Below the pieces are notes generated by a model. That model ran no database searches, was not told where the DNA came from, and was given only the letters and a program-made list of their open reading frames with translations. Both the position numbers and the translations under genes were made by a program. A stretch of DNA of 64,000 nt from Anaerolineae bacterium (GTDB taxonomy: Bacteria > Chloroflexota > Anaerolineae > Anaerolineales > E44-bin32), in NCBI GenBank assembly GCA_011192015.1, contig DUET01000064.1:1-64000 (forward strand), written 5' to 3'. Position 1 is the stretch's first letter, and each line of letters opens with the position of its first letter. Below are positions 1 through 64,000 of this stretch, piece after piece.

Positions 1-1
1 A

Positions 2-157
2 CCGGTCTTTGGCCATGGGGTTGAGTACGACCTTGGCCCCACGCTGCCCACACTGCTTGCCTCCTACCATCCCAGCCGGCAGAATACGAACACCGGTCGC
101 CTCACGGAAGCCATGCTCGACGAGGTCTTCCAAAAGATCGCTTCACTTCTCGAGTAG
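2..157 (+). CDS. Uracil-DNA glycosylase, family 5 (UDGb), C-terminal fragment
   Basis: Only the last 51 codons are present; the gene enters from the left edge and ends at the TAG at 155-157. The tail holds a GHG, then [19 protein letters not shown] and a helix rich in Leu and Glu. In family 4/5 uracil-DNA glycosylases the SYHPSxQNTxTGRLT segment is the second active-site motif, with a His that contacts the uracil or phosphate. Family 5 enzymes remove uracil and some other deaminated bases and carry a [4Fe-4S] cluster; the cluster region lies outside the window. Assignment to family 5 rather than 4 rests on the QNTxTGRLT wording. It reads the same way as the EamA gene 59 bases downstream. Confidence 0.85.
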
Positions 158-216
158 AGCTGATCCGCTGGGCCCCGTTCGAGCCACATGAACAGAATCC
201 ATCAGGATGGTGCCAC

Positions 217-1185
217 ATGGGCGACACTCCCGGACACGAAGAAATCACCATCGCAACCAAGAAGCCTGCCCTCGATCCCGTCGGTCTGGTCAATTTAGCG
301 GTCGTCTACGTCGTGTGGAGCAGCACGTACTTGGCCATTCGCATCGCCGTGCGCGAGGGAGCTGGATTCCCGCCTTTCACCCTGGGCTTGCTGCGCATGC
401 TCGCGGCGGGGATCCTGCTGCTCATCTGGGGGAAGATTCGTGGCTCCCGCTTGATCCCCACACGCAAGGAATTCCTTGTCCTCATGGGTTCGGGTCTCCT
501 GCTCTGGCCGATCGCCAACGGGCTGGTCAATTGGGCCGAGCAGCATGCCGACTCCGGCATTGCCGCACTGACCGTGGCTTCCGCGCCGATCTGGACCGCG
601 CTGATCGAAACCATCTTGGATCGGCGCGCCCCATCGCTGCGCCTGATCCTTTCGCTGCTCACCGGATTTTCCGGCATCGTGTTGCTCAGCATGCCCTCCT
701 TGCTTGCAGGAGCAACCGCCGACACGCTGGCCATCCTGGCGCTGCTCTTCGCCTCCTTCTGCTGGTCGGGCGGCTCGGTCCTGCAGAGCCGGCGCCCGGT
801 AGGATTGTCCCCGCGCGTGAGTTCCGGTTTCCAGCACATGATCGGCGGCGCAGGCTTCCTGCTCATCGTACTCCTGTTGCAAGAACCCAAACCCAATCCC
901 ACCCCCAGCGCATGGCTGGCATGGGGTTTCCTGGTGGTGTTCGGATCCTTCATCGCCTTCACCGCCTTCGTCATCTCGCTGCAGAGGCTCCCCATTCGCG
1001 TTACCATGACCTACGCCTACGTGAATCCGGTAGGCGCCATGATCCTCGGAGCCATGATCCTCCAAGAACCCATCACCCTATGGACCCTCGGCGGCGCTTT
1101 CTTCGTACTTCTGGGCGTCGTGGGCGTCTTCCGTGATCGGTTCGTGGAACATGCCCAATCCGCGTCTCGCCCGTCCACGAAGTAG
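217..1185 (+). CDS. EamA/DMT family transporter
   Basis: A 322-residue, very hydrophobic protein with about ten predicted membrane segments arranged as two EamA repeats, which is the usual size and layout of drug/metabolite transporter superfamily exporters. Repeat 1 begins near residue 27 with VVYVVWSSTYLAIRIAV, a typical first helix with the W-S-x-x-Y/F-x motif. Repeat 2 begins near residue 170. The short hydrophilic N-terminus is cytosolic. The substrate cannot be told from sequence; relatives export amino acids, purines or other metabolites. The ATG at 217 was chosen because it opens the hydrophobic core frame, although the ribosome site (GGATGGTG) is weak. Long open frames on the other strand here are shadows. 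Confidence 0.9.
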   Translation: MGDTPGHEEITIATKKPALDPVGLVNLAVVYVVWSSTYLAIRIAVREGAGFPPFTLGLLRMLAAGILLLIWGKIRGSRLIPTRKEFLVLMGSGLLLWPIANGLVNWAEQHADSGIAALTVASAPIWTALIETILDRRAPSLRLILSLLTGFSGIVLLSMPSLLAGATADTLAILALLFASFCWSGGSVLQSRRPVGLSPRVSSGFQHMIGGAGFLLIVLLLQEPKPNPTPSAWLAWGFLVVFGSFIAFTAFVISLQRLPIRVTMTYAYVNPVGAMILGAMILQEPITLWTLGGAFFVLLGVVGVFRDRFVEHAQSASRPSTK

Positions 1186-1455
1186 ATCCAGGAGCCCGCT
1201 GGTCGATCCCGAATCCCCCCACCTGTGTTCAACTCACGGCGGCGCAGCAGGTTGGCATCGACCGTTCCCAAGCTCAGACAGGATTTGATCCCAGGAGCAA
1301 GTTGGCCTAGACTCCGCCACACGCAAGGGAATCCTTCACGCCACAGGTGCAACCTGCCGAATCAAGCGAGCTCTCTCCAACACAAGGTGCGGCTTGCCGT
1401 ATCCCAACACTCTCAAGACCGCTCAGTGAACGATGCGGTGCTCGCTGGAGCCATG

Positions 1456-2400
1456 ATGAAACGACTGCTGCTACCACTCATCCTGCTGTGTTTGGTTCCC
1501 GCCTGCACCGGTGGCGAATCCAACCCCGCATCTACCGCCTCCTCTGCCAATCCCCAACCAATGGCAACCCGTACAGCATCGATCATGACCTCGACACCAA
1601 GCCCCACCGAGACACCGCCACCAACACCGCTTCCGACCGCAACCACCACTCCATTGCCGGACACCTGGCAGGATTGGCCTGTGATCCCCTTCGTCTCATC
1701 CCGCATGGCTGAGATCTACCTGCAGGGCATCGAGGCTGGCAACAATCCCCTCGCCTTCTCGAAGATCGGTGATGGCGAGATCTCGACCAATTGGTTCTTC
1801 AGCCCCTTTGACTACGGACCCCAATTCTACGATCTGGGACCCTACAGCGAGCTGCAGGCCGTGATCGATGCGTTTGCAGGTTCCTTCGCACGACAGAGCA
1901 TGGCCGCCAGGCCCGGCTTCGGAACCGTTCAGGTGCTGGATCCCATGGCGGCTGATTACTCCGTTTGCGATTATGGGGAGACGCCCCTGGAGTGTGAGCT
2001 TCGCCTGCATCAGCCCTCCTTCGCCCTGATCTCGATGGGAACGAGTCAATGCTGGAGGGCGGAGGAATTCGAGACCGGTATGCGCGAGATCCTTCGCATC
2101 CTTCTCGAACACAGCGTGGTGCCCATCCTGAGCACCAAAGGGGACAATCTGGAAGGCAATCACCGCATCAACGAGATCATCGTGGAGTTGGCGCAGGAAC
2201 ATCAAATCCCCCTGTGGAATTTCTGGCTGGCCATTCAACCCCTACCGCGGCATGGTCTGCAGCTCGACCTCGAACACCTCACCTGGGCGACGACGGACCT
2301 GGACAATCCGCAGATCATGCAATGCGCCTGGCCTTGGAGAAATCTGACCGCGCTGCAGGCTCTGGAGGCGGTCTGGAAAGCCGTTCGCTCGCAGCCTTAG
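1456..2400 (+). CDS. Lipoprotein with a degenerate SGNH/GDSL-hydrolase-like domain (probable pseudoenzyme)
   Basis: The protein has a lipobox (LVPAC, Cys17), a Pro/Thr/Ser-rich linker to about residue 70, and a folded domain to the end, so it should sit on the outer face of the membrane. The domain is collinear with the C-terminal domain of the protein at 10801-12288: both have an (A/Y)FSKxGD block, a CxxGETPLxCExRL block and an ALxAxWK/R-like end. The enzyme residues differ. The block I Ser is Gly107 here, the GTND block is GTSQ (195-198), and the DGVHP block reads DLEHL. It therefore probably binds rather than hydrolyses. The second ATG at 1456 is preferred because GGAG at 1447-1450 is correctly spaced; 1453 is the alternative. 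Confidence 0.75.
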   Translation: MKRLLLPLILLCLVPACTGGESNPASTASSANPQPMATRTASIMTSTPSPTETPPPTPLPTATTTPLPDTWQDWPVIPFVSSRMAEIYLQGIEAGNNPLAFSKIGDGEISTNWFFSPFDYGPQFYDLGPYSELQAVIDAFAGSFARQSMAARPGFGTVQVLDPMAADYSVCDYGETPLECELRLHQPSFALISMGTSQCWRAEEFETGMREILRILLEHSVVPILSTKGDNLEGNHRINEIIVELAQEHQIPLWNFWLAIQPLPRHGLQLDLEHLTWATTDLDNPQIMQCAWPWRNLTALQALEAVWKAVRSQP

Positions 2401-2452
2401 CGAGATGAAATACCCGAGCGCGCCGCGTGTAGAAGGCTCAACCACAGACAGG

Positions 2453-2478
2453 GCCCCCTTGTTCGTAAGGGGGCTTTG
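2453..2478 (+). terminator. Rho-independent terminator after the SGNH-like lipoprotein gene
   Basis: An 8-bp perfect stem, GCCCCCTT with AAGGGGGC, around a 6-base loop is followed by TTTGATT. It lies 53 bases after the lipoprotein stop and before the convergent peptidase gene. The T-run is short. Confidence 0.6.
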
Positions 2479-2506
2479 ATTGGAAACGGAGCTGGCAGAA
2501 TCTATC

Positions 2507-4087
2507 TCAACTCACAGATTGAAGGAAGTAGTCTGGATTGAGCGGTTCGCCCGTGGCTGAGATCACATGTTGGCTCCACACCTCGGTAGCCCCGCTCTTG
2601 ATGATGCGTTCTCTCATCCACTGTCCGGCTTCTTTGCGCCCCACGATCCCGCCTACGTCACGGCGCATATGCACACGGAACTGTTCTGCAACCATCCTGC
2701 CCAGTTCATAACTCTGGTAGTAGACCGGCGCCAGAGCGATGTGATACTTCGCCGCCCAATCCGGAGCCATTCGATCAGGTCGTGGCAGAAATTGATAGCG
2801 CTCAGCGAGGTCCCACCAATAGGCATCCAACTCGCTGTCCGGATCGGCGTAGAGTCGCCTCTCGAAGTGGAGCATCACCAGGCTCCAGCGAGTAAAGACC
2901 AGATTCCCGGCTCGTTCGCGCGCCTTACCCGCCTCGGCGTAACGCTTCAGTTCCTCACCGGTAAGCCCCAGGACATGCTCCAGCCATTCGATGTCGCGCG
3001 TCAACGCCCCCATGATGATGGCCAAACCTTCCGTAGTCAGACTGTGCGCTGGAGTGCGCAGCATCCACGGGAGTTCGGGGTCGATGTACTTGTCGTAAAC
3101 CGCATGCCCCAGTTCATGCAGCAGCGTGCTCATCCAGCGCTCGTTGGCCTGCAGATTGTTCAACGTGCGCACGTCTCCCTCTCGATCGATATCGAGGCAG
3201 AAGGCATGCTGGTTCTTGCCCGGCCGTGGATGAAGGTCCGAACCATCGATGATGTCGGCCACATCCATGCCTAGGTCGTCGTAGGTCTGCAATGCCAATT
3301 GGACCAAATCCTTCTGCTCGAAGAGCGCCGCCGTGTCGACATCGCTCCACTCCGGCGAGGCCTGGAAAAAACGATTCTCGAAATGCCAGGGTCGAAGCTG
3401 ATTGATCTTGACGCCGAACCTCTTCGCCCGAGCCGCATCGATTCCTTCCTTCAACCGGGCAAATGGCTGGTCGGTTGCCTTTTCCAGTTCATCGTAGGTC
3501 TTCAACAACGCATCCTCGTCGATCTCGCTGAGTGCGAGCATGCGCGCGAAATGATCCCGGTATCCCTGCGCTCTCGATGCTGCATTGCGCAGCTTCGCCA
3601 ATGCGCGCACTTGATCCGCCACCAGCGCGCCTACTTCCTTGCTCGCCAGCCAGGCCGCTTTCACCTCCTCCGAATCCCGGCTCGTGCGCAAGACGTCATC
3701 CAATTCGTTGTCGCTGAACCGCCTGCCGCCGATTTCGGGTCGGTGGTTGTAGAAATGCCCTCGCACCTCGGCTTGCAAGGCCGTCACCTGCTCGATCGTG
3801 GCCTCATCCTGCTGTGCCTTAGCAGCAGAGAGGTACAGGCGTTCGATCTCCCGCGCCAGGATGGGATCTTTCGCCGCCCCCGATTCATTCAGCCGTTTGG
3901 CGATCGCAAATCGCTCCGGATCGGACCAGAATCGCATCAACGCCGTCTGCGCTTCTTTCTGGCGTTGATTGGCCTTTTCGGTCCCCATTGTCGCCGCATC
4001 CCACATTGCCAGCGCGTAGACCTTGCGCAGAGGCTTGAATTGCGCTTCGATCTCGCGCGCGAAGGTTTCGGCTTCGTTACTCATCAT
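2507..4087 (-). CDS. Gluzincin zinc metallopeptidase, M2/M3-like (peptidyl-dipeptidase/oligopeptidase family)
   Basis: A mostly helical protein of 526 residues with no signal peptide, so probably cytosolic. The zinc site is HELGH at about residues 324-328, with a candidate third ligand Glu353 in LTTEGLA, 29 residues after the first His; this spacing fits gluzincins (clan MA). The LRNAASRAQGY segment around residue 195 and the long helical N-terminal half resemble M2 (ACE-like) and M3 peptidases, which cut short peptides. Which of the two families is uncertain. The start at 4087 has a good GGAGG-AAGAG ribosome site; an in-frame extension to 4303 has no support. Several ORFs on the + strand here are shadows. 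Confidence 0.75.
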   Translation of the reverse strand: MMSNEAETFAREIEAQFKPLRKVYALAMWDAATMGTEKANQRQKEAQTALMRFWSDPERFAIAKRLNESGAAKDPILAREIERLYLSAAKAQQDEATIEQVTALQAEVRGHFYNHRPEIGGRRFSDNELDDVLRTSRDSEEVKAAWLASKEVGALVADQVRALAKLRNAASRAQGYRDHFARMLALSEIDEDALLKTYDELEKATDQPFARLKEGIDAARAKRFGVKINQLRPWHFENRFFQASPEWSDVDTAALFEQKDLVQLALQTYDDLGMDVADIIDGSDLHPRPGKNQHAFCLDIDREGDVRTLNNLQANERWMSTLLHELGHAVYDKYIDPELPWMLRTPAHSLTTEGLAIIMGALTRDIEWLEHVLGLTGEELKRYAEAGKARERAGNLVFTRWSLVMLHFERRLYADPDSELDAYWWDLAERYQFLPRPDRMAPDWAAKYHIALAPVYYQSYELGRMVAEQFRVHMRRDVGGIVGRKEAGQWMRERIIKSGATEVWSQHVISATGEPLNPDYFLQSVS

Positions 4088-4376
4088 CTCTGCTCTTCCT
4101 CCAGGAAACGCCGATTTCGTCTGGGGGGCAGTATAGCAGAGGCTGTGCCCTTCGCACCCAAAGGGTTCTCGAAAATGCCGACATCCTCCTGGGGAAATGA
4201 GGAGGCAGTACGGCGCATATCCTGTTAAATCGGATACGAAGCGCGGCATGCCCTCCGGCGCCGGGTCCCTCGCTCTGCGGGTTCCGTTCCTCCCGTGTCT
4301 CATTTCGACCTGAGGCTGCTGCCGCCCTGCACTCCCAAAGCAAGGAAGGGATGATAAGAACTATGGGGAAATCGAC

Positions 4377-4404
4377 TTGGGCTCTGCGCCACCTGGTATA
4401 GAAT
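4377..4404 (+). promoter_or_regulatory. Possible sigma-A promoter and structured leader for coaBC
   Basis: TTGGGC (4377-4382), a 16-base spacer and TAGAAT (4399-4404) give a moderate promoter match, which would make a leader of about 100 bases before coaBC. The leader contains GC-rich complementary blocks at 4411-4445 and a 7-bp hairpin (4481-4500) ending 14 bases before the start codon. The rest of 4088-4376, between the two divergent genes, holds no gene that I can support. Confidence 0.4.
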
Positions 4405-4514
4405 AGGGATGCCCCGCCGGTCCTGCTGCTGCAGGCCAGGGCGGCATGGACCCGCGCTGATTACGAACTGCGTTCTCATACTCGCCGCCGATTCGGCGAG
4501 AAAGTTGGACCTTT

Positions 4515-5756
4515 ATGATAACCAACCACACGATCCCGCTTCTCGAAAACAAGCGCATCCTGCTCGGTATCACGGGCTCGATCGCCGCCTACAAATCCGC
4601 CGAGCTGGCCTCCCGCCTGACGCAATCCGGCGCCCTGGTGGACGTCATCCTCAGCCAGGCCGCATGCGAATTCGTGAGCGCCCTAACCTTCCAATCCATC
4701 ACCGGCCGGCGTGCCTACACGGATGAGGATCTGTGGGGGCATGAGGCCCACATACTGCATGTGGGGCTCGCGGATGGCGCCGCCCTCTACGCCATTGCCC
4801 CTATTTCCGCCAACACCATCGCCAAGCTCTCCCACGGCATCGCCGATACGCTGCTCACCGTCACTGCGCTGGCCATCCGCTGCCCGTTGCTGATCGCTCC
4901 CGCCATGGACGCCGGTATGTTCGAGCACGAAGCCACGCAAGCCAACTTGGCTTTGCTGCGCGAGCGCCAGGTGACCGTGGTCGGGCCTGCGCCGGGCCGC
5001 TTGGCCTCAGGCCAGATGGGCATCGGCCGCATGAGCGAACCCAAGGAGATCTTCGGACACATGCGCCTGCTGCTGGGCCAAAGCGGCCCCCTTGCCGGGC
5101 GCAAGGTGGTTGTCACCGCCGGAGGCACCCAGGAGCCGATCGATCCCGTTCGTGCCATTACCAATCATTCATCCGGCAAGCAGGGCTTCGCCCTGGCGCA
5201 GGCCGCTTTGGATCGAGGCGCCGAGGTGACGCTCATCTGCGGCCCAACAGCGCTCGACACGCCCACCGGCGTCTCACGCCTGGATGTCTGCACGGCCGAG
5301 GAGATGGAGAAGGCGGTACTCGAATCCATCCCCGAAACCGATGTGCTCTTGATGGCCGCCGCCGTGGCGGATTTCCGCCCCGTGCAGATCTCCAGCCAGA
5401 AGGTCAAACGCGGCAAAGGCGTGCCGGAACTCAAGCTGGAACCCACGGTGGACATCCTGGCTCAAGTGACCAAACAGCGAAACAAGAAGGGCTGGCCGCG
5501 CATCGTGGTCGGCTTCGCAGCCGAGAGTGAGAACCTGGTCGAGCATGCGCGCAGCAAACTGAACAAGAAGGACCTCTCCCTGGTCGTGGCCAACGACATC
5601 ACCGCCAGCGATTCCGGATTCGGCGTCGATACTAATCGCGTCACGCTCCTCGACCAAGGCGGTGGGGTGGAGAAGCTGCCGCTTTCCAGCAAGACCCACG
5701 TGGCCGGCGTGGTCCTGGACCGCGTGGTGAGCATGCTGCGCGGCGATCAGAAATAG
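4515..5756 (+). CDS. coaBC: Bifunctional phosphopantothenoylcysteine decarboxylase / phosphopantothenate-cysteine ligase
   Basis: Performs two steps of coenzyme A synthesis: CoaB joins cysteine to 4'-phosphopantothenate using CTP, and CoaC (FMN) decarboxylates the product. At 413 residues it has the normal fused length. The CoaC half (about 1-180) starts with KRILLGITGSIAAYKSAEL, has the catalytic His in HVGLADGA (His82) and the APISANTIAK flavin loop. The CoaB half (about 190-413) has KVVVTAGGTQEPIDPVRAI, the NHSSGKQG loop and a lysine-rich KVKRGKG segment. A GGA(CC) ribosome site precedes the ATG. It is not in an obvious operon; the next gene starts about 250 bases later and I see nothing else in that gap. 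Confidence 0.95.
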   Translation: MITNHTIPLLENKRILLGITGSIAAYKSAELASRLTQSGALVDVILSQAACEFVSALTFQSITGRRAYTDEDLWGHEAHILHVGLADGAALYAIAPISANTIAKLSHGIADTLLTVTALAIRCPLLIAPAMDAGMFEHEATQANLALLRERQVTVVGPAPGRLASGQMGIGRMSEPKEIFGHMRLLLGQSGPLAGRKVVVTAGGTQEPIDPVRAITNHSSGKQGFALAQAALDRGAEVTLICGPTALDTPTGVSRLDVCTAEEMEKAVLESIPETDVLLMAAAVADFRPVQISSQKVKRGKGVPELKLEPTVDILAQVTKQRNKKGWPRIVVGFAAESENLVEHARSKLNKKDLSLVVANDITASDSGFGVDTNRVTLLDQGGGVEKLPLSSKTHVAGVVLDRVVSMLRGDQK

Positions 5757-6004
5757 GAACCGGAAACGCCCATCCTCCGGCAACTGGTTGTGGAACCTAA
5801 AGACCGAGATATGCGGCGGTTGCGCCGGAACACCGGCTTCGATGTGACTAACCCTTTCCAGCATGTAGACTCATCATCCGCAAAATCCAAACAGGCGTAG
5901 TACCTGCTCCTCATTTTCCCAGCGTTCGTTTGCGTTCTTTCAGATCTACACAGAAAAATACCTATGCAGTTGAATCATCAGCAGGTATCCCAGGAGATCC
6001 CATC

Positions 6005-6826
6005 ATGAGCAATTCCCGTAAAGGTAAACTGCTCCTCGGCACCCAGGGATTCTCCTTCGACGATTGGGTAGGACCCTTCTATCCCGAGGGCACGCCCAAG
6101 CGCCGCTACCTCGAAGCCTACGCCCAGAGATTCCCGAGTGTGGAGATCGACTCCAGCTTCTACGGCACGCCGCGCGCCACGACCGTGCAAAGCTGGCACG
6201 ACCGCACGCCCGATCACTTCCGCTTCTCCGCCAAGTTCCCACGCCTGATCACGCATGACAAGAAACTCGAACAGGCTGAGGCAGACGCCCACGCCTTCGT
6301 GGACACGATGCAAATCCTGCATGAGAAGCTGGCTGTTCTCATCCTGCAGTTCGCTTACGACTTCTCACCCGATCTCTTCGAGCGTCTGGAGGTCTTTCTG
6401 GACATCCTGCCCGGGGATGTGCGCTACGCCGTCGAAGTGCGCAATCGGAAGTGGTTGACGCCCGAATTGAGCGGCATGCTCTCGGATCGCAACATGGCCC
6501 TGGTGCTGCAGGACCTGCATACCATGCCCAAGCTGGATTGGATCACGGCGGATTTCACGCTCATCCGCTGGCTCGGCCGGCGCAAGGATGTCTCCCGCTT
6601 TGACGGAATTCAGATCGACCGCACAACCGTCCTGGAAGGGTGGGCGGAAAAGGTGCGGCGCTTCATGGAGGGCGGCGTGGATGTCTATGGATACTTCAAC
6701 AACCACTTCGCCGGCCACAGCCCCGCCAGTGTGCGGCAGTTCGCGGATCTGATGGACATTACGCTGGAAACCAACGCAGATGCCGGCAAGGAAATTGCGC
6801 TACGCGAGGAGAAGGATGATGCCTGA
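6005..6826 (+). CDS. DUF72 domain-containing protein (TIM-barrel, YecE-like)
   Basis: The hallmark DUF72 pattern is present: GTQGFSFDDWVGPFYP near the N-terminus, VEIDSSFYGTP, FRFSAKFPRLITHDKKL, YAVEVRN and a C-terminal YGYFNNHFAGHSP. The family has a TIM-barrel fold and no established reaction. The start at 6005 has AGGAG at 5992-5996 with 8-base spacing, so the upstream in-frame extension to 5930 is not used. The stop overlaps the start of the AlkD-like gene, so the two are co-transcribed, and the GNAT gene follows without a gap. Confidence 0.88.
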   Translation: MSNSRKGKLLLGTQGFSFDDWVGPFYPEGTPKRRYLEAYAQRFPSVEIDSSFYGTPRATTVQSWHDRTPDHFRFSAKFPRLITHDKKLEQAEADAHAFVDTMQILHEKLAVLILQFAYDFSPDLFERLEVFLDILPGDVRYAVEVRNRKWLTPELSGMLSDRNMALVLQDLHTMPKLDWITADFTLIRWLGRRKDVSRFDGIQIDRTTVLEGWAEKVRRFMEGGVDVYGYFNNHFAGHSPASVRQFADLMDITLETNADAGKEIALREEKDDA

Positions 6827-7613
6827 GATCGAGTCATTGCTCGCCGACCTGCCCGCAGTTCCAAACCCCGCTGAAGTTTTAACCGTCGTCGAGCGCGCAT
6901 TCGAAACCTTTGCCGATCGTGGCGACTATGGAAAGATGATCCGGGTGGTAGTGCCTGGTGTGGAAAAGGTGTATGGCGTTCGTGTGCCCGTGCTGCGGAA
7001 ACTTGGCAAAGGCATCCGAGCGGCATACAAGCAGGATCAGGCCGCCCTCGAAGCGCTGGCGCTGGAATCCTGGGCTCGAGGCAGCCGGGAGCACGAGATC
7101 CTGGCCCTGGTGCTGCTCAAGTATGTCAAAGAGCTTACGCCTGCGGAACGCTGGTCAATGGGTTTGCGCTTTCTACCCCGGGTGAAACATTGGGAAGCGT
7201 GCGACCAACTCTGTGGATCGCTTCTGGGGGATGCCTTGGCTCAGGATGCGGGTTACATGGATGAGCTCGAGACATGGATCGAGGATGACAACTTCTGGAT
7301 TCGACGTGCCGCGCTGGTGACGACGGTGCTCCTTCGCCGCAGCAAGCATCCTCCTGAAGTGGCTTTGGACCTGGATCGAAGAACGCTCGCCATGTGCGAG
7401 GCCTTGTTGGACGATCGTGAGGGATACATCCGCAAGGCCGTGGATTGGGCGATCCGCGAGACGATCAAGCGACGCTACGATCTGGGTTGCGAGTGGATGA
7501 TGACCCAAGCCTTATCCAATCCTTCTCGTACGGCGCGCAGCACGCTCAAGCTGGCTTCCAAGAAGCTCGACGATGCCGATCGGCAGGCGTTCTTATCGAA
7601 GCTGGGAGTATGA
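6819..7613 (+). CDS. DNA alkylation repair protein, AlkC/AlkD-like HEAT-repeat glycosylase family
   Basis: A helical-repeat protein of about 264 residues matching the AlkD family: an N-terminal region with GVRVPVLRKLGKGI, a central WARGSREHEILALVLL, and WEACDQLCGSLLG followed by WIEDDNFWIRRAALVTTVLLRR, the typical run containing the conserved W-D and W-x-R-R-A signatures. AlkD enzymes remove alkylated purines without base flipping. The ATG at 6819 was chosen because AGGAG (6807-6811) is 7 bases away; 6816 is equally in frame. It overlaps the end of the DUF72 gene and runs directly into the GNAT gene, so this is a three-gene operon. Confidence 0.85.
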   Translation: MPEIESLLADLPAVPNPAEVLTVVERAFETFADRGDYGKMIRVVVPGVEKVYGVRVPVLRKLGKGIRAAYKQDQAALEALALESWARGSREHEILALVLLKYVKELTPAERWSMGLRFLPRVKHWEACDQLCGSLLGDALAQDAGYMDELETWIEDDNFWIRRAALVTTVLLRRSKHPPEVALDLDRRTLAMCEALLDDREGYIRKAVDWAIRETIKRRYDLGCEWMMTQALSNPSRTARSTLKLASKKLDDADRQAFLSKLGV

Positions 7614-8192
7614 ATGTTGAACGATGACGCCGAAAAACCGCCCGCAGGAAGGAATCGCCTGGTTGAGCTCAGACCCCCCGTGGAAGCGGATGCCCAGGAC
7701 CTCTTCCCACTGCTCAAAGGTACTTCGGTGACGGACACCCTCGCATGGGATGGACCGCTGTCCTTGACAGAATATCGTCGAGGGTTACACGAACGTGGCG
7801 CCCAGGTGGCCGCAGGCTTGAAACACTTCTTCACCATCGTGGAGGTCGGTTCGGGTCGCGCCATAGGCTCCTGCGACGTGCGCCTGGACGAGGATGGCAG
7901 CCGTGCCATGATGGGACTGTGGATCGGGGAACCCTATCAGGGAAAGAAGCTCGGTACGGCTGTGATCGCGGAATTAGCATCCTACGCATTCGAGACCTTG
8001 GGCGTGAATCGTCTCGAAGCGGAAGTGTTTGTGGGCAACCTGAGAAGCAGGCGGGCTTTCGAACGCAACGGATTTGTCCTCCTTCAAACTAACCCCGCTG
8101 CGGTCGTCAAACGAGGCGTGCCGGTGGACGAGTGGAGGCTGGGGCTGGAACGAGAGGCATGGGAGAGGCGGACAACCAGCCTCTCCCCTTAG
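7614..8192 (+). CDS. GNAT family N-acetyltransferase (RimJ/RimL type)
   Basis: A 192-residue acetyltransferase. It starts with VELRPPVEADAQDLFPLL, the usual RimJ/RimL opening. The acetyl-CoA site (motif A) is MGLWIGEPYQGKKLGTAVIAEL, close to the consensus W-x(n)-GxGxG/A, and is followed by LGVNRLEAEVFVGNLRSRRAFERNGF, the conserved N-x-x-S-x-x-x-x-x-x-K/R-x-G-F motif. Relatives acetylate N-termini of ribosomal proteins or small amines; the substrate here is unknown. The ATG follows the upstream TGA at once, implying translational coupling with the AlkD-like gene. Confidence 0.88.
   Translation: MLNDDAEKPPAGRNRLVELRPPVEADAQDLFPLLKGTSVTDTLAWDGPLSLTEYRRGLHERGAQVAAGLKHFFTIVEVGSGRAIGSCDVRLDEDGSRAMMGLWIGEPYQGKKLGTAVIAELASYAFETLGVNRLEAEVFVGNLRSRRAFERNGFVLLQTNPAAVVKRGVPVDEWRLGLEREAWERRTTSLSP
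8161..8187 (+). terminator. Hairpin overlapping the 3' end of the GNAT gene
   Basis: GGGAGAGGC and GCCTCTCCC form a 9-bp perfect stem around a 9-base loop, ending just before the TAG stop at 8190. It sits between convergent genes and may act as a terminator, but no T-run follows. Confidence 0.35.
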
Positions 8193-8212
8193 AAGATCCT
8201 CGATTCACCTAG

Positions 8213-9340
8213 CTATTGATCCTGACAGAAACCGGCACCGGCATGCGTTAACCCAGGCACCCACTTGCAATCTGCACGCGCGTTACAATCAACCTGTCCC
8301 AAACCACTGCATGGCGGTTGATCGCAGTTGGGGAACATCGCTTCTCCTGAAAACACAACCTCCTGGCTCTCGAGGTCGACCAACTCCACCAAACCCATGG
8401 GAGAGGTTTCGATCCTGGGCCCGGAACAATGCAGAAAGAGCGGACGCTGTGGGTTGAGTTCGCACTCGTAGGTATTCCCTTCGGCACGCGCTTCGAAACC
8501 GTCCTGCGGAGGCTCAGGGAACTCAAAAGTGATCATCATGCTCTGATTGCCGATGCAGCCCAGGGCATAGATCTCGGGCTTCTCCATAACAAACTGCCCG
8601 CAGGTCCCCTGGAAATCGGTCGAGAATGTCTCGACGTGGGAATATTCACCCGGCACCAGGTTGTTGAGAACGGCCACGCGCCAGAAGTAATCCGTACAGT
8701 CCTGCAGGAAATCGATGTTGGTCTCGAAGCTGGTCCATGGTCCCTGGCCGGAGCCGGAAAGCACCGTCGTTTGGAAATCCGGCTGTTCAGAGACCTGGAA
8801 CTGATAGCCCTCCGGAAGACATCCGATTTCCGGGAAGTCCCAATCCAACGGTGGAGAAGGATCCGCCACCACCTCGCCCAGGATGGGATCGACAAGCTCG
8901 GGAATCTCCGGGATGGAGGCGTCACAGATCGGCCCGGTCCAGAACCACAGCGCGGGTGATATCGGACCACTGCTCCCGCCTCGAACGCCGAACACGCGCC
9001 ACTGATACATGCTGTTCGTCTGCAGAGTTTGTGTGAGTGTCCACGTGGTTAGGAAACCTGTGGTCTGTTCGGTGACCACGCCCGGATTGTTGAAATCCCC
9101 CTCGGGCGCGATCTCGAGGGTGAAGAAATCCGGCCCGCACGGTTCCGGGTAAAACCATTGGAAGGTCGGTTGCAGACTGGCCACCAGCTAGCTGGATGGC
9201 GAAAAGACCTGGGGCGCTGCGAGCGGAATCGGGGGGCAGGGCGTCGCGGTGGGTGTGGGTTCCGGAGTTGTGGGACCACAGGCGCTCAAACAAGCCGCCA
9301 CCACCAGAAAAATCCCTACAATTGTAAAACGCCTGATCAT
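8213..9340 (-). pseudogene. Lipoprotein with fibronectin-like repeats, interrupted by an in-frame TAG
   Basis: The start codon at 9340 has a strong GGAGG site and encodes a lipoprotein signal (LSACG lipobox), then a Pro/Thr linker ending APQVFSPSS. The next codon is TAG (9188-9190), and the same frame continues as LVASLQPTFQWFYPEPCG with no other break for about 324 codons to 8213. The two pieces plainly belong together: P-x-x-x-LVASLQPTFQW is a standard entry into an Ig/fibronectin-like module. Later parts hold further W-x-x-x-T-x-x-L strands and a Cys-rich tail (CNARADCKW...GFC). Possibilities are a nonsense mutation, a sequencing error or readthrough. TAG is an ordinary stop for other genes here (for example coaBC), so genome-wide recoding is unlikely. 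Confidence 0.75.
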
Positions 9341-9512
9341 CGCTGTACCCTCCTCCGCGCCAGACTTGGCGAAAAGCATGCTGTGCTTACGCTGCGCACC
9401 ACCACTCCGCTCCATGGTACACAGGTTGCCCTCAACACACAATCCCCCCATCAGTCGCTAATTCCCTCCGATCATGATACCCTTCTCCATTCCCTTGCAA
9501 GGAGGATGCATC

Positions 9513-10331
9513 TTGAGCAGCAAGCGGCTTTCACCCCTTCGCAAACTGACTCGCATCCTGGGGTGGACGCGCTCGAGCTATTTCCTGATGAGCACGTTCT
9601 TCGCCACCATCGTGCTGATCGGCATCGTATGGTGGCCGATGGTTGCCGACTACGTGGATTGGTACGATCCAAACTACCCCATCCTGCTGCAGTTCGATTG
9701 GCTCTTGTTGGGCATCTTCGCCGCCATGTCGCTGCTGATCATGGCCGGCGCTGATCTCAAGGCCGACTTCTGGATCGTGCTCGTGGGGCTGGTGGGCGGA
9801 TTGGTGATCGAGAGCTGGGGAACGCAGACCAATCTGTGGTTTTACTTCACAAGGGAACGCCCGCCGCTTTGGATCATTCCCGCCTGGCCGATCGCCAGCC
9901 TGTCCATCGATCGCATGGTGCGCATGCTCGATGGCCTGATTGGAGATCGGACCTGGTTGACGAAGTTCAACAAGCGCGCCTACTGGGTCGTCTTCCCGCT
10001 CTTCCTCGCCCTGATGCTGTACTTCGTCTGGCCTACACGGGATAAGTCCCTGACCGTGATGGCCCTGATCCTGTGCTTCTTCCTCATACTGACCCCCACC
10101 AACATTCGCATGGCGTTACTCAACTTCGCAGCCGGTTCAGGATTGGGCTACTTCCTCGAACTCTGGGGGACGACGCGCCGCTGCTGGACCTACTACACCT
10201 ACCAAACCCCGCCGCTATTCGCCGTGCTGGCGCATGGCATGGCGGCGGTAGCCTTCTGGCGCGTGGCCGAACTGGTCACCGTCTTCCGACCTCACCTGAA
10301 GCGCCTCCTCCTGCGCCCTCAGACCGATTGA
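9513..10331 (+). CDS. Polytopic membrane protein with an internal duplication (EWGT...PPL motifs)
   Basis: I do not recognise the family. The 272-residue product has about eight hydrophobic segments. Two similar blocks are visible: IESWGTQTNLWFYFTRERPP followed by LW, and LELWGTTRRCWTYYTYQTPP followed by LF; each is preceded by a Gly-rich helix and followed by another membrane helix with a central Ala. This implies an ancient duplication with conserved Glu, Trp, Tyr and Pro-Pro in equivalent places, possibly a pseudo-symmetric transporter or enzyme core. The start is the TTG at 9513, because GGAGG at 9501-9505 has ideal spacing; the ATG at 9474 has no ribosome site. Confidence 0.75.
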   Translation: MSSKRLSPLRKLTRILGWTRSSYFLMSTFFATIVLIGIVWWPMVADYVDWYDPNYPILLQFDWLLLGIFAAMSLLIMAGADLKADFWIVLVGLVGGLVIESWGTQTNLWFYFTRERPPLWIIPAWPIASLSIDRMVRMLDGLIGDRTWLTKFNKRAYWVVFPLFLALMLYFVWPTRDKSLTVMALILCFFLILTPTNIRMALLNFAAGSGLGYFLELWGTTRRCWTYYTYQTPPLFAVLAHGMAAVAFWRVAELVTVFRPHLKRLLLRPQTD

Positions 10332-10358
10332 CCTTCCCCGTACAGCAATACAACAAGA

Positions 10359-10380
10359 GCCCCCGGGGATCCCCAGGGGG
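10359..10380. terminator. GC-rich palindrome between convergent genes
   Basis: CCCCCGGGGATCCCCAGGGG is a near-perfect inverted repeat with its centre at GGATCC, placed 28 bases after the membrane-protein stop and before the convergent TfoX-like gene. It could end transcripts from both sides, but no T-run is present on either strand. Confidence 0.3.
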
Positions 10381-10436
10381 TCATTCGTTGCAATGCATGC
10401 TTCGAGTCATCAACATCCAAGTTTGGTGTTCAACTC

Positions 10437-10766
10437 CTACTTGGGCGGCAGCGACCGCGCGAAAGCCACTCCCTGCTGGACCCACGCTTCCAGATCGGCA
10501 TCCTGCTCGACACCTTCCGGAGCCACCATCACCCAACCTCTCATCGCTCTGCCTGTGATGTCGAACGGCAGCGTGTAGGGCTTGTTCATGGCAGCGTCGT
10601 GTCCCTCTTTACCGACGCGGACGATGAGCATGTCCTTGTGGACTCCACACGCCATGTTCCCTTGAAGCATGAAGCCCACACCCCCGAACATCTTCTTCTC
10701 GACCAGCCCGGCTTCTTCGGAAAGCACTTCGTGCACTCTTTGCGCCAAGCCTTCATCATAGGCCAT
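10437..10766 (-). CDS. TfoX/Sxy N-terminal domain protein
   Basis: A 109-residue protein consisting only of the TfoX N-terminal domain: an opening helix (LAQRVHEVLSEEAGL), then the diagnostic KKMFGGVGFMLQGNMACGV, a strand with LIVRV, and a C-terminal MRGWVMVAPE...L...V segment. In gammaproteobacteria full-length TfoX/Sxy proteins control competence genes, but short N-domain-only proteins are widespread in other phyla with no shown role. No DNA-binding domain is visible. It lies 34 bases downstream of the LysM-SGNH gene on the same strand. Confidence 0.88.
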   Translation of the reverse strand: MAYDEGLAQRVHEVLSEEAGLVEKKMFGGVGFMLQGNMACGVHKDMLIVRVGKEGHDAAMNKPYTLPFDITGRAMRGWVMVAPEGVEQDADLEAWVQQGVAFARSLPPK

Positions 10767-10800
10767 GTTACCCCTCCACGATCCAACACTCGGTCACTAC

Positions 10801-12288
10801 TTACTCGTTAAGGATGACCATTCTCCAGATCGCATCCAGCGCTTGCAGGGTGAGTAAGTTGCGCACCGGAATCCCATAGCTCAGGTTCTCAGAGGTGAAG
10901 TTGGCATTGTCCTGATCCGGCGCCATCGCAGGGTGCACACCATCCGAGCCGATTCCCTGGTTGGGAAGATCCTGCAGCGCGGCCCAGTAGTCCATCAATG
11001 GAATGCCATATTCCTGGGCAAGGTCGATCAGAACGCCGTTGAATGCCAGCACGCGTGACTCCATTCCAGACCAATGCAGCGGCGGAATGGTGCTCACCAG
11101 CGGGATGATGCCCTCTGCCAAGCTGATCTCAATGATCTCGCGCATCGCGGATTCATACATCTCGATGGGCATGCCCGGCAGATCGTTCGTGCCCAACATG
11201 ATCACGGCCACCGACGGGTTCACGAGCCGGTACTCACAGGCCAGCGGTGTTTCGCCTGGCTCGCATTTGTCAGGATCGCTCATCCTCGCATCGAGGACAT
11301 GCAAGCTCGACCAACCGACCTCGGCCGCCAGGCTTGCATTGGCAAAGGAGGTATGCGTCCGCGCCCATCCGGGAAAATAGTAGTCGATGACGCCCTGCAG
11401 ATAGGCATACTCGTGCAGTTCATAGCGGCGCGTGCCCAAGGGATATAGATAGCCCGGATTGACCGTGATGCTGTCGCCAACCTTGGAGAAGGCATTGTCG
11501 TCGTTCCCGAGACTCAGCCCGAGCTGGTATACCTCGCGCAGGCTTTCGGAAACTCCGGAGACGTAGGCGTAGCTGCTCGGCGGCGTGGGAACGGGAGTCG
11601 TCGTCCCATCTCCCGAGCCTGGATCTTCGTGGTCCGGGACGTCGATCTGGAAGACGAGCGGGATCTCCGGCAGATCGATGTAGATGTCCAACCATTCGGC
11701 GCTGACCCATCCCCACTCCGTGAACGGTGTGCGCACTTCCATCCACTCGTTGTCGGAGGTGCGACCGGTGATCGTAAGCGGGGTCAGGGCGGCCAGGGTC
11801 CCGATCACGTCCGCGTCCAGATTCGGCGCTGTCCGCAATCTGAGACCTCCCCCAGCATAGATCACCTGCCCCGTGTAGGCCCATTCCGATTCCGGCAGGC
11901 TCTCGGCTGGAGAATCCCCCTCAGGAACCAGGATCACGTCTCCCGGTGCGATCATGCCGCCTTGAGCCATGTCCGGATTGGCCTGCACGATACTTTCGAC
12001 GCTCGTGTTGAAACGCCGGGCGATGTCCCACAGCGTGTCGCCGGATTGGACGGTGTAGGAGAGGGGAGGCGGTTCGGTCGGGGTTGGACTGGGTATGGGT
12101 GACGGCGTTCTGCTGGGAATCGTCGTGGGAGGTGCGGTTCCTTGGGGAACGGTCGTGCTTTCGTCCCCATCCGAGTGCATCAAGGAGGGGAAAAGGTCGC
12201 CTCGCAGCGAATACACCAAAACAAAGTTGGCGATGCATAACACGCCGATGGCGATGATCATGCCCGTTTGCAGCTTGCGCCTTTGCAT
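10801..12288 (-). CDS. Membrane-anchored LysM-SH3b-SGNH hydrolase
   Basis: A 495-residue protein, probably extracytoplasmic. Order: N-terminal membrane anchor (about 9-28), Pro/Thr linker (45-76), LysM (77-122, YTVQSGDTLWDIARRFN), an SH3b-like domain (140-200, LRLRTAPNLDADVIGTL...WGWVSAEWL), then an SGNH domain (240-495). The catalytic set is complete: Ser273 in FSKVGDS, Gly and Asn368 in LGTNDL, and Asp449/His452 in DGVHP. LysM and SH3b point to cell-wall binding, so the enzyme may deacylate a wall glycan, but the substrate is inference. The ATG at 12288 is preferred (GAGG 9 bases away). It is the active counterpart of the protein at 1456-2400. Confidence 0.85.
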   Translation of the reverse strand: MQRRKLQTGMIIAIGVLCIANFVLVYSLRGDLFPSLMHSDGDESTTVPQGTAPPTTIPSRTPSPIPSPTPTEPPPLSYTVQSGDTLWDIARRFNTSVESIVQANPDMAQGGMIAPGDVILVPEGDSPAESLPESEWAYTGQVIYAGGGLRLRTAPNLDADVIGTLAALTPLTITGRTSDNEWMEVRTPFTEWGWVSAEWLDIYIDLPEIPLVFQIDVPDHEDPGSGDGTTTPVPTPPSSYAYVSGVSESLREVYQLGLSLGNDDNAFSKVGDSITVNPGYLYPLGTRRYELHEYAYLQGVIDYYFPGWARTHTSFANASLAAEVGWSSLHVLDARMSDPDKCEPGETPLACEYRLVNPSVAVIMLGTNDLPGMPIEMYESAMREIIEISLAEGIIPLVSTIPPLHWSGMESRVLAFNGVLIDLAQEYGIPLMDYWAALQDLPNQGIGSDGVHPAMAPDQDNANFTSENLSYGIPVRNLLTLQALDAIWRMVILNE

Positions 12289-12373
12289 GCCCACGATCCT
12301 CAATCGTGCGGGATAAAAGCATCGCCAAGTGTACTACAGGCAGCTTAGCGACAACACAAATAAGGATGTGAAT

Positions 12374-13486
12374 TCACGGACAAATCCGCTGTGCCTTGAA
12401 GAACCAGCCCGGGTGATGGCCCACGGGCGTGTCATGCAGGGTGAGTTCCCAGACGATCTCCTTTTCGGGGGTTACTTCGAAGACCACCGCTTCGTCACGA
12501 TCCTCGAGCACGCCCACGATCAGCGTGTTCCCGTTGGGCAGGCGATCGGCGTCGCGGCAGGTCCTGAAATCGTCACGATGATACTCCCAGATCGACTGGT
12601 CTGCGGCACGGTCGATCTCTACCACCTGATAGGGCGCTTCCCACTGCAGGCACACCAGCACATGTCCATCCGGAAGCAGTTCCGGTTCATGAGGATCCAA
12701 ACCTCGAGGGTCGTCAGTTTCGTAAAGGTCGGTCCAGTCGATCTGCCAGACCACATTGCCCTGCACATCCAATTCCACCGTGAGTCCGAAATTGCGCAGG
12801 CTGACCAGGGTATTGCCGTCGCGGATCCGGGTCACGCTATTGATGTGCGTCCATCCCTGGCGATCGATCGAAACGTAGGGCGCCGAGTTGAAGTGGTCCT
12901 GCGCCCTCCACGACCAAACGAGATTCCCACTCGGATCGACCTGCTTCACCTGGACGTCGTCCCGCTTGTCGCCGTTGCCGAAGACATACAGCGTGTCGCC
13001 GCTGGGCAGCCGATCGGCATCGTGCGATACCTGCGGATCGGTATGCGACCACACGATCGTTCCCATGCGGTCGATCTCATACACGCCCGAGCTGGAAAGC
13101 GTGAAGAGGATGTTGCCGTTGTCCAGTAGCTCCGCATCCAATCCTACAGGTGCGCCATGGACCAGTTCTTGGGGAATGCTGTATTGCCACACGATCTCGC
13201 CCGCCATGTCCACTTCGAATAAGCGCATCCGCTTATCATCGTGGACATCCGAGAGCAGCGTGGTTCCATTGCATGCCAGGGCAGGATCGTAGACACGCAC
13301 ACAGGGTTCACCGGTGATGCAAACACGCTGCAAATTCGCCGTTGCCTGCGGAGGCGAGGATGAGGTGGATGGCATCGGAGTTCGTGTCGGAGGTCTTTCA
13401 AGCAGAGGGGTTGGTCCAGGACCACATCCCTCGAGGATGCCAACGCATACGATCATGACGAACGGCAGCAATTTGGCTGGCGACAT
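12374..13486 (-). CDS. Arylsulfotransferase-like beta-propeller lipoprotein
   Basis: A 370-residue lipoprotein (lipobox ILEGC near residue 21). It is made of propeller blades of the type G-x-I/V-V-W, seen as GEIVWQYSIP, GTIVWSHTDP, GNLVWSWRAQ, GNVVWQIDW and KEIVWELTLHD, alternating with LPNGNTL/LPDGHVL/LPSGDTLY turns. The VSHDADRLPSG and TCRDADRLPNG segments match the ASST (arylsulfate sulfotransferase) family, in which a His in such a loop is sulfated. Whether it is catalytic cannot be said. It should be anchored outside the cell. GGAG at 8-base spacing supports the start. Confidence 0.8.
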   Translation of the reverse strand: MSPAKLLPFVMIVCVGILEGCGPGPTPLLERPPTRTPMPSTSSSPPQATANLQRVCITGEPCVRVYDPALACNGTTLLSDVHDDKRMRLFEVDMAGEIVWQYSIPQELVHGAPVGLDAELLDNGNILFTLSSSGVYEIDRMGTIVWSHTDPQVSHDADRLPSGDTLYVFGNGDKRDDVQVKQVDPSGNLVWSWRAQDHFNSAPYVSIDRQGWTHINSVTRIRDGNTLVSLRNFGLTVELDVQGNVVWQIDWTDLYETDDPRGLDPHEPELLPDGHVLVCLQWEAPYQVVEIDRAADQSIWEYHRDDFRTCRDADRLPNGNTLIVGVLEDRDEAVVFEVTPEKEIVWELTLHDTPVGHHPGWFFKAQRICP

Positions 13487-13536
13487 AGCGTCATCTCCAT
13501 AGGATTCTCACACCTTGGTTGGGCATAGCTCTCTGC

Positions 13537-15762
13537 TTAACGCTGCGGAATCCCCCACAGCCAAACCTCACCATCCAATCCACCCAACGCCAATACGCGC
13601 CCATCCGGTGAGAAGGCCACACTGTAGATCGGGCTTATGTCCCCACCTACCCAATGGTCATGAAGAGGGAACTCCACAGCTAATGGCTCCAATCGTTTGA
13701 GAAAGGCGCCATCGGGAACCGACCAGAGCGACAATCCGTCTGGATAACCGCTGCCCGCCAAGATGTCCCCCATGGAAGAGAAGGCAAGCGCAGCGGCTTG
13801 CTCCAGGCTGAACTGCTGCTCCATTCCTTGCGGTAGGGGTATCTGTCCCGGACCCGGAGGTGAGGAAAAGGCGGAAGTTGGAACCGGTTCGACCTCCGTT
13901 GGAGTCCCCCCCAACGTTGAGATCAAGGTGCCGTCTGTGGTCTGCCACAAACGGACGGTTCCATGTTGATCCAAGGATGCCAGTGCCGTATCACCGGGCA
14001 TGAACCGCATCCCTGTCAACCATTCCAACGCATCGATCTCGACCAGTTGCCGTGCGCTGCTCACGTCATAGATTCGGATCGTGGACGTGTTGTAATCCTC
14101 GCTGAAAAACGCTGCTACTTGCTCTCCATCGGAGGAGAACGCCAGCAGAGGCGAAACCTGTTGGCTGTTGAACATACGGATAGGAGTACCACCGGTCTCT
14201 ACCTGCCAAAGCGCTGTGATGAAGGGTGTATCCGGAATCAGCACAACCCCGCCTGCGGCCACGTATTCCTGATTCGGCGATAGGGCAGGTCCCATGATGC
14301 CGGATTCCCCGCGCATTGTATGCAGCAGGGAACCATTCGACACGGACCAAGAACGCACGCAGGCGTTGGCATGCAGGCTGTACACCTGCGAGCCATCCGG
14401 GGCGAAATCCACGGAAACTAAATGCTCGCCTATTGCACCCCATGTTCCACAATCGTCCTCGGTAGTGGGCGGGGGGAAGGCGTGGACAATGCTGCCATCT
14501 CGCAACCGCCAAAGCCAAACCGATCCTTCCGCAAAGCCCACGGCCATCAACTCCCCATCGGGGGAAAAGGCAATGCTGTGGGCCGCAGCACCATGCGCAG
14601 TCCAGACACGCTGCGTGATGGAGGCTAGATCCCAGATGACGATCGTGGTCTCGTGCCATGAACTCGCGGTGTTCACCACTGTCGCCAGGCTACACCCGTC
14701 CGGAGAGAAAGCCGCGTTGATTAAAGAATCTCCAAGCTGCTCGATCTCCCGGTAGATCTCGCCCGTAGACGGGTATGCAAAATTCAAGTAGACCCTTGCA
14801 GGCCACTCCGGAGAACCTACCAACAAGACCGAACCATCAGGAGAAAAGGCCAGATCATCGTAGCAGTCTTCTATCGTGTAGCGCAGTTCCCCTGTTTGCG
14901 CGTCCCATGCTCGGGCATCCCCCCCGCAACTGGCGACCGTATTGCCATCAGGCGAGAACGCCACTCGCGACACCGCGTAATCATGCTCCTTGCTCCACAG
15001 AACCGCTCCATCATCCACCGCGTACAGCGCAACCTCTCCGCTTTCCGAGCCCACCACGAGGGTCTCATCATCCGGTGAAAAGGACATGCTTTGAATGTCG
15101 CCGTGATCGCTCTCTCTCGACCACAGCAACTCGCCGGAGTTGACATCCCATGTATGAATTCCTCCACCCCGGAAGCCTGCCGCCAGCAATAGCCCTTGGT
15201 TCGAAATGGCTACACTCTGGGTGGGGTAGGGAAAATCATCCCAGGCTGGCTCGAAGATTCTTCCGGATCCACCTCCCTCCATCGGAACAACTTGCACGGT
15301 GCCGTTCTCCATACCCAGAACGATGGACAACCCATCGGGAGCGAAGGCGGCACAACGAATTTGCATGGAGGTGGGTTCGAAACTTTTAAGAGCCAAAGTT
15401 TCGGGATCATAGAAGTAAATCCCCATCGGGGAGATCACTGCCAGCCGGGAACCATCCGGTGCATACAACACCTGCATCGCTGGGCCCTTGCTGAAAACTG
15501 CCAACTGCGTGATTTCATCCAGGTTCCCCACTTCGATGCTCCCGCCAATCGGCGGCACAGGGGTGCCGGAAAGAACAGGATAGGGAGGGATCGACGTAGG
15601 GGATGGCGTGAGTGAGATCGCGGCTGTCGGCAGGAGGGTTGGCGGATGAGTGGTATCGGACGGCGTCACGACAGGCGCAGCCGAAGGTGGCCCACAGGAT
15701 GTTAGCAGCATGGCCAGAAACCATCCTGCACCAGCGAGAATCGCTTTGCGGTTCTGCATCAT
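13537..15762 (-). CDS. WD40-repeat lipoprotein
   Basis: A 741-residue secreted lipoprotein: a signal with lipobox LLTSC, a Pro/Thr linker to about residue 75, then at least ten WD40-like repeats to the end. The repeat core reads (V/M)(A/S)FSPDG followed by a Gly- and Trp-bearing strand, for example VAFSPDGNTVASCGG, IAFSPDGELMAVGFAEGSVWLW, and the last one ending GGLDGEVWLWGIPQR. That number suggests one large or two propellers, usually a protein-binding platform. Membrane-anchored WD40 lipoproteins are common in Chloroflexota and have no known partners. It lies 50 bases upstream of the arylsulfotransferase-like gene on the same strand. Confidence 0.85.
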   Translation of the reverse strand: MMQNRKAILAGAGWFLAMLLTSCGPPSAAPVVTPSDTTHPPTLLPTAAISLTPSPTSIPPYPVLSGTPVPPIGGSIEVGNLDEITQLAVFSKGPAMQVLYAPDGSRLAVISPMGIYFYDPETLALKSFEPTSMQIRCAAFAPDGLSIVLGMENGTVQVVPMEGGGSGRIFEPAWDDFPYPTQSVAISNQGLLLAAGFRGGGIHTWDVNSGELLWSRESDHGDIQSMSFSPDDETLVVGSESGEVALYAVDDGAVLWSKEHDYAVSRVAFSPDGNTVASCGGDARAWDAQTGELRYTIEDCYDDLAFSPDGSVLLVGSPEWPARVYLNFAYPSTGEIYREIEQLGDSLINAAFSPDGCSLATVVNTASSWHETTIVIWDLASITQRVWTAHGAAAHSIAFSPDGELMAVGFAEGSVWLWRLRDGSIVHAFPPPTTEDDCGTWGAIGEHLVSVDFAPDGSQVYSLHANACVRSWSVSNGSLLHTMRGESGIMGPALSPNQEYVAAGGVVLIPDTPFITALWQVETGGTPIRMFNSQQVSPLLAFSSDGEQVAAFFSEDYNTSTIRIYDVSSARQLVEIDALEWLTGMRFMPGDTALASLDQHGTVRLWQTTDGTLISTLGGTPTEVEPVPTSAFSSPPGPGQIPLPQGMEQQFSLEQAAALAFSSMGDILAGSGYPDGLSLWSVPDGAFLKRLEPLAVEFPLHDHWVGGDISPIYSVAFSPDGRVLALGGLDGEVWLWGIPQR

Positions 15763-16021
15763 GATGCCCCTAATTCGCGGACTCGAACAGTGTACAACCG
15801 GATAAAAACTACTTCAAGGAACGTTTGTTGGCATGATCCTAAGAAACCATGGAATGGAAAATACCCGCTCGATGGCTCAACAGTTTCTGGGGGAAAAGCT
15901 CGAATCACTAAACGTTGCAGCATGGTGGTTGATCAAATGGCGGAGACCATCCGGATGAAGGAAGATATCTCGTCCTTGAGCATCGCCTCCGTATGGAGGA
16001 TCGGGTGGTCCGCTGGGAGAA

Positions 16022-18721
16022 TTACCCCTCCCGCAATCTCGGATTGAGGATCCGATCCAGGGCAAAGCCGATCATCGCGAAGGCAAATCCCGTCAGCAGC
16101 AGCAGGAAGATGGGGCCCAGCACGTAGTAGCGCGATCCCCAACTGGCACCGTACTTCAATGCCTGGAAGATGACCTTGCCCCATGTCGGATACATGGATT
16201 TGATGTTGAACAAACCCAGTGTCGCCTCGAGAAAGACGAAGGCGGGGATCAAGGCCACGAGCTGCGGGATAAGCACGGGAACGATGCGTGGCATCATGTA
16301 GCGCAGGATGATGCCCCAATTGCTGACGCCGTAGGCCTGCGCGGCCTCGATGTAGGGTTCCTCTTTGATCTGCAGGAAGGCCGCGCGAAAGGCCTTCGTC
16401 GGACTGCTGAAGACGTTCAAGATGACGATGATCGCCAGGATGGTCCAGAGGCTGACGTTGAAGATGGCATAGAACAACACCGCCAGCGCCAGGATGGGCA
16501 GGATCATGTTGGCCTCGGTGATGCGCTGGATGAGGGCATCCACCCAGCCCCCGAACCAGACTCCCGCTGCGGCGATGACCATCGAGGCCGTGGTAGTCAG
16601 GAGTGCTCCGAAGAGCCCGATCGCCAGGGCGAATGGCATGCCCCACAGCAGCGGAATCACCAGATCGCGACGCATGTAATCAGTACCCGCGATTCCATAA
16701 ACCTGACCCAGCATCACCAATTCGGCGTTGATATCCGAATCGTCTTCAAAGACTAGACCCTCGATCCGAAGTTGGTAGGTCCCTTGGACAGGCACCATCG
16801 ACTCGCTGGTTGGATCGGTGAACAAAGCTGCCAGATCGGGATTCCCCAGTCCAATTTGGTCAGAAACATAACTCGTGTCGCCCAAGAAGGGATTGGGTCT
16901 CGGCTGACCGGGTATGTAATCTGCGAGATCCACTCTCATTGTAGCCGGGAGGGAAAGCGCTTTGAGCTCGATCTCCCGCCCATCGGGCGTGATCCAGGTC
17001 ATGAATGCGAAGGGGCGCTTGATGTTGTAGGTAGGGGTGAAATCGATGAGGAATTCCTCGGGGAGAGCGCCGTAGGGATAATCGAAGGTAAACGCGATCG
17101 ATACGCTTGAGGTCCCATTCGATCCCGGTTCGATGGTCTTGAGTACGCCCTCATCTTGCGCCTTGAGAATCAGGGTCGACAGTAAATCGTCCTTCCGCAG
17201 CAAGTTGAGCCATCCTGGCTGCGCTAATTTCGGAACGGAGTACATGCCTCCCAATCCCTCGGTGTACCAAAGCTCGCCCACCTCCAGATAGGGCAGCGCA
17301 ACCACGGCGTAGATCGAACCAAAGATGAGGAGGGCAATGATGATCAGGCCCATCACGGCCGAGGGATACCCCACCAGTTCCCGCAGAACACGCCTCAATG
17401 CCTCCCATTGAGTCTTTAACGATTCCCAACGCAAGGAGGAATCCTTCAGATTGCGCTCCACCTCGGAGTCTGTGAGCGCTTCCCGAGACTTCAGGATTGG
17501 CTTGGGCTGCTTCCTCCTCTTCCAGCGCTTTCTGAGGGCAGCAAGCCAGGATTCTTTTCGGACGGCTCGCAAGGCCTTGTCCTGGCTGCCCACCCGTACG
17601 CGCGGATCCACGATGGCATAAACCACATCCAAGAGAAGTACGGTGAAGCCCAGCAGATAGGCAAAGACGACCACGATGGCCAGCGTGATGATCATCTCTC
17701 CGGGGAACATACCTTCTCCCCAGAAATGGGGAAGGGATTGGATGTACAGGTTCCCGATTCCGGGCCAGTCGAAGATGATCTCCAGGGCTGTGGTCGTCTG
17801 CCAGAAGCTGACCAACGTGAGGGCGAAGCTCGTGATCACGTAGGGGAAGGAGGGGCGCAGGATGTATTTCCGATTGATAGCTTTCTTCGTCAGCCCTTTC
17901 GCCTGGGCTAATTCCACGTAGTCTTCCTTGGCGAAGATCAGAAAGAACGTTCGCCAGGTGTAGATCAATTGGAACAATAAACTGATCACGATGGCCGAAA
18001 CCGGCAGGATCAAGTGCTTGGCTACAACCGCAATATAGCCGATGGTAGTTTCGGGGGGAAAGGTATCGAACATCCTGCCAAATGGAAGGAGCCGCAATTC
18101 CAAAGCGAATATAAAAATCAGCAGGATGCCGATGGCCCAACTGGGAACTGAGGACAGCGGCGCCAGAAAGGAGAAAAATCGATCCAACCAATCGCCATGC
18201 TTTTGAGAAAGTGAAAGCGCCAGGGGGATGCCGATCAAGAAGATCAGCAGGTAAGCCGTGCCTACCAGGAGAAGGGTATGGCGAAGATGATAGAAGACGA
18301 CAAATCCGGTTTCGTTCTTAACCCCACTGCTAACTTGCCCTCCGATGGGTGTGGACATCGTGATGATCTGAAGTTCTCCCCAATCGAGGGTCAGGGCATT
18401 GTACGTCCAGCGGAGATGCCTTGGCATGAAGGGAAGATCCGCGCCCATGTCCTCGGTCATCTCCTGAGCTAAACGTTGATAGGCTTGCTTCTGTTCGTCG
18501 GTGTTGGGTCTGCCGTAGCGATAGGATTGCGAACGTGCTTGACGGTCGATCTTCTGCTGAACGTTCTGATCGATCTGGCCGGTTACATTCGTCAGCAGCA
18601 CGGCAACGAAGACGCCCAAAATGATCGTGATCAGGATCGTCACGATTCTTCGGAGAAAATACCAGAAGATTCTCCAAGCTGATTGCAGGGTTGAGCGCAG
18701 GGATCGGTGGGGAACTTCCAT
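16022..18721 (-). CDS. Fused oligopeptide-type ABC permease (DppB-DppC) with a large outside insert
   Basis: One 899-residue frame encodes two permeases that are normally separate. The first (about 1-375) is DppB-like: one N-terminal membrane helix, an outside loop, five more helices and an EAA loop (YVELAQAKGLTKKAI). A basic cytosolic linker (KRWKRRKQPK, about 385-435) leads to a DppC-like half with a membrane helix near 440-462, an insert of about 190 residues without membrane segments (about 465-655), then five helices and a second EAA loop (YIEAAQAYGVSNWGI). No ATPase or binding protein adjoins it, so its partners are elsewhere. The fusion is one clean frame, not a frameshift product. Confidence 0.85.
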   Translation of the reverse strand: MEVPHRSLRSTLQSAWRIFWYFLRRIVTILITIILGVFVAVLLTNVTGQIDQNVQQKIDRQARSQSYRYGRPNTDEQKQAYQRLAQEMTEDMGADLPFMPRHLRWTYNALTLDWGELQIITMSTPIGGQVSSGVKNETGFVVFYHLRHTLLLVGTAYLLIFLIGIPLALSLSQKHGDWLDRFFSFLAPLSSVPSWAIGILLIFIFALELRLLPFGRMFDTFPPETTIGYIAVVAKHLILPVSAIVISLLFQLIYTWRTFFLIFAKEDYVELAQAKGLTKKAINRKYILRPSFPYVITSFALTLVSFWQTTTALEIIFDWPGIGNLYIQSLPHFWGEGMFPGEMIITLAIVVVFAYLLGFTVLLLDVVYAIVDPRVRVGSQDKALRAVRKESWLAALRKRWKRRKQPKPILKSREALTDSEVERNLKDSSLRWESLKTQWEALRRVLRELVGYPSAVMGLIIIALLIFGSIYAVVALPYLEVGELWYTEGLGGMYSVPKLAQPGWLNLLRKDDLLSTLILKAQDEGVLKTIEPGSNGTSSVSIAFTFDYPYGALPEEFLIDFTPTYNIKRPFAFMTWITPDGREIELKALSLPATMRVDLADYIPGQPRPNPFLGDTSYVSDQIGLGNPDLAALFTDPTSESMVPVQGTYQLRIEGLVFEDDSDINAELVMLGQVYGIAGTDYMRRDLVIPLLWGMPFALAIGLFGALLTTTASMVIAAAGVWFGGWVDALIQRITEANMILPILALAVLFYAIFNVSLWTILAIIVILNVFSSPTKAFRAAFLQIKEEPYIEAAQAYGVSNWGIILRYMMPRIVPVLIPQLVALIPAFVFLEATLGLFNIKSMYPTWGKVIFQALKYGASWGSRYYVLGPIFLLLLTGFAFAMIGFALDRILNPRLREG

Positions 18722-18898
18722 GGGAATCCTTATCCTATAAGAACATTATGGAAAGTGACGATGTGGGTATTGCTAATACCACCCGAAACGTATCTCGGTT
18801 CGTATCCGAAGTCGCGATGCGAATGTGATCGGTCTCGTTACCGGTGATTCTGCCTCATTTAATGACGCCAGCCGCCTGTTCGTACTCTAGTATGACAG

Positions 18899-18920
18899 AG
18901 GTTTCCACGTCTGGAAACCT
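18899..18920. repeat. Perfect inverted repeat in the intergenic region
   Basis: AGGTTTCCA, a CGTC loop and TGGAAACCT form a perfect 9-bp repeat between the divergent permease and META-lipoprotein genes. It may be a regulator site or a small hairpin. The remaining bases of 18722-19026 hold no gene; GGAGAG before 19027 is the ribosome site. Confidence 0.4.
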
Positions 18921-19026
18921 GTCTCGAGATATGACTCCATCCATGGAAAACACGCGTGCGAAAGGGAACAGACTCTCCCCAGAAAACGTCCTTTGCTTGA
19001 GATGACTAAGGAGAGAACCTAAACCT

Positions 19027-19482
19027 ATGCAAACCAAACACATTCTGCTTATAAGTTCATTTCTTCTACTTGCCGCGCTATCGAGCTGTACTGTGACCGA
19101 AAGTCCTACCGTTGAGGGTCCAACCGATCAGGTGGGCTCTGAGCTGATCCTGGAGGGTACGTCCTGGGACCTCTTCGCGGTCCGGAAGTCCACCATCATC
19201 GAAGGCACGCAATTCACGCTGGCCTTCGAGGGCGGACAGGTGAACGGGAACGCTGGATGCAACAGCTTCTTCGGAACCTATGCCATTGAGGGAGCCCAAA
19301 TCGGCTTCTCCGGCATCGGGATGACGGAGATGGCCTGCCTGGAGCCCGAGGGCTTGATGGAGCAGGAGCAATACCTGTTGGAATTCCTCGGCGAAATCAT
19401 GCGGTACGAGTTGGACGAGCGGCAGTTGATTCTCTTCCGTGCGGATAGGGAAGCGCTGGGCTTCAACGCTGCTTCAGAGTAA
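19027..19482 (+). CDS. META domain (HslJ-like) lipoprotein
   Basis: A 151-residue lipoprotein with lipobox LSSCT (Cys21). The META domain is clear: GTSWDLFAV, then the signature GNAGCNSFFGTYAIEG, a Met-rich MTEMACLEPE and the terminal LFRAD. HslJ of E. coli is a META protein tied to heat shock and novobiocin resistance, and the fold is thought to sit at the cell envelope. No ligand is known. The RBS is GGAGAG about 10 bases before the ATG. The convergent flavoprotein gene begins after about 180 bases in which I see nothing else. Confidence 0.87.
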   Translation: MQTKHILLISSFLLLAALSSCTVTESPTVEGPTDQVGSELILEGTSWDLFAVRKSTIIEGTQFTLAFEGGQVNGNAGCNSFFGTYAIEGAQIGFSGIGMTEMACLEPEGLMEQEQYLLEFLGEIMRYELDERQLILFRADREALGFNAASE

Positions 19483-19664
19483 CTACAATTCCGGATACCC
19501 ATATAGCCCCCTCAGCCCTGAGGCGCAAGCGGGGTTATACCATTCCGCGATCGGGAATGGATCTTGCCGGTCGGAAGTCTATGACAGTGGATGTCCGGTG
19601 CAGGGCTTTGCGCGCATCCCATTCGCTTCGGAAACGGATCGGCGCGCTCCGTTGACCGCAGTCT

Positions 19665-20258
19665 TCAAAACGATCTGCCGAGGTCGTAGGCTGTGGCGAG
19701 GTTCTCGTCCCGGTAGGTGTCGTCATCAGGCATCATCCCTCCGAGGATTTCCATCCTGGCTTCTCGAACGCCCACGCCGAGCAGCCGGTCCTGGAGCATG
19801 ATCCGCTCCATGCTCTCGGCGATGCCGATCTCCTCGAGATGCTCCACGGTGTGACCAGCAGGGCAGATGACGATCGCCTTCTGCAGGTCGATTTCCGTCT
19901 TGCGTTCCTCGTTGTCGTCGTAGAAATATGCATACCCGTACGTAAGCACCCGGTCGAACCAGCCCTTGAGGATGGCGGGGCAGTCGCTCCACCAAACCGG
20001 GTAGATGAAAGCCAGGGCATCCGCACGGTTGATCTTTTCCTGCTCGGCACGGACATCCTCGGGGACCGGCACCGTGGGATCGAGCCCGACCTCGCGCTGG
20101 TATTGACTCAAATCCATGTTGGGTTCGAAGCCCATCCGGTAGAGATCGCCGATCTCAAAGCTGTGGCCCGCCTCCCGCAGACCCTGTGTGAAGCGGTCCA
20201 GGACGGCTCGATTGAACGATTCCCGGCTGGGATGAGCGAAGAGAATGTATACATGCAT
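19665..20258 (-). CDS. Flavodoxin-fold NAD(P)H quinone oxidoreductase family protein
   Basis: A 197-residue flavoprotein of the NQO1/MdaB type. The N-terminal strand and loop HVYILFAHPSRESFNRAVL is the usual flavin phosphate site, LYRMGFEPNMDL follows, and the central FIYPVWWSDCPAILKGWFDRVLTYGYAY is the family hallmark (P-x-W-W, then the GWFDRV helix). These enzymes reduce quinones or azo compounds by two electrons with NAD(P)H, protecting against quinone redox cycling. The ATG at 20258 follows a GGAAAA site. Its upstream region is the long non-coding stretch 20259-20793. Confidence 0.88.
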   Translation of the reverse strand: MHVYILFAHPSRESFNRAVLDRFTQGLREAGHSFEIGDLYRMGFEPNMDLSQYQREVGLDPTVPVPEDVRAEQEKINRADALAFIYPVWWSDCPAILKGWFDRVLTYGYAYFYDDNEERKTEIDLQKAIVICPAGHTVEHLEEIGIAESMERIMLQDRLLGVGVREARMEILGGMMPDDDTYRDENLATAYDLGRSF

Positions 20259-20793
20259 GGAAGTTTTCCTCGGGAGTGTTCGTGCGCAGTGTTCGCACTG
20301 GAAGGATGGTATTGTTAATAACGCCTCACAGGGATCGTGTCAAGCGGGAAACACCGGAGATATCGAGCAGGAGGAAAGCGAGCACAGACTGCAGGTCGTA
20401 TGGATTGTCGGAACCAGCGGAACTCCGGCATGACGGGACCGGTCCAAGGATTGTCCTGATTCCCAGGCAGGAGGCGCCGGGGGAGCGCTTGCCCCCTCTA
20501 CATTTTGCCCGGAATCCTTGATTCTGGGGCATGAACCTCGAGCGCTCTGCAGTTGTATCTGTGATGAAGGTCCTATTCAGCCGGTGAGACGGAAATGGTT
20601 TAATGGATCGGGGTAGGCATTTTGTTTGGGCTCACGTTGGTAAAGACAAGCAAACTGGGGTCCTTGGCCAGCCGATGGCGCTAGCATTTCTCAACACAAC
20701 CCCTGGTAAAATCGGCCAATAGGGCTGTTTTTTGACTCTCGCAACCGAGAAACTTCGCTGCGCCTGAAGCCAACCATCGATTGCGATCCAAGC
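20259..20793. other. 535-base stretch without a recognised gene
   Basis: Short open frames in this stretch lack ribosome sites and resemble no family I know. It should hold the start signals for the flavoprotein gene on the left and the M23 gene on the right, but no convincing -35/-10 pair was found on either strand. Confidence 0.5.
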
Positions 20794-22509
20794 ATGGGCG
20801 CAATCGACCCGGAGCCTGGAACAGTGACGAACCCCGGAATGGGGAAGAAGATGGCCGGATCGCATCTGGGAACGCTCCCGAGGCGGTGGGGATTGGCGCT
20901 CTTCCTAGGCCTAATCCTGACGCTATCCACGAGCTTCACGCCTGCGCGCAGTGAAGGTCTGCCGCGTGCATTGGATCACGGCGTGAATCCGCAAACCAAC
21001 ACGCTGTTCCAAGCTCCACAAACTAACCTCCTGTTCGAAAGCATCTCCCTCTCCAGTCCAAACACCTACCCGCTGAGTCTTCAGAGTACCCAACCTGCGA
21101 ACTTCATTCCCACGGCCACCACATTCCGACATCCCTTGGCCGGAGCCCGTTTGACTCAGAAATATGGCGCCCATCCGACCTGGAGGCAGGGCGATTCGGT
21201 CTGCTTCCACGTACCCAACCGCCTGACCTTCCATGCGGGCGAAGACTGGGCTGCCGACTTGAACACGCCCGTCCGCGCCGTGGCCAACGGCGTCGTCTAC
21301 CGCTACCAAGCCTGGTACATCACCTACCCCGGACGCGTGGTGGTAATCGAACACAATCTCGGCAACGGTGAGAAGGTCTACTCAATGTACGGGCATCTGG
21401 GCGATGTGAACGTGCATGAGGGAGAGGTGGTTTACAAGGGTCAGATCATCGGCACGCAATTCGACAATGGCTATGACACGCATCTGCATTGGGAGATGAG
21501 ATTTTTCGGTGACGGATCGGACATCTGCGGTTTCTACGCCGGTCCCGGCTACACCTACCCCTGGCATCCGGATTACTTCGGCTACACTCATCCCTCCGAA
21601 TTCATCGCCGACTACACCGCCCCGACCCTGACCGGCGGCCGAATGCTGGGAAATGACGGCTCCCTCCTGACCGAACCGCTGCCCCTGACAAACCGGAGCC
21701 TCGAGGTCGTCGAACCCGGCGAGACGCGCCAGGCGGAAGACTACTGGGGTACTCTGGGGATGGACGCCGCCGGATCCAGACCGGATGCCTGCGAGGCTTC
21801 ACGCGACACCGTCTTCTTGGTCGGATGGGATCAAGGCGATGCCGCCGAATACCTGGTTGACTTCCCGGACACCAACGAGACCTACAACCTGCACATCTTC
21901 GGCCTGCCGGACGATCCCGGCCCCGTAGAGGTCGAGATCTACGTCGACGGCAGGCTGATGGGGGAGGTTCAGTGGACCGGTGATGATCCTCACTGCAGCG
22001 TGGAGGGGAACGGCGGCAGCTTCGAGATCACCGGTTTCCAGGGCGTGCATGCCTTGGGCTTCCTGTTCGCCAACGATGCCATAACCTGCGGCGCGACGTA
22101 TGACGACTCCTGCGATCGCAATTTCTGGTTCGATTCCTTCCGATTGGAGCGCGTCGGCACTCCCGCTCCGGTTGCGGCTGAACAGCTATCGACTAATAAA
22201 ATCCATGGCACGGTTCTGGACGAAGCGTGGAACCGTCTGGTGGACGTACAGGTTGCCCTATGGTGCCAAACCACCGGGCAGTATCTCACCACACGCACGG
22301 ATGCCAACGGCATCTTCCAGTTCAACGACATCGATCCGCACTGGAATTATGATCTGGCTGTGAACGCCGAGATTCTGGGCGACAACGGATCAAACAGTTT
22401 TTGGGAACAGTTGGACAGCACCCTCCCCTCGACCGTGCTCTACAACATCGAACTCGTCGACAGCGGCGACGGATGGTTCACAATCGATATTCAGTTGCTT
22501 GAGAACTGA
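20794..22509 (+). CDS. Secreted M23 family peptidase with C-terminal binding domains
   Basis: A signal peptide (WGLALFLGLILTLSTSF) is followed by an M23 (LytM) domain at about residues 105-270, with the zinc residues in HAGEDW and HLHWEMR and the middle H in YSMYGHLGDV. M23 enzymes cut peptidoglycan cross-bridges. Next comes a jelly-roll-like module (about 300-455: AAEYLVDFPDTNETYNLHIF through FWFDSFRLERV), then a carboxypeptidase-regulatory-like domain (IHGTVLDEAWNRLVDVQVAL...TRTDANGIFQFNDI). The product should act outside the cell on wall or glycan. The start is uncertain: the ATG at 20794 has no ribosome site, whereas a GTG at 20824 has GGAG at 9 bases. Confidence 0.85.
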   Translation: MGAIDPEPGTVTNPGMGKKMAGSHLGTLPRRWGLALFLGLILTLSTSFTPARSEGLPRALDHGVNPQTNTLFQAPQTNLLFESISLSSPNTYPLSLQSTQPANFIPTATTFRHPLAGARLTQKYGAHPTWRQGDSVCFHVPNRLTFHAGEDWAADLNTPVRAVANGVVYRYQAWYITYPGRVVVIEHNLGNGEKVYSMYGHLGDVNVHEGEVVYKGQIIGTQFDNGYDTHLHWEMRFFGDGSDICGFYAGPGYTYPWHPDYFGYTHPSEFIADYTAPTLTGGRMLGNDGSLLTEPLPLTNRSLEVVEPGETRQAEDYWGTLGMDAAGSRPDACEASRDTVFLVGWDQGDAAEYLVDFPDTNETYNLHIFGLPDDPGPVEVEIYVDGRLMGEVQWTGDDPHCSVEGNGGSFEITGFQGVHALGFLFANDAITCGATYDDSCDRNFWFDSFRLERVGTPAPVAAEQLSTNKIHGTVLDEAWNRLVDVQVALWCQTTGQYLTTRTDANGIFQFNDIDPHWNYDLAVNAEILGDNGSNSFWEQLDSTLPSTVLYNIELVDSGDGWFTIDIQLLEN

Positions 22510-22726
22510 CATATCCTGCCCAAATCGCGACATTCCCCAAACACTCATGCCCTCAACACTGGTCAATCCGTCACGATCATCCCACTGAGATGATCTTGCG
22601 TCTGCCGCGCCCACACGCGATCGAAGAAGTGGAGATGGGATTTACTGGTGTCTGAAATTCCTGGGAGAAGGGATGAACCCCTGTGATTCTCGGCCCCACT
22701 CGTCGTGGTCTCTTGAACCTTTATTC

Positions 22727-23332
22727 CTAATTCGCCTTTCGATCCCCGCGCACGAGGTAGATTGCCGGCAGGCTGAGGAGCGTCACAGCGCCCTTGAGCA
22801 GCACGTTGGCCCAGAAGATCGACCACACCACGCCGGCTTCGAACACGCCCCCGAAGGCCGCCCAGACGAAGATCAGACTGTCGAGCGGCACGCTGACGGC
22901 ATTGCTCGTGAGCACGCGCATCCATTGGAAGCGGCGTGTGATGCGCGTCACCCAGAGCTGGTAGATCTCGGTGTCGATCAACTCGGAGACCAATTCAGCC
23001 ACGATGGAGGCGATCACGATGCGCCACACCGGCGCCAGTACGGCGTCCCAGTCTGGCTGCGGTCCGGCTGCAGGGTCGTAGGGCATGCGGCTCACCACCC
23101 AGAAGAGACCCGCCATGGCCAGGTTGATCACGCCGGCGGCAACAATGAGCACGCGCGCGCCGCGCCTTCCAGCGACCTTGTGGACCAGGTCTCGCAGCGT
23201 GAAGGTCAGCGGGTAGATCAGCGTGCCGGCGTCCATCGAGAAGCCCAACAGGGGCACGATCTTCAGGCTGGTGATGTCGGCGAGCATCTGCGCGGCGATG
23301 TAGGCTGCGGAAACCAGGATCGTGGGGATCAT
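22727..23332 (-). CDS. Queuosine precursor transporter (YhhQ-like)
   Basis: A 201-residue integral membrane protein with about six helices. The family pattern is visible: AAYIAAQMLADITSLKI, DAGTLIYPLTFTLRDLVHKVAG, IASIVAELVSELIDTEIYQ and TSNAVSVPLDSLIF. Homologues (YhhQ/QPTR) import preQ0 or preQ1 for tRNA queuosine synthesis. The conserved Asp and Arg residues in the T-x-RD and A-E-x-x-x-E-x-x-D helices are present. It lies 50 bases downstream of mutY on the same strand, and no preQ1 riboswitch fits in that gap. Confidence 0.9.
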   Translation of the reverse strand: MIPTILVSAAYIAAQMLADITSLKIVPLLGFSMDAGTLIYPLTFTLRDLVHKVAGRRGARVLIVAAGVINLAMAGLFWVVSRMPYDPAAGPQPDWDAVLAPVWRIVIASIVAELVSELIDTEIYQLWVTRITRRFQWMRVLTSNAVSVPLDSLIFVWAAFGGVFEAGVVWSIFWANVLLKGAVTLLSLPAIYLVRGDRKAN

Positions 23333-23382
23333 CGGAAAATTGCGCCTTTCTATCTTCTAAGTTCCAGGATCCGTAGATGGGA

Positions 23383-24468
23383 TCAAGAGTCCTTTTGAAG
23401 CATACTCCCTCCGGCCGCCAAGGCCAAGGAAATCTGGCGATCGATCTTGCCCATGGGGTAATCGCCCAGGTGGGATATCTCCACCCAGCGGATCTCGGTG
23501 TGATCCAGCGCCTGAGGCTCGCCCTGCAACAAGCGGCATGTGAAGGCATGCACGGTGATGCGGAAATTCGTGTGGGCATGATCGTAGACGCCGATCTTCT
23601 CCGTCGGCTCAATCTGCACGCCCAACTCCTCCACCCATTCCCTGCGCAGGCAAGCTTCCAGGCTCTCCCCGGGTTCCAATCTTCCGCCCGGGAACTGCCA
23701 CAGCCCTGCCAGGACTCCGCCCTCCGGCCTGCGTCCGATGAGCACCTTGCCGTCCCGGTGAAGGACTCCCACCGCCGCCGTCAGATGGGGAAGCGGCTTG
23801 CGAGACGCCCGCACCGGACGCTGCTCCTGAACCCCATGCTGGTTGGCGAGGCAGGCCGCTTCCAATGGGCACTCGGAACAGCGCGGCGCCCGCGGTCTGC
23901 ATAGCTGCGAGCTGAGATCCATCAAGGCCTGGTTGAAGATCCCGGCCTGGCGCTCCGGCAGCGCAGCCATCCCGGCCTCTCGGATTCGCCTTTCGCCTTC
24001 CGAAGACTTGGCATCGATCTCCAGATCGATCAGCCTTGCGAGCACGCGCCGCAGGTTGCCGTCCAGCGCCAGCACATCGTGGTCGTAGGCGATGGCGGCG
24101 ACGGCAGCTGCCGTGTAGCGCCCGATGCCGGGAAGCTTCTCCAAATCCTTCAAGTCGGAGGGTAGTAGCCCCCCATGGTCTTCGACTACACGCTGCGCGG
24201 CCTGGTGAAGATGGTGCGCCCGGCGATAATAACCAAGGCCCTCCCAATGCGCCAGCACCTGCTCCCTCGGCGCGTCCGCCAGCGCTTCGATCGTCGGAAA
24301 ACTCGCCATCCAGCGTTCGTAGTAGGGGATCACGGTCTCGACGCGCGTCTGCTGCAGCATCACTTCCGCGATCCAGATGGCATACGGATCGCGCGTTTTC
24401 CGCCATGGGAGATCACGCGCATGCTCCTCGTACCAGACCAGTAACTTCTGCGTCCACTCAGCAGGCAT
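23383..24468 (-). CDS. mutY: A/G-specific adenine glycosylase
   Basis: MutY removes adenine paired with 8-oxoguanine. The order is right: LLVWYEEHARDLPWRKTRDPYAIWIAEVMLQQTRVETVIPYY with the catalytic Glu (in the AEVMLQQT helix), the helix-hairpin-helix LPGIGRYTAAAVAAIAYD with the catalytic Asp, then the iron-sulfur cysteines CRPRAPRCSECPLEAAC, and a C-terminal NUDIX-like domain (VLHRDGKVLIGRRPEGGVLAGLWQFPGG). At 361 residues the length is normal. No strong ribosome site precedes the ATG at 24468. It is divergent from clpC, with its own intergenic region. Confidence 0.95.
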   Translation of the reverse strand: MPAEWTQKLLVWYEEHARDLPWRKTRDPYAIWIAEVMLQQTRVETVIPYYERWMASFPTIEALADAPREQVLAHWEGLGYYRRAHHLHQAAQRVVEDHGGLLPSDLKDLEKLPGIGRYTAAAVAAIAYDHDVLALDGNLRRVLARLIDLEIDAKSSEGERRIREAGMAALPERQAGIFNQALMDLSSQLCRPRAPRCSECPLEAACLANQHGVQEQRPVRASRKPLPHLTAAVGVLHRDGKVLIGRRPEGGVLAGLWQFPGGRLEPGESLEACLRREWVEELGVQIEPTEKIGVYDHAHTNFRITVHAFTCRLLQGEPQALDHTEIRWVEISHLGDYPMGKIDRQISLALAAGGSMLQKDS

Positions 24469-24627
24469 GAGGGCATTGTACCCGCATTCGCAGCCCCTTC
24501 CACGCCTGGGAAACGTTTTGCAGCGAATGACCTGTACCTACGTCACGGGCTGATCTCATGCGCCAATGGAGTAGGATTCAAACGTGATTCTGATGCTCCG
24601 TTGGGATACTGCATGCATGCCGGATGA

Positions 24628-24633
24628 TATAAT
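24628..24633 (+). promoter_or_regulatory. Candidate -10 box for clpC
   Basis: A consensus TATAAT lies about 47 bases before the clpC start. The matching -35 is poor: TTGGGA (24601-24606) is 21 bases away, so only the -10 element is well supported. No CIRCE-type repeat was seen. Confidence 0.4.
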
Positions 24634-24679
24634 GCCGGCTGACAGCGTTTCCGAGCGGAACGCTTCAAGGAAGGTTATC

Positions 24680-27163
<2,484 letters not shown>

Positions 27164-27185
27164 CCGAACCTCAATAGGAAACCCA

Positions 27186-27218
27186 AACCGCTCCGACGAC
27201 GTCGGAGCGGTTTTCTTT
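27186..27218 (+). terminator. Terminator after clpC, possibly bidirectional
   Basis: AACCGCTCCGA, a 5-base loop and TCGGAGCGGTT form a long GC-rich stem followed by TTCTTT. It sits between convergent clpC and recN, and the complementary strand also has a T-rich tail. Confidence 0.8.
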
Positions 27219-27236
27219 GGCGTGGATAAGCATCCA

Positions 27237-28973
27237 TCAGCCCACCTTCACAGCTTCCTTCGTCTCCACAGCATGAGCTATCAAATCGCTGGCGCTCTCG
27301 AGATTTGCCGGGCTGACACCTCCCAGCATCAACGCCAGTTCAGCGACGCGCTTGTCTCCGGATAATGGAATCGCCTGAGCCAGCGAACGCCCTGCTTCGA
27401 CGTGCTTCTCAACTTTGAAGTGTTGATCGCCAAAGGCTGCAAGTTGGGGTAGATGCGTGACGCACAATACCTGATGGCTTGCCGCCAGTCCCCAGAGCTT
27501 TTGCCCGACGATGGCCCCCACTCTTCCACCGATCCCCTGGTCAATCTCGTCGAAGATCAATGTCGGCGTGCGATCCTGCTGGGCAAGCACGCTCTTCAAG
27601 CCCAACATCATGCGTGAAGTTTCGCCGCCGGAAGCGATCTTCACCAACGGTTTGAGCCCCTCTCCAGGATTGGGGGCTATCAGAAACTCCAATTGATCCA
27701 AGCCGGTTGGACCGAAGGAGTAGCGCTCTTCTCCCACTGGCGCGCCGGCTGGATCCGGTTCCCAGCGGAAATCGGTGTTGAAGCGAGCCCCGGCCATCTG
27801 CAGATCCTTCAGTTCCATTTCAATGGCTTCCGCCAACTGGTCGCCTGCGCCTCTGCGCATCTGCGAGAGCTGCTCGCCGAGATCTCCCAGTTGCTCCAAC
27901 AGCCCGGCCTCCCGTTGCGCTAATTCCTGGATACGCTCCTCGGCATGGATGATGGTTTCAAGTTCCTTCCTGGCCTGGTCGGCCTGCTCCAGCACCGCAT
28001 GTATCCCCTCGCCATACTTCCGCTCCAGGGAACGGATCAATCCCAGCCGCTCTTCGACCTGATCCAACCTGGCGGGATTGAATTCGACCTCCTCCCGGTA
28101 CAACCGCAGTCGTTTGGAGAGATCTTGGAGTTGCTCGAGCAGCGCCTGCGCCTCCAGGTTCAAGGGCTCCATGCTGGCATCGACCTTGGCCAATCTTTCG
28201 AGGCTGGCCACGCTCTCACCAAGCAGATCGGAGGCCGATCTCTCTCCGTGGTGTCCGACCACCAGGGCTTCGATCCCGGCCTCCGCAAGCGTCGCCAACT
28301 GCTCGGCGTTCGCCAAGCGTGTACGCTCTTCGACCAGCTCCTTATCTTCCCCGGGACGCAGTGCAACTGCTTCGATTTCCTGAATCTGGAACTCCAGCAG
28401 CTCCGCCTTCCGGGCAGCGTCACGTTCTCGCTGCCGCAGTTCTGCGAGTTCAACCTGCACGTGCCCAAGATCTCGATACAGCCCAGCGAAATCATCCCTT
28501 AGTTTCTCAGCCCGCGCGTAGCGATCCAGAAGGTTGATGTGTTCCCGGACCCTGAGCAGACTCAGATGCTCGGATTGGCCGTGCACATCGACCAAGAGCT
28601 CCCCGATCGTCCTCATGGTGCTCAAATTGACGGTACGCCCATTCACACGGCAGATGTTGCGTCCCTCAAGACGAATTTCCCGGCCCAGGGATAAAACCTC
28701 TGGCTCGTCGAGCAGCCCTTCCTGCTCCAGAAATGGATTCAACGCATGCTGGACATAGGCGTTCATCTGGAAGGTCCCTTCGATGATCGCCGCCTTGGCA
28801 TCCGTGCGCACCATAGCGCTCTCGGCTCTGCCTCCGAGCAGCAGTTCCACGGCGTCTATGATGATCGACTTGCCGGCCCCGGTTTCACCCGTGAAGACCA
28901 CAAAGCCCGGCTCCAAGAAGAGCTCGAGCTCATGGATGATGGCAAAATCCCGGATCCGTAACTCTCTCAACAT
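27237..28973 (-). CDS. recN: DNA repair protein RecN
   Basis: An SMC-like ATPase used in double-strand break repair. It is 578 residues, close to the usual length. It starts LRELRIRDFAIIHELELFLEPGF, has Walker A FTGETGAGKSIIIDAVELLLGGRAE, long coiled coil through the middle, the signature region VKIASGGETSRMMLGLKSVLA and Walker B PTLIFDEIDQGIGGRVG, then VLCVTHLPQLAAFGDQHFKVEK. All the key motifs are intact. The ATG at 28973 lies 10 bases after the B-box protein gene, so it ends a run of tightly spaced leftward genes containing nadK, the usual neighbour of recN in many bacteria. Confidence 0.96.
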   Translation of the reverse strand: MLRELRIRDFAIIHELELFLEPGFVVFTGETGAGKSIIIDAVELLLGGRAESAMVRTDAKAAIIEGTFQMNAYVQHALNPFLEQEGLLDEPEVLSLGREIRLEGRNICRVNGRTVNLSTMRTIGELLVDVHGQSEHLSLLRVREHINLLDRYARAEKLRDDFAGLYRDLGHVQVELAELRQRERDAARKAELLEFQIQEIEAVALRPGEDKELVEERTRLANAEQLATLAEAGIEALVVGHHGERSASDLLGESVASLERLAKVDASMEPLNLEAQALLEQLQDLSKRLRLYREEVEFNPARLDQVEERLGLIRSLERKYGEGIHAVLEQADQARKELETIIHAEERIQELAQREAGLLEQLGDLGEQLSQMRRGAGDQLAEAIEMELKDLQMAGARFNTDFRWEPDPAGAPVGEERYSFGPTGLDQLEFLIAPNPGEGLKPLVKIASGGETSRMMLGLKSVLAQQDRTPTLIFDEIDQGIGGRVGAIVGQKLWGLAASHQVLCVTHLPQLAAFGDQHFKVEKHVEAGRSLAQAIPLSGDKRVAELALMLGGVSPANLESASDLIAHAVETKEAVKVG

Positions 28974-28983
28974 GACTTCGAAC

Positions 28984-29532
28984 CTACGTCCTTATTGCCC
29001 TCAAACGCATGTACAGGATCGTGATGACCAGGGCTCCATGCCCCAGCGGCCACAGAATCGAAACCAAATTCCTACCTACCCAAGCCAGGTTCAGACTTCC
29101 CTGTGTCAGCAGTGCCGCCAACAACGGCCCGAAAGCATATCCGATGTAGATCAACACGCCCAGAGCGCCTCCGATTGCGGCGGTCAGGGGCAAATTGCGG
29201 CTTCGCCTGCGGCGAACCGCGGTGCGAATGCCTTCCGCCAAGCCGCCTCCCATCACGGGGGCGAGGAAGAAGCCCCAGAAGCCGAGGAAGCCCAGCAGGA
29301 AGGTCCCCAAGCCCACGCCTACCAATCCCAGAACGGCGGCGATGGCGTAATCGAACCCAATTGCTGTCTCGAATACCTGCTGCTGCCCTCGAACGCAGGC
29401 CGGGCAGCGATATCCCACAGGTGTCTGAATGGCACAGCTCGTACAGATCGGCTGCCCGCATCGATTACAACGCAAGGTGGTCTCGCGATCGGGATGATTG
29501 ATGCACGTGAGAATCTGCTCGGACACGATCAT
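28984..29532 (-). CDS. B-box-type zinc-finger membrane protein
   Basis: A 182-residue protein. The N-terminal 45 residues form a zinc finger of the B-box type, CINHPDRETTLRCNRCGQPI followed by CTSCAI, with a further C-x-x-C in YRCPACVRG. After a short linker come about four membrane helices, the first two rich in Gly (AVLGLVGVGLGTFLLGF). Such proteins are frequent in Chloroflexota, with unknown function. The start overlaps the nadK stop by four bases (ATGA), so the genes are translationally coupled. Confidence 0.8.
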   Translation of the reverse strand: MIVSEQILTCINHPDRETTLRCNRCGQPICTSCAIQTPVGYRCPACVRGQQQVFETAIGFDYAIAAVLGLVGVGLGTFLLGFLGFWGFFLAPVMGGGLAEGIRTAVRRRRSRNLPLTAAIGGALGVLIYIGYAFGPLLAALLTQGSLNLAWVGRNLVSILWPLGHGALVITILYMRLRAIRT

Positions 29533-30392
29533 CCTTTCGCCGATGGATTCTGGTTCATGCGGGAAGTCAGATTTTGATAGAAATAACTCGGATCGCGCAG
29601 GCGTGCGAACAACGTGCTGTGCTCGCTGGCGCGCACGACCACGTGATCCTCATCCTGGAGTGGTACCGGAGCCTGCCCATCTGCGCTGAGGATGGCCTGA
29701 TGATCGGTTCGAATGGTGATGCGCACCCAAGAACCCTCATGGAGCACAACCGCCCGATCGACCGAGAGATGCGGAGCTACGGGAACGATGAGGATGTTGC
29801 GCAGTTCCGGAGGCAGAATGGGGCCGCCGGCAGCCAGCGCATAGGCCGTCGATCCCGTTGGGGTCGCTGTGATCAACCCGTCGGCAACATAAGTCGTCAG
29901 ATGCCGGCCGTCGACCTCCGCCAGCAAGCGCACGGGGCGCACGATCTCCCCACGTCCCACGAAGCATTCATTCAGGACCACCCACGTGCCCAAGATCTTG
30001 CCGTTCCGCTCCTGTTCGGCCTTGAGCATCATGCGTTCTTCGAGCCAATACTCCCCCTTCAAGACGCGCTCCATGACCTGCTGCCAATCCCCCCGTTCAA
30101 CCTCGACAAGAAATCCAAATCGTCCCAGATTGATTCCCAAGATGGGAACCTGCTGCGGTGCGCAGATGTGGCCGGCGCGCAACATCGTGCCATCCCCACC
30201 CACGGCGATGAAGAACTCGAACGCTCCCGAGCGCACTTGCTCACATAACTCCTGGTCGATGAGGGTGCCATGGGCAACCTCGATCTTGCGCTCGCGCAGA
30301 TAAGCCGCAATCTCGGATGCCAATGCAGGCGCTTCCTTCATCCGATGATGGGCAACGACGGCAATGCTCCGGGGAGGATTATGATGGCTCAT
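29529..30392 (-). CDS. nadK: NAD kinase
   Basis: Makes NADP from NAD using ATP or polyphosphate. The 287-residue product has the family's GGDGT motif (FIAVGGDGTMLRAGH), the PILGINLGRFGFL strand, an NE motif (LNECFVGRG), the TPTGSTAYALAAGGPI loop and IVPVAPHLS near the C-terminus. NAD kinase beside recN is a long-standing gene order in bacteria. The ATG at 30392 lies only seven bases after a TATAAT element, so transcripts may start at or near the start codon; no ribosome site is present. Confidence 0.96.
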   Translation of the reverse strand: MSHHNPPRSIAVVAHHRMKEAPALASEIAAYLRERKIEVAHGTLIDQELCEQVRSGAFEFFIAVGGDGTMLRAGHICAPQQVPILGINLGRFGFLVEVERGDWQQVMERVLKGEYWLEERMMLKAEQERNGKILGTWVVLNECFVGRGEIVRPVRLLAEVDGRHLTTYVADGLITATPTGSTAYALAAGGPILPPELRNILIVPVAPHLSVDRAVVLHEGSWVRITIRTDHQAILSADGQAPVPLQDEDHVVVRASEHSTLFARLRDPSYFYQNLTSRMNQNPSAKG

Positions 30393-30399
30393 GGGAAGT

Positions 30400-30405
30400 A
30401 TTATA
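30400..30405 (-). promoter_or_regulatory. Candidate -10 box for nadK with little or no leader
   Basis: TATAAT lies seven bases from the nadK start codon on the minus strand. The -35 region is weak. The spacing matches the promoter of the PadR gene at 59983, which supports leaderless transcription. Confidence 0.45.
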
Positions 30406-30471
30406 GCGGAGACGGATCAAAAGGACTTCGTTCACAGCATCCACTGGTCAAAATCCACACGCTATCGACAG

Positions 30472-31107
30472 TCAGGATCGGTTTAACTTCTTTTCAACAG
30501 CAAGCATCGCCGATCTGAGCTCACGCCTCTGGAAGCTGGTCGTCAGATCACCCCGCGTGCGCTCGGTTACACCACGCACCATGTCGTTGAGACGACGCAG
30601 ATTGCCCGTGATCGCATCCGGGAAATCGATCGTCACGAGCAATCCATAAATATCGTCCATGATGGAAAGCAATCTCTCGGCTTCCTCGATTTCGTCATGT
30701 CGCAGCAGATCCAAGCTTCGACGACGCAGCTCACCGACAGTCTCCGCCAATCCTCCCAAGTAGGCCACGTATTCCACGCCTAACGCATCCGGATCAGGCA
30801 GCGGCTCCCCGCAGACGAGAGCGAAGGTAATGCAGGCTTCAGCGTATTCCTTGAACGCGTCGCGCGTGTATCCGGCATGGTAAAGGTCGGGATATGCAGA
30901 GAGATCTTGTTGCAGCGTCTTCACCAGTTCATTGGCGGATTGGATGTGTTCCTCTGCGACCTTCCGGTCGTTGCGATGGACCGCTCGTATGGCCATGGAA
31001 CAATGCCGGATCAAGGTTCGAGAATGCTTCAGCGCACCGTCCCGCGCGGCGTTCTTCTCCTCCAGGTGCTTGCGTATCTGTTCTCCGATTGCATCCAGTT
31101 TATCCAT
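30472..31107 (-). CDS. Translin family protein
   Basis: A 211-residue all-helical protein matching the translin fold: DGALKHSRTLIRHCSMAIRAVHRNDRKVA at the N-terminus, the EY-x-EA helix (FKEYAEACITFALV), and the C-terminal signature LRRLNDMVRGVTERTRGDLT. Eukaryotic translin binds RNA and single-stranded DNA and with TRAX acts as an RNase; archaeal and bacterial members exist and are often mislabelled as haloacid dehalogenase. Whether the RNase residues are kept cannot be judged by eye. It is separated from the upstream DUF3467 gene by only five bases, so they share a transcript. Confidence 0.8.
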   Translation of the reverse strand: MDKLDAIGEQIRKHLEEKNAARDGALKHSRTLIRHCSMAIRAVHRNDRKVAEEHIQSANELVKTLQQDLSAYPDLYHAGYTRDAFKEYAEACITFALVCGEPLPDPDALGVEYVAYLGGLAETVGELRRRSLDLLRHDEIEEAERLLSIMDDIYGLLVTIDFPDAITGNLRRLNDMVRGVTERTRGDLTTSFQRRELRSAMLAVEKKLNRS

Positions 31108-31112
31108 CTCCG

Positions 31113-31451
31113 CTACTCGCTATCCGGGGATTCGGGCGAGGGGGGACGGAAGAGTTGGTCTGCGAGGCTTGGCCCGGGTCCGGAAATATCGATCTCACCA
31201 TACTGCGTCTCGAAACGCCCCATATGCTCCTGAATCGCTCGCAGCAACAATTTCGCGTTGCGAGGCGTCATGATCACCCGCGCCTGCACTTTCGCCTCCG
31301 GGATCTGCGGCATGACCTGAGCCAGGTCGATCACGATCTCCGAGGGGGAGTTCGTAATCATGGCAAAATTGCTGTAGATGGGTTCGAGATCCTTCGGAAG
31401 GTGCACCCGCACGCGAGCCGCGGTTTTAGGTTTCTTGGGTTGATCTGCCAT
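31113..31451 (-). CDS. DUF3467 domain-containing protein
   Basis: A 112-residue protein with the DUF3467 pattern: PIYSNFAMITNSPSEIVIDL, then QVMPQIPEAKVQARVIMTPR and NAKLLLRAIQEHMGRFE. The family has no known function; members are found across bacteria and are often near DNA or proteolysis genes. The ATG at 31451 is chosen over the upstream GTG because GGAG lies six bases from it. Adjacent to translin (5 bases) and downstream of ssb (69 bases, with a hairpin between). Confidence 0.85.
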   Translation of the reverse strand: MADQPKKPKTAARVRVHLPKDLEPIYSNFAMITNSPSEIVIDLAQVMPQIPEAKVQARVIMTPRNAKLLLRAIQEHMGRFETQYGEIDISGPGPSLADQLFRPPSPESPDSE

Positions 31452-31473
31452 GGAACACTCCACATAGGATCAT

Positions 31474-31504
31474 GCCCTCAGCCGGCATGCTGTCGGCTGA
31501 GGGC
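31474..31504 (-). terminator. Long hairpin between ssb and DUF3467
   Basis: GCCCTCAGCCG and CGGCTGAGGGC form a perfect 11-bp stem around a 9-base loop, starting 17 bases after the ssb stop. No T-run follows, so it may be a partial terminator, a processing site or an mRNA end stabiliser for ssb. Confidence 0.45.
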
Positions 31505-31520
31505 AATCGTATGGAATGGA

Positions 31521-31931
31521 TCAGAAGGGGATGTCGTCCTCAGATTCAGGCGCGCTTGGACCGCCTTCAAAGTCGACATCAGCATCATCGCGCCCGCCGA
31601 GGAAACGCACCGTCTGAGCATTGACCTCAAACGAGGCTCCGGGTGTGCCGTCCTGGCGCGTCCAAATTCTGGGGTTGCCGTTCTCATCTCCGATCAGGCG
31701 CCCTTCGACCAGCACCTGCCGTCCTTTGCGCAGGTATTGATGGCAGCTCTCTGCCTGTCGGCCCCAAACGGAGACCCGGAACCACACTGTCTCCTTGACT
31801 TGCTCGCCACTGCTGTCTGTATACGTGCGATTGGTGGCCACAGACAGATTCGTAACGGCTTGTCCGCTCGGCGTGTAGCGCATTTCGGGATCACGCCCGA
31901 GGTTGCCAGCAAGAACGATTCTCTGATACAT
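31521..31931 (-). CDS. ssb: Single-stranded DNA-binding protein
   Basis: Binds single-stranded DNA in replication and repair. The 136-residue product starts MYQRIVLAGNLGRDPEMRYT, has the OB-fold core (VTNLSVATNRTY, FRVSVWGRQAE, GRQVLVEGRL) and ends in an acidic tail EDDIPF, the conserved tip that recruits partner proteins such as RecO and helicases. AAAGGAT precedes the ATG at 31931; an in-frame extension to 32102 is not needed. A near-consensus promoter lies 86 bases upstream. Confidence 0.96.
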   Translation of the reverse strand: MYQRIVLAGNLGRDPEMRYTPSGQAVTNLSVATNRTYTDSSGEQVKETVWFRVSVWGRQAESCHQYLRKGRQVLVEGRLIGDENGNPRIWTRQDGTPGASFEVNAQTVRFLGGRDDADVDFEGGPSAPESEDDIPF

Positions 31932-32016
31932 GGGGAATATCCTTTCCGATGGGGGCAATCTATCGTTCTGACCCGGGTGGTCAGTGCAGTGTACAGTTGC
32001 CCAACGGTCTAGAACA

Positions 32017-32045
32017 ATTGTACTACTAAACGCGCTCCATGTCAA
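32017..32045 (-). promoter_or_regulatory. Strong promoter for ssb
   Basis: On the minus strand, TTGACA (32040-32045), a 17-base spacer and TACAAT (32017-32022). The -35 is perfect and the -10 differs at one base. It gives a leader of about 80 bases before ssb. Confidence 0.8.
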
Positions 32046-32068
32046 GATTCTTCCTTCCTGGGACAGAT

Positions 32069-32097
32069 TTGACGGCCTTCCTTCCCCCGGGTAGACT
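32069..32097 (+). promoter_or_regulatory. Promoter for the EEP-family gene
   Basis: TTGACG (32069-32074), a 17-base spacer and TAGACT (32092-32097). It is divergent from the ssb promoter, with 23 bases between the two -35 elements, and starts transcription about 40 bases before the ATG at 32146. Confidence 0.65.
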
Positions 32098-32145
32098 GAC
32101 ATCCGTTACAAGCTCCATCACATCCTTTCTTGGAAGCCAAGGATC

Positions 32146-33072
32146 ATGCCCCTCCGCCGTAAATTGATTTGGATCGCGATCCTCTTGGGGGCTGCACTGG
32201 CCATCTGGCTACTCAACGTGAGCAGACCCGGCAGGAATGTGCGCGGTTGTCCGCAAGGTTGCGCGACAGATGCCCGGCGGCTCGACGGCCCCCTGCGCGT
32301 GGCCTCGTTGAACATGCTCCATGGTCATCCGGATTTCGAACATCTTGAATCGCGAATGGATCTTATCGCCGATGAGATCCTTGCCCTAGACGCCGACATC
32401 GTCTTACTGCAGGAGGTCCCGTGGACGGTTACACTGGGAGATGTTGCCGAGTACATCGCTCAGCGCTGCGGCATGAACCACGTCTATCTTCGCTCCAACG
32501 GCAACCGCTGGGCGATCTTCTTCGAGGAGGGCTCCGCCATCCTCAGCCGCTATGCGCTGAAGAATCCCTCCTTTACAGAGCTTCGCCCTCGAGCAGCGTT
32601 CTTCGAGCACCGCATCGCGCTGCATGCCACAGCGATCACTCCTTGGGGCGACGTCGATGTCTTCGTCACCCATCTCACGGACGGTGAAGACGAGATCAAT
32701 CAAGCCCAGGCCGAAGCCCTGCAGGCATTCGTGCAGGCAACCGGCCGCGCTCCAGCCATCGTGGGGGGCGACTTCAACGCCAGGGAGGATGAAGCGCATA
32801 TGCTCGCGCTGGCCACGGTTTGGACGGATGCCTACCGCTCCGTGCATGCAACCGACCTGGGATGGACTTGCTGCATCGATGAACTGACCACAGACCCTTC
32901 CGAGCCCCTGGAAAAACGCATTGACTACATCTTCATGGTGCCGCGCACAGGAGCAACGATGCGTATTCAAAGCGCGGAGATCGTCTTCGATCGGCCATCG
33001 CCCACCGACACGGGTTGGCTCTGGTCCTCCGATCATCTTGGGCTCATGCTCGAGATCAAGATGGCTCCCTGA
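32146..33072 (+). CDS. Membrane-anchored endonuclease/exonuclease/phosphatase family protein
   Basis: A 308-residue protein with an N-terminal membrane helix (LIWIAILLGAALAIWLLNV) and an EEP domain: RVASLNMLHG, the metal Glu in DIVLLQEVPW, the catalytic VFVTHL and GGDFNA, and the terminal SSDHLGL. These are the DNase I-like metal and His residues, so it should be an active phosphodiesterase or phosphatase, working outside the membrane face. Substrates of such anchored EEPs vary (nucleic acids, inositol phosphates, lipids) and cannot be told here. The -35/-10 pair upstream is good. Confidence 0.85.
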   Translation: MPLRRKLIWIAILLGAALAIWLLNVSRPGRNVRGCPQGCATDARRLDGPLRVASLNMLHGHPDFEHLESRMDLIADEILALDADIVLLQEVPWTVTLGDVAEYIAQRCGMNHVYLRSNGNRWAIFFEEGSAILSRYALKNPSFTELRPRAAFFEHRIALHATAITPWGDVDVFVTHLTDGEDEINQAQAEALQAFVQATGRAPAIVGGDFNAREDEAHMLALATVWTDAYRSVHATDLGWTCCIDELTTDPSEPLEKRIDYIFMVPRTGATMRIQSAEIVFDRPSPTDTGWLWSSDHLGLMLEIKMAP

Positions 33073-33171
33073 CTTCCCGAATCCATCATGATCAGAGTCT
33101 CTTCTTCCGGTGTTTAATAAATCGGGGGAACTCCTCAACGCCTCTACCCACGGCTGAGAAGGAATGTGGAA

Positions 33172-33208
33172 AAGCCTGACGAGTGCGGATCGTATCATCC
33201 ACACTCGC
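33172..33208 (-). terminator. Likely terminator after the tRNA gene
   Basis: On the minus strand CGAGTGTGGAT and ATCCGCACTCG form an 11-position stem with one mismatch around a 6-base loop, shortly after the tRNA, followed by AGGCTTTTCC. It fits a tRNA terminator with a short T-run. Confidence 0.45.
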
Positions 33209-33215
33209 CTCTTTG

Positions 33216-33289
33216 TGCCCCAGGTGCGAATCGAACGCACAGCCTAGGCTTTAGGAGAGCCTCGCTCTGTCCAATTGAGCTACTGGGGC
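33216..33289 (-). tRNA. tRNA-Arg (anticodon CCU)
   Basis: A full cloverleaf can be drawn on the minus strand: acceptor GCCCCAG pairs with CTGGGGC, D-stem AGCTC/GAGC, anticodon stem AGGCT/AGCCT around the loop CTCCTAA (anticodon CCT, reading AGG), and a T-arm GTGCG-TTCGATT-CGCAC. The discriminator base is A, and the 3' CCA is not encoded. TATAAT lies eight bases upstream of the 5' end. Confidence 0.95.
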
Positions 33290-33297
33290 TCTAGAAA

Positions 33298-33303
33298 ATT
33301 ATA
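33298..33303 (-). promoter_or_regulatory. Candidate -10 box for tRNA-Arg
   Basis: TATAAT on the minus strand ends eight bases before the tRNA 5' end, ideal for starting at the mature end. The -35 is weak. Confidence 0.45.
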
Positions 33304-33345
33304 ACGCCTTTCCACCACCAGTTCGCTGCAGGGATACGCCTCCCG

Positions 33346-34416
33346 TCAATCTCTGCACTCGATGGCGTACACCACGAACTGCCCGCTCTTTCCCGGCAGG
33401 CGGATCGGATCCAGCTTCTCTGCCTGCACGCCCTCGATCTGATCGTATGTGGCTTCGCTCAACAGGATCTGCCATGCGGCGGCGGCCTCTTGAAGCCGCT
33501 TGGCCACGTTGGGCACATCGCCCACAACCGTGTAATCCATCATCTGCTCGGATCCGACGTTCCCCACCACAGCCTCGCCCGAATGCAAGCCAACGCCAAG
33601 CGCCAGCGAGGAGAGTTCATCACCAGCCTCTGCGCATACCGTGCGAAAGACACGCTGCATCTCCCGTGCTGTGTCCACGGCGCGTTGGGCATCATCCTCT
33701 CCCGGAACAGGAGCGCCGTAGAAGGCCATCAAACCATCGCCCAAATACTTGTCGAAGGTGCCCTTGTGGCGGAAGACCACCTGGCTCAACTCGGTGAAGA
33801 TTCGATTCAAGGTGCCGATCACCTGTGGACCGGCGTGTCCTTCCGCATAATGCGTGAAGCCGCGAATATCGGCGAAGAGCACCGTAACCGGGCGGATCTC
33901 TCCTCCGAGTTTCAGGTAGCGCTCCGGATCGGTGAGGATCACCTCGGTCAGATCCTCTGCCATGTAACGATTGAGCGTCTGCTGCAGCAGCCGATTGCGC
34001 TTCTCGATTTCATCATGCAGATTCTTGAGGCGCAACAGCGAGCGCACGCGCGTGAGCAGGATGATCGATCTGAAGGGCTTGGTGATGAAGTCGTCGGCGC
34101 CGGCTTCGATGGCCCTGAGTTCGTCGTCTTCGCTGTCCAAGGCCGTAACAATGATCACCGGTACGAAGCGCGTGTCCGGAGCCTGCTTCATCGCCCGGCA
34201 GAGCTCCAACCCATCCATGCCCGGCATCTGCAGGTCCACGAGGGCCAGATCGGGAGGCTGACCGCGGATGGCTTCGAGTGCAGCTTCGCCGCTGGAAGCA
34301 GCGACCACCTCACAACCAGAGGTGGTCAGGTATTCCGCATGGAGATCGCGACTCAGCCAGTCGTCGTCAACGATCAATATGCGCGGTGAGCGATTGAATT
34401 CAGCCTGGAGATCCAT
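33346..34416 (-). CDS. Response regulator with adenylate cyclase domain (class III)
   Basis: A 356-residue protein: a receiver domain at about 12-130 (ILIVDDDWLSRD, the phospho-Asp in LALVDLQMPGMDG, VTALD and KPF), a short coiled coil, then a class III nucleotide cyclase (about 175-350). Metal Asp residues are in LFADIRGF and YLGDGLMAFYGAP. The Lys before LGD and the D-Y-T-V-V-G-D segment specify adenine, and PNVAKRL keeps the transition-state Asn and Arg, so it should make cAMP. Phosphorylation of the receiver probably controls the cyclase. It starts 43 bases after sdhB on the same strand and may be in its operon. Confidence 0.88.
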   Translation of the reverse strand: MDLQAEFNRSPRILIVDDDWLSRDLHAEYLTTSGCEVVAASSGEAALEAIRGQPPDLALVDLQMPGMDGLELCRAMKQAPDTRFVPVIIVTALDSEDDELRAIEAGADDFITKPFRSIILLTRVRSLLRLKNLHDEIEKRNRLLQQTLNRYMAEDLTEVILTDPERYLKLGGEIRPVTVLFADIRGFTHYAEGHAGPQVIGTLNRIFTELSQVVFRHKGTFDKYLGDGLMAFYGAPVPGEDDAQRAVDTAREMQRVFRTVCAEAGDELSSLALGVGLHSGEAVVGNVGSEQMMDYTVVGDVPNVAKRLQEAAAAWQILLSEATYDQIEGVQAEKLDPIRLPGKSGQFVVYAIECRD

Positions 34417-34458
34417 GAGACCTCTAACGCTGGTTGGTTATCCTGCTTCGAACACCGC

Positions 34459-35160
34459 TCAGTCGATCCTGCCTTTGGCGACCGCCATCTTCAATTCGCC
34501 GATGGCCTTGGTGATCTCGATTTCGCGCGGGCATGCCTCCGTACAATTGAAGATGTCGTGGCAGCGCCACACACCCATGCGTTCATTGAGGACTACCAGC
34601 CGCTCAGCGGCGGCTCGATCGCGGCTGTCGAAGATGAATCGATGGGCCTGCACAAACGCTGCCGGGCCGATATACTCACCGCTGGCCCAGAAGGAGGGAC
34701 AGGAGGTCGTACAGGCGGCGCACAGAATACACTTCGTGGTATCGTCGAAGCGTTCCCGTTCCACGATGCTCTGCAGGCGCTCGCGCTGCGGAGGCGGATC
34801 GTCGTTCACGAAATAGGGCATCACGCTGCGATAATGCTCGAAGAAGGGCTCCATGTCCACGATAAGGTCTTTGACCACCGGCATGCCCAGCAGCGGCTCG
34901 ATCTTGATCTTCCTGCCCACGTCCTTGACCAGGACCTTGCAGGCCAGGCGGTTGACGCCATTGATGCGCATGGCGTCCGACCCGCAGATCCCGTGAGCGC
35001 AGGAGCGGCGGTAGGCGAGTGTGCCATCCTGATACCACTTCACCTGGTTGAGCAGATCCAGCACTTGGTCGTTGGGTTGACCCTCGACGACATAATTCTC
35101 GAAGTGAGGGCGTTTATCCTTCTCAGGATCATAGCGTAAGATGCGAAGTTTGACCTTCAT
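34459..35160 (-). CDS. sdhB: Succinate dehydrogenase iron-sulfur subunit
   Basis: Passes electrons from SdhA to the membrane quinone. The [2Fe-2S] site is RSCAHGICGSDAMRINGVNR plus LAC, the [4Fe-4S] site is CILCAACTTSCPSFW, and the [3Fe-4S]/[4Fe-4S] site is CHDIFNCTEACPREIEI; all cysteines are present. GGAGAGGCGGC precedes the ATG at 35160. It is the last gene of the sdhCDAB operon, lying ten bases after sdhA. Confidence 0.96.
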   Translation of the reverse strand: MKVKLRILRYDPEKDKRPHFENYVVEGQPNDQVLDLLNQVKWYQDGTLAYRRSCAHGICGSDAMRINGVNRLACKVLVKDVGRKIKIEPLLGMPVVKDLIVDMEPFFEHYRSVMPYFVNDDPPPQRERLQSIVERERFDDTTKCILCAACTTSCPSFWASGEYIGPAAFVQAHRFIFDSRDRAAAERLVVLNERMGVWRCHDIFNCTEACPREIEITKAIGELKMAVAKGRID

Positions 35161-35170
35161 GCCGCCTCTC

Positions 35171-36958
35171 CTAATACACACGCGCTTTGGGCTGGAACTT
35201 GGTGATCGTCACCGGTTTGTAGCGCAGCTCGACCTCGTCCTTCTTGAGAAAGGCCAGCGTATGTTTGAGCCATTTCTTGTCGTCGCGCTTGGGGTAGTCC
35301 TCACGGGCATGAGCGCCGCGTGATTCGGTGCGCTCCAGCGCCGACACGGCGGTGACTTCGGCGATATCCAACAAGCAGCCCACTTCCCAGGCCTCGAGGA
35401 TGTCCGTGTTGTACAGGTATCCCTGATCATCCACGCGGACTTCCTGGAAGCGTTCCTTCAACTCGCGGACCTTGTCCACTGCTTCGCGCATACCATCCTG
35501 CGTGCGGAAGACGCCGACATGATCGAACATCACCTTCTGCATCTCTTGGCGGAGATCGGCGGCCTTTTCCTTGCCGCTGCCGTTGCGCAGGGCATCGAGT
35601 TGTTGGCGGGTGAAATCCACTGGGTCATCAGGCAGAGCGACGAAACCGTTCTGGTTGGCGAATTCAGCCGCCCGGACACCCGATTCCTTGCCGAAGACGA
35701 TGAGATCGAGCAGCGAATTCGTTCCCAGACGATTGGCACCATGCACCGACACACAGGCACATTCTCCTGCAGCATACAACCCCGGCATGACCGTGTTCTT
35801 CTCGTCGATGAGCACGCGCCCGTGCACGTCGGTGGGAATGCCGCCCATGGCGTAATGCGCCGTGGGTTGAACCGGCATGGGTTGCGTCACCGGATCGACA
35901 TCCATGTACGTGCGGCAGAAATCAATGATGTCCGGCAGCTTGGCCATGACATCGGCGGCTGAAAGCCTATAGGGCGATCCGTCGGGGAATGTACGGCCAT
36001 CCTTCTGCGCGTACTTGTTCACGGTGTCTGGGCGAACGTCGAGGTTCAGATAGCGCTTTCCATCGATGCCGCGACCGTCGCGCATTTCCAAATACATGGC
36101 GCGACTGACGACATCACGCGAGGCCAAATCCTTGGCCGTGGGGGCATAGGTCTCCATGAAGCGCGCGTTCTCGCTGTTGAGCAGCACGCCGCCCTCGCCA
36201 CGCACACCCTCCGTGATGAGGATCCCCAGCTTGTAGATTCCGGTGGGGTGGAATTGATAGAACTCCATGTCTTCCGCAGGGATGCCGCGCCGCAAGGTGA
36301 TGCCCACACCGTCGCCGGTGTAGGAGTGGGCATTGGAGGTAATCTCCCAAACCCGTCCCCATCCGCCGATGGCGATGATCACGGACTTGGCATGGAAGGT
36401 ATGCAGTTCGCCCGTGGCCAATTCGTAAGCCACAACCCCGCAGCACACCCCATCCGTGATCAGCAGGTCCAGTACCTGGAACTCATCGAAGAAGGTGATG
36501 TTGTTCTTGATGCACTGCTGGTAGAGCGTCTGCAGGATCATGTGCCCCGTGCGGTCGGCGGCATAGCAGGCGCGGCGCACATTCTTGCCCGTCTCGTTGT
36601 TGGTATGTCCGCCGAACGGTCGTTGTGCGATGCGTCCTTCGGGTGTGCGGTTGAACGGCAGTCCCATGTGTTCGAGTTCATACACTACGGGAACGGCTTG
36701 TTCGCACATGAATTCGATCGTGTCCTGGTCACCGAGGTAGTCGCTGCCCTTGACCGTGTCGAAGGTATGCCATTCGGGGCGATCCTCTTCCTCACTGCCC
36801 AAGGCAGCGCCGACGCCTCCCTGCGCGGTTCCGGTATGCGATCGTACGGGATAGAGCTTGCTGAGCACGGCGGTTCTGGCGCCTCGAGACGCATAGAGAG
36901 CGGCCATCAATCCTGCCCCGCCAGCGCCGACAATGATGACTTCGTATTGATGTTGCAT
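35171..36958 (-). CDS. sdhA: Succinate dehydrogenase flavoprotein subunit
   Basis: Oxidises succinate to fumarate. The 595-residue protein starts with the FAD-binding VIIVGAGGAGLMAALYASRG, has the covalent-FAD region SHTGTAQGGVGAAL (the His flavin link in S-H-T-x-A-x-G-G), the capping-domain HPTGIY, and the substrate/FAD loop AMGGIPTDVHGRVL with ACVSVHGANRLGTNSL. All are typical of SdhA and FrdA. It belongs to the operon sdhC-sdhD-sdhA-sdhB; its gene neighbours fix it as succinate dehydrogenase or fumarate reductase, and the direction of use cannot be told from sequence. Confidence 0.97.
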   Translation of the reverse strand: MQHQYEVIIVGAGGAGLMAALYASRGARTAVLSKLYPVRSHTGTAQGGVGAALGSEEEDRPEWHTFDTVKGSDYLGDQDTIEFMCEQAVPVVYELEHMGLPFNRTPEGRIAQRPFGGHTNNETGKNVRRACYAADRTGHMILQTLYQQCIKNNITFFDEFQVLDLLITDGVCCGVVAYELATGELHTFHAKSVIIAIGGWGRVWEITSNAHSYTGDGVGITLRRGIPAEDMEFYQFHPTGIYKLGILITEGVRGEGGVLLNSENARFMETYAPTAKDLASRDVVSRAMYLEMRDGRGIDGKRYLNLDVRPDTVNKYAQKDGRTFPDGSPYRLSAADVMAKLPDIIDFCRTYMDVDPVTQPMPVQPTAHYAMGGIPTDVHGRVLIDEKNTVMPGLYAAGECACVSVHGANRLGTNSLLDLIVFGKESGVRAAEFANQNGFVALPDDPVDFTRQQLDALRNGSGKEKAADLRQEMQKVMFDHVGVFRTQDGMREAVDKVRELKERFQEVRVDDQGYLYNTDILEAWEVGCLLDIAEVTAVSALERTESRGAHAREDYPKRDDKKWLKHTLAFLKKDEVELRYKPVTITKFQPKARVY

Positions 36959-36990
36959 CCGTGATACCCTCCAGAGGGTCTATGCCCGGC

Positions 36991-37413
36991 TCAGGAATAC
37001 AGGATGACGTAGACCGCAAAGATCATGCAGGCCAACCAAAGCATGAAGAGCAGAACACGCAACATGGCTACGAGCAGCGGTCTGCTGATGTAATCCTCGA
37101 GCACCATGCGCACGCCGTTGATGCCATGTCCGGCTGCCAGAAAGATCATCAGCACGCTGAAGATTTGCCAGAAGGCATTCGACCATCCCACACTGACGTC
37201 GGGGATGTCACTGTTGACCACATGGTTGGGATTGGGGAAGAAGACCCATCGTGTCATGGTTGGGAGATCCAGCAGGGTCCTGCCCCCCAGCGAAAAGGCG
37301 ACGCCCATGCTGATGGCTGCAAACAGCAGAAGCAGCAATCCTGAGAATCGCGTGAAGAGCCATAGGACATACTCGATGAATCCTGATGAACGGATCGGGC
37401 GAGAGGTTCGCAT
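36991..37413 (-). CDS. sdhD: Succinate dehydrogenase membrane anchor subunit
   Basis: A 140-residue protein with three membrane helices, at about 14-35, 83-104 and 115-138. AAGHGINGVRMVLEDYI in the second helix carries the His-Gly-x-x-x-x-R/D pattern that binds haem b and quinone in SdhD. Position between sdhC and sdhA confirms the assignment. Sequence among anchors is poorly conserved, so the naming of C and D rests on gene order and the helix motif. Confidence 0.85.
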   Translation of the reverse strand: MRTSRPIRSSGFIEYVLWLFTRFSGLLLLLFAAISMGVAFSLGGRTLLDLPTMTRWVFFPNPNHVVNSDIPDVSVGWSNAFWQIFSVLMIFLAAGHGINGVRMVLEDYISRPLLVAMLRVLLFMLWLACMIFAVYVILYS

Positions 37414-37434
37414 GCGGTTTCTCCTTCGCCTCTG

Positions 37435-37824
37435 CTAACTGCTTGAAAGCGAGGTTTGGATCAGGAAATAGGAGGGAAAACCGAAACTGACGACGAAGAT
37501 GGCCCATTGCAGCCAAAGCAATTCGCGCTGGAACCGCATCAGCTTGGGAAAAAGGTCCATCAAGGTCAGACGCGTGCCGTTGAGGGCATGGTACAGCACA
37601 CTGAAATAGACGAAGAGTTGGAACTGCCAAGATTCGTAGATCGTGTTCAGCGCAAAGGAAAGGTCATCGCCGAACTGCTGGCCGAAGAAGCCCGCCACAA
37701 CGTGTATGCCCACAAAAGCTACGATGCCCAACCCTGTGATGCGATGCAGGATGAAGTTGAGCATGCCTTGCTTGCCACGGTAGCGCAGCCCTGCCAGAAA
37801 ACTTACGCGTCGACTTAGCGCCAT
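37435..37824 (-). CDS. sdhC: Succinate dehydrogenase cytochrome b556 subunit
   Basis: A 129-residue anchor with three membrane helices. The SdhC signature is visible: HRITGLGIVAFVGIHVVAGFF (with S/R and the ligand His) and LYHALNGTRLTLMDLF, where the first His of H-x-x-N-G-x-R binds haem. AGGAGG lies five bases before the ATG at 37824, so the upstream ATG at 37845 is not used. First gene of the sdh operon, with a TATAAT box about 60 bases upstream. Confidence 0.9.
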   Translation of the reverse strand: MALSRRVSFLAGLRYRGKQGMLNFILHRITGLGIVAFVGIHVVAGFFGQQFGDDLSFALNTIYESWQFQLFVYFSVLYHALNGTRLTLMDLFPKLMRFQRELLWLQWAIFVVSFGFPSYFLIQTSLSSS

Positions 37825-37880
37825 GGTGCCTCCTAGTGGAAACACGGGAAGAGAATTTCTTCTGGTTGGGGTTGTCCTCG

Positions 37881-37886
37881 ATTATA
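37881..37886 (-). promoter_or_regulatory. Candidate -10 box for sdhCDAB
   Basis: TATAAT on the minus strand lies 57 bases before sdhC. The -35 (GCTGGT region) is weak. The 256-base space to the divergent Rieske gene probably holds the start sites of both respiratory operons. Confidence 0.4.
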
Positions 37887-38080
37887 CAGGTAACTCCCTC
37901 CACACCAGCAGCGACGCTTATCAGTTATTCTGCAGCCAACCATCATGAAATCGCTCATGAAAGCGTGGTGAAGAAGCTCACTATCCGGTCCCTTTAAGGC
38001 AATGTAGAATGGCAGGGATTGGGACAGCCATTCACTCTGTCTACACGACAGCATAACGAGAACCGCACCTGGAGGTGCGT

Positions 38081-38575
38081 ATGCCCGAGATCGAGCATGG
38101 GGGAGGGATCAGCCGGCGAAGCTTCGTGACAGGCGTGGTCGCATTCCTCGGAAGTGTGATCGCCTCCGTGATCGGAATCCCCGCCATCGGCTATTTAATC
38201 GCCCCCGGTTTGAAGAAGCACACCAGCGATGAGTGGGTCCCCATCGGGAAACTGGAAGACATTCCCATGGATATCCCAATTCTCTCGACCTTCACGCGAA
38301 CTTCTCAAATTGGTTGGGAACGCAGCGCTACCAGCTTCGGCGTCTACGTGGTCCGTAAATCCGCCGACGAATTCGATGTCTTCTCGAATATCTGCACCCA
38401 TCTGAGCTGCCGGGTATCCTGGAAGGACGATCAGGAGGCCTTCGTGTGTCCCTGCCACAATGGCATCTTTGGCAAGGACGGCTCGATCATCTCCGGGCCA
38501 CAGCCCCGCCCACTCGATCGCTTTGAATACAAGGTCGAAGACGGAACCCTGCTGGTCCATTTGGTGGAGGGCTGA
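38081..38575 (+). CDS. Rieske iron-sulfur protein of a cytochrome bc-type complex
   Basis: Takes electrons from quinol in the bc complex. It has an N-terminal Tat-like signal anchor (ISRRSFVTGVVAFLGSVIASV, twin Arg) and a Rieske domain with the two cluster boxes CTHLSC and CPCHNGIFG, giving two Cys and two His ligands, and a GPQPRPL proline loop. The cluster domain should lie on the outside face. GGAGG at five bases favours the ATG at 38081. The cytochrome b gene starts within two bases of the stop. Confidence 0.93.
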   Translation: MPEIEHGGGISRRSFVTGVVAFLGSVIASVIGIPAIGYLIAPGLKKHTSDEWVPIGKLEDIPMDIPILSTFTRTSQIGWERSATSFGVYVVRKSADEFDVFSNICTHLSCRVSWKDDQEAFVCPCHNGIFGKDGSIISGPQPRPLDRFEYKVEDGTLLVHLVEG

Positions 38576-38576
38576 T

Positions 38577-39236
38577 ATGGCAGCGAAATGGATCTCCTGG
38601 CTGGACGAGCGTCTTGGCCTTACAACGATCTATCGCACAATCCTGGACCGCAAGGTTCCAAAGGTCAACTGGTTCTTCACCCTCGGCAGCGCCACGCTCT
38701 TCCTGGGCGTCTTGCAAGGTTTGACCGGCATCTTCCTCACCGTCTACTACGTGCCCCATCCGGAACAGGCCTACGACAGCATCAACTACATCATGACCGA
38801 GGTTTCCTTCGGCTGGTTGATTCGAGGCATTCACCACTGGGGCGCCAGTCTGCTGGTGATCACCGTCTTCCTGCACATGCTGCGAACCTTCTTCTACGGC
38901 GCCTATAAATACCCTCGCGAGATCACCTGGGTCACGGGCGTGTTTTTGCTCCTGCTCACGCTGGGGATGGGCTTCACGGGTTATCTTCTGCCCTGGAACC
39001 AGCGTGCCTTCTGGGCCACTACGGTGGCTACATCGATCACAGAGACGGTCCCGTTCATAGGCCCCTTCATCAACACAGCCCTGCGCGGAGGAACGGAACT
39101 GAGCACCTTAACGCTGGTGCGCTTCTTCAGCGCGCACATTTGGATCCTGCCCGCGCTGGTCGTCGCCATCGTAGGCATCCACCTCTACCTCGTGGTCCGC
39201 ATCGGCATCAGCCACGTGCCAGCCAAGGACGAATAG
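38577..39236 (+). CDS. Cytochrome b6-like subunit (N-terminal half of cytochrome b)
   Basis: A 219-residue protein with four membrane helices, the length of b6-type split cytochrome b. The haem ligands are in two pairs: IHHWGASLLVITVFLHMLRTF and RFFSAHIWILPALVVAIVGIH. The Qo-site glycines are in GMGFTGYLLPWNQ. Being split from subunit IV, it resembles Gram-positive and photosynthetic b6f-like complexes rather than mitochondrial cytochrome b. The start overlaps the Rieske stop region, so it is coupled in the operon. Confidence 0.94.
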   Translation: MAAKWISWLDERLGLTTIYRTILDRKVPKVNWFFTLGSATLFLGVLQGLTGIFLTVYYVPHPEQAYDSINYIMTEVSFGWLIRGIHHWGASLLVITVFLHMLRTFFYGAYKYPREITWVTGVFLLLLTLGMGFTGYLLPWNQRAFWATTVATSITETVPFIGPFINTALRGGTELSTLTLVRFFSAHIWILPALVVAIVGIHLYLVVRIGISHVPAKDE

Positions 39237-39246
39237 GAGCGCCGCC

Positions 39247-40404
39247 GTGGATCAAGCAGAGAAGAAACGCTACGAGGAACGTTATCAAGCCGAGAAGCAG
39301 CGCGGGGAGAAGTTCTTCCCGGACATCATCTACAAGGACTTGGTGGTGTCGTTTGCGCTGTTTCTCGTGTTGATTTTGCTGGCCACGTTCGTGGGCGTCT
39401 CCAGCGAACCCCCAGCCGATCCCAGCGATACATCCTACATCCCACGACCGGAATGGTATTTCCTGTTCCTGTTTGAGCTCCTGAAGTACTTCCCGGGGCA
39501 GCTGGAATGGGTGGGTACGACGGTCGTGCCTGTGATTGCTATTTTAGCCTTGCTGCTGCTGCCCTTCTACGATCGCGGCCCTCTGCGCCACTGGCGCAAA
39601 CGTCCCATCGCCATCTCGGTCATGTCGCTGGCCGTGGCGGGGATCGTGGCACTCACGATCATGGCCTCCATAACCACACCACCACAGGAAGAATTCAGCG
39701 TTGTGGCTTCGGTCACCGACGAGATCGTTATCGGCCAGGATCTGTACGGCCTACACTGCGTCGAGTGCCACGGCTCTGAAGGCGAGGGCGGCGAGATCGT
39801 CTCTGTCGAGGGACTCGAGGGCGTGGTCGTGGATCCGCTCAACGCTCCCGACTTCATGTACACCCGCACGGACGACACGATCTTCAACGTGATCGATTAC
39901 GGCCAGCAGGATTTGGGCATGCAGCCCTTCGGGAAAGCCTATGGTGGGGAACTGCAGCGCTCGGACATTGGCGCCATCGTGACCTTCATGCGCTATACCT
40001 GGGATGACCGGGTGGAGATTCCGCAGGAAGCCGCTGCCGCCGGAGCGGTTCCCACCCTGGGTCCGGATGACATACCATCCTATTCCCTGCACGTGGAACC
40101 CATCATTCGTCGCACCTGCGTTTCTTGCCATCGCCCCAATCGTGAAAACAACGAATACCTGATGCAAACCTACGATGAGGTGATGAACTCCGGCATCAAC
40201 GCACCCAATGTCATTCCCGGCGATCTGAACAGCAACGTGATCCGCATGATCCTGCGCGAGGAGATCGAAGCCGGTGGCCCCATGCCGCCGACGCGAGCAC
40301 TCAAAGCAGAATGGGTGGAGATTTGGATACGCTGGGTGGAGGGTGGAGCTCCTGAGTTCCCCCTCGAATCGACGGATACACCAGAACCCACTCCCGCCCC
40401 CTGA
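39247..40404 (+). CDS. Subunit IV-like cytochrome b C-terminal half fused to a diheme cytochrome c
   Basis: A GTG-start protein of 385 residues with AGGAG before it. The first part (about 1-150) has three membrane helices and the PEW-containing loop of cytochrome b's C-terminal half (RPEWYFLFLFELLKYFPG). The rest carries two cytochrome c sites: CVECH with the Met ligand in GMQPFG, and CVSCH with GPMPPTR. The fused haem domain would take electrons from the Rieske cluster, in place of cytochrome c1 or f. No separate c1 or f gene is near. Such fusions are known in Gram-positives and Chloroflexota, though the two-haem tail is less usual. Confidence 0.9.
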   Translation: MDQAEKKRYEERYQAEKQRGEKFFPDIIYKDLVVSFALFLVLILLATFVGVSSEPPADPSDTSYIPRPEWYFLFLFELLKYFPGQLEWVGTTVVPVIAILALLLLPFYDRGPLRHWRKRPIAISVMSLAVAGIVALTIMASITTPPQEEFSVVASVTDEIVIGQDLYGLHCVECHGSEGEGGEIVSVEGLEGVVVDPLNAPDFMYTRTDDTIFNVIDYGQQDLGMQPFGKAYGGELQRSDIGAIVTFMRYTWDDRVEIPQEAAAAGAVPTLGPDDIPSYSLHVEPIIRRTCVSCHRPNRENNEYLMQTYDEVMNSGINAPNVIPGDLNSNVIRMILREEIEAGGPMPPTRALKAEWVEIWIRWVEGGAPEFPLESTDTPEPTPAP

Positions 40405-40659
40405 TCGAGAAGCATCACCAGGGAAGCTGACGGATCCAGCGTCAGCTTTCTTGGATTCTCTGGATGGCGACAAAGACGCGCGCGCTGGTCGAGCGTGAGC
40501 CGCAATCGGCGACGGAACACTCAGATCGAGGGACGAGCCTCTGCCGGTCTCGAGCGTGCCGCGACAGCGACCCGACGCAGGCAGTTTCATGTTCCAAGGG
40601 ATTGACCCAGGAGAGAGAATCAGTGCAAGGCGAACTGCACTTGTGGGATAAGATCCGAA

Positions 40660-41277
40660 TCACCCGATGGGTAGAAGAGCCAACAACGCGCGCAAGGCGA
40701 TGGCAATGTTCAAGCCGAGAATGTAGAGTTCACATCCCTCCGGAACAGCCAGAGTAGCGACGGGAGCCTCTTTCGCCTCCCATTCGGAGAACCAGATCAC
40801 CGCCAAGCTGGTGAAGAGGATCGCTCCGGCTACGACCCAAAGGATCCGCAGCCAGAGCGCAGGATCCCAGATGAGGATCAAGAGCCAGCCGGCGAGATAA
40901 AACCATGTAAGCAGATATAAAGCCCTCAAGCCGCGGGCGATTCTCCCTCGTAGAGATGTTCCGAGCAGGAGCGCTAGAATCAGCAGTGCGCAGGTCATGC
41001 TCAACACAGCCCCCCAGGCTCTTCCCTCATCCGTGAACGCCACGCCCGTCAACACGCCTGCCACCAGCGATAAGGCCAGCAGTAAAACCAGATTCCAGTT
41101 GCGGGTCTTTCGGAACGTGAGCAGCCCCACGAAGAGCAGCGCACCGACCAAGAGCAGCGGCAATTGCCATGGCTTGGTCACGTAGACAGCCAGCAGCATG
41201 TTCCCCAAGACTGTGGCTCCCAGAGCCAGACCAAAGACGGGTAGAACCTGCAACGCGAACGTGAGTAAGGGAATCAT
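40660..41277 (-). CDS. Polytopic membrane protein of unknown function
   Basis: A 205-residue protein with about seven hydrophobic helices and no loop longer than about 20 residues. Charged residues are few; visible ones are in TFRKTRNWN and WFSEWEAKEAP. The C-terminal helices vaguely recall Bax-inhibitor-like proteins, but I cannot support this. GCGAGGT precedes the ATG, and it begins 10 bases after the tadG-like stop, so the two are probably co-transcribed. Its function may be tied to the pilus locus; this is inference only. Confidence 0.7.
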   Translation of the reverse strand: MIPLLTFALQVLPVFGLALGATVLGNMLLAVYVTKPWQLPLLLVGALLFVGLLTFRKTRNWNLVLLLALSLVAGVLTGVAFTDEGRAWGAVLSMTCALLILALLLGTSLRGRIARGLRALYLLTWFYLAGWLLILIWDPALWLRILWVVAGAILFTSLAVIWFSEWEAKEAPVATLAVPEGCELYILGLNIAIALRALLALLPIG

Positions 41278-41287
41278 TTTGACCTCG

Positions 41288-41851
41288 CTATCGCTGCCTT
41301 AGCTCCGAAACGGCTTCGGATGAAACTTCCACGAACTCGCGACCCAGGAGCCCCGCAAGCAGGAACCGGGTGCTGCGTCTAGCCGACATGCTCAGGCGCA
41401 GGATGGTGATATGGGTATTGTAAGGATCATAGCCGCTCTGTGGATAGATGACCTCGATCTCCAGGATCTCTGCTGCAGCATCGTCGATGCCGTTGCGCCT
41501 GGCAAACGCCAAGGCCTCCGATTGTACCGAGGCACACATAGAGGCGCTTACGAGCGTTGCCCGATCGTCGTCCGTGAGCCAGGCGACAACATCTGCAGGA
41601 GAGGGCGTGGGAGTTGAAAAAGGAGAGTCCAGTACCGGCGTCTGCGCGATCGCGGTCTGACGGGCAACCGCCAATGTGACCATATGTTCAGCGACCAGGC
41701 TCATGCCTGCATCAGCTCCGGATTGCAGGCCGCGCTCCATCTGCGCCCTCTCGGTGTACAGCCGACCACCATCCACGGCCACTGCCAGGAAGAGCAGCAC
41801 GACCGGGATCAGGATGGCGATCACGACGACAATCTGCCCCCTGCGATCCAT
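41288..41851 (-). CDS. TadE/TadG-like pseudopilin
   Basis: A 187-residue protein with the TadG-type start: RRGQIVVVIAILIPVVLLFLAVAVDGGRLYTERAQ (membrane helix with a following Asp-Gly-Gly) and A-x-x-x-A-L/M-S pattern in ADAGMSL. TadE/G proteins sit in the membrane and stabilise Flp pilus assembly. It is separated from tadE and the other tad genes by SDR, epimerase and TetR genes. AGGATAG precedes the ATG at 41851. The 226 bases upstream hold no gene I can support. Confidence 0.8.
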   Translation of the reverse strand: MDRRGQIVVVIAILIPVVLLFLAVAVDGGRLYTERAQMERGLQSGADAGMSLVAEHMVTLAVARQTAIAQTPVLDSPFSTPTPSPADVVAWLTDDDRATLVSASMCASVQSEALAFARRNGIDDAAAEILEIEVIYPQSGYDPYNTHITILRLSMSARRSTRFLLAGLLGREFVEVSSEAVSELRQR

Positions 41852-42077
41852 GATCCCTATCCTACCTCGATTGCCCTCAGTTCTCCAACACAAATCGAAT
41901 GAAACCGCACGCGTTGGAAGCTTCGAGCATCCCACTCGAAGCCTGGCAAGCATGCGTTGGATACATAAATGGGAGGAAATCGATCGACGCGCACTTCCTT
42001 GCGCAATCAGCTTCTTGCAGCCCGAGGCGAGGTATGCTTCTCCGGATTACGTACGCGCAGCGATCAGCCCCACAATG

Positions 42078-42911
42078 CTATAAGGATCCTGGCTTCCTCT
42101 TCAGCAGGCGTGGTCCCAGGAGATCCATAAGCCAGCCGAAACCCGCCTCGACCCAAGGCACAACCCCCAAGTACCAGGGAACATACACCACGCGGCGCGG
42201 TCTCTTCAGCAGCCCCCAGATACGATCGGCCACAAGCTGCGCCGAAATACCCAGACTCTCTGCGGGGATCGACCTCCCGCCGTTGCGTCGCTTGGCGCTC
42301 TTGAAGAAACCGGTCGACACCGGACCCGGACGTATGATGCTCGCGAAAACCTTGCTCCCTCGCAGCTCCCTGTGGAGGGCCGTCGTGAAAGCATCCAGGA
42401 AGGATTTCGTGGCGCTGTAGAGCGCCACGCCCTGGCTGGGTATGCCGCCGGCGATGGAACCGACGTTGATGATGTGCCCTGAATTCCGTGCCCGCATTTG
42501 AGGGAGGATCAGCGAGCTGAGATGCGCCACCGCCAGGGTGTTGACCTGGATCATCTCGAGCGCCATCGACCACGGCATGTCGGCATAATACCCATACCAA
42601 CCGATGCCTGCGTTATTGACCAGAATGTCTACCGGCCGTTTCTGTTTTGTGATCGTCTCGAAGACGCGCAGGCGCTCTTCCTCTCGAGATACATCCGCAC
42701 AGAGGATTTCGGCATCGCCTCCGGATCGGTTGATCTCATCCGCCAGCTTGGCGAGCAGTTCCCCGCGCCGCGCCACCAGCATCAAGCTCAATCCCTGGGC
42801 TCCCAACTTGCGCGCCGTTGCCGCGCCGATGCCGCTGGACGCGCCGGTAACCACGGCGAGTTTCTGCTTCCACGCATGTTGGGTTTTCCCGTTGTTCGTA
42901 TCCTTCTTCAT
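42078..42911 (-). CDS. SDR family short-chain dehydrogenase
   Basis: A 277-residue classical SDR. The cofactor loop is VVTGASSGIGAATARKLGAQG, the NAG strand is DILVNNAGIGWYG, the Ser is in INVGSIAGG (S-x-x-G-G), and the catalytic YSATKSF (Y-x-x-x-K) follows 13 residues later. The hydrophobic C-terminal extension (VVYVPWYLGVVPW) is like that of lipid- or steroid-oriented SDRs. The ATG at 42911 is preferred because AAGGAAG lies five bases away; 42926 is an alternative. Confidence 0.9.
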   Translation of the reverse strand: MKKDTNNGKTQHAWKQKLAVVTGASSGIGAATARKLGAQGLSLMLVARRGELLAKLADEINRSGGDAEILCADVSREEERLRVFETITKQKRPVDILVNNAGIGWYGYYADMPWSMALEMIQVNTLAVAHLSSLILPQMRARNSGHIINVGSIAGGIPSQGVALYSATKSFLDAFTTALHRELRGSKVFASIIRPGPVSTGFFKSAKRRNGGRSIPAESLGISAQLVADRIWGLLKRPRRVVYVPWYLGVVPWVEAGFGWLMDLLGPRLLKRKPGSL

Positions 42912-43043
42912 ACCGACTTCCTTCATACCAGCTCATCTCGAAACGAATTCTTGAGTCACGATCCCTTAGAGGTCAGGAGCCCTGCGATCGACGCCTTGCC
43001 GATCGGGCGCAATCTGCCTCGCGGGTCATGACCAGGAGGTTTT

Positions 43044-44048
43044 TCAGCGGGAGCGATTTTTCCGCATCAAACCGACGCCGTACTTCAACATCCAGCGAAC
43101 GGTGTCCGTAATCGACACACGCAGCGAGCGGGGAGCATAGCCCAGCTCACGCGCGGCTTTGGCATGACTGATGTAGGAATTGCTGGATACCGTTTCGAGG
43201 GCATATTGGGTGAAGCGCGGTCGAATCTTCAGCATTCGATAGAGCGGTGTGGCCAGCGAGGCGCCGAATTTCGCAAGCTGCATGGGCAACGTAATTTGGA
43301 GCGCATTCAGGTTGACGACTTCCCGAACCGTGGCCATCAACTTGGGTATGGTGATGCGCTCTCCGGATAGAATGTAATGCTCTCCCGTTCGCCCTCGCTC
43401 ACAAGCCTGAATCAACCCACGTGCGACATCGCGCACATCGACGAAATCGTAGGCGCCATCCACACTGAATTGAACCTTCGCCTTGACGCTGTCCAGGATC
43501 AAGCGCCCCATCTCGGAAAGACGGTAATCGAAGGGCCCGATGACGCCTGTGGGACAAACCACGACCGCATCCAATCCTTGCTTCACAGCTTCCAATACCA
43601 TCAAGCTGGCCATGGCCTTGGAGGTGTCGTAGGCGCTGTTCAAGCCGCTTGTATCGAAGGGTATGCTCTCATCGATAGTGAACTGCTCAGGGACGCGCTG
43701 GATGGCGTGGATCGAACTGGTGTAGATCAATCGCCGCACACCGGCATCCATCGCCGACCTGATGACATTCTCGGTTCCCTGCACATTGACGCGTTCCACC
43801 AGCGGATCCGCTCCAGGCATGATGCTGATCAATCCCGCCAGGTGGTAGACGATATCCACACCTTGCATGGCGGCGTGCATCGCCACTTCGTCCAGTACGT
43901 TCCCTTCCATGATCTCAACTTCAAGATCCTGTAAAGGGCTGGGATCCTCACCAGGCAGCAGCAAGGCGCGAACGCGAGCGCCTCGTAAATAGAGTTCTCG
44001 TACCAACACATTACCGATGTGCCCTGTGGCACCCGTTACCAAGATCAT
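43044..44048 (-). CDS. NAD-dependent epimerase/dehydratase family protein (extended SDR)
   Basis: A 334-residue extended SDR with MILVTGATGHIGNVLVREL, the conserved DIVYHLAG, YTSSIHAIQ and Y-x-x-x-K in YDTSKAM, and PTGVIGPFDY for substrate. It resembles the dihydroflavonol-4-reductase-like group. Substrate unknown. The ATG at 44048 overlaps the TetR stop by four bases (ATGA), so it is translated together with its probable regulator; GGAGAGAGGA is its ribosome site. Confidence 0.9.
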   Translation of the reverse strand: MILVTGATGHIGNVLVRELYLRGARVRALLLPGEDPSPLQDLEVEIMEGNVLDEVAMHAAMQGVDIVYHLAGLISIMPGADPLVERVNVQGTENVIRSAMDAGVRRLIYTSSIHAIQRVPEQFTIDESIPFDTSGLNSAYDTSKAMASLMVLEAVKQGLDAVVVCPTGVIGPFDYRLSEMGRLILDSVKAKVQFSVDGAYDFVDVRDVARGLIQACERGRTGEHYILSGERITIPKLMATVREVVNLNALQITLPMQLAKFGASLATPLYRMLKIRPRFTQYALETVSSNSYISHAKAARELGYAPRSLRVSITDTVRWMLKYGVGLMRKNRSR

Positions 44049-44641
44049 TCCTCTCTCCTTGCCAAACCATCGAGTAAAAGGTGCATGCTTTGTGTGGCCA
44101 CCTCTCCCCAATTCTCCCCTTGAGGATCGAGCACGTACTGCAGCAACATGCCGATCGCCAGGGACACAATCATCAGCGCCGCCAGATGTGGGTTTACGTC
44201 CTTGAGGCTGCCTTCCGCAATGCCTTCCTTGATCAGCAGCTTGAAATACTTCTGGTAGCGATGGTAGGGAGCAATGGTCGCCTGCCAGATCTCAGGGTCC
44301 AGGCGCGCCTGCGACCAGAATTCGAGAAACATGGGCAGTCCCCCATCCGCCTCCTGGAAGATCCCCTTCGTGGTGTTCGCCATATGGATCATGGCTTGTG
44401 GGATGTCGGCCTTCTCCCACCGCGATTGATCCAGCGTGTTGTCGATTCGGTCCAGCCAGTTATCCAATAATTCCAGGAAGAGCATTTGCTTGGTGGGGAA
44501 ATGGTGGTAGAAGGCTCCCTTGCTCAAGCCAGCCGCATCGCAGATCTCGGACACCGACGTAGCCTCGTAGCCATGCTGCGCGAAGAGTGTTTGGGCCGTA
44601 TCCACAATCTGCTTCCGTGTCTCCTCGCTACGCTGCTGCAT
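44045..44641 (-). CDS. TetR/AcrR family transcriptional regulator
   Basis: A 198-residue TetR-family protein. The DNA-binding domain is RKQIVDTAQTLFAQHGYEATSVSEICDAAGLSKGAFYHHFPTKQMLF, which is a full helix-turn-helix with the usual YHHF recognition helix. The rest is helical and presumably binds a ligand. A matching palindrome (ACCGACtgGTCGGT) lies 51 bases upstream in its promoter, so it should control itself and the epimerase. This group of three genes (TetR, epimerase, SDR) sits inside the Tad cluster. Confidence 0.93.
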   Translation of the reverse strand: MQQRSEETRKQIVDTAQTLFAQHGYEATSVSEICDAAGLSKGAFYHHFPTKQMLFLELLDNWLDRIDNTLDQSRWEKADIPQAMIHMANTTKGIFQEADGGLPMFLEFWSQARLDPEIWQATIAPYHRYQKYFKLLIKEGIAEGSLKDVNPHLAALMIVSLAIGMLLQYVLDPQGENWGEVATQSMHLLLDGLARREE

Positions 44642-44692
44642 TGCATTCTCCTTGAGGGCTGCGTGGACTACGACCCATCCACATCAAAACAT

Positions 44693-44706
44693 ACCGACTG
44701 GTCGGT
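44693..44706. promoter_or_regulatory. TetR-type operator
   Basis: ACCGACTGGTCGGT is a palindrome of two ACCGAC half-sites around two bases, typical of TetR/AcrR operators. It lies three bases downstream of the promoter's -10 box, so binding would block transcription. Confidence 0.75.
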
Positions 44707-44709
44707 TTG

Positions 44710-44737
44710 ATTCTACCTCAAATCAGAAGATCGTCAA
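44710..44737 (-). promoter_or_regulatory. Promoter of the TetR operon
   Basis: On the minus strand, TTGACG (44732-44737), a 16-base spacer and TAGAAT (44710-44715). The operator lies directly downstream. Confidence 0.7.
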
Positions 44738-44777
44738 GAAGTACGTTGGTCGTAGAGCGTGGTTTTCTTCTTCGGGT

Positions 44778-45263
44778 TCAAGGAGGATTCTGATATTCCA
44801 TGCGGCTCGTGGCCTGCGAGCGCAGCTTCAGCATCGTCGGGAAGGGAAGACTCAATCGTAATTCGTACTCCACCCTCACGGTCAGGGGCTTGCCTCTCGG
44901 TTCAGGCCACGGCAGGTTGCGCGGAGCCTGGTTCTCCTGCGGTTCGATCTCGATACTGGCCTGTGAGGCATCCAGGGGCCTCAATGCCGCGTTCACAGCG
45001 CCGTAGATCTGCGCATCGCTCTCACCGGCATCTCGATCCAGCGTTGCGCCGGCGCGCGCCCCCTCCCATGCGGCTTGTGTGATCACAATCTGCGTATTGA
45101 CCACAACGCCAAGATTGATCAACCCCAGGATCAGCAGCAGAAGAATCGGCAGGACAATGGCAAACTCCACCACGCCCTGTCCTCCTCCCGATCGTCTCCG
45201 GCTTCGGAATGCCGCAGGCGTAGCGGGAGAATTGAACGAGGTCTTCGGCATGTGCCTCATCAT
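44778..45263 (-). CDS. tadE: TadE-like pseudopilin
   Basis: A 161-residue protein. After a basic, variable N-terminus comes the TadE hallmark GGGQGVVEFAIVLPILLLLILGLINLGVVV (G-x-x-x-V-E-F/A, then a long hydrophobic helix), and ITQAAWEGARAGA. TadE proteins help build the Flp pilus. It follows tadC by ten bases. The start is not certain: GTG at 45269 and ATG at 45263 are both possible and no strong ribosome site is seen. Confidence 0.85.
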   Translation of the reverse strand: MMRHMPKTSFNSPATPAAFRSRRRSGGGQGVVEFAIVLPILLLLILGLINLGVVVNTQIVITQAAWEGARAGATLDRDAGESDAQIYGAVNAALRPLDASQASIEIEPQENQAPRNLPWPEPRGKPLTVRVEYELRLSLPFPTMLKLRSQATSRMEYQNPP

Positions 45264-45273
45264 CCACACTCAC

Positions 45274-46137
45274 TCATTGACCCAGAAAGAGGTGCAGCAG
45301 AGGCGGGGCCAGATAGATGATCAGCAGAGATGGCAGGAAGAAGAACACCAATGGGAAGACGATCAAGATCGGGAGGCGGCGACTGGCCTCATGGGCACGG
45401 CGCTTGCGGCGTGTCCGCAGGAGATCGGTTTGAACCCGCAGGGTTTTCGCCAGTGAAGTTCCCAGACGATCGGCCTGCTTCACGGCAGCTGTGAAGGCGC
45501 GCAGGTCGTGAGAGTAGATGTTTTCGGTCAATGCATCCAGGGCTTCGCTTCTCACATGGCCGCGATCGAGTCGACTTACAAGCCTGCGCAGTTCGTCGCC
45601 AAGCAGACCGGAAAAATCGACCGCTGTGCGGCGTAAGGCGATCTCAAACCCAAGCCCTGCTTCCAAACCCAGTGCCAGCCGATCGAGGAAATCAGGAAGG
45701 GAGATATCACTCTCCTGCTGCCTGCGTTCGATCCTCCTGCGCAGAAACACTCCCGACCACAGAACACTCGATGCAACTGCCAGCGCTGCCAGGAACTGCC
45801 CCATCAAATCCCCATGCCGCCAGATGGCCATCGCGCAACCACCGATCACACCGACCCAGAGAACCAGCCAGCGCAGGGCTGCGAATTCCTTCGCATGCAA
45901 ATCGAGACCGGCGTGTTTCAGTTTCTGCTCCATCTGCGGATCTCCCCAGCGACGTCGAACCGGCTCTGGAACCGGAACCATTCGCAGCACTACCGCTAAC
46001 CTTGCCAATTCGAACTTCGGTCGGCGGCGGCTGGCCGCAGCAGACTGCTTCCACGCCAGAAATTCGACCAGCGCAATCCCCAGAACTGCACCGGAGAGGG
46101 ATGCCAGGAGAGTGATCGTGATGGTTGTGGCATTCAT
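45274..46137 (-). CDS. tadC: Type II secretion F family protein, TadC
   Basis: An inner-membrane protein of the Tad pilus machine, 287 residues. Two N-terminal helices are followed by a T2SF domain with LPDFLDRLALGLEAGLGFEIALRRTAV (the family's L-x-x-x-x-x-G-L-x-x-A/F) and QADRLGTSLAKTLRVQTDLLRTRRKRRAHEAS, then two more helices at the C-terminus. Follows tadB by eight bases. The ATG at 46137 has AGAGGTCGG upstream. Confidence 0.92.
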   Translation of the reverse strand: MNATTITITLLASLSGAVLGIALVEFLAWKQSAAASRRRPKFELARLAVVLRMVPVPEPVRRRWGDPQMEQKLKHAGLDLHAKEFAALRWLVLWVGVIGGCAMAIWRHGDLMGQFLAALAVASSVLWSGVFLRRRIERRQQESDISLPDFLDRLALGLEAGLGFEIALRRTAVDFSGLLGDELRRLVSRLDRGHVRSEALDALTENIYSHDLRAFTAAVKQADRLGTSLAKTLRVQTDLLRTRRKRRAHEASRRLPILIVFPLVFFFLPSLLIIYLAPPLLHLFLGQ

Positions 46138-46145
46138 TCCGACCT

Positions 46146-47246
46146 CTAATAGCGTACACGCACCAGGCGGGAGATGATCCACCAGCCGATGAAGAGCAAC
46201 AGCAAGGCGATCACCAGCAGCACCTGCCCCTCGATGGTTTCGAAGAGCACGTCGATGTAGGCAGGATTGAAGAGCAGCAGTATGGTCGCCGAGACCGGGA
46301 CCAAGGCTGCGATCACGATCCCCGAGAAGCGCCCCTGAGTCGTAACCGTCCGCACCTCTCGTTCCAATTCGACGCGTTCGCGCAGCAAGTCTGCAGTTTC
46401 CTCCAGCATGCGCACGAGGTCGCCGCCGAAACGCCGCTGCAGCACGATGCCTTCGATGACCAGGGCAAGTGATTCCTCAGGTTGTTCGTCAAGCAAGCTG
46501 CGCAAGGCCTCCTCGACCGGAATGCCCAACGTCATGCGCCTTGAAAGTTTGCCCATCACATACCGGATTGGATCGGGAAGCTCCTGACGGGAAAAATCGA
46601 CCGCCTGCGGCAGGGAGAGACCTGCAGCAAGTCCTGCAGCCAGCGAATCTAGAGCCTGCGGTAGCTGATCGCCAAAACGCCGGCGCTGGTTCGAGGCACG
46701 GCTGGCGACAAGCGCTCTGGGCAGAAAGGGAAGCCCCACGGCCATGGTCAAACCAACGATCGTGCCGGCCACACGGTGGCCGAAGACCCATCCAGCCGCC
46801 GCGGTCAACGCCAGGAAAAGAAAGTAGCGCGAGGGTTTCTCACCGAGCCCGGTGTCCTTCCAATCCTCGGCCAATCGGCTCCCCGCTCTTGTACGCAGAA
46901 GTGGGGAGCACACCCACTCGAGGGGATCCGGCAGCTGCTGCATCCACTGACTCAACCTGCTTGGACGCGAAAGTCTATCCAATCCCGTACTGCGCTCGGC
47001 TTTCCTCAGCCAGCCGCGACGGCGCGCCTCGGATTCTCCCCACAGTACGCATGCCAACGTTGCGCTCACGATCACCAACGCCGCGAAGATCGAGGGCAGG
47101 AGAGACTCCTGCTCGTGAATCAGGGTCCACAGAGTATGGCGAAACGACCAGCCCAGGATGGTTACAAGCGCCATCACCAACGCACCCGGGAGTGCATACG
47201 GTCCTTTCAAGCGAACCGCCGGCGGATCCCGTCTCCGCATATTCAT
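46146..47246 (-). CDS. tadB: Type II secretion F family protein, TadB
   Basis: A 366-residue companion of TadC and part of the platform of the Flp pilus motor. N-terminal helices are at about 20-60, a cytosolic stretch to about 150, then helices and the T2SF domain: LPQALDSLAAGLAAGLSLPQAV and LRERVELEREVRTVTTQGRFSGIVIAALVPV. The ATG at 47246 has a plausible site upstream. TadB and TadC are adjacent in the same order as in known tad loci. Confidence 0.92.
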   Translation of the reverse strand: MNMRRRDPPAVRLKGPYALPGALVMALVTILGWSFRHTLWTLIHEQESLLPSIFAALVIVSATLACVLWGESEARRRGWLRKAERSTGLDRLSRPSRLSQWMQQLPDPLEWVCSPLLRTRAGSRLAEDWKDTGLGEKPSRYFLFLALTAAAGWVFGHRVAGTIVGLTMAVGLPFLPRALVASRASNQRRRFGDQLPQALDSLAAGLAAGLSLPQAVDFSRQELPDPIRYVMGKLSRRMTLGIPVEEALRSLLDEQPEESLALVIEGIVLQRRFGGDLVRMLEETADLLRERVELEREVRTVTTQGRFSGIVIAALVPVSATILLLFNPAYIDVLFETIEGQVLLVIALLLLFIGWWIISRLVRVRY

Positions 47247-47325
47247 CTTTCCCCTTCAGTTTTTCAAAAGCGCCCGACACTGGCCTCAGGAATTTCCCTG
47301 ATCCAAAACTCATGCGTCAGCGGGT

Positions 47326-48540
47326 TCATGATTTCTTCTTGGTGGCGAGTTTCACGGCCTGGTGTTTTCCCTTCCGCACGTTGTAGAAGAAGCGAGGGAT
47401 CAGATCGACTTGTTCCAAATTGCTGCGATCCACGGACATGATCGCCGTGATCACGCGCCTTCCATCCGGCAGACGGTCTTGTTGGACCACGATCTCGATC
47501 GCACCGGCGATCATGCGCCGGATGGCGCTGACGGGCATGTCGAAACCGGCCATGAGAACCATGGATTCGAGGCGAATCAAGGCGTCATCGGGCGAATTTG
47601 CGTGCAGCGTGGTCATCGAACCGCGATGCCCCGTGTTCATGGCTTGTAGCATGTCGAAGGCTTCACCCCCGCGCACTTCGCCCACGATGATGCGATCCGG
47701 TCGCATGCGCAGGGCATTGCGCACCAACGTGCGAATAGGGATCTCTCCTTCCCCCTCGATGTTCGGCGGGCGTGATTCGAGCGAAACCAGATGGGGATGA
47801 TCGAGTTGCAGTTCGGCGGAGTCCTCGATGGTGATGATGCGCTCGCCGGATTGAATGCAGAATCCCAGAGCGTTCAAGGTCGAGGTCTTGCCGGAGCCGG
47901 TTCCCCCGGAGATGATCATGCTCATCCTGTTGTGGACGCATTTCGTGAGGAAATCCGCCATCTGCACATCGATTGTCCCTAATGAGACAAGACGCTCCAG
48001 TGTGAAGGGCTGCCGCGAAAACTTGCGGATCGTCAGCACGGGGCCTTCGATGGCCAGAGGCGGAATGATGGCGTTCACGCGCGACCCGTCCGGTAGCCGG
48101 GCATCCACGAGGGGGGAGCTCTCATCGATGCGCCGCCCGATCGGCGCCACGATGCGATCGATGACATGGCGCAGGTGGGTTTCGTCCCGAAATCGTACAT
48201 CCACCTGCTCGATGCGCCCATCGCGTTCGATGAAAACGTTCTCCGGATCGTTGACCATGATCTCGCTGATCGTGGGATCTTCGAGCAGCAATTCCAGCGG
48301 TCCAAAACCCACGATGCGATCCACGATCGCGCGTGTCAACAGTGCGCGCTGTTCAAGGCTCAGGATCTGAGGTTGGGATTCGACCACGCGCTCGACCCGC
48401 CGCATGAGGAATTCCCTGCTGGGCGGAAGCTGAAGATTTCCACCTTCGGCCTCCTTCTCTAGGGCGGAGGAAATGCGCTGATGGATCTCATCCTCCAGCG
48501 CCTGCAGTTCCTGCCGGCTCTCCACGGGCCCTTCACTCAA
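47326..48540 (-). CDS. tadA: Type II/IV secretion ATPase TadA/CpaF
   Basis: Powers pilus assembly. The 404-residue ATPase has Walker [18 protein letters not shown], the Asp box [11 protein letters not shown], Walker [24 protein letters not shown], and the His box [17 protein letters not shown], the exact TadA/CpaF order. The N-terminal part carries [19 protein letters not shown], typical of CpaF. The start overlaps the stop of the tadZ gene by four bases. Confidence 0.96.
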
Positions 48541-49322
48541 CCCTGTTCCTCCTGGTTATTGGCCCTTCCCGACTCTTTCTCCTCAACCGCAATGCCCATG
48601 GCCGCCCTGCTTCCCACTCCTGTGTCCATCAATCTGGCGGCAAGATGCCCCACAGCCTGTCCATAGGAGCTATCAGGATCACCGACACAGGGCCTTCCGA
48701 AATGGACCTGCCGAGCTACGGCGGGGGCATCCAACGGCAGGACGGCGGTGAGCGGCAGTCCGATGGAAGCCGCCACGGATGCGGGATGTGCGGGATGATC
48801 CCTGGTGATTTGATTGAGCACCAAGGCGGTCTTTGGAACGAGATCGTCTGGCAGCGTGTCCACGATTCGGTTTGCGGAACGCAGCGCGGGAGGATCGAGC
48901 GTGCTCACGATCAACAAGACATCGATGAGGGGGATCACCGACTGCGCCACATGGATCTGCGCATGGGGAAGGTCCAGCAGGAGCCAGGAGAAACGCCCCG
49001 CCAGGTCCTTCCAAAGGTTCACCATGATGTCAAGCTTCGGCTGGCGCTCCTCTCGATCCGGAGCCGCCAGAAACCAGAGACCGCTCTCATGATGTGCAAG
49101 GGTCAGTTCCAGGTGATGCTGGGTGATCTCCCCTGCCACCGGCAGCAGATCCTGCCACGATTTCTCGACCGTCAAATCCAGCAGCAGATCATCATAGCCA
49201 AGCCGCGCATGGAGGTCGATCAGCAGACAGGGCTCCCTGGCCGCCAGCGCGATGCCGAGATTGGTGGCCAGCAAAGAAGCTCCACTCCCACCTTTTACGC
49301 CGCGGATGCCCACTACGGCCAT
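48537..49322 (-). CDS. CpaE/TadZ-like ATPase of the Tad pilus
   Basis: A 261-residue MinD/ParA-like protein. Near the N-terminus is a Walker A of deviant type, GVKGGSGASLLATNLGIALA, with Ala-Ser in place of Lys-Thr; this Ala form is usual in CpaE and TadZ proteins and may mean weak or no ATP hydrolysis. The switch region (LLLDLPHAQIHVAQSVIPLIDVLLIVST) and ALVLNQI follow. TadZ localises the pilus machine. The product has no receiver domain, unlike alphaproteobacterial CpaE. Overlaps the tadA start. Confidence 0.85.
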   Translation of the reverse strand: MAVVGIRGVKGGSGASLLATNLGIALAAREPCLLIDLHARLGYDDLLLDLTVEKSWQDLLPVAGEITQHHLELTLAHHESGLWFLAAPDREERQPKLDIMVNLWKDLAGRFSWLLLDLPHAQIHVAQSVIPLIDVLLIVSTLDPPALRSANRIVDTLPDDLVPKTALVLNQITRDHPAHPASVAASIGLPLTAVLPLDAPAVARQVHFGRPCVGDPDSSYGQAVGHLAARLMDTGVGSRAAMGIAVEEKESGRANNQEEQG

Positions 49323-49325
49323 GCG

Positions 49326-49997
49326 CTATCGCCCTTGGGGTCTCAAGAGAGGCAGCAAGGCAAAACCGTTGCTCCTGGCATACAACACCGCCTTGGCTTC
49401 TTCCATTGTCACGGCCAGGGTCAGCCGGTCGGGATTCTCACCCGCACCGGGGATTTGCAGGACTTCGATGCCACTGACGATCAAGGCTGCATCTTCGAGG
49501 GGACTGCCGGCCTGATAGGCCAGGAGCTCGATCCGATCTCCCGCTGCCAATTCCGGCATGGGACTGACCAGCCACCCCGCGGGTAAAGTCATCGCCCAGC
49601 GGCCATCCGGAAGACGGGAAGACAGCCCTTCGCCAGGTCCACCGCTCACCTTCCCTTCCAGGATGACCTCGCCTGCCGCGATAGGGACCAGTGCGACGCG
49701 ACCTGCAGCCTGGGATACGGATGTCAGATACCCGGAGGGAAGCACGGCCTCGGGTACATCCCGGACTTCCAGCATGTCCTCACTGAGCTGTGTGCCCGGA
49801 CGGATGTCCCGGCTGGCAACCAGAGCCCCGCCGGTGGGTACGGCAGCCGCGCGAACCTCCTGCAGGTAGTTGTAGGTCAGCAAACCTGCGATCGCAGCGA
49901 GCAGGACAGACGCCAAGACATAGAAGGGGGCTCTGCGCCGCGCGCTGCTGTGCCAGCTTGGTGTGGTTTGAGAAGCCGTGGGATTGTTCTGCGCCAT
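49326..49997 (-). CDS. cpaB: Flp pilus assembly protein CpaB/RcpC
   Basis: A 223-residue protein with an N-terminal membrane helix (APFYVLASVLLAAIAGLLTY) and a SAF domain: VPTGGALVASRDIRPGTQLSEDMLEVRDVPEAVLPSG, then IAAGEVILEGKV. A later domain (MTLPAGWLVSPMPELAAGDRIELL) is the usual RcpC/CpaB C-part. CpaB is periplasmic or outside the membrane in Tad systems. GGGGGAG lies close to the ATG at 49997. First gene of the tad cluster as seen here, with no Flp pilin or prepilin peptidase before it. Confidence 0.9.
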   Translation of the reverse strand: MAQNNPTASQTTPSWHSSARRRAPFYVLASVLLAAIAGLLTYNYLQEVRAAAVPTGGALVASRDIRPGTQLSEDMLEVRDVPEAVLPSGYLTSVSQAAGRVALVPIAAGEVILEGKVSGGPGEGLSSRLPDGRWAMTLPAGWLVSPMPELAAGDRIELLAYQAGSPLEDAALIVSGIEVLQIPGAGENPDRLTLAVTMEEAKAVLYARSNGFALLPLLRPQGR

Positions 49998-50101
49998 GCA
50001 CTCCCCCTTTCTGATTCTGCACTCTGATTTGGTATGGTGGTTATTAGATGTCGTCGCCCCCCTAACATTGTAGAACATGGGACTGGTTCAAGGCAACAAC
50101 A

Positions 50102-51583
50102 TCAAAGTTGAGCCCTCAGCACGTCCAGGATCCTCACCATCGCTAAGGTGTCCAGCTTGCAGTACTCCCAGAGATCGTCGCGCTGCACAGCATATGCTTC
50201 CGGATCCGCCTGTTCTGAGTGTTCCAGGTACACCGCCATCGCCTCGGTCCCGTTCTGGATCCCGAGCGCGCCGTACGACAGGTCGGGCGCAAGCGCCGGC
50301 AGGACTGCTTTGAGCGACGTGGACCCACCCATGGCCGGCAAGTAGAACCACTGCTTTCCGAACGGATCGCGCAGGTCGACCAGGCGCTCGATGCGCTGAT
50401 CCATGGCGGTCCTGTACGCAGGGAACTGATCGCCGAGAGCGTTCAACACGCCTTTCTCAAAGCTCTTGTAGTAAACGACGATGCTCCCAGCGCCCTCTGT
50501 GGCGGGAAGCAGGGAATCCAGGAACGCCTGCCGGGGATCTTCGCCGGGTTCGGCAAGGAATCCCGAATGCACAACCTCCCCTCCCGGCTCGCGCTGGATG
50601 TGCAGGGAGTACTGAAAGGGCACATGGTTGTAGGGGCGAAGTCCATCCCAGGGTGGTATGGGCAATGCGAAGGTTTCAAAGTCGAGATAGGAAAGAGGAT
50701 AGGCAAGCGATTCGATAAACGCCTGAATTCTCTCACGCTCGATGATCGTTTCCCCCGCTTTGTGGGCACGGATATGAAAGAGAGAGCGTTTGCCCACCGG
50801 GAAACCATCGGGGATCTCTTCAATCCGGGTGATCCCCTCCTCGTAAAGTTCGAAGGCCTTCTTCCCGATGTAGTAAACGTCGAAGACCGAAGGGGTGGGA
50901 AGATGCTGCCAGCAGTGCTCTCTGAAGTCGCAGACTCTGGGATCGTTACAGTGTGTTCCGATTTCACGTTGGGGAACTTCATCGAGCTCGAACAACCGCC
51001 GGGATTCCTCGACGCTGCGCTCGACCTCTCCCTCCAGCTCGAGGACTTCCTTCAACAGAGAGACCTCGGTGAAGAGTGCATCGAAATCGAGTTCACCCTC
51101 CCGGGCATAATCGCTGTTCACGTGCAGCAGGCTGGCATCTTCCAGCCTGAGCCCGGCGCCGCGCAGCACAAAAGCTTGCACGGCGACATCCCACAGGTGT
51201 TCATCTTCCATCCTGGTGGTGCTCTTGACCTCGATCAGGCGCCAGCCTGATTGCCCTCGGACAAGGATGTCAACCAGAATAAACACACCGCCACTTTGAA
51301 AGGCGGCCTCGTAGATCACATCCACTCCGCCCTCGATCAGGTCCCGGGTGCGTTGCAAAGATGCCTGGATTTGACCGGGAATGCGGCCGACCTTGCCACC
51401 GGGATAACGCCGCCGCGCCACCTGGCCGACTTCCTGTCCCTGGCGCATGCGCATGCGCGCGTCGGCATCCAGCGGATCACGCAGTTCGCCACGCAGCGCA
51501 TCGAGCATCAAGGATTTACCGCACCGCAGACCCCGCAGGAAGGTCGATTTCGTCAGGATGTGTGTATCGTGTGAGGGTCCCAT
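50102..51583 (-). CDS. RecB-like PD-(D/E)XK nuclease with DUF2779 domain (TM0106-like)
   Basis: A 493-residue protein. N-terminal part: LTKSTFLRGLRCGKSLMLDALR, then the PD-(D/E)XK core with Asp in VDILVRGQSG and LIEVKSTT (E-V-K). A Cys cluster (CNDPRVCDFREHCW) is likely to hold an iron-sulfur centre, as in AddB/Cas4-like nucleases. The C-terminal half is DUF2779 (LSYLDFETFALPIPPW, a DEDD-like exonuclease fold). It should cut DNA or RNA, but no role is known and no Cas gene is near. The ATG at 51583 fits the aligned start; a longer frame to 51817 has no support. Confidence 0.8.
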   Translation of the reverse strand: MGPSHDTHILTKSTFLRGLRCGKSLMLDALRGELRDPLDADARMRMRQGQEVGQVARRRYPGGKVGRIPGQIQASLQRTRDLIEGGVDVIYEAAFQSGGVFILVDILVRGQSGWRLIEVKSTTRMEDEHLWDVAVQAFVLRGAGLRLEDASLLHVNSDYAREGELDFDALFTEVSLLKEVLELEGEVERSVEESRRLFELDEVPQREIGTHCNDPRVCDFREHCWQHLPTPSVFDVYYIGKKAFELYEEGITRIEEIPDGFPVGKRSLFHIRAHKAGETIIERERIQAFIESLAYPLSYLDFETFALPIPPWDGLRPYNHVPFQYSLHIQREPGGEVVHSGFLAEPGEDPRQAFLDSLLPATEGAGSIVVYYKSFEKGVLNALGDQFPAYRTAMDQRIERLVDLRDPFGKQWFYLPAMGGSTSLKAVLPALAPDLSYGALGIQNGTEAMAVYLEHSEQADPEAYAVQRDDLWEYCKLDTLAMVRILDVLRAQL

Positions 51584-51782
51584 GGTTGAATCTTCAAAAC
51601 GCTGGGCTGCAAGCCGGACATCGGCAACATACAAGCAGCCATGAATGTCAATCGTCATGGAATGTCTCAGGCGAAACGGTCCGGCTGAGGAAATTCCACT
51701 CCGATTATCGCACACATCTTGCTGAGCCGCTGTGCACCATTTGCAACTCAACCACTGTCGTTTCGTTCTGTTGCGTTGATAC

Positions 51783-53027
51783 TCAAAGAGGTGATGGGCG
51801 TCTGTTTTCAAGACCAATGAGCGGTCGCAGTCTCAAAAGAAAGTTGGTTTGATCTCCTTCGCGACTGACAAGGATTTCGACTTCCCGCCCATCTTGTCTG
51901 AGCATGCTTCGAATCTGCATCAGTTGGAGGTCGGATGCGCTCTGCCCATCGATCTGGAGAATTTCATCGCCCACTCGCAAACCGGCTTCCTCGGCGGGGG
52001 AGGTTTCGTAGACATGATCGACAATCACCCTCTCGAAATTCTCGTCCATGATGAGTTCCAGCCCTGAGCAGTTGAACTCGAACGCTTCCTGGTATAGCTG
52101 ATTCGGTTCAAGGAAGATCGTTTCCTGTTGGACGTCAATGAATAGATTGAAACGCTTGAGGATGTTGTTTCCTAGAATTCCCATAATCCCCGGCCATGAA
52201 AGCGCGCCTGACTCTGCAAAGGCAATTTTGGCGGGCATATCGACGAATTCATAGGGACCAACGGTAAAGCTGGAGAGCATCGTCGTGACAACTTGGTAAC
52301 TGTCTGCGCTCAGACCCGCAATGACTTCCCGAGCATAACTACTTCCGATTTCCGAAAGCAGATCCTTTTCCCTCGCAAACGGAGTGTTGAAAAAGATGCT
52401 GCCTGTAGAGCCACTATCCACGATGACCCTTCCGGTGAAAACGGCACCGCTCTCGAAACCAACCGCCGCATGGATAAGGAGTGTCGTTCCCGACACTTCC
52501 AAGTCATATGCCTGCGCAGCGAGGTTGTAGTCGTATCGTCTTGTGTCATAGACCTCGATCTGCATCCTGTCGTAGTTCAACCGCACGGCATACTGCGACA
52601 GGATTGCCCACCCTATGGCTCCTTCGATTCTTACACCGAATCGTCGGTCGATGTGATCCAACCCGGCGATTCCCAAGGCGATATCCGAAAGCGTCAAATC
52701 ACCTATGGTCAGCGTATGCTTCTCCGACAGAACGACAGGAGCGTCCCCGGCGGCGCCCTGCCTCGACACCGTCTCATCGCCGGTTATATCCAATCTCTCA
52801 GCAGTCCTGGCGCTGAGGATAGTTCCACCCGCTCCCGTATCGAAGATGAAATCCAGTGCGTCCGATCCGTCGATCGTCAATTCCACCATGATCGCCGAAC
52901 CATACAACTCGAAGGGAATTACCGCAACAAGACCACCAACCATCGTGCTGCCGTTCAGCTCAATAGCTGTGCAGGATGCGCTGAACAGCAACATCAAGAT
53001 CAACGCGACTGCCATTCTTTCTCTCAT
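51783..53027 (-). CDS. Aspartic protease (retropepsin-like) PDZ lipoprotein
   Basis: A 414-residue lipoprotein with lipobox FSASC. Two aspartic protease half-sites are seen, FIFDTGAGGTIL (about 60-71) and VIVDSGSTGSIF (about 203-214), so both catalytic Asp are on one chain, as in pepsin and not in dimeric retropepsins. IEGAIGWAILSQYAVRLNY and MGILGNNILKRFNLFIDV are the typical psi-loop partners. A C-terminal PDZ domain (about 310-395: VDHVYETSPAEEAGLRVGD, ILQIDGQS) follows. GGAGGG precedes the ATG. Such proteases on the cell surface are rarely described. Confidence 0.85.
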   Translation of the reverse strand: MRERMAVALILMLLFSASCTAIELNGSTMVGGLVAVIPFELYGSAIMVELTIDGSDALDFIFDTGAGGTILSARTAERLDITGDETVSRQGAAGDAPVVLSEKHTLTIGDLTLSDIALGIAGLDHIDRRFGVRIEGAIGWAILSQYAVRLNYDRMQIEVYDTRRYDYNLAAQAYDLEVSGTTLLIHAAVGFESGAVFTGRVIVDSGSTGSIFFNTPFAREKDLLSEIGSSYAREVIAGLSADSYQVVTTMLSSFTVGPYEFVDMPAKIAFAESGALSWPGIMGILGNNILKRFNLFIDVQQETIFLEPNQLYQEAFEFNCSGLELIMDENFERVIVDHVYETSPAEEAGLRVGDEILQIDGQSASDLQLMQIRSMLRQDGREVEILVSREGDQTNFLLRLRPLIGLENRRPSPL

Positions 53028-53227
53028 ATGCCCTCCATAAGGAATCTACGTTTGAATCGATGGAAGGTTGCGATCCAGGACACTCCAGTCCTGATCATTC
53101 CAGCAGTGGAAGACATTTTCCGGGACACCTTCGATGCTGGATCCTCTCCGTCGTATGTTCGTGCAATCCATGACGGAACCTCGAGGGCGGCGGAGCAGCG
53201 GGAGCATGGCAAGTTCAAGGGATTCCA

Positions 53228-53257
53228 GAAAGAAAAAAGCTGTCCCTGATAGACAGC
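53228..53257 (-). terminator. Terminator after the membrane protein gene
   Basis: On the minus strand, GCTGTC, a 7-base loop, GACAGC, then TTTTTTCTTTC. It ends the leftward run that includes the M19 dipeptidase and LLM genes. Confidence 0.8.
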
Positions 53258-53306
53258 CCGCATACTCTTCGCCGATAGTGGAAGTGGTTGACCCTTGCGT
53301 CGTTGC

Positions 53307-53756
53307 TCACTCCTCCGTTTCGGGACTGCGGGGATGAGGCCAGTAGAGGATCAAACCCACGACACTGACCACGATCCCAAAGGCGAGCCCGATGACCTGG
53401 ATCCTCCCGAAGGATAGATTCGGGAAGTGCTGCGTGCCTATCCCCATGTAATCCGCCAGCGAGGCAACCAAGGAAAACACATAGCCGGTGGCGATCAAAC
53501 GCACGCCGATCTCTGCGCGCAGACTGGTCGGACGCCCATTGCGAATGATGCGAACCGCCGCATAACCTCCGATGAGCATGGCAGCCAATCCCGCCAGCCA
53601 TGTGCTCATCTGCACGAAGCCCACATGGGGAGTGAGGTTCATGCCGATCAGATCGGGCTCCACTCCGATGACGAAGGCGCCGAGGCCTGCCAAGCCCAGG
53701 AGCGCAAATCGCTGGACCCATTTGATCTGATTCTTCCTGAGATTACCAAGAGGCAT
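53307..53756 (-). CDS. Small polytopic membrane protein of unknown function
   Basis: A 149-residue protein with four hydrophobic helices, at about 15-33, 48-68, 88-105 and 118-138. A basic N-terminus (KNQIKWVQR) points to a cytosolic start. I do not recognise the family. It begins three bases after the dipeptidase stop, so it is on the same transcript, and is followed by a strong terminator. The adjoining gene pair (dipeptidase, LLM oxidoreductase) does not explain it. Confidence 0.75.
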   Translation of the reverse strand: MPLGNLRKNQIKWVQRFALLGLAGLGAFVIGVEPDLIGMNLTPHVGFVQMSTWLAGLAAMLIGGYAAVRIIRNGRPTSLRAEIGVRLIATGYVFSLVASLADYMGIGTQHFPNLSFGRIQVIGLAFGIVVSVVGLILYWPHPRSPETEE

Positions 53757-53759
53757 CGA

Positions 53760-54845
53760 TCAACTCTCCGGGAGGATTTTCCTGAGAAGCCGCAGCCAAT
53801 TTCCCCCGAGTACTGCCTCCGCGTCTTCCTGGCTGAAGCCTCTTCTGCGCAGTGCAGGTCCAATAAACCGCAGGTCCGCCACGCTGTCAAGGTCTTGAGG
53901 CACGAGCTCCAATCCGTACCCCCCGTCCAGGTCCGATCCGATTCCCACATGCTCGGCGCTACCGACCAGCTGGCAAACGTGGTCGATGTGCATGACAACA
54001 TCATCGAGGGTCACCGCGGCGCGCCCATCGGAAACTCGCCAACCATCCTTGAGGAACCGATTGCCGATCACGATGCCCATCACGCCTCCACGCTCGGCCA
54101 GCCCCATGATGGCTTCGTCGGTGAGGTGCCGATCGAGGAACGTGCTGTTGGGCAACAGGGTTCTCGGATTGCTGTGGGAAGCGATGATGGTCCCGGGATA
54201 GCGCTCCAAACTTTGGAGCACGGCCTCCTCCGCCAGATGGCTGATATCGAGGGTCATGCCCAAATCCGCCATGGCTTCGAGCAGATCCCATCCTTCGGAA
54301 GTGTAAGGGCCTGGCTCTCGAGTGCCTCCCGCATAGCGCGTCGCCATCCAGGCCGGCCCAACGATGCGCACACCGCGCTCATACCACATGGGAAGTTCGG
54401 ATGGATTGCGAACCCCATCCGCTCCTTCCATGAGGATCACCATCCCGAGCTGGGGCCGCACCGGTTTTTCCTCCCAGCGGGAGACAACGTCCTGCAGATC
54501 GGCATGGGTCAGGAGCATGCGGAATTTGTCGGGATGGTTCTCCAGCAAGCGGTGATAGGCGTCCAGATTCTGGGCATACAGGCGATGCGCCTGCTCGGCG
54601 TCCTTGTAGCGGCGCTTTTCCCAGGGCCGCAGCTGCTTTCGCACGGGCGTGGCGAACAGGGTTGCGAACACCACGCCCACACGGCCTCGAACCCACGCAT
54701 CCCAAGCCAGCATGGCGGTTCCATTGCGCTCGGGGATGTCGGTATCGCGTTCGCGCTCCCGGATTTCTGCAAGCGGGAGCGAATAGTCCCGATCGAAGCT
54801 CAACATGTTCCAGGCGATATCTTCGTGCCCATCCACAATCAGCAT
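53760..54845 (-). CDS. Membrane dipeptidase family protein (peptidase M19)
   Basis: A 361-residue dipeptidase of the amidohydrolase TIM-barrel type. Metal residues: IVDGHEDIAW (H-x-D), the bridging Glu in ILMEGADG, His in LDISHLAE, the second His in IIASHSNPR, and an Asp in GIGSDLDGG. The family cleaves dipeptides, including D-forms, in the cytosol in bacteria. The ATG at 54845 shares its A with the TGA of the luciferase-like gene, so the pair is coupled; GAAGGAAG precedes it. An extension to 54881 is not needed. Confidence 0.9.
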   Translation of the reverse strand: MLIVDGHEDIAWNMLSFDRDYSLPLAEIRERERDTDIPERNGTAMLAWDAWVRGRVGVVFATLFATPVRKQLRPWEKRRYKDAEQAHRLYAQNLDAYHRLLENHPDKFRMLLTHADLQDVVSRWEEKPVRPQLGMVILMEGADGVRNPSELPMWYERGVRIVGPAWMATRYAGGTREPGPYTSEGWDLLEAMADLGMTLDISHLAEEAVLQSLERYPGTIIASHSNPRTLLPNSTFLDRHLTDEAIMGLAERGGVMGIVIGNRFLKDGWRVSDGRAAVTLDDVVMHIDHVCQLVGSAEHVGIGSDLDGGYGLELVPQDLDSVADLRFIGPALRRRGFSQEDAEAVLGGNWLRLLRKILPES

Positions 54846-55849
54846 CAGGCTTCCTTCATTTCTGCCGCCAATTGGCGCCAAAAATCATCTCGATCTCCAG
54901 GGATGAAGGGGAGATAGAGTGTCAGGCGATCTGCAAGCCCCTGGTAGCGCTCCTTCAAAGCACCCGCCAGCTCTTCGGCCGGCGCTACGACAGCGAAGGT
55001 CTCCAGCATGTCGTCAGTGATCAGGTTGTGCATTTCCATCCACCCGCCGCGCTTGGAGAGCTCAAGAAGTTGATCGGCCGTCTCCCCCCAGCCGTGATGG
55101 GCCATCACCGGCCGGTAGGTGGGTGTGGATGCATAGAAGCCGATCTGCGCACGGATGAAATCCCGTTCCCCGGGCTCGGTGACCACGAAGACCGGCGCGG
55201 CGATGCTCAAGGCATCCATGCTGCGACCGCTGCGCTCGGCACCCTCGGCAATGGCGGGCCGAATCACTTCAGCAAGGTACTGCGGCGAGTGGTAGGGATG
55301 GACATGGAAGCCATCCGCGATCTCACCCGCCAGGCGGCACAGCCCCGTGTTCACGCCGGCGAGGTAGATGGGGATGTCGGGATGCTTGATCGGCCCGGGA
55401 TTGAAGAAGGGCGACATCAGCGTGAGCTTGTAATGATCGGAGCGATAGTTCAGACGTTCCCCGTTCTGCCAGCAATGCCACAAAGCACGCACTGCGCCGA
55501 TGAGCTCCCGGAACCTACCCACCGGAGATTCCGGCCACGGCATGCCGAAACGCCGCTCGATATGCGCCCGCACCTGCGTTCCCAATCCAAGGATCAACCG
55601 ACCGGATGATGCCTCAGCCAGGTCCCAACTGGAGTAAGCGATCGTGGTGGGGCTGCGTCCAAAGGCGACGGCTATGGCCGTGCCGAATCGGATGTGCGAG
55701 GTGTGCTCAGCAACCAGCGCCAGGGGAAGGAACGGGTCATGCTGCGTCTCGCTCGCCCAAAGTGCATCAAAGCCGATGTCCTCGGCCAGCTCAGCGATGG
55801 CGGGGACGGGTCCTAAAGGTGTGGGTGGTAGGTTGGCATCCAGCTTCAT
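54845..55849 (-). CDS. LLM class flavin-dependent oxidoreductase (F420-type)
   Basis: A 334-residue luciferase-like monooxygenase family enzyme. Features include AELAEDIGFDALWASETQHDPFLPL, GTAIAVAFGRSP, ASSGRLILGLGTQVRAHIERRFG and the C-terminal AGVNTGLCRLAGEIADGFH. This wording matches the TIGR03617-like subgroup predicted to use coenzyme F420. Substrate unknown. It is upstream of and overlaps the dipeptidase gene. If F420-dependent, the organism should have F420 synthesis genes; none is in this window. Confidence 0.88.
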   Translation of the reverse strand: MKLDANLPPTPLGPVPAIAELAEDIGFDALWASETQHDPFLPLALVAEHTSHIRFGTAIAVAFGRSPTTIAYSSWDLAEASSGRLILGLGTQVRAHIERRFGMPWPESPVGRFRELIGAVRALWHCWQNGERLNYRSDHYKLTLMSPFFNPGPIKHPDIPIYLAGVNTGLCRLAGEIADGFHVHPYHSPQYLAEVIRPAIAEGAERSGRSMDALSIAAPVFVVTEPGERDFIRAQIGFYASTPTYRPVMAHHGWGETADQLLELSKRGGWMEMHNLITDDMLETFAVVAPAEELAGALKERYQGLADRLTLYLPFIPGDRDDFWRQLAAEMKEA

Positions 55850-55943
55850 GGTCTCTTCCTATCCGGTTCCATTCCAGCCCGGCTGTCGCGCGGCGTGCTT
55901 CGCAAACATGCAAACCGGGGAAACTTGCCTGCGCTAAGAAGGC

Positions 55944-56363
55944 TCAGTCGAGCCCTTCGAAATCAGCGATCACTTCCCGCCAGGATGGAGGCACGCTGAT
56001 GGACTCCTCATTCTGATAATCGTAGGCCACGATCACGCTCGAGGCCTCAGCGAACTCCGTGCCGTCGTCGATCTCTCGAATCGAGTAGGCCATTTCGATG
56101 CTCTTGTTGCCCAAGCGTGTGGTCCGAACACCGACATGGATACGCTGTCCATAGGCGATGGGTCTTTTATAGGTGCAGCCCGTCTGCACGAGGATGATGC
56201 CGATGCTTTCGAAGTTTCTGCCATCCCACAATCCCAAATGCTGCAGGTATATGGCGCGCGCATTCTCCAGAAAGCTGAAGATCGTGGCATTGTTGACATG
56301 GCGTTGGGCGTCGATGTCCGCATAGCGAATTTCGATCGGCTGGTAGAAGCGGTAATCATTCAC
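55944..56363 (-). CDS. Acyl-CoA thioesterase (4HBT, hotdog fold)
   Basis: A 139-residue protein with the 4HBT signature: EIRYADIDAQRHVNNATIF (the catalytic Asp in D-x-D/Q-x-H-V-N-N) then FLENARAIYLQHLG. These enzymes hydrolyse acyl-CoA thioesters, often aromatic ones. The GTG at 56363 is chosen because it is the first in-frame codon before the conserved domain and GAGG lies upstream; an ATG further up at 56483 would add an unrelated stretch. It lies 94 bases upstream of the luciferase-like gene. Confidence 0.85.
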   Translation of the reverse strand: MNDYRFYQPIEIRYADIDAQRHVNNATIFSFLENARAIYLQHLGLWDGRNFESIGIILVQTGCTYKRPIAYGQRIHVGVRTTRLGNKSIEMAYSIREIDDGTEFAEASSVIVAYDYQNEESISVPPSWREVIADFEGLD

Positions 56364-56549
56364 ACGAAACCTCGTTGAAACAGTTTGTAGCCAGGATCTT
56401 GGCCGGTCCCGGCGATCCAATGCGAGGAAAATCGCACGGCCATTATACGCCCTCTCCGGAACCAGGATCCGAAAAACAGACATTGGTTGCCGGATCAGAG
56501 AGCGATCGCTACGCCTGGTGATAAATCCCCGATCGCGGACCGCCGGTCC

Positions 56550-57176
56550 TCAGCGCCAGGTGACATCCCCACACAGATCCGCCGGATGCTCTGCGTTCCG
56601 AAAGGCTTCAAAGGCCGCGCGTTCGTCCCCCACAGTCGTGGAGCCGCCATGCCCTGGATGCAGGACCGTTTCGTCCGGCCACGTGAAGACGGTCCGAGCA
56701 AGCGAGCCGAGGGAAGCGATCAGATCCTGGTAGCTGGCGGTGTGACCGGGCCCGCTGGGAAAGATGGCGTCGCCCACTACGGCACGCGGCGGGGAGCGTG
56801 AATCCATCAGCCGGAAGGCGACACTGCCTGGCGTATGCCCTGGGATGTGAACAACTTGCAAGCCATCCTCACCGACGGCAAGAACATCACCATCCTCAAG
56901 GAAATCATCCGACTTCAACTCGAAGCGCTGGGCATCAGCCGCATGCAAACTGATGGGCGCATGCAGCGCATCGCTGACGGCCACCAGCGCGCCGACGTGG
57001 TCGGGGTGTCCATGCGTGAGCAAGATACGTGTGATCTTCGTGGGTGCGATCCAATCCAAGATTCTCTCTGCTTCATCACCGGGATCGATGAGTATGCCCG
57101 TGCTTGTCTCAGGATGCAGAACGAGATAGCAGTTCATCTCATAAGGTCCAACCGTCAGCTTCCGAAGCTCGAGCAT
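56550..57176 (-). CDS. MBL-fold metallo-hydrolase (glyoxalase II-like)
   Basis: A 208-residue metallo-beta-lactamase fold protein. The metal motif THGHPDHVG (H-x-H-x-D-H) is followed by HIPGHTPGSVAF, the bridging Asp in VVGDAIFP and a final His in VLHPGHGGSTT. That layout is typical of small glyoxalase II-like hydrolases (YcbL type). A strong GGAGG lies five bases before the ATG at 57176, so the upstream frame is not used. Confidence 0.92.
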   Translation of the reverse strand: MLELRKLTVGPYEMNCYLVLHPETSTGILIDPGDEAERILDWIAPTKITRILLTHGHPDHVGALVAVSDALHAPISLHAADAQRFELKSDDFLEDGDVLAVGEDGLQVVHIPGHTPGSVAFRLMDSRSPPRAVVGDAIFPSGPGHTASYQDLIASLGSLARTVFTWPDETVLHPGHGGSTTVGDERAAFEAFRNAEHPADLCGDVTWR

Positions 57177-57357
57177 GGATACCTCCAAAGGTTGAGGCTC
57201 GATCGCGTTTGCAGGATAACCGGTCTTCGGATTCGAGGCAACCACGGCTCGATGCCATGTTCATGACACGCCGATGCGAAGATTAACAGCCGACCGCTTC
57301 GGTATTTCAACGCCGATAAGATAACTTACCGGAGAAGGATTCGAAGCGGTCAGCGTC

Positions 57358-57579
57358 CTACTTGGAAAGAGCGTAGTATGGTTTGATCTCGCGTTCCTTG
57401 GATTGTGTTCCTTTCTGGAAGCCTTTGGCCATCCAATTACCTGCTGCTAAACACCAGCATACTGCGGGGATCATTCGATCGAGAACACAACCGGCTTCTG
57501 CAACATTCGCTATTCCAACGAGTGCATTGATGATGATAACCATCAAGACCATTAGAAAGCGCATTCCCGGCATTTCCAT
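57358..57579 (-). CDS. Small hypothetical membrane protein
   Basis: Possible 73-residue protein with one or two hydrophobic helices (FLMVLMVIIINALVGIANVA) and a basic C-terminal tail (KGTQSKEREIKPYYALSK). GAGGT stands just before the ATG. No family is recognised and it could be a chance frame. It lies 66 bases downstream of the anti-sigma gene on the same strand, which may place it in the same transcript. Confidence 0.4.
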   Translation of the reverse strand: MEMPGMRFLMVLMVIIINALVGIANVAEAGCVLDRMIPAVCWCLAAGNWMAKGFQKGTQSKEREIKPYYALSK

Positions 57580-57645
57580 ACCTCACATGCTATTGGGTTC
57601 AAAGTGAACACATAAGGTATTCCTCATGCCAATCGTCTCCACGAA

Positions 57646-57963
57646 TTATGGGCCATTATTCACGACTAGCATGAGAATGGTTCCGCCTACCAGAGCCGCA
57701 ACCACAAAACCCACCAGCACGGTCAGAAATACGGTACGCCAGAATACGACCTTCTTTGCATTTTCGAGGGCTTCCATTTCGTCCTCCTTCGTCAGGGGTG
57801 TGGGCACACCAGCAGGCAGCTCTATCGTTGCCTGCTTGGCAAACGCAGCCATCTCCTCGTCTGTTTGTAGGTATTGTTCAATGAACTCGCGTGTCTCTTG
57901 GCTGACTTCATCAGCGAGATACAACGGGAGCAGGTCGGCAATGACACTTCGTGGTAGATCCAT
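57646..57963 (-). CDS. Putative anti-sigma factor without zinc ligands
   Basis: A 105-residue protein. Its first half (SVIADLLPLYLADEVSQETR, then FIEQYLQTDEEMAAF) lines up with zinc-binding anti-sigma domains, but the His and Cys residues of the H-x3-C-x2-C site are missing. A single membrane helix lies at about 75-100. It starts in the last base of the sigma-factor stop (TAATG), so it is coupled. The call is by position and shape; the sequence is too diverged to be sure it binds the sigma factor. Confidence 0.65.
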   Translation of the reverse strand: MDLPRSVIADLLPLYLADEVSQETREFIEQYLQTDEEMAAFAKQATIELPAGVPTPLTKEDEMEALENAKKVVFWRTVFLTVLVGFVVAALVGGTILMLVVNNGP

Positions 57964-58448
57964 TATCTCGTCTCCTCCCGATAGCGATCTTGAATGAGGC
58001 GCTTACGAACACGATGAACCTTGACCTTGGCAGCGCTTAGCGAGATCTTCAGCGCGCGTGCGATTTCGGCATATGGAAGCTCAAGCTCCACTCTCATCAA
58101 AAACGCTGCTCTGTCCAGCTCGGGCAATGTTTGTAATATGCGATGGACCATGTTGATTTCGAAGCGCTGCTCCGTGACCATGGCTGGTCCTGGGTTGGTA
58201 TCCGCATGCTGTTCGTCGAGGGATGTGACCTGTTTCTGCTTTCTCCTTCGTCGTAGGAAGGTATTCCGCGCGATGGCAAACAGGTATGCCTTGAGCGTCT
58301 CGGTGCGAATTGTGTTCCTGCGGGTCCAGGCCCGGACGAACGTCTCGGAGGTGATATCTTCAGCTTCGCTGTGATCACCCGCAAGCCAATAGGTAAAGCG
58401 ATAGACGTCATTGACGTTCGTCTCGTAGAGTTCTTCGAAGGTAAGCAT
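57963..58448 (-). CDS. ECF-type RNA polymerase sigma factor
   Basis: A 161-residue sigma-70 family protein with regions 2 and 4. Region 2: VYRFTYWLAGDHSEAEDITSETFVRAWTRR (D-x-x-x-E-x-F-x-R/x-W). Region 4: LPELDRAAFLMRVELELPYAEIARALKISLSAAKVKVHRVRKRLI. The linker is short, and there is no region 3, as in ECF factors. It heads a two-gene unit with the anti-sigma gene, and is separated by a terminator from the HAAS gene. An upstream GTAAC box is a possible self-controlled promoter, but is not certain. Confidence 0.92.
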   Translation of the reverse strand: MLTFEELYETNVNDVYRFTYWLAGDHSEAEDITSETFVRAWTRRNTIRTETLKAYLFAIARNTFLRRRRKQKQVTSLDEQHADTNPGPAMVTEQRFEINMVHRILQTLPELDRAAFLMRVELELPYAEIARALKISLSAAKVKVHRVRKRLIQDRYREETR

Positions 58449-58546
58449 TGCCTCCCTCTACCCAGAATATCCATGAAAAGCTGGAAAGTTACAACAAGAC
58501 ATCCGATGATGAATGCGTGATCCATCAGATGTGGACCCAATTAAAT

Positions 58547-58584
58547 TAAAACGAGCCAGCCTGCTAGAGGCTGGCTCTCGTTTT
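58547..58584 (-). terminator. Terminator after the HAAS gene
   Basis: A 12-bp stem (AGCCAGCCT region with AGGCTGGCT and a 2-base bulge) lies after the HAAS-protein stop on the minus strand and is followed by TTTTAATTTAATT. Confidence 0.7.
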
Positions 58585-58605
58585 ACCCTGCTGGAGGGCA
58601 AGGGA

Positions 58606-59619
58606 TCATCTCTTCTGTAGAGGTATCGTTATCGGAAATGCGCCTCCCCCGAAAGCATCTCGAAGCATGCGATATCCCATCACCAGTGTCTCGATGCTTG
58701 TGACGATCACCGCCACTCCAAAAGCCAATCGAAATGCATGCATGCCGATGACCTGGAAGCCACCATCGATGTTCTCAGGTAGTATTTTGAAAGTGGCGAT
58801 CCAACCTCCGCCTCCGTGATCCGCCAACCAGGCCGTGTGTCCTTGGATCAGCAGGATCAGGATCGTGATACTCAGGAGGTTCATGGCGATCTTCGCAAGA
58901 CGTGTGGGCAGGGTCCATCGCCCTTGCCATAGCAGGTAGATATCCAAACCGATGCTGGCTACGATGGCTATGCTGATCCATACGATGTACTGGGTGATGA
59001 TCGGATTGGCAAAGAATTCGCCGCCGGGAAACGTCACGAAACCGATCCACTGCGGGAAGAAAACCAAGACGACAAGGATGAGAGTGCTCATGACAATGCC
59101 GAATATTCGTTCACCTCGCTTAACTCTTTCGACCTCGTCGACCTTGGGAAGCTTTTTCGGATCCCAGACTTTCTCTTCGACGTCGGGTCGCACCTCGAAG
59201 CGCTGCAGTATGGCGAACACAACGACCACACTCCCAATCGCAGAGGGGATGGCGGTCAGCAATCCGTCAAGCGCATGTAGAGGAGCAATCGGATCTTGCG
59301 CGATGATGGCAGCGACAGTCCAGGCGAGGATTTGCGCACCCAAGACTGCAGCTAAAACGATCCCCATCACCAGTCGGAAAAGCGGATAGAGCGCAGGACC
59401 GATCAGGTACTGCCCTTCGGGATGGTAGGATGCCGCTACAGCCCGGGGCGAGCCATGCTCCTTCAGCAAGGTAATGATTTCAGCTTCGGTTGGGTCAGGG
59501 CCGGCGCGATCTTCCAGCGCGTCGATCAGCAGCGAACGCAACTCAGCCTGGATATCGGCGCGATTAGTTCGCGGCAGGTGGCGACCGACCTCGTGCACAT
59601 AGCGATCAATGAGACTCAT
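58606..59619 (-). CDS. HAAS-domain membrane protein
   Basis: A 337-residue protein. The N-terminal 70 residues form a HAAS signalling domain (MSLIDRYVHEVGRHLPRTNR through LLKEHGSPRAVAASY), a helical module found next to PadR regulators. About seven membrane helices follow, and short loops contain a soluble segment (about 160-185, RPDVEEKVWDPKKLPKVDE). GGAGG lies before the ATG at 59619. It starts 19 bases after the PadR gene, so the two are one unit; the HAAS domain may pass a membrane signal to PadR. Confidence 0.82.
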   Translation of the reverse strand: MSLIDRYVHEVGRHLPRTNRADIQAELRSLLIDALEDRAGPDPTEAEIITLLKEHGSPRAVAASYHPEGQYLIGPALYPLFRLVMGIVLAAVLGAQILAWTVAAIIAQDPIAPLHALDGLLTAIPSAIGSVVVVFAILQRFEVRPDVEEKVWDPKKLPKVDEVERVKRGERIFGIVMSTLILVVLVFFPQWIGFVTFPGGEFFANPIITQYIVWISIAIVASIGLDIYLLWQGRWTLPTRLAKIAMNLLSITILILLIQGHTAWLADHGGGGWIATFKILPENIDGGFQVIGMHAFRLAFGVAVIVTSIETLVMGYRMLRDAFGGGAFPITIPLQKR

Positions 59620-59638
59620 TCTGTTTACCTCCATTATT

Positions 59639-59983
59639 TCATCCATCCAGCAGGCTTTCCATCATGGTTGTCAGGTCGCGCCATTCCGTCTTCAAAAGAT
59701 CCAACAGGCGCGCTCCCTCAGAGCTGATCTCATAGTAGCGGCGCGGGCGCGAGCCCTCGACGCTCCATTCACTCTGCAGAAGACCCTGCGATTCCAGCCT
59801 TCGGAGGAGGGGATAAAGTGTACCCTGATCGATCTCCAATCCGCGCTCAGACAAATCCCCCATGAGCGCGTAGCCGTATTTGTTCTGCGTGAGCTGGCTC
59901 AGCACGGCCAGGACCAGCACGCCTCGGCGGAGTTCTTGGGTCAATTTCGTGTGGACTTCAGTCAATTCCTTGTTATCCATCAT
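59639..59983 (-). CDS. PadR family transcriptional regulator
   Basis: A 114-residue winged helix of the PadR type: LTQELRRGVLVLAVLSQLTQNKYGYALMGDLSERGLEIDQGTLYPLLRRLESQGLLQSEW, then RRYYEISSEGARLLDLL. PadR proteins repress genes by binding palindromes. The start at 59983 has no ribosome site; it lies seven bases after a perfect TATAAT, so the mRNA is probably leaderless. GTGTTATATACAGTATAA inside the promoter looks like a candidate self-operator. Confidence 0.9.
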   Translation of the reverse strand: MMDNKELTEVHTKLTQELRRGVLVLAVLSQLTQNKYGYALMGDLSERGLEIDQGTLYPLLRRLESQGLLQSEWSVEGSRPRRYYEISSEGARLLDLLKTEWRDLTTMMESLLDG

Positions 59984-59990
59984 GCTGCGC

Positions 59991-60020
59991 ATTATACTGT
60001 ATATAACACACTATTGTCAA
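59991..60020 (-). promoter_or_regulatory. Near-perfect promoter for PadR-HAAS, probably leaderless
   Basis: On the minus strand, TTGACA (60015-60020), an 18-base spacer and TATAAT (59991-59996). Seven bases then lead to the start codon at 59983. The spacer holds a TATATACAGTATA repeat that may bind PadR. Confidence 0.8.
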
Positions 60021-60310
60021 TACCCAATTATAGACAGATTCATATTATTACAGCTATTCAAAATTACATGAAGAAATGTACTGAATCCTATCGCAAGCTG
60101 CGCCGATTGGGTTGATGATCAGAGATGGAAACGATGCATAGATGCTGGTCCCTGCTTCCAATCGGCAATTGTCAATTCCTGTTTATTCATAGCAATCGGA
60201 ATCGGCGGGTCCGAGATGGAACATGGGCTTTGAAATGCTTTTGCACGGTAGAAAGGATAATCAAACCAATTAAGTCCAAAAAACCATGAAAAGAACCAAA
60301 ATCAGGGGAC
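60021..60310. other. Intergenic stretch between the PadR and cold-shock promoters
   Basis: AT-rich DNA with no supported gene. A short frame through it lacks any ribosome site. It divides the leftward PadR-HAAS unit from the rightward cold-shock gene. Confidence 0.5.
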
Positions 60311-60339
60311 TGTACAAAGGAAAAAAGTGATGATATGAT
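60311..60339 (+). promoter_or_regulatory. Candidate promoter of the cold-shock gene with a long leader
   Basis: TGTACA (60311-60316), a 17-base spacer and TATGAT (60334-60339) imply a leader of about 160 bases before the start at 60507. Long structured leaders are usual for cold-shock genes and act as thermosensors in E. coli cspA; whether this one does is unknown. Confidence 0.5.
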
Positions 60340-60506
60340 GGCCGCAGTGGTTGCGCGTGAGTTCTGTCTGCAAGTCGTACGACCAACGCCTGGGCTACGA
60401 CAGCCAGGCTGTTGAGGTTATCCGCTCCCGCGGATGAACACGACCGCCGACGAACGAAACAAGCACCTTCGACTCTCTATTGGATTTGCCGAAAGGAGAC
60501 ACGAGG

Positions 60507-60716
60507 ATGACCGAACGTTTGATCGGCACGGTCAAATGGTTCAACAGCGGGAAGGGATACGGATTCATCCAGCGCGAAGAGGGTGATGACGTCTTTGTCC
60601 ACTACACCGCGATCCAGGCTGAGGGTTTCCGCACACTCGAAGAAGGACAGCGCGTGGAATTCTCGGTCGAACAAGGACCCAAAGGTCCGCAGGCAGCCAA
60701 CGTCGTGATCGTGTAA
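60507..60716 (+). CDS. Cold-shock protein
   Basis: A 69-residue single cold-shock domain: [30 protein letters not shown] has the RNP1 (KGYGFI) and RNP2 (VFVHY) motifs. It binds single-stranded nucleic acid and melts mRNA structure. AAAGGAG lies eight bases before the ATG at 60507. It is flanked by a long leader and a strong terminator, so it is a single-gene transcript. Confidence 0.96.
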
Positions 60717-60734
60717 GTTGTGCTTTGCCACTAG

Positions 60735-60766
60735 AAGACCCCGCCTCTTGAGGCGGGGTCTTTGGT
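60735..60766 (+). terminator. Terminator after the cold-shock gene
   Basis: AAGACCCCGCCTC and GAGGCGGGGTCTT, with a 2-base centre, form a long GC-rich stem, then TTGGTTTTCC. It is 18 bases after the cold-shock stop. Confidence 0.85.
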
Positions 60767-60777
60767 TTTCCTCAGTG

Positions 60778-60807
60778 GCTCACAGTTCAATGCATTGAAC
60801 TGTGAGC
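60778..60807. repeat. Perfect 30-base palindrome
   Basis: The half-site GCTCACAGTTCAATG is followed directly by its exact complement, giving 15 perfect base pairs with no loop. It lies between the cold-shock terminator and the convergent end of lipA, with no T-run beside it on either strand. Confidence 0.75.
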
Positions 60808-60835
60808 ATCGATCCCATCCAGGATAGTTTGGTTT

Positions 60836-61792
60836 CTAGGTTGAAAGCTCGCGGTGCAGCACGCTCAAAGCCCGTACCTGCTGCTCGGCATGATACGAAG
60901 AACGCACCAGTGGGCCGCTTTCAACCCAACGGAAACCGATCCCGGTGCCATACTCCCGCAGATCATCGAACGTTTCCGGAGGATAGTAGCGCTCGATAGG
61001 AAGATGCGCTTTCGACGGCTGCAGGTATTGGCCGATGGTGAGGATGTCCACACCCCAATCGCGCAGATCGCGCATCCCATCCTTGACCTCTTCGATCGTC
61101 TCTCCTAAACCAAGCATGATGCCCGATTTGGTGAGCACTTCGGGATCGAGCTGCTTGGCATTCCGGAGCGTCGCCTGCGCCCACGCATAGCGATCCTGCG
61201 GTTGCACCTTCCGAAACAATCGAGGTACGGTCTCCACGTTGTGATTGAGGATTTCAGGGCGCGCATCCATGACGATCTTGAGCGCCTGCTTCGAGCCCTT
61301 GAAATCCGGAATCAACACTTCGACCGAACATCCCGGTTGCAGCTCGCGGATGCGGCGAATGACCATGGCGAAAATCGGCGCCCCGCCATCGGGTCGCTCA
61401 TCGCGATTCACGCTGGTGATCACGGCATGTCGCAGCCCCATGGATTGCACAGCACGCGCCACACGTTCTGGTTCGAGCCAGTCCAACGGCTTGGGGCGAC
61501 CTGTGGTGACATCACAGAAGCGGCACGATCGCGTGCAGATCTCCCCCATCATCAAGAATGTTGCGGTTCCATTCCCCCAGCACTCGCCCATGTTCGGGCA
61601 GTGGGCTTCCTCACAAACGGTGTGAAGCGCCTTGCTGCGCATCAGCATTTGAAGCTGTTTATAGGTCTCGCCTGAAGGGGCGCGAACCTTGATCCACGGT
61701 GGACGTCGCCGAGGTTTATTCTCTGTAGGGGTCAAGGGTTTATCGCCTTGAGGCTTCCACTCGCTATCTGTCATCGCATTTCCGGGAATCAT
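60836..61792 (-). CDS. lipA: Lipoyl synthase
   Basis: Radical SAM enzyme that adds sulfur to octanoyl groups to make lipoate for pyruvate dehydrogenase and the glycine cleavage system. Auxiliary cluster cysteines: [13 protein letters not shown]; the radical SAM motif is [21 protein letters not shown] lies before it. The end, [13 protein letters not shown], has the conserved R-S-S-Y that holds the auxiliary cluster. The ATG at 61792 has GAGGT upstream; a start at 61774 is possible. Confidence 0.96.
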
Positions 61793-61893
61793 TCTACCTC
61801 GCTTTCGCAGATGCTGGACAAAGCTTGAATGCATGGTGAAGATGAAGTAATGTGTAAGTATCCAGCAACTGGCGAGGGGAAGGGTGTGCTCTC

Positions 61894-62748
61894 ATGGCAA
61901 ATGAAATGAGAATTGATGCACTGCTGCCTGCCGAGATGGCGACGCGAGCGGAATACCTGGGTGTTCGCAAGGTGGAGGCTCCGGCGCTCACGACCTTCAT
62001 ACTCGGCATCCTGGCTGGAGCCTTCATCGGCTTGGGCGCCATCTTCTCCACAACGGTTGCTGCTGGTACTGCGGGAGTTATGCCATACGGTGTAGCCAAG
62101 GTTTTATCCGGATCCGTATTCTGCCTTGGTCTTGTGTTGGTCATCGTCGGTGGCGCCGAGCTCTTTACCGGCAACAATCTGATCGTCCTGGCCTGGGCCA
62201 GCCGGAAAGTCTCTACGCTTGCCCTGTTGCGAAACTGGGCCATCGTCTACGCAGGGAATCTAATCGGCTCCATCGGCATGGCGGTTCTTCTCTTCCTCAG
62301 CAAGCAATACACCTACGGGGACGGTCAGGTGGGGCTCGTCGCCCTTCAGATTGCTTCCAGCAAGGTCGGTTTGGCGCCCGTCGCGGCGATCTCACTGGGG
62401 GTTCTCTGCAACATACTGGTCTGCCTTGCAGTGTGGTTGACCTACAGCGCCCGCAGCACCCTGGATAAGATCGCCTCGATCCTCTTCCCGATCACCGCAT
62501 TCGTCGCTGCTGGATTCGAGCACTGCGTCGCCAACATGTACTTCGGATCGATCGGCCTACTGATCAAGCATTTCGATCCGCACTTCGTGACTGAAGCAGG
62601 AGTGGACCTGTCCACACTCACAGAAGGCTCCTTCATCCTCCAGAATCTGCTGCCGGTCACACTTGGCAACATCATCGGCGGATCCGTTTTCGTTGCTGCC
62701 ATCTATTGGGTTGTCTATCTGCGCAACGGCAGGAAGCAAACCCAGTGA
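61894..62748 (+). CDS. Formate/nitrite channel family protein (FNT)
   Basis: A 284-residue channel with six membrane helices. The diagnostic segments are present: GILAGAFIGLGAIF, GGAELFTGNNLIV, an Asn-rich helix start in LRNWAIVYAGNLIG, AISLGVLCNILVCLAVWLTY and FVAAGFEHCVANMYF with the central His of the pore. FNT proteins move formate, nitrite or hydrosulfide. Which ion is not shown. The gene is followed 13 bases later by a one-domain RAM protein, which may bind a small molecule or control the channel. Confidence 0.93.
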   Translation: MANEMRIDALLPAEMATRAEYLGVRKVEAPALTTFILGILAGAFIGLGAIFSTTVAAGTAGVMPYGVAKVLSGSVFCLGLVLVIVGGAELFTGNNLIVLAWASRKVSTLALLRNWAIVYAGNLIGSIGMAVLLFLSKQYTYGDGQVGLVALQIASSKVGLAPVAAISLGVLCNILVCLAVWLTYSARSTLDKIASILFPITAFVAAGFEHCVANMYFGSIGLLIKHFDPHFVTEAGVDLSTLTEGSFILQNLLPVTLGNIIGGSVFVAAIYWVVYLRNGRKQTQ

Positions 62749-62761
62749 GGGGAACTTGGAG

Positions 62762-62992
62762 ATGAAAGCCTACATCTTGATCGTCGTCCACACCGGGGAG
62801 ATCCATAAGGTTGTCCATCAATTGAAACGCGTGGAAGGGGTGGTAGAAACGAGCATGACCTTCGGTCCCTACGATGCCATCGCAGTCGTGGAAGCCGAGG
62901 ACATCCAGGGCATCGGAGATATCTTGGCCTCGAAGATCCAACCCATTCCGGGTGTCCGAGAAACGCTCACCTGCCTGGCTGTTGAGGGATAG
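62762..62992 (+). CDS. Stand-alone Lrp/AsnC ligand-binding (RAM) domain protein
   Basis: A 76-residue protein made only of the RAM fold: KAYILIVVHTGEIHKVVHQL, RVEGVVETSMTFGPYDAIAVVEA and IQPIPGVRETLTCLAVEG. Full Lrp/AsnC regulators have an N-terminal helix-turn-helix, which is missing here. Such small RAM proteins bind amino acids and form multimers. GAGGGG lies eight bases before the ATG. It is 13 bases after the FNT gene, so the two are almost certainly co-transcribed. Confidence 0.85.
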   Translation: MKAYILIVVHTGEIHKVVHQLKRVEGVVETSMTFGPYDAIAVVEAEDIQGIGDILASKIQPIPGVRETLTCLAVEG

Positions 62993-63145
62993 CCAACCCG
63001 GATCTTCCTCCCGTTAACCAGCCAAAGCTCTTGCCGCCAACCTGGGACATTTCCTCGGCGGAAGATTATACTTATGCCCTGTGTCTGCCTGAGTTGATGG
63101 CGGTTTGATTTCCTGCCTCGCACAATTTCAGATGACTGCGATTTG

Positions 63146-64000
63146 ATGATGAAACCTGATCCTCCATCAACAACCTCCCGAGCATCATCGCCCCCGCGTG
63201 ACCGGCATCCGAGCCTCGATTCGCATTGGTTCGGAGCCGTGCTTTGCGCCATTTCTGCAGCCGGTTTCGCCAGCCTTACGATCCTCAGCAAGTCCGCCAT
63301 GGCCATGGGGCTCAGTCTGGTGAAGATCCTCATCATTCGTTTTGCATTGGCCGCGATTCTGCTGTGGATCTACATTGCCGCGCGCCGTGGCAGGGCGGTT
63401 TTCCCGGGCTGGAAAATAACCTTGACCCTCCTCGCTCTCGGCACCTTTGGATACGCGCTTCAATCATCCCTGTTCTTTACAGGATTGCAGCGCATCTCTG
63501 CCTCGCTGACTTCCTTGATCCTGTATGCCTACCCCGTATTTGTGGCACTGCTCGATTGGATTTTCAACCGCAAGGTCCCCACATGGCGATCGTGGATCGC
63601 CATGGTTGTCGCCTTTGCAGGCGTACTGCTGACTGTCGGGCCTGAGGAGTTATTTTCCGGCGAGATTGGAAACGACATCGTCGGTGCCGGAGCTGTCCTT
63701 CTGGGTTCGGCATTCTACGCCGCCTACCTCGTCGCCGTGGCGCGTGTGTCTCCACGTGCGGGGACCTTGGTCAGCACCGCATGGGTATGCGCGGGTGCTT
63801 GCATCGGCTTCATGCTTGTGGGTGATTTCCTACCTGCTCTGCAGGGATCCTTCAACATGCAATCCGTTGGATTTGCTACGGCCATGGCCGTGATTGGAAC
63901 GATCATTCCCCTGGGCGCCATCATTGCCGGCATGGAGCGCGTGGGTCCTCTGGTGGGCTCTCTGATCGCCACACTGGAGCCTGTCTTCACTGTGCTGCTG
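63146..64000 (+). CDS. EamA/DMT family transporter, truncated at the window edge
   Basis: The first 285 codons of a membrane protein; the frame runs off the right edge. The opening is a Pro/Arg-rich cytosolic tail, then helix 1 (WFGAVLCAISAAGFASLTIL) and the EamA pattern in FTGLQRISASLTSLILYAYPVFVALLDWIF, with the second repeat beginning near residue 170. Role unknown. It is a different member from the one at 217-1185. Either ATG at 63146 or 63149 may be used; the ribosome site is weak. Confidence 0.85.
   Translation, partial: MMKPDPPSTTSRASSPPRDRHPSLDSHWFGAVLCAISAAGFASLTILSKSAMAMGLSLVKILIIRFALAAILLWIYIAARRGRAVFPGWKITLTLLALGTFGYALQSSLFFTGLQRISASLTSLILYAYPVFVALLDWIFNRKVPTWRSWIAMVVAFAGVLLTVGPEELFSGEIGNDIVGAGAVLLGSAFYAAYLVAVARVSPRAGTLVSTAWVCAGACIGFMLVGDFLPALQGSFNMQSVGFATAMAVIGTIIPLGAIIAGMERVGPLVGSLIATLEPVFTVLL

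Follow-up and report, generated by a model that had tools for sequence, protein, structure and literature searches.

At positions 1456-2400 of the window, the whole 64,000-nucleotide stretch of Anaerolineae DNA analysed in this work, a gene encodes a putative lipoprotein related to SGNH hydrolases with glycine in place of the catalytic nucleophile, which raises the question of whether the protein is a decayed enzyme or has kept a role of its own. The original prediction regarded it as a dead copy of a LysM-SH3-SGNH enzyme encoded 8 kb away. The 314-aa open reading frame and its intact orthologues in other genomes confirmed that the gene is real, and Gly107 is not a sequencing error because its codon is GGC and Gly is likewise encoded at this position in relatives from other genomes. 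Most relatives carry an N-terminal lipobox of regular form; the window's protein has a lipobox-like motif that is imperfect, with Pro at -2. Directly downstream, on the opposite strand, Pfam detected a metallopeptidase of the M2/M32/M3 kind (2507-4303, -), and an ORF further along the window (8213-9184, -) had weak matches to fn3/Ig-like families.

Table 1 Features of the nucleophile-less lipoprotein gene and of its Ser-type relative in the window.
Feature	Position	Strand	Basis
Nucleophile-less SGNH-fold protein, putative lipoprotein, 314 aa	1456..2400	+	ORF and intact orthologous genes elsewhere
Signal peptide with lipobox-like LVPA-C (Cys17)	1456..1506	+	Sequence
Low-complexity Pro/Thr/Ser linker	1507..1656	+	Sequence
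SGNH-fold domain (predicted), C-terminal	1657..2397	+	AlphaFold2 model and structure matches
Gly107 (codon GGC), at catalytic Ser/Cys position	1774..1776	+	BLASTP, alignments, codon reading
Cys171/Cys180 pair, invariant across the Ser, Cys and Gly types	1966..1995	+	Alignment
Ser197 (GTSQ), at oxyanion Asn position; Asn in orthologues	2044..2046	+	Motif alignment
Lys228-Gly-Asp230-Asn231-Leu-Glu233, a motif characteristic of the large Cys clade	2137..2154	+	Alignment
Asp271-Leu-Glu-His274, retained Asp/His dyad	2266..2277	+	BLASTP, MAFFT alignments
LysM-SH3-SGNH protein, Ser-type relative with intact Ser273, Asn368, Asp449 and His452	10801..12288	-	BLASTP, Pfam

An AlphaFold2 model of the C-terminal domain, built from seven related sequences (pLDDT 87.5, pTM 0.88), matched TesA (1ivn; Z 14.7 over 165 residues), OatA (13.8) and PatB of C. 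jejuni (13.7), and the model of a relative with Cys at the nucleophile position (L039; pLDDT 90.7, pTM 0.91) had similar structural matches. The domain is thus confidently predicted to have the three-layer SGNH fold. The TesA match started at model residue 31, equivalent to TesA residue 1, and residue 40 (Gly107) would fall on Ser10 if the match were ungapped. The protein shares with the SGNH/GDSL superfamily (TesA, OatA, PatB, acetyl xylan esterases) the fold over this domain and the block V Asp-x-x-His, but differs from it in lacking the block I Ser, replaced by Gly, and the block III Asn, replaced by Ser197, and in scoring below the Pfam Lipase_GDSL_2 gathering cut-off (14.8 bits against 32.9).

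In the LysM-SH3-SGNH protein, by comparison, LysM, SH3_3 and Lipase_GDSL_2 all exceeded their Pfam cut-offs. BLASTP confirmed that its SGNH domain is shared with the 1456-2400 protein (36% identity, E 8e-44), and the residues numbered beforehand in the two proteins (Ser273, Asn368, Asp449 and His452 in the enzyme, Gly107 and Ser197 in the lipoprotein) were correct, with Gly107 aligned to Ser273 and Ser197 to Asn368. The proposed loss of the catalytic residues holds for the nucleophile and for the Asn but not for the Asp/His dyad, previously thought to be replaced by LEHL: this motif had been read out of register, and in BLASTP and two MAFFT alignments Asp271-Leu-Glu-His274 lay on Asp449-Gly-Val-His452. 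The altered oxyanion residue is genuine but private to the window copy (GTSQ), as all five other clade members that are intact at this site read GTNQ. The Lys228-Glu233 motif (Table 1) was absent from the LysM-SH3-SGNH enzyme.

Nor is this enzyme the nearest relative. The closest sequences were lipoproteins (44-58% identity), most with Cys at the nucleophile position (GDC), three of which are encoded in the window's own genome on a contig (C81) other than that of the 1456-2400 gene (C70). Although the two window proteins belong to one domain family at the identity given above, and LysM-type and lipoprotein-type genes are also neighbours on C81 and in G001 and G042, the 1456-2400 gene grouped with the Cys lipoproteins, in the Cys-nucleophile branch of the tree described below and outside the LysM clade, and its descent as a dead copy of this enzyme is not supported. 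When the full-length LysM-SH3 protein was searched for in eight genomes (the seven with a Gly or Asn member of the clade described below, plus G713), full-length matches came only from the window's genome, where a second LysM-SH3-SGNH protein is encoded on C81; elsewhere the query was matched by its SGNH part only. Because full-length matches were confined to one of the eight genomes, the clade of the 1456-2400 gene does not conserve a pairing with the LysM enzyme, and we consider it very improbable that the protein is a dead copy that regulates or decoys this enzyme. Beside the LysM-SH3-SGNH gene, an arylsulfotransferase-like lipoprotein is encoded at 12374-13486 (-; Pfam Arylsulfotrans, E 7e-18).

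Of 396 genomes from the class Anaerolineae, 106 contained relatives of the protein, and 20 of the 21 positive genomes in a sample of the phylum belonged to this class, which also contributed nearly all of the 153 aligned domains. The nucleophile position was occupied by Cys in 93 of these, by Ser in 57 and by Gly in 3. In a first set of 67 domains, the Cys group had an invariant Cys and a Thr-Lys-x-Asp-Asn-x-Glu motif conserved at 89-98%, with looser conservation of the canonical Asn, Asp and His. For 115 domains, a quick tree that left out the nucleophile column and had no inferred root required five changes of nucleophile, at least four of them forced by well-supported branches, and united the Gly rows in one clade (support 99) inside a Cys-rich group; on this unrooted tree, the direction of change was likely from Cys to Gly. 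A Ser-type domain was also nested in the Cys-rich group (L129:3521-4723, +, G309), possibly as a reversion, and several Ser- and Cys-type paralogues were encoded side by side in L115 (G385) and L116 (G357).

Only two other Cys residues were conserved in the Cys members, both present in Ser and Gly members too, and for this reason an unpaired role of the nucleophile-position Cys appears likelier than a role as one half of a disulfide. Cys171 and Cys180 of the window's protein would probably form a disulfide with each other. Selenocysteine at the nucleophile position was also discarded, as a single in-frame TGA was present in the best matches, in a copy (L163, G635) that reads GDC with a TGC codon, and a gene considered as a further Gly-type member (L123, 8351-9421) was found to read GDC. 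Plant acyl-ACP thioesterases have a different fold from that of TesA. They have Cys where TesA has Ser (PMC3524773). In the open-access literature we found no paper on an SGNH hydrolase with a cysteine nucleophile, nor any on an SGNH pseudoenzyme in connection with the catalytic serine, which does not prove that none exists.

An extended search of 400 genomes of the order, followed by motif reading, detected Gly at the nucleophile position in six genomes (the window's, G033, G023, G711, G654 and, as a partial sequence, G025) and Asn in one (G518), with a patchy distribution over three families (f1, f8 and f11). Intact Gly/Asn members had in common the Lys-Asp-Asn-Glu motif, the Asp and the His, a Glu before the His that is a mark of the Gly clade, and a Gln that follows the Asn/Ser. 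Because six Gly members and one Asn member occur in three families and show signs of purifying selection, the 1456-2400 protein is best classified as a member of a conserved nucleophile-less subfamily, not as a single decayed copy.

Selection could be estimated for G023/G025, the only closely related Gly pair, in which the comparable part of the domain (145 codons) had a dN/dS of 0.24. In the same two genomes the ratio was 0.04 for Cys copies encoded in the operon described below and 0.11 for its MBOAT (membrane-bound O-acyltransferase) gene, and linkers evolved fast in the pairs compared (about 0.4 to 0.7). These ratios indicate that the Gly clade is under constraint, weaker than that on its Cys relatives. 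The roughly sixfold excess over the operon Cys copies also fits partial relaxation and, together with the additional loss of Asn in the window copy and the patchy presence of Gly/Asn members, could be taken to mean that the Gly branch is a relaxed duplicate slowly heading for loss, its conservation reflecting recent ancestry or inertia of the fold. Against such decay, which seems to us decidedly unlikely, stand reading frames that are open across three families at 51-58% identity, end branches of the Gly rows near the median length of the tree, a domain dN/dS well below 1 and the conservation of clade-specific residues. Since the absence of the nucleophile is conserved and the one measurable pair is under purifying selection, a kept role that does without the normal nucleophile is likely.

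This role might still be catalytic, with Asp271/His274 activating water or an acceptor hydroxyl as general base, and the nucleophile's part taken by the substrate or by a different residue. The conservation of Asp and His in intact Gly/Asn members, and of Asn in the orthologues, is compatible with such an enzyme, and the clade-specific Glu before the His and Gln after the Asn hint at a site that was remodelled and not abandoned. We nevertheless regard it as rather unlikely, because the studied SGNH relatives work through a Ser acyl-enzyme (PMC12148441) and because position 107 is either Gly or Asn, with no common replacement.

The genomic context of the Cys relatives suggests a different kind of role. 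Clustering of neighbouring genes and profile searches at many loci revealed a recurrent gene order comprising a small lipoprotein, an MBOAT, a protein of about 370 residues (SGa), one or more Cys-SGNH lipoproteins, a carrier protein and an AMP-dependent ligase. The MBOAT matched the Pfam family (E 3e-18) and, below the cut-off, the DltB model (E 1e-62; 212 bits against 375); the ligase had an AMP-binding match, and its best models were fatty acyl-AMP or long-chain acyl ligases, again below their cut-offs. The predicted acyl carrier protein, of 83 residues, passed the Pfam PP-binding cut-off, and SGa is a Ser-type SGNH protein with invariant Gly-Asp-Ser and His in 14 sequences. In operons of other orders, Ser-type lipoproteins replace the Cys type.

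Among 61 genomes, strong matches to the operon MBOAT and members of the SGNH family (E below 1e-20) were found in exactly the same 27, within 6 kb of each other in 21, although these genomes are kin and a nominal probability would overstate the evidence. At loci picked by search rank, and hence as weaker evidence than the adjacency in the 61-genome set, a core operon gene was found no more than 6 kb from 34 of 63 Cys genes and from 19 of 43 Ser genes. The window's genome has the operon, with one MBOAT of this kind, on C81, and the 1456-2400 gene lies outside it on C70. A single Gly/Asn orthologue was seen inside an operon, that of G711, where it lies between two Cys paralogues and is followed by the carrier and ligase genes on a contig that begins within the operon. 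Of the eight genomes checked, seven had the MBOAT: G713, which has no Gly/Asn member, and six that have one. The Cys paralogues and the MBOAT/carrier protein/acyl-AMP-ligase operon are better candidate partners for the 1456-2400 protein than the LysM enzyme.

By analogy with PatAB and Dlt, such an operon probably encodes a carrier-dependent system for envelope acylation. In this scheme the acyl-AMP ligase would charge the acyl carrier protein, the DltB-like MBOAT would carry the acyl group across the membrane, and the extracytoplasmic SGNH proteins, both the membrane-anchored Ser type and the Cys lipoproteins, would transfer it to a polymer of the envelope. In the sub-branch of the 1456-2400 protein the Cys would have been lost while the fold, the Asp/His dyad and the Lys-Asp-Asn-Glu motif were kept; the protein would no longer form an acyl-enzyme and may instead bind the donor or acceptor of the acyl group, or a paralogue that is active. 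We therefore favour, with moderate confidence, a non-catalytic member of a Dlt-like acylation system acting as an accessory or regulatory subunit, even though the position of the window copy outside the operon, the single Gly/Asn orthologue seen inside one, a dN/dS compatible with partial relaxation and a dyad that could support nucleophile-free catalysis count against it. More tentatively, and with less conviction, we propose that Anaerolineae possess a Dlt-like system of their own in which Cys SGNH lipoproteins carry acyl thioesters and the Gly branch acts without a covalent intermediate, for instance as a polymer-presenting subunit.

In PatAB and Dlt, the MBOAT passes the acyl group via a tyrosine to the Ser of its SGNH partner, and this partner in turn acylates the polymer (PMC12148441). 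The Anaerolineae operon resembles Dlt (DltA, DltB, DltC, DltD and DltX; PMC12148441) in combining extracytoplasmic SGNH proteins and a DltB-like MBOAT with a carrier and an adenylating ligase, but its ligase resembles fatty acyl-AMP ligases, its MBOAT falls below the DltB cut-off, and it has additional Cys-SGNH and small lipoproteins. An MBOAT with SGNH partners is also shared with PatAB/AlgIJX O-acetylation, and two SGNH-like proteins have separate roles in alginate acetylation (PMC4148444); those systems use acyl-CoA with no dedicated carrier (PMC12148441), whereas the Anaerolineae operon has both carrier protein and ligase. An inactive SGNH-fold domain is known in Oskar, an animal germ-plasm protein that has lost the catalytic Ser, as has the 1456-2400 protein, but also the His, which the latter retains in an unrelated setting (PMC2848206).

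Well-studied bacteria are already known to acylate their envelopes through MBOAT-SGNH pairs, using acyl-CoA or D-alanyl carriers as donors, and an operon combining its own ligase and carrier with Cys-type and nucleophile-less SGNH lipoproteins would widen this scheme in an abundant but poorly cultured class. We found no description of the operon in open-access literature on DltB/MBOAT in Chloroflexi or on SGNH proteins with MBOAT or acyl-AMP ligase, which is no proof of absence. Ser, Cys, Gly and Asn at one position of one fold offer a natural series for exploring what purpose the nucleophile serves, and lipoproteins unnamed by current family models gain a testable role.

The small lipoprotein of the operon (for example L045:1815-2213, +) is roughly 130 residues long, has conserved Cys positions and ends in Cys-Gly, and had no match in a Pfam search. 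It was also encoded in the L116 stretch, in which, as in that of L115, none of the genes was assigned as MBOAT, SGa or ligase. In G046, a 435-aa ORF (L033:1459-2763, -) has an N-terminal part similar to this small lipoprotein followed by a Cys-SGNH domain, as if two parts of the operon had fused.
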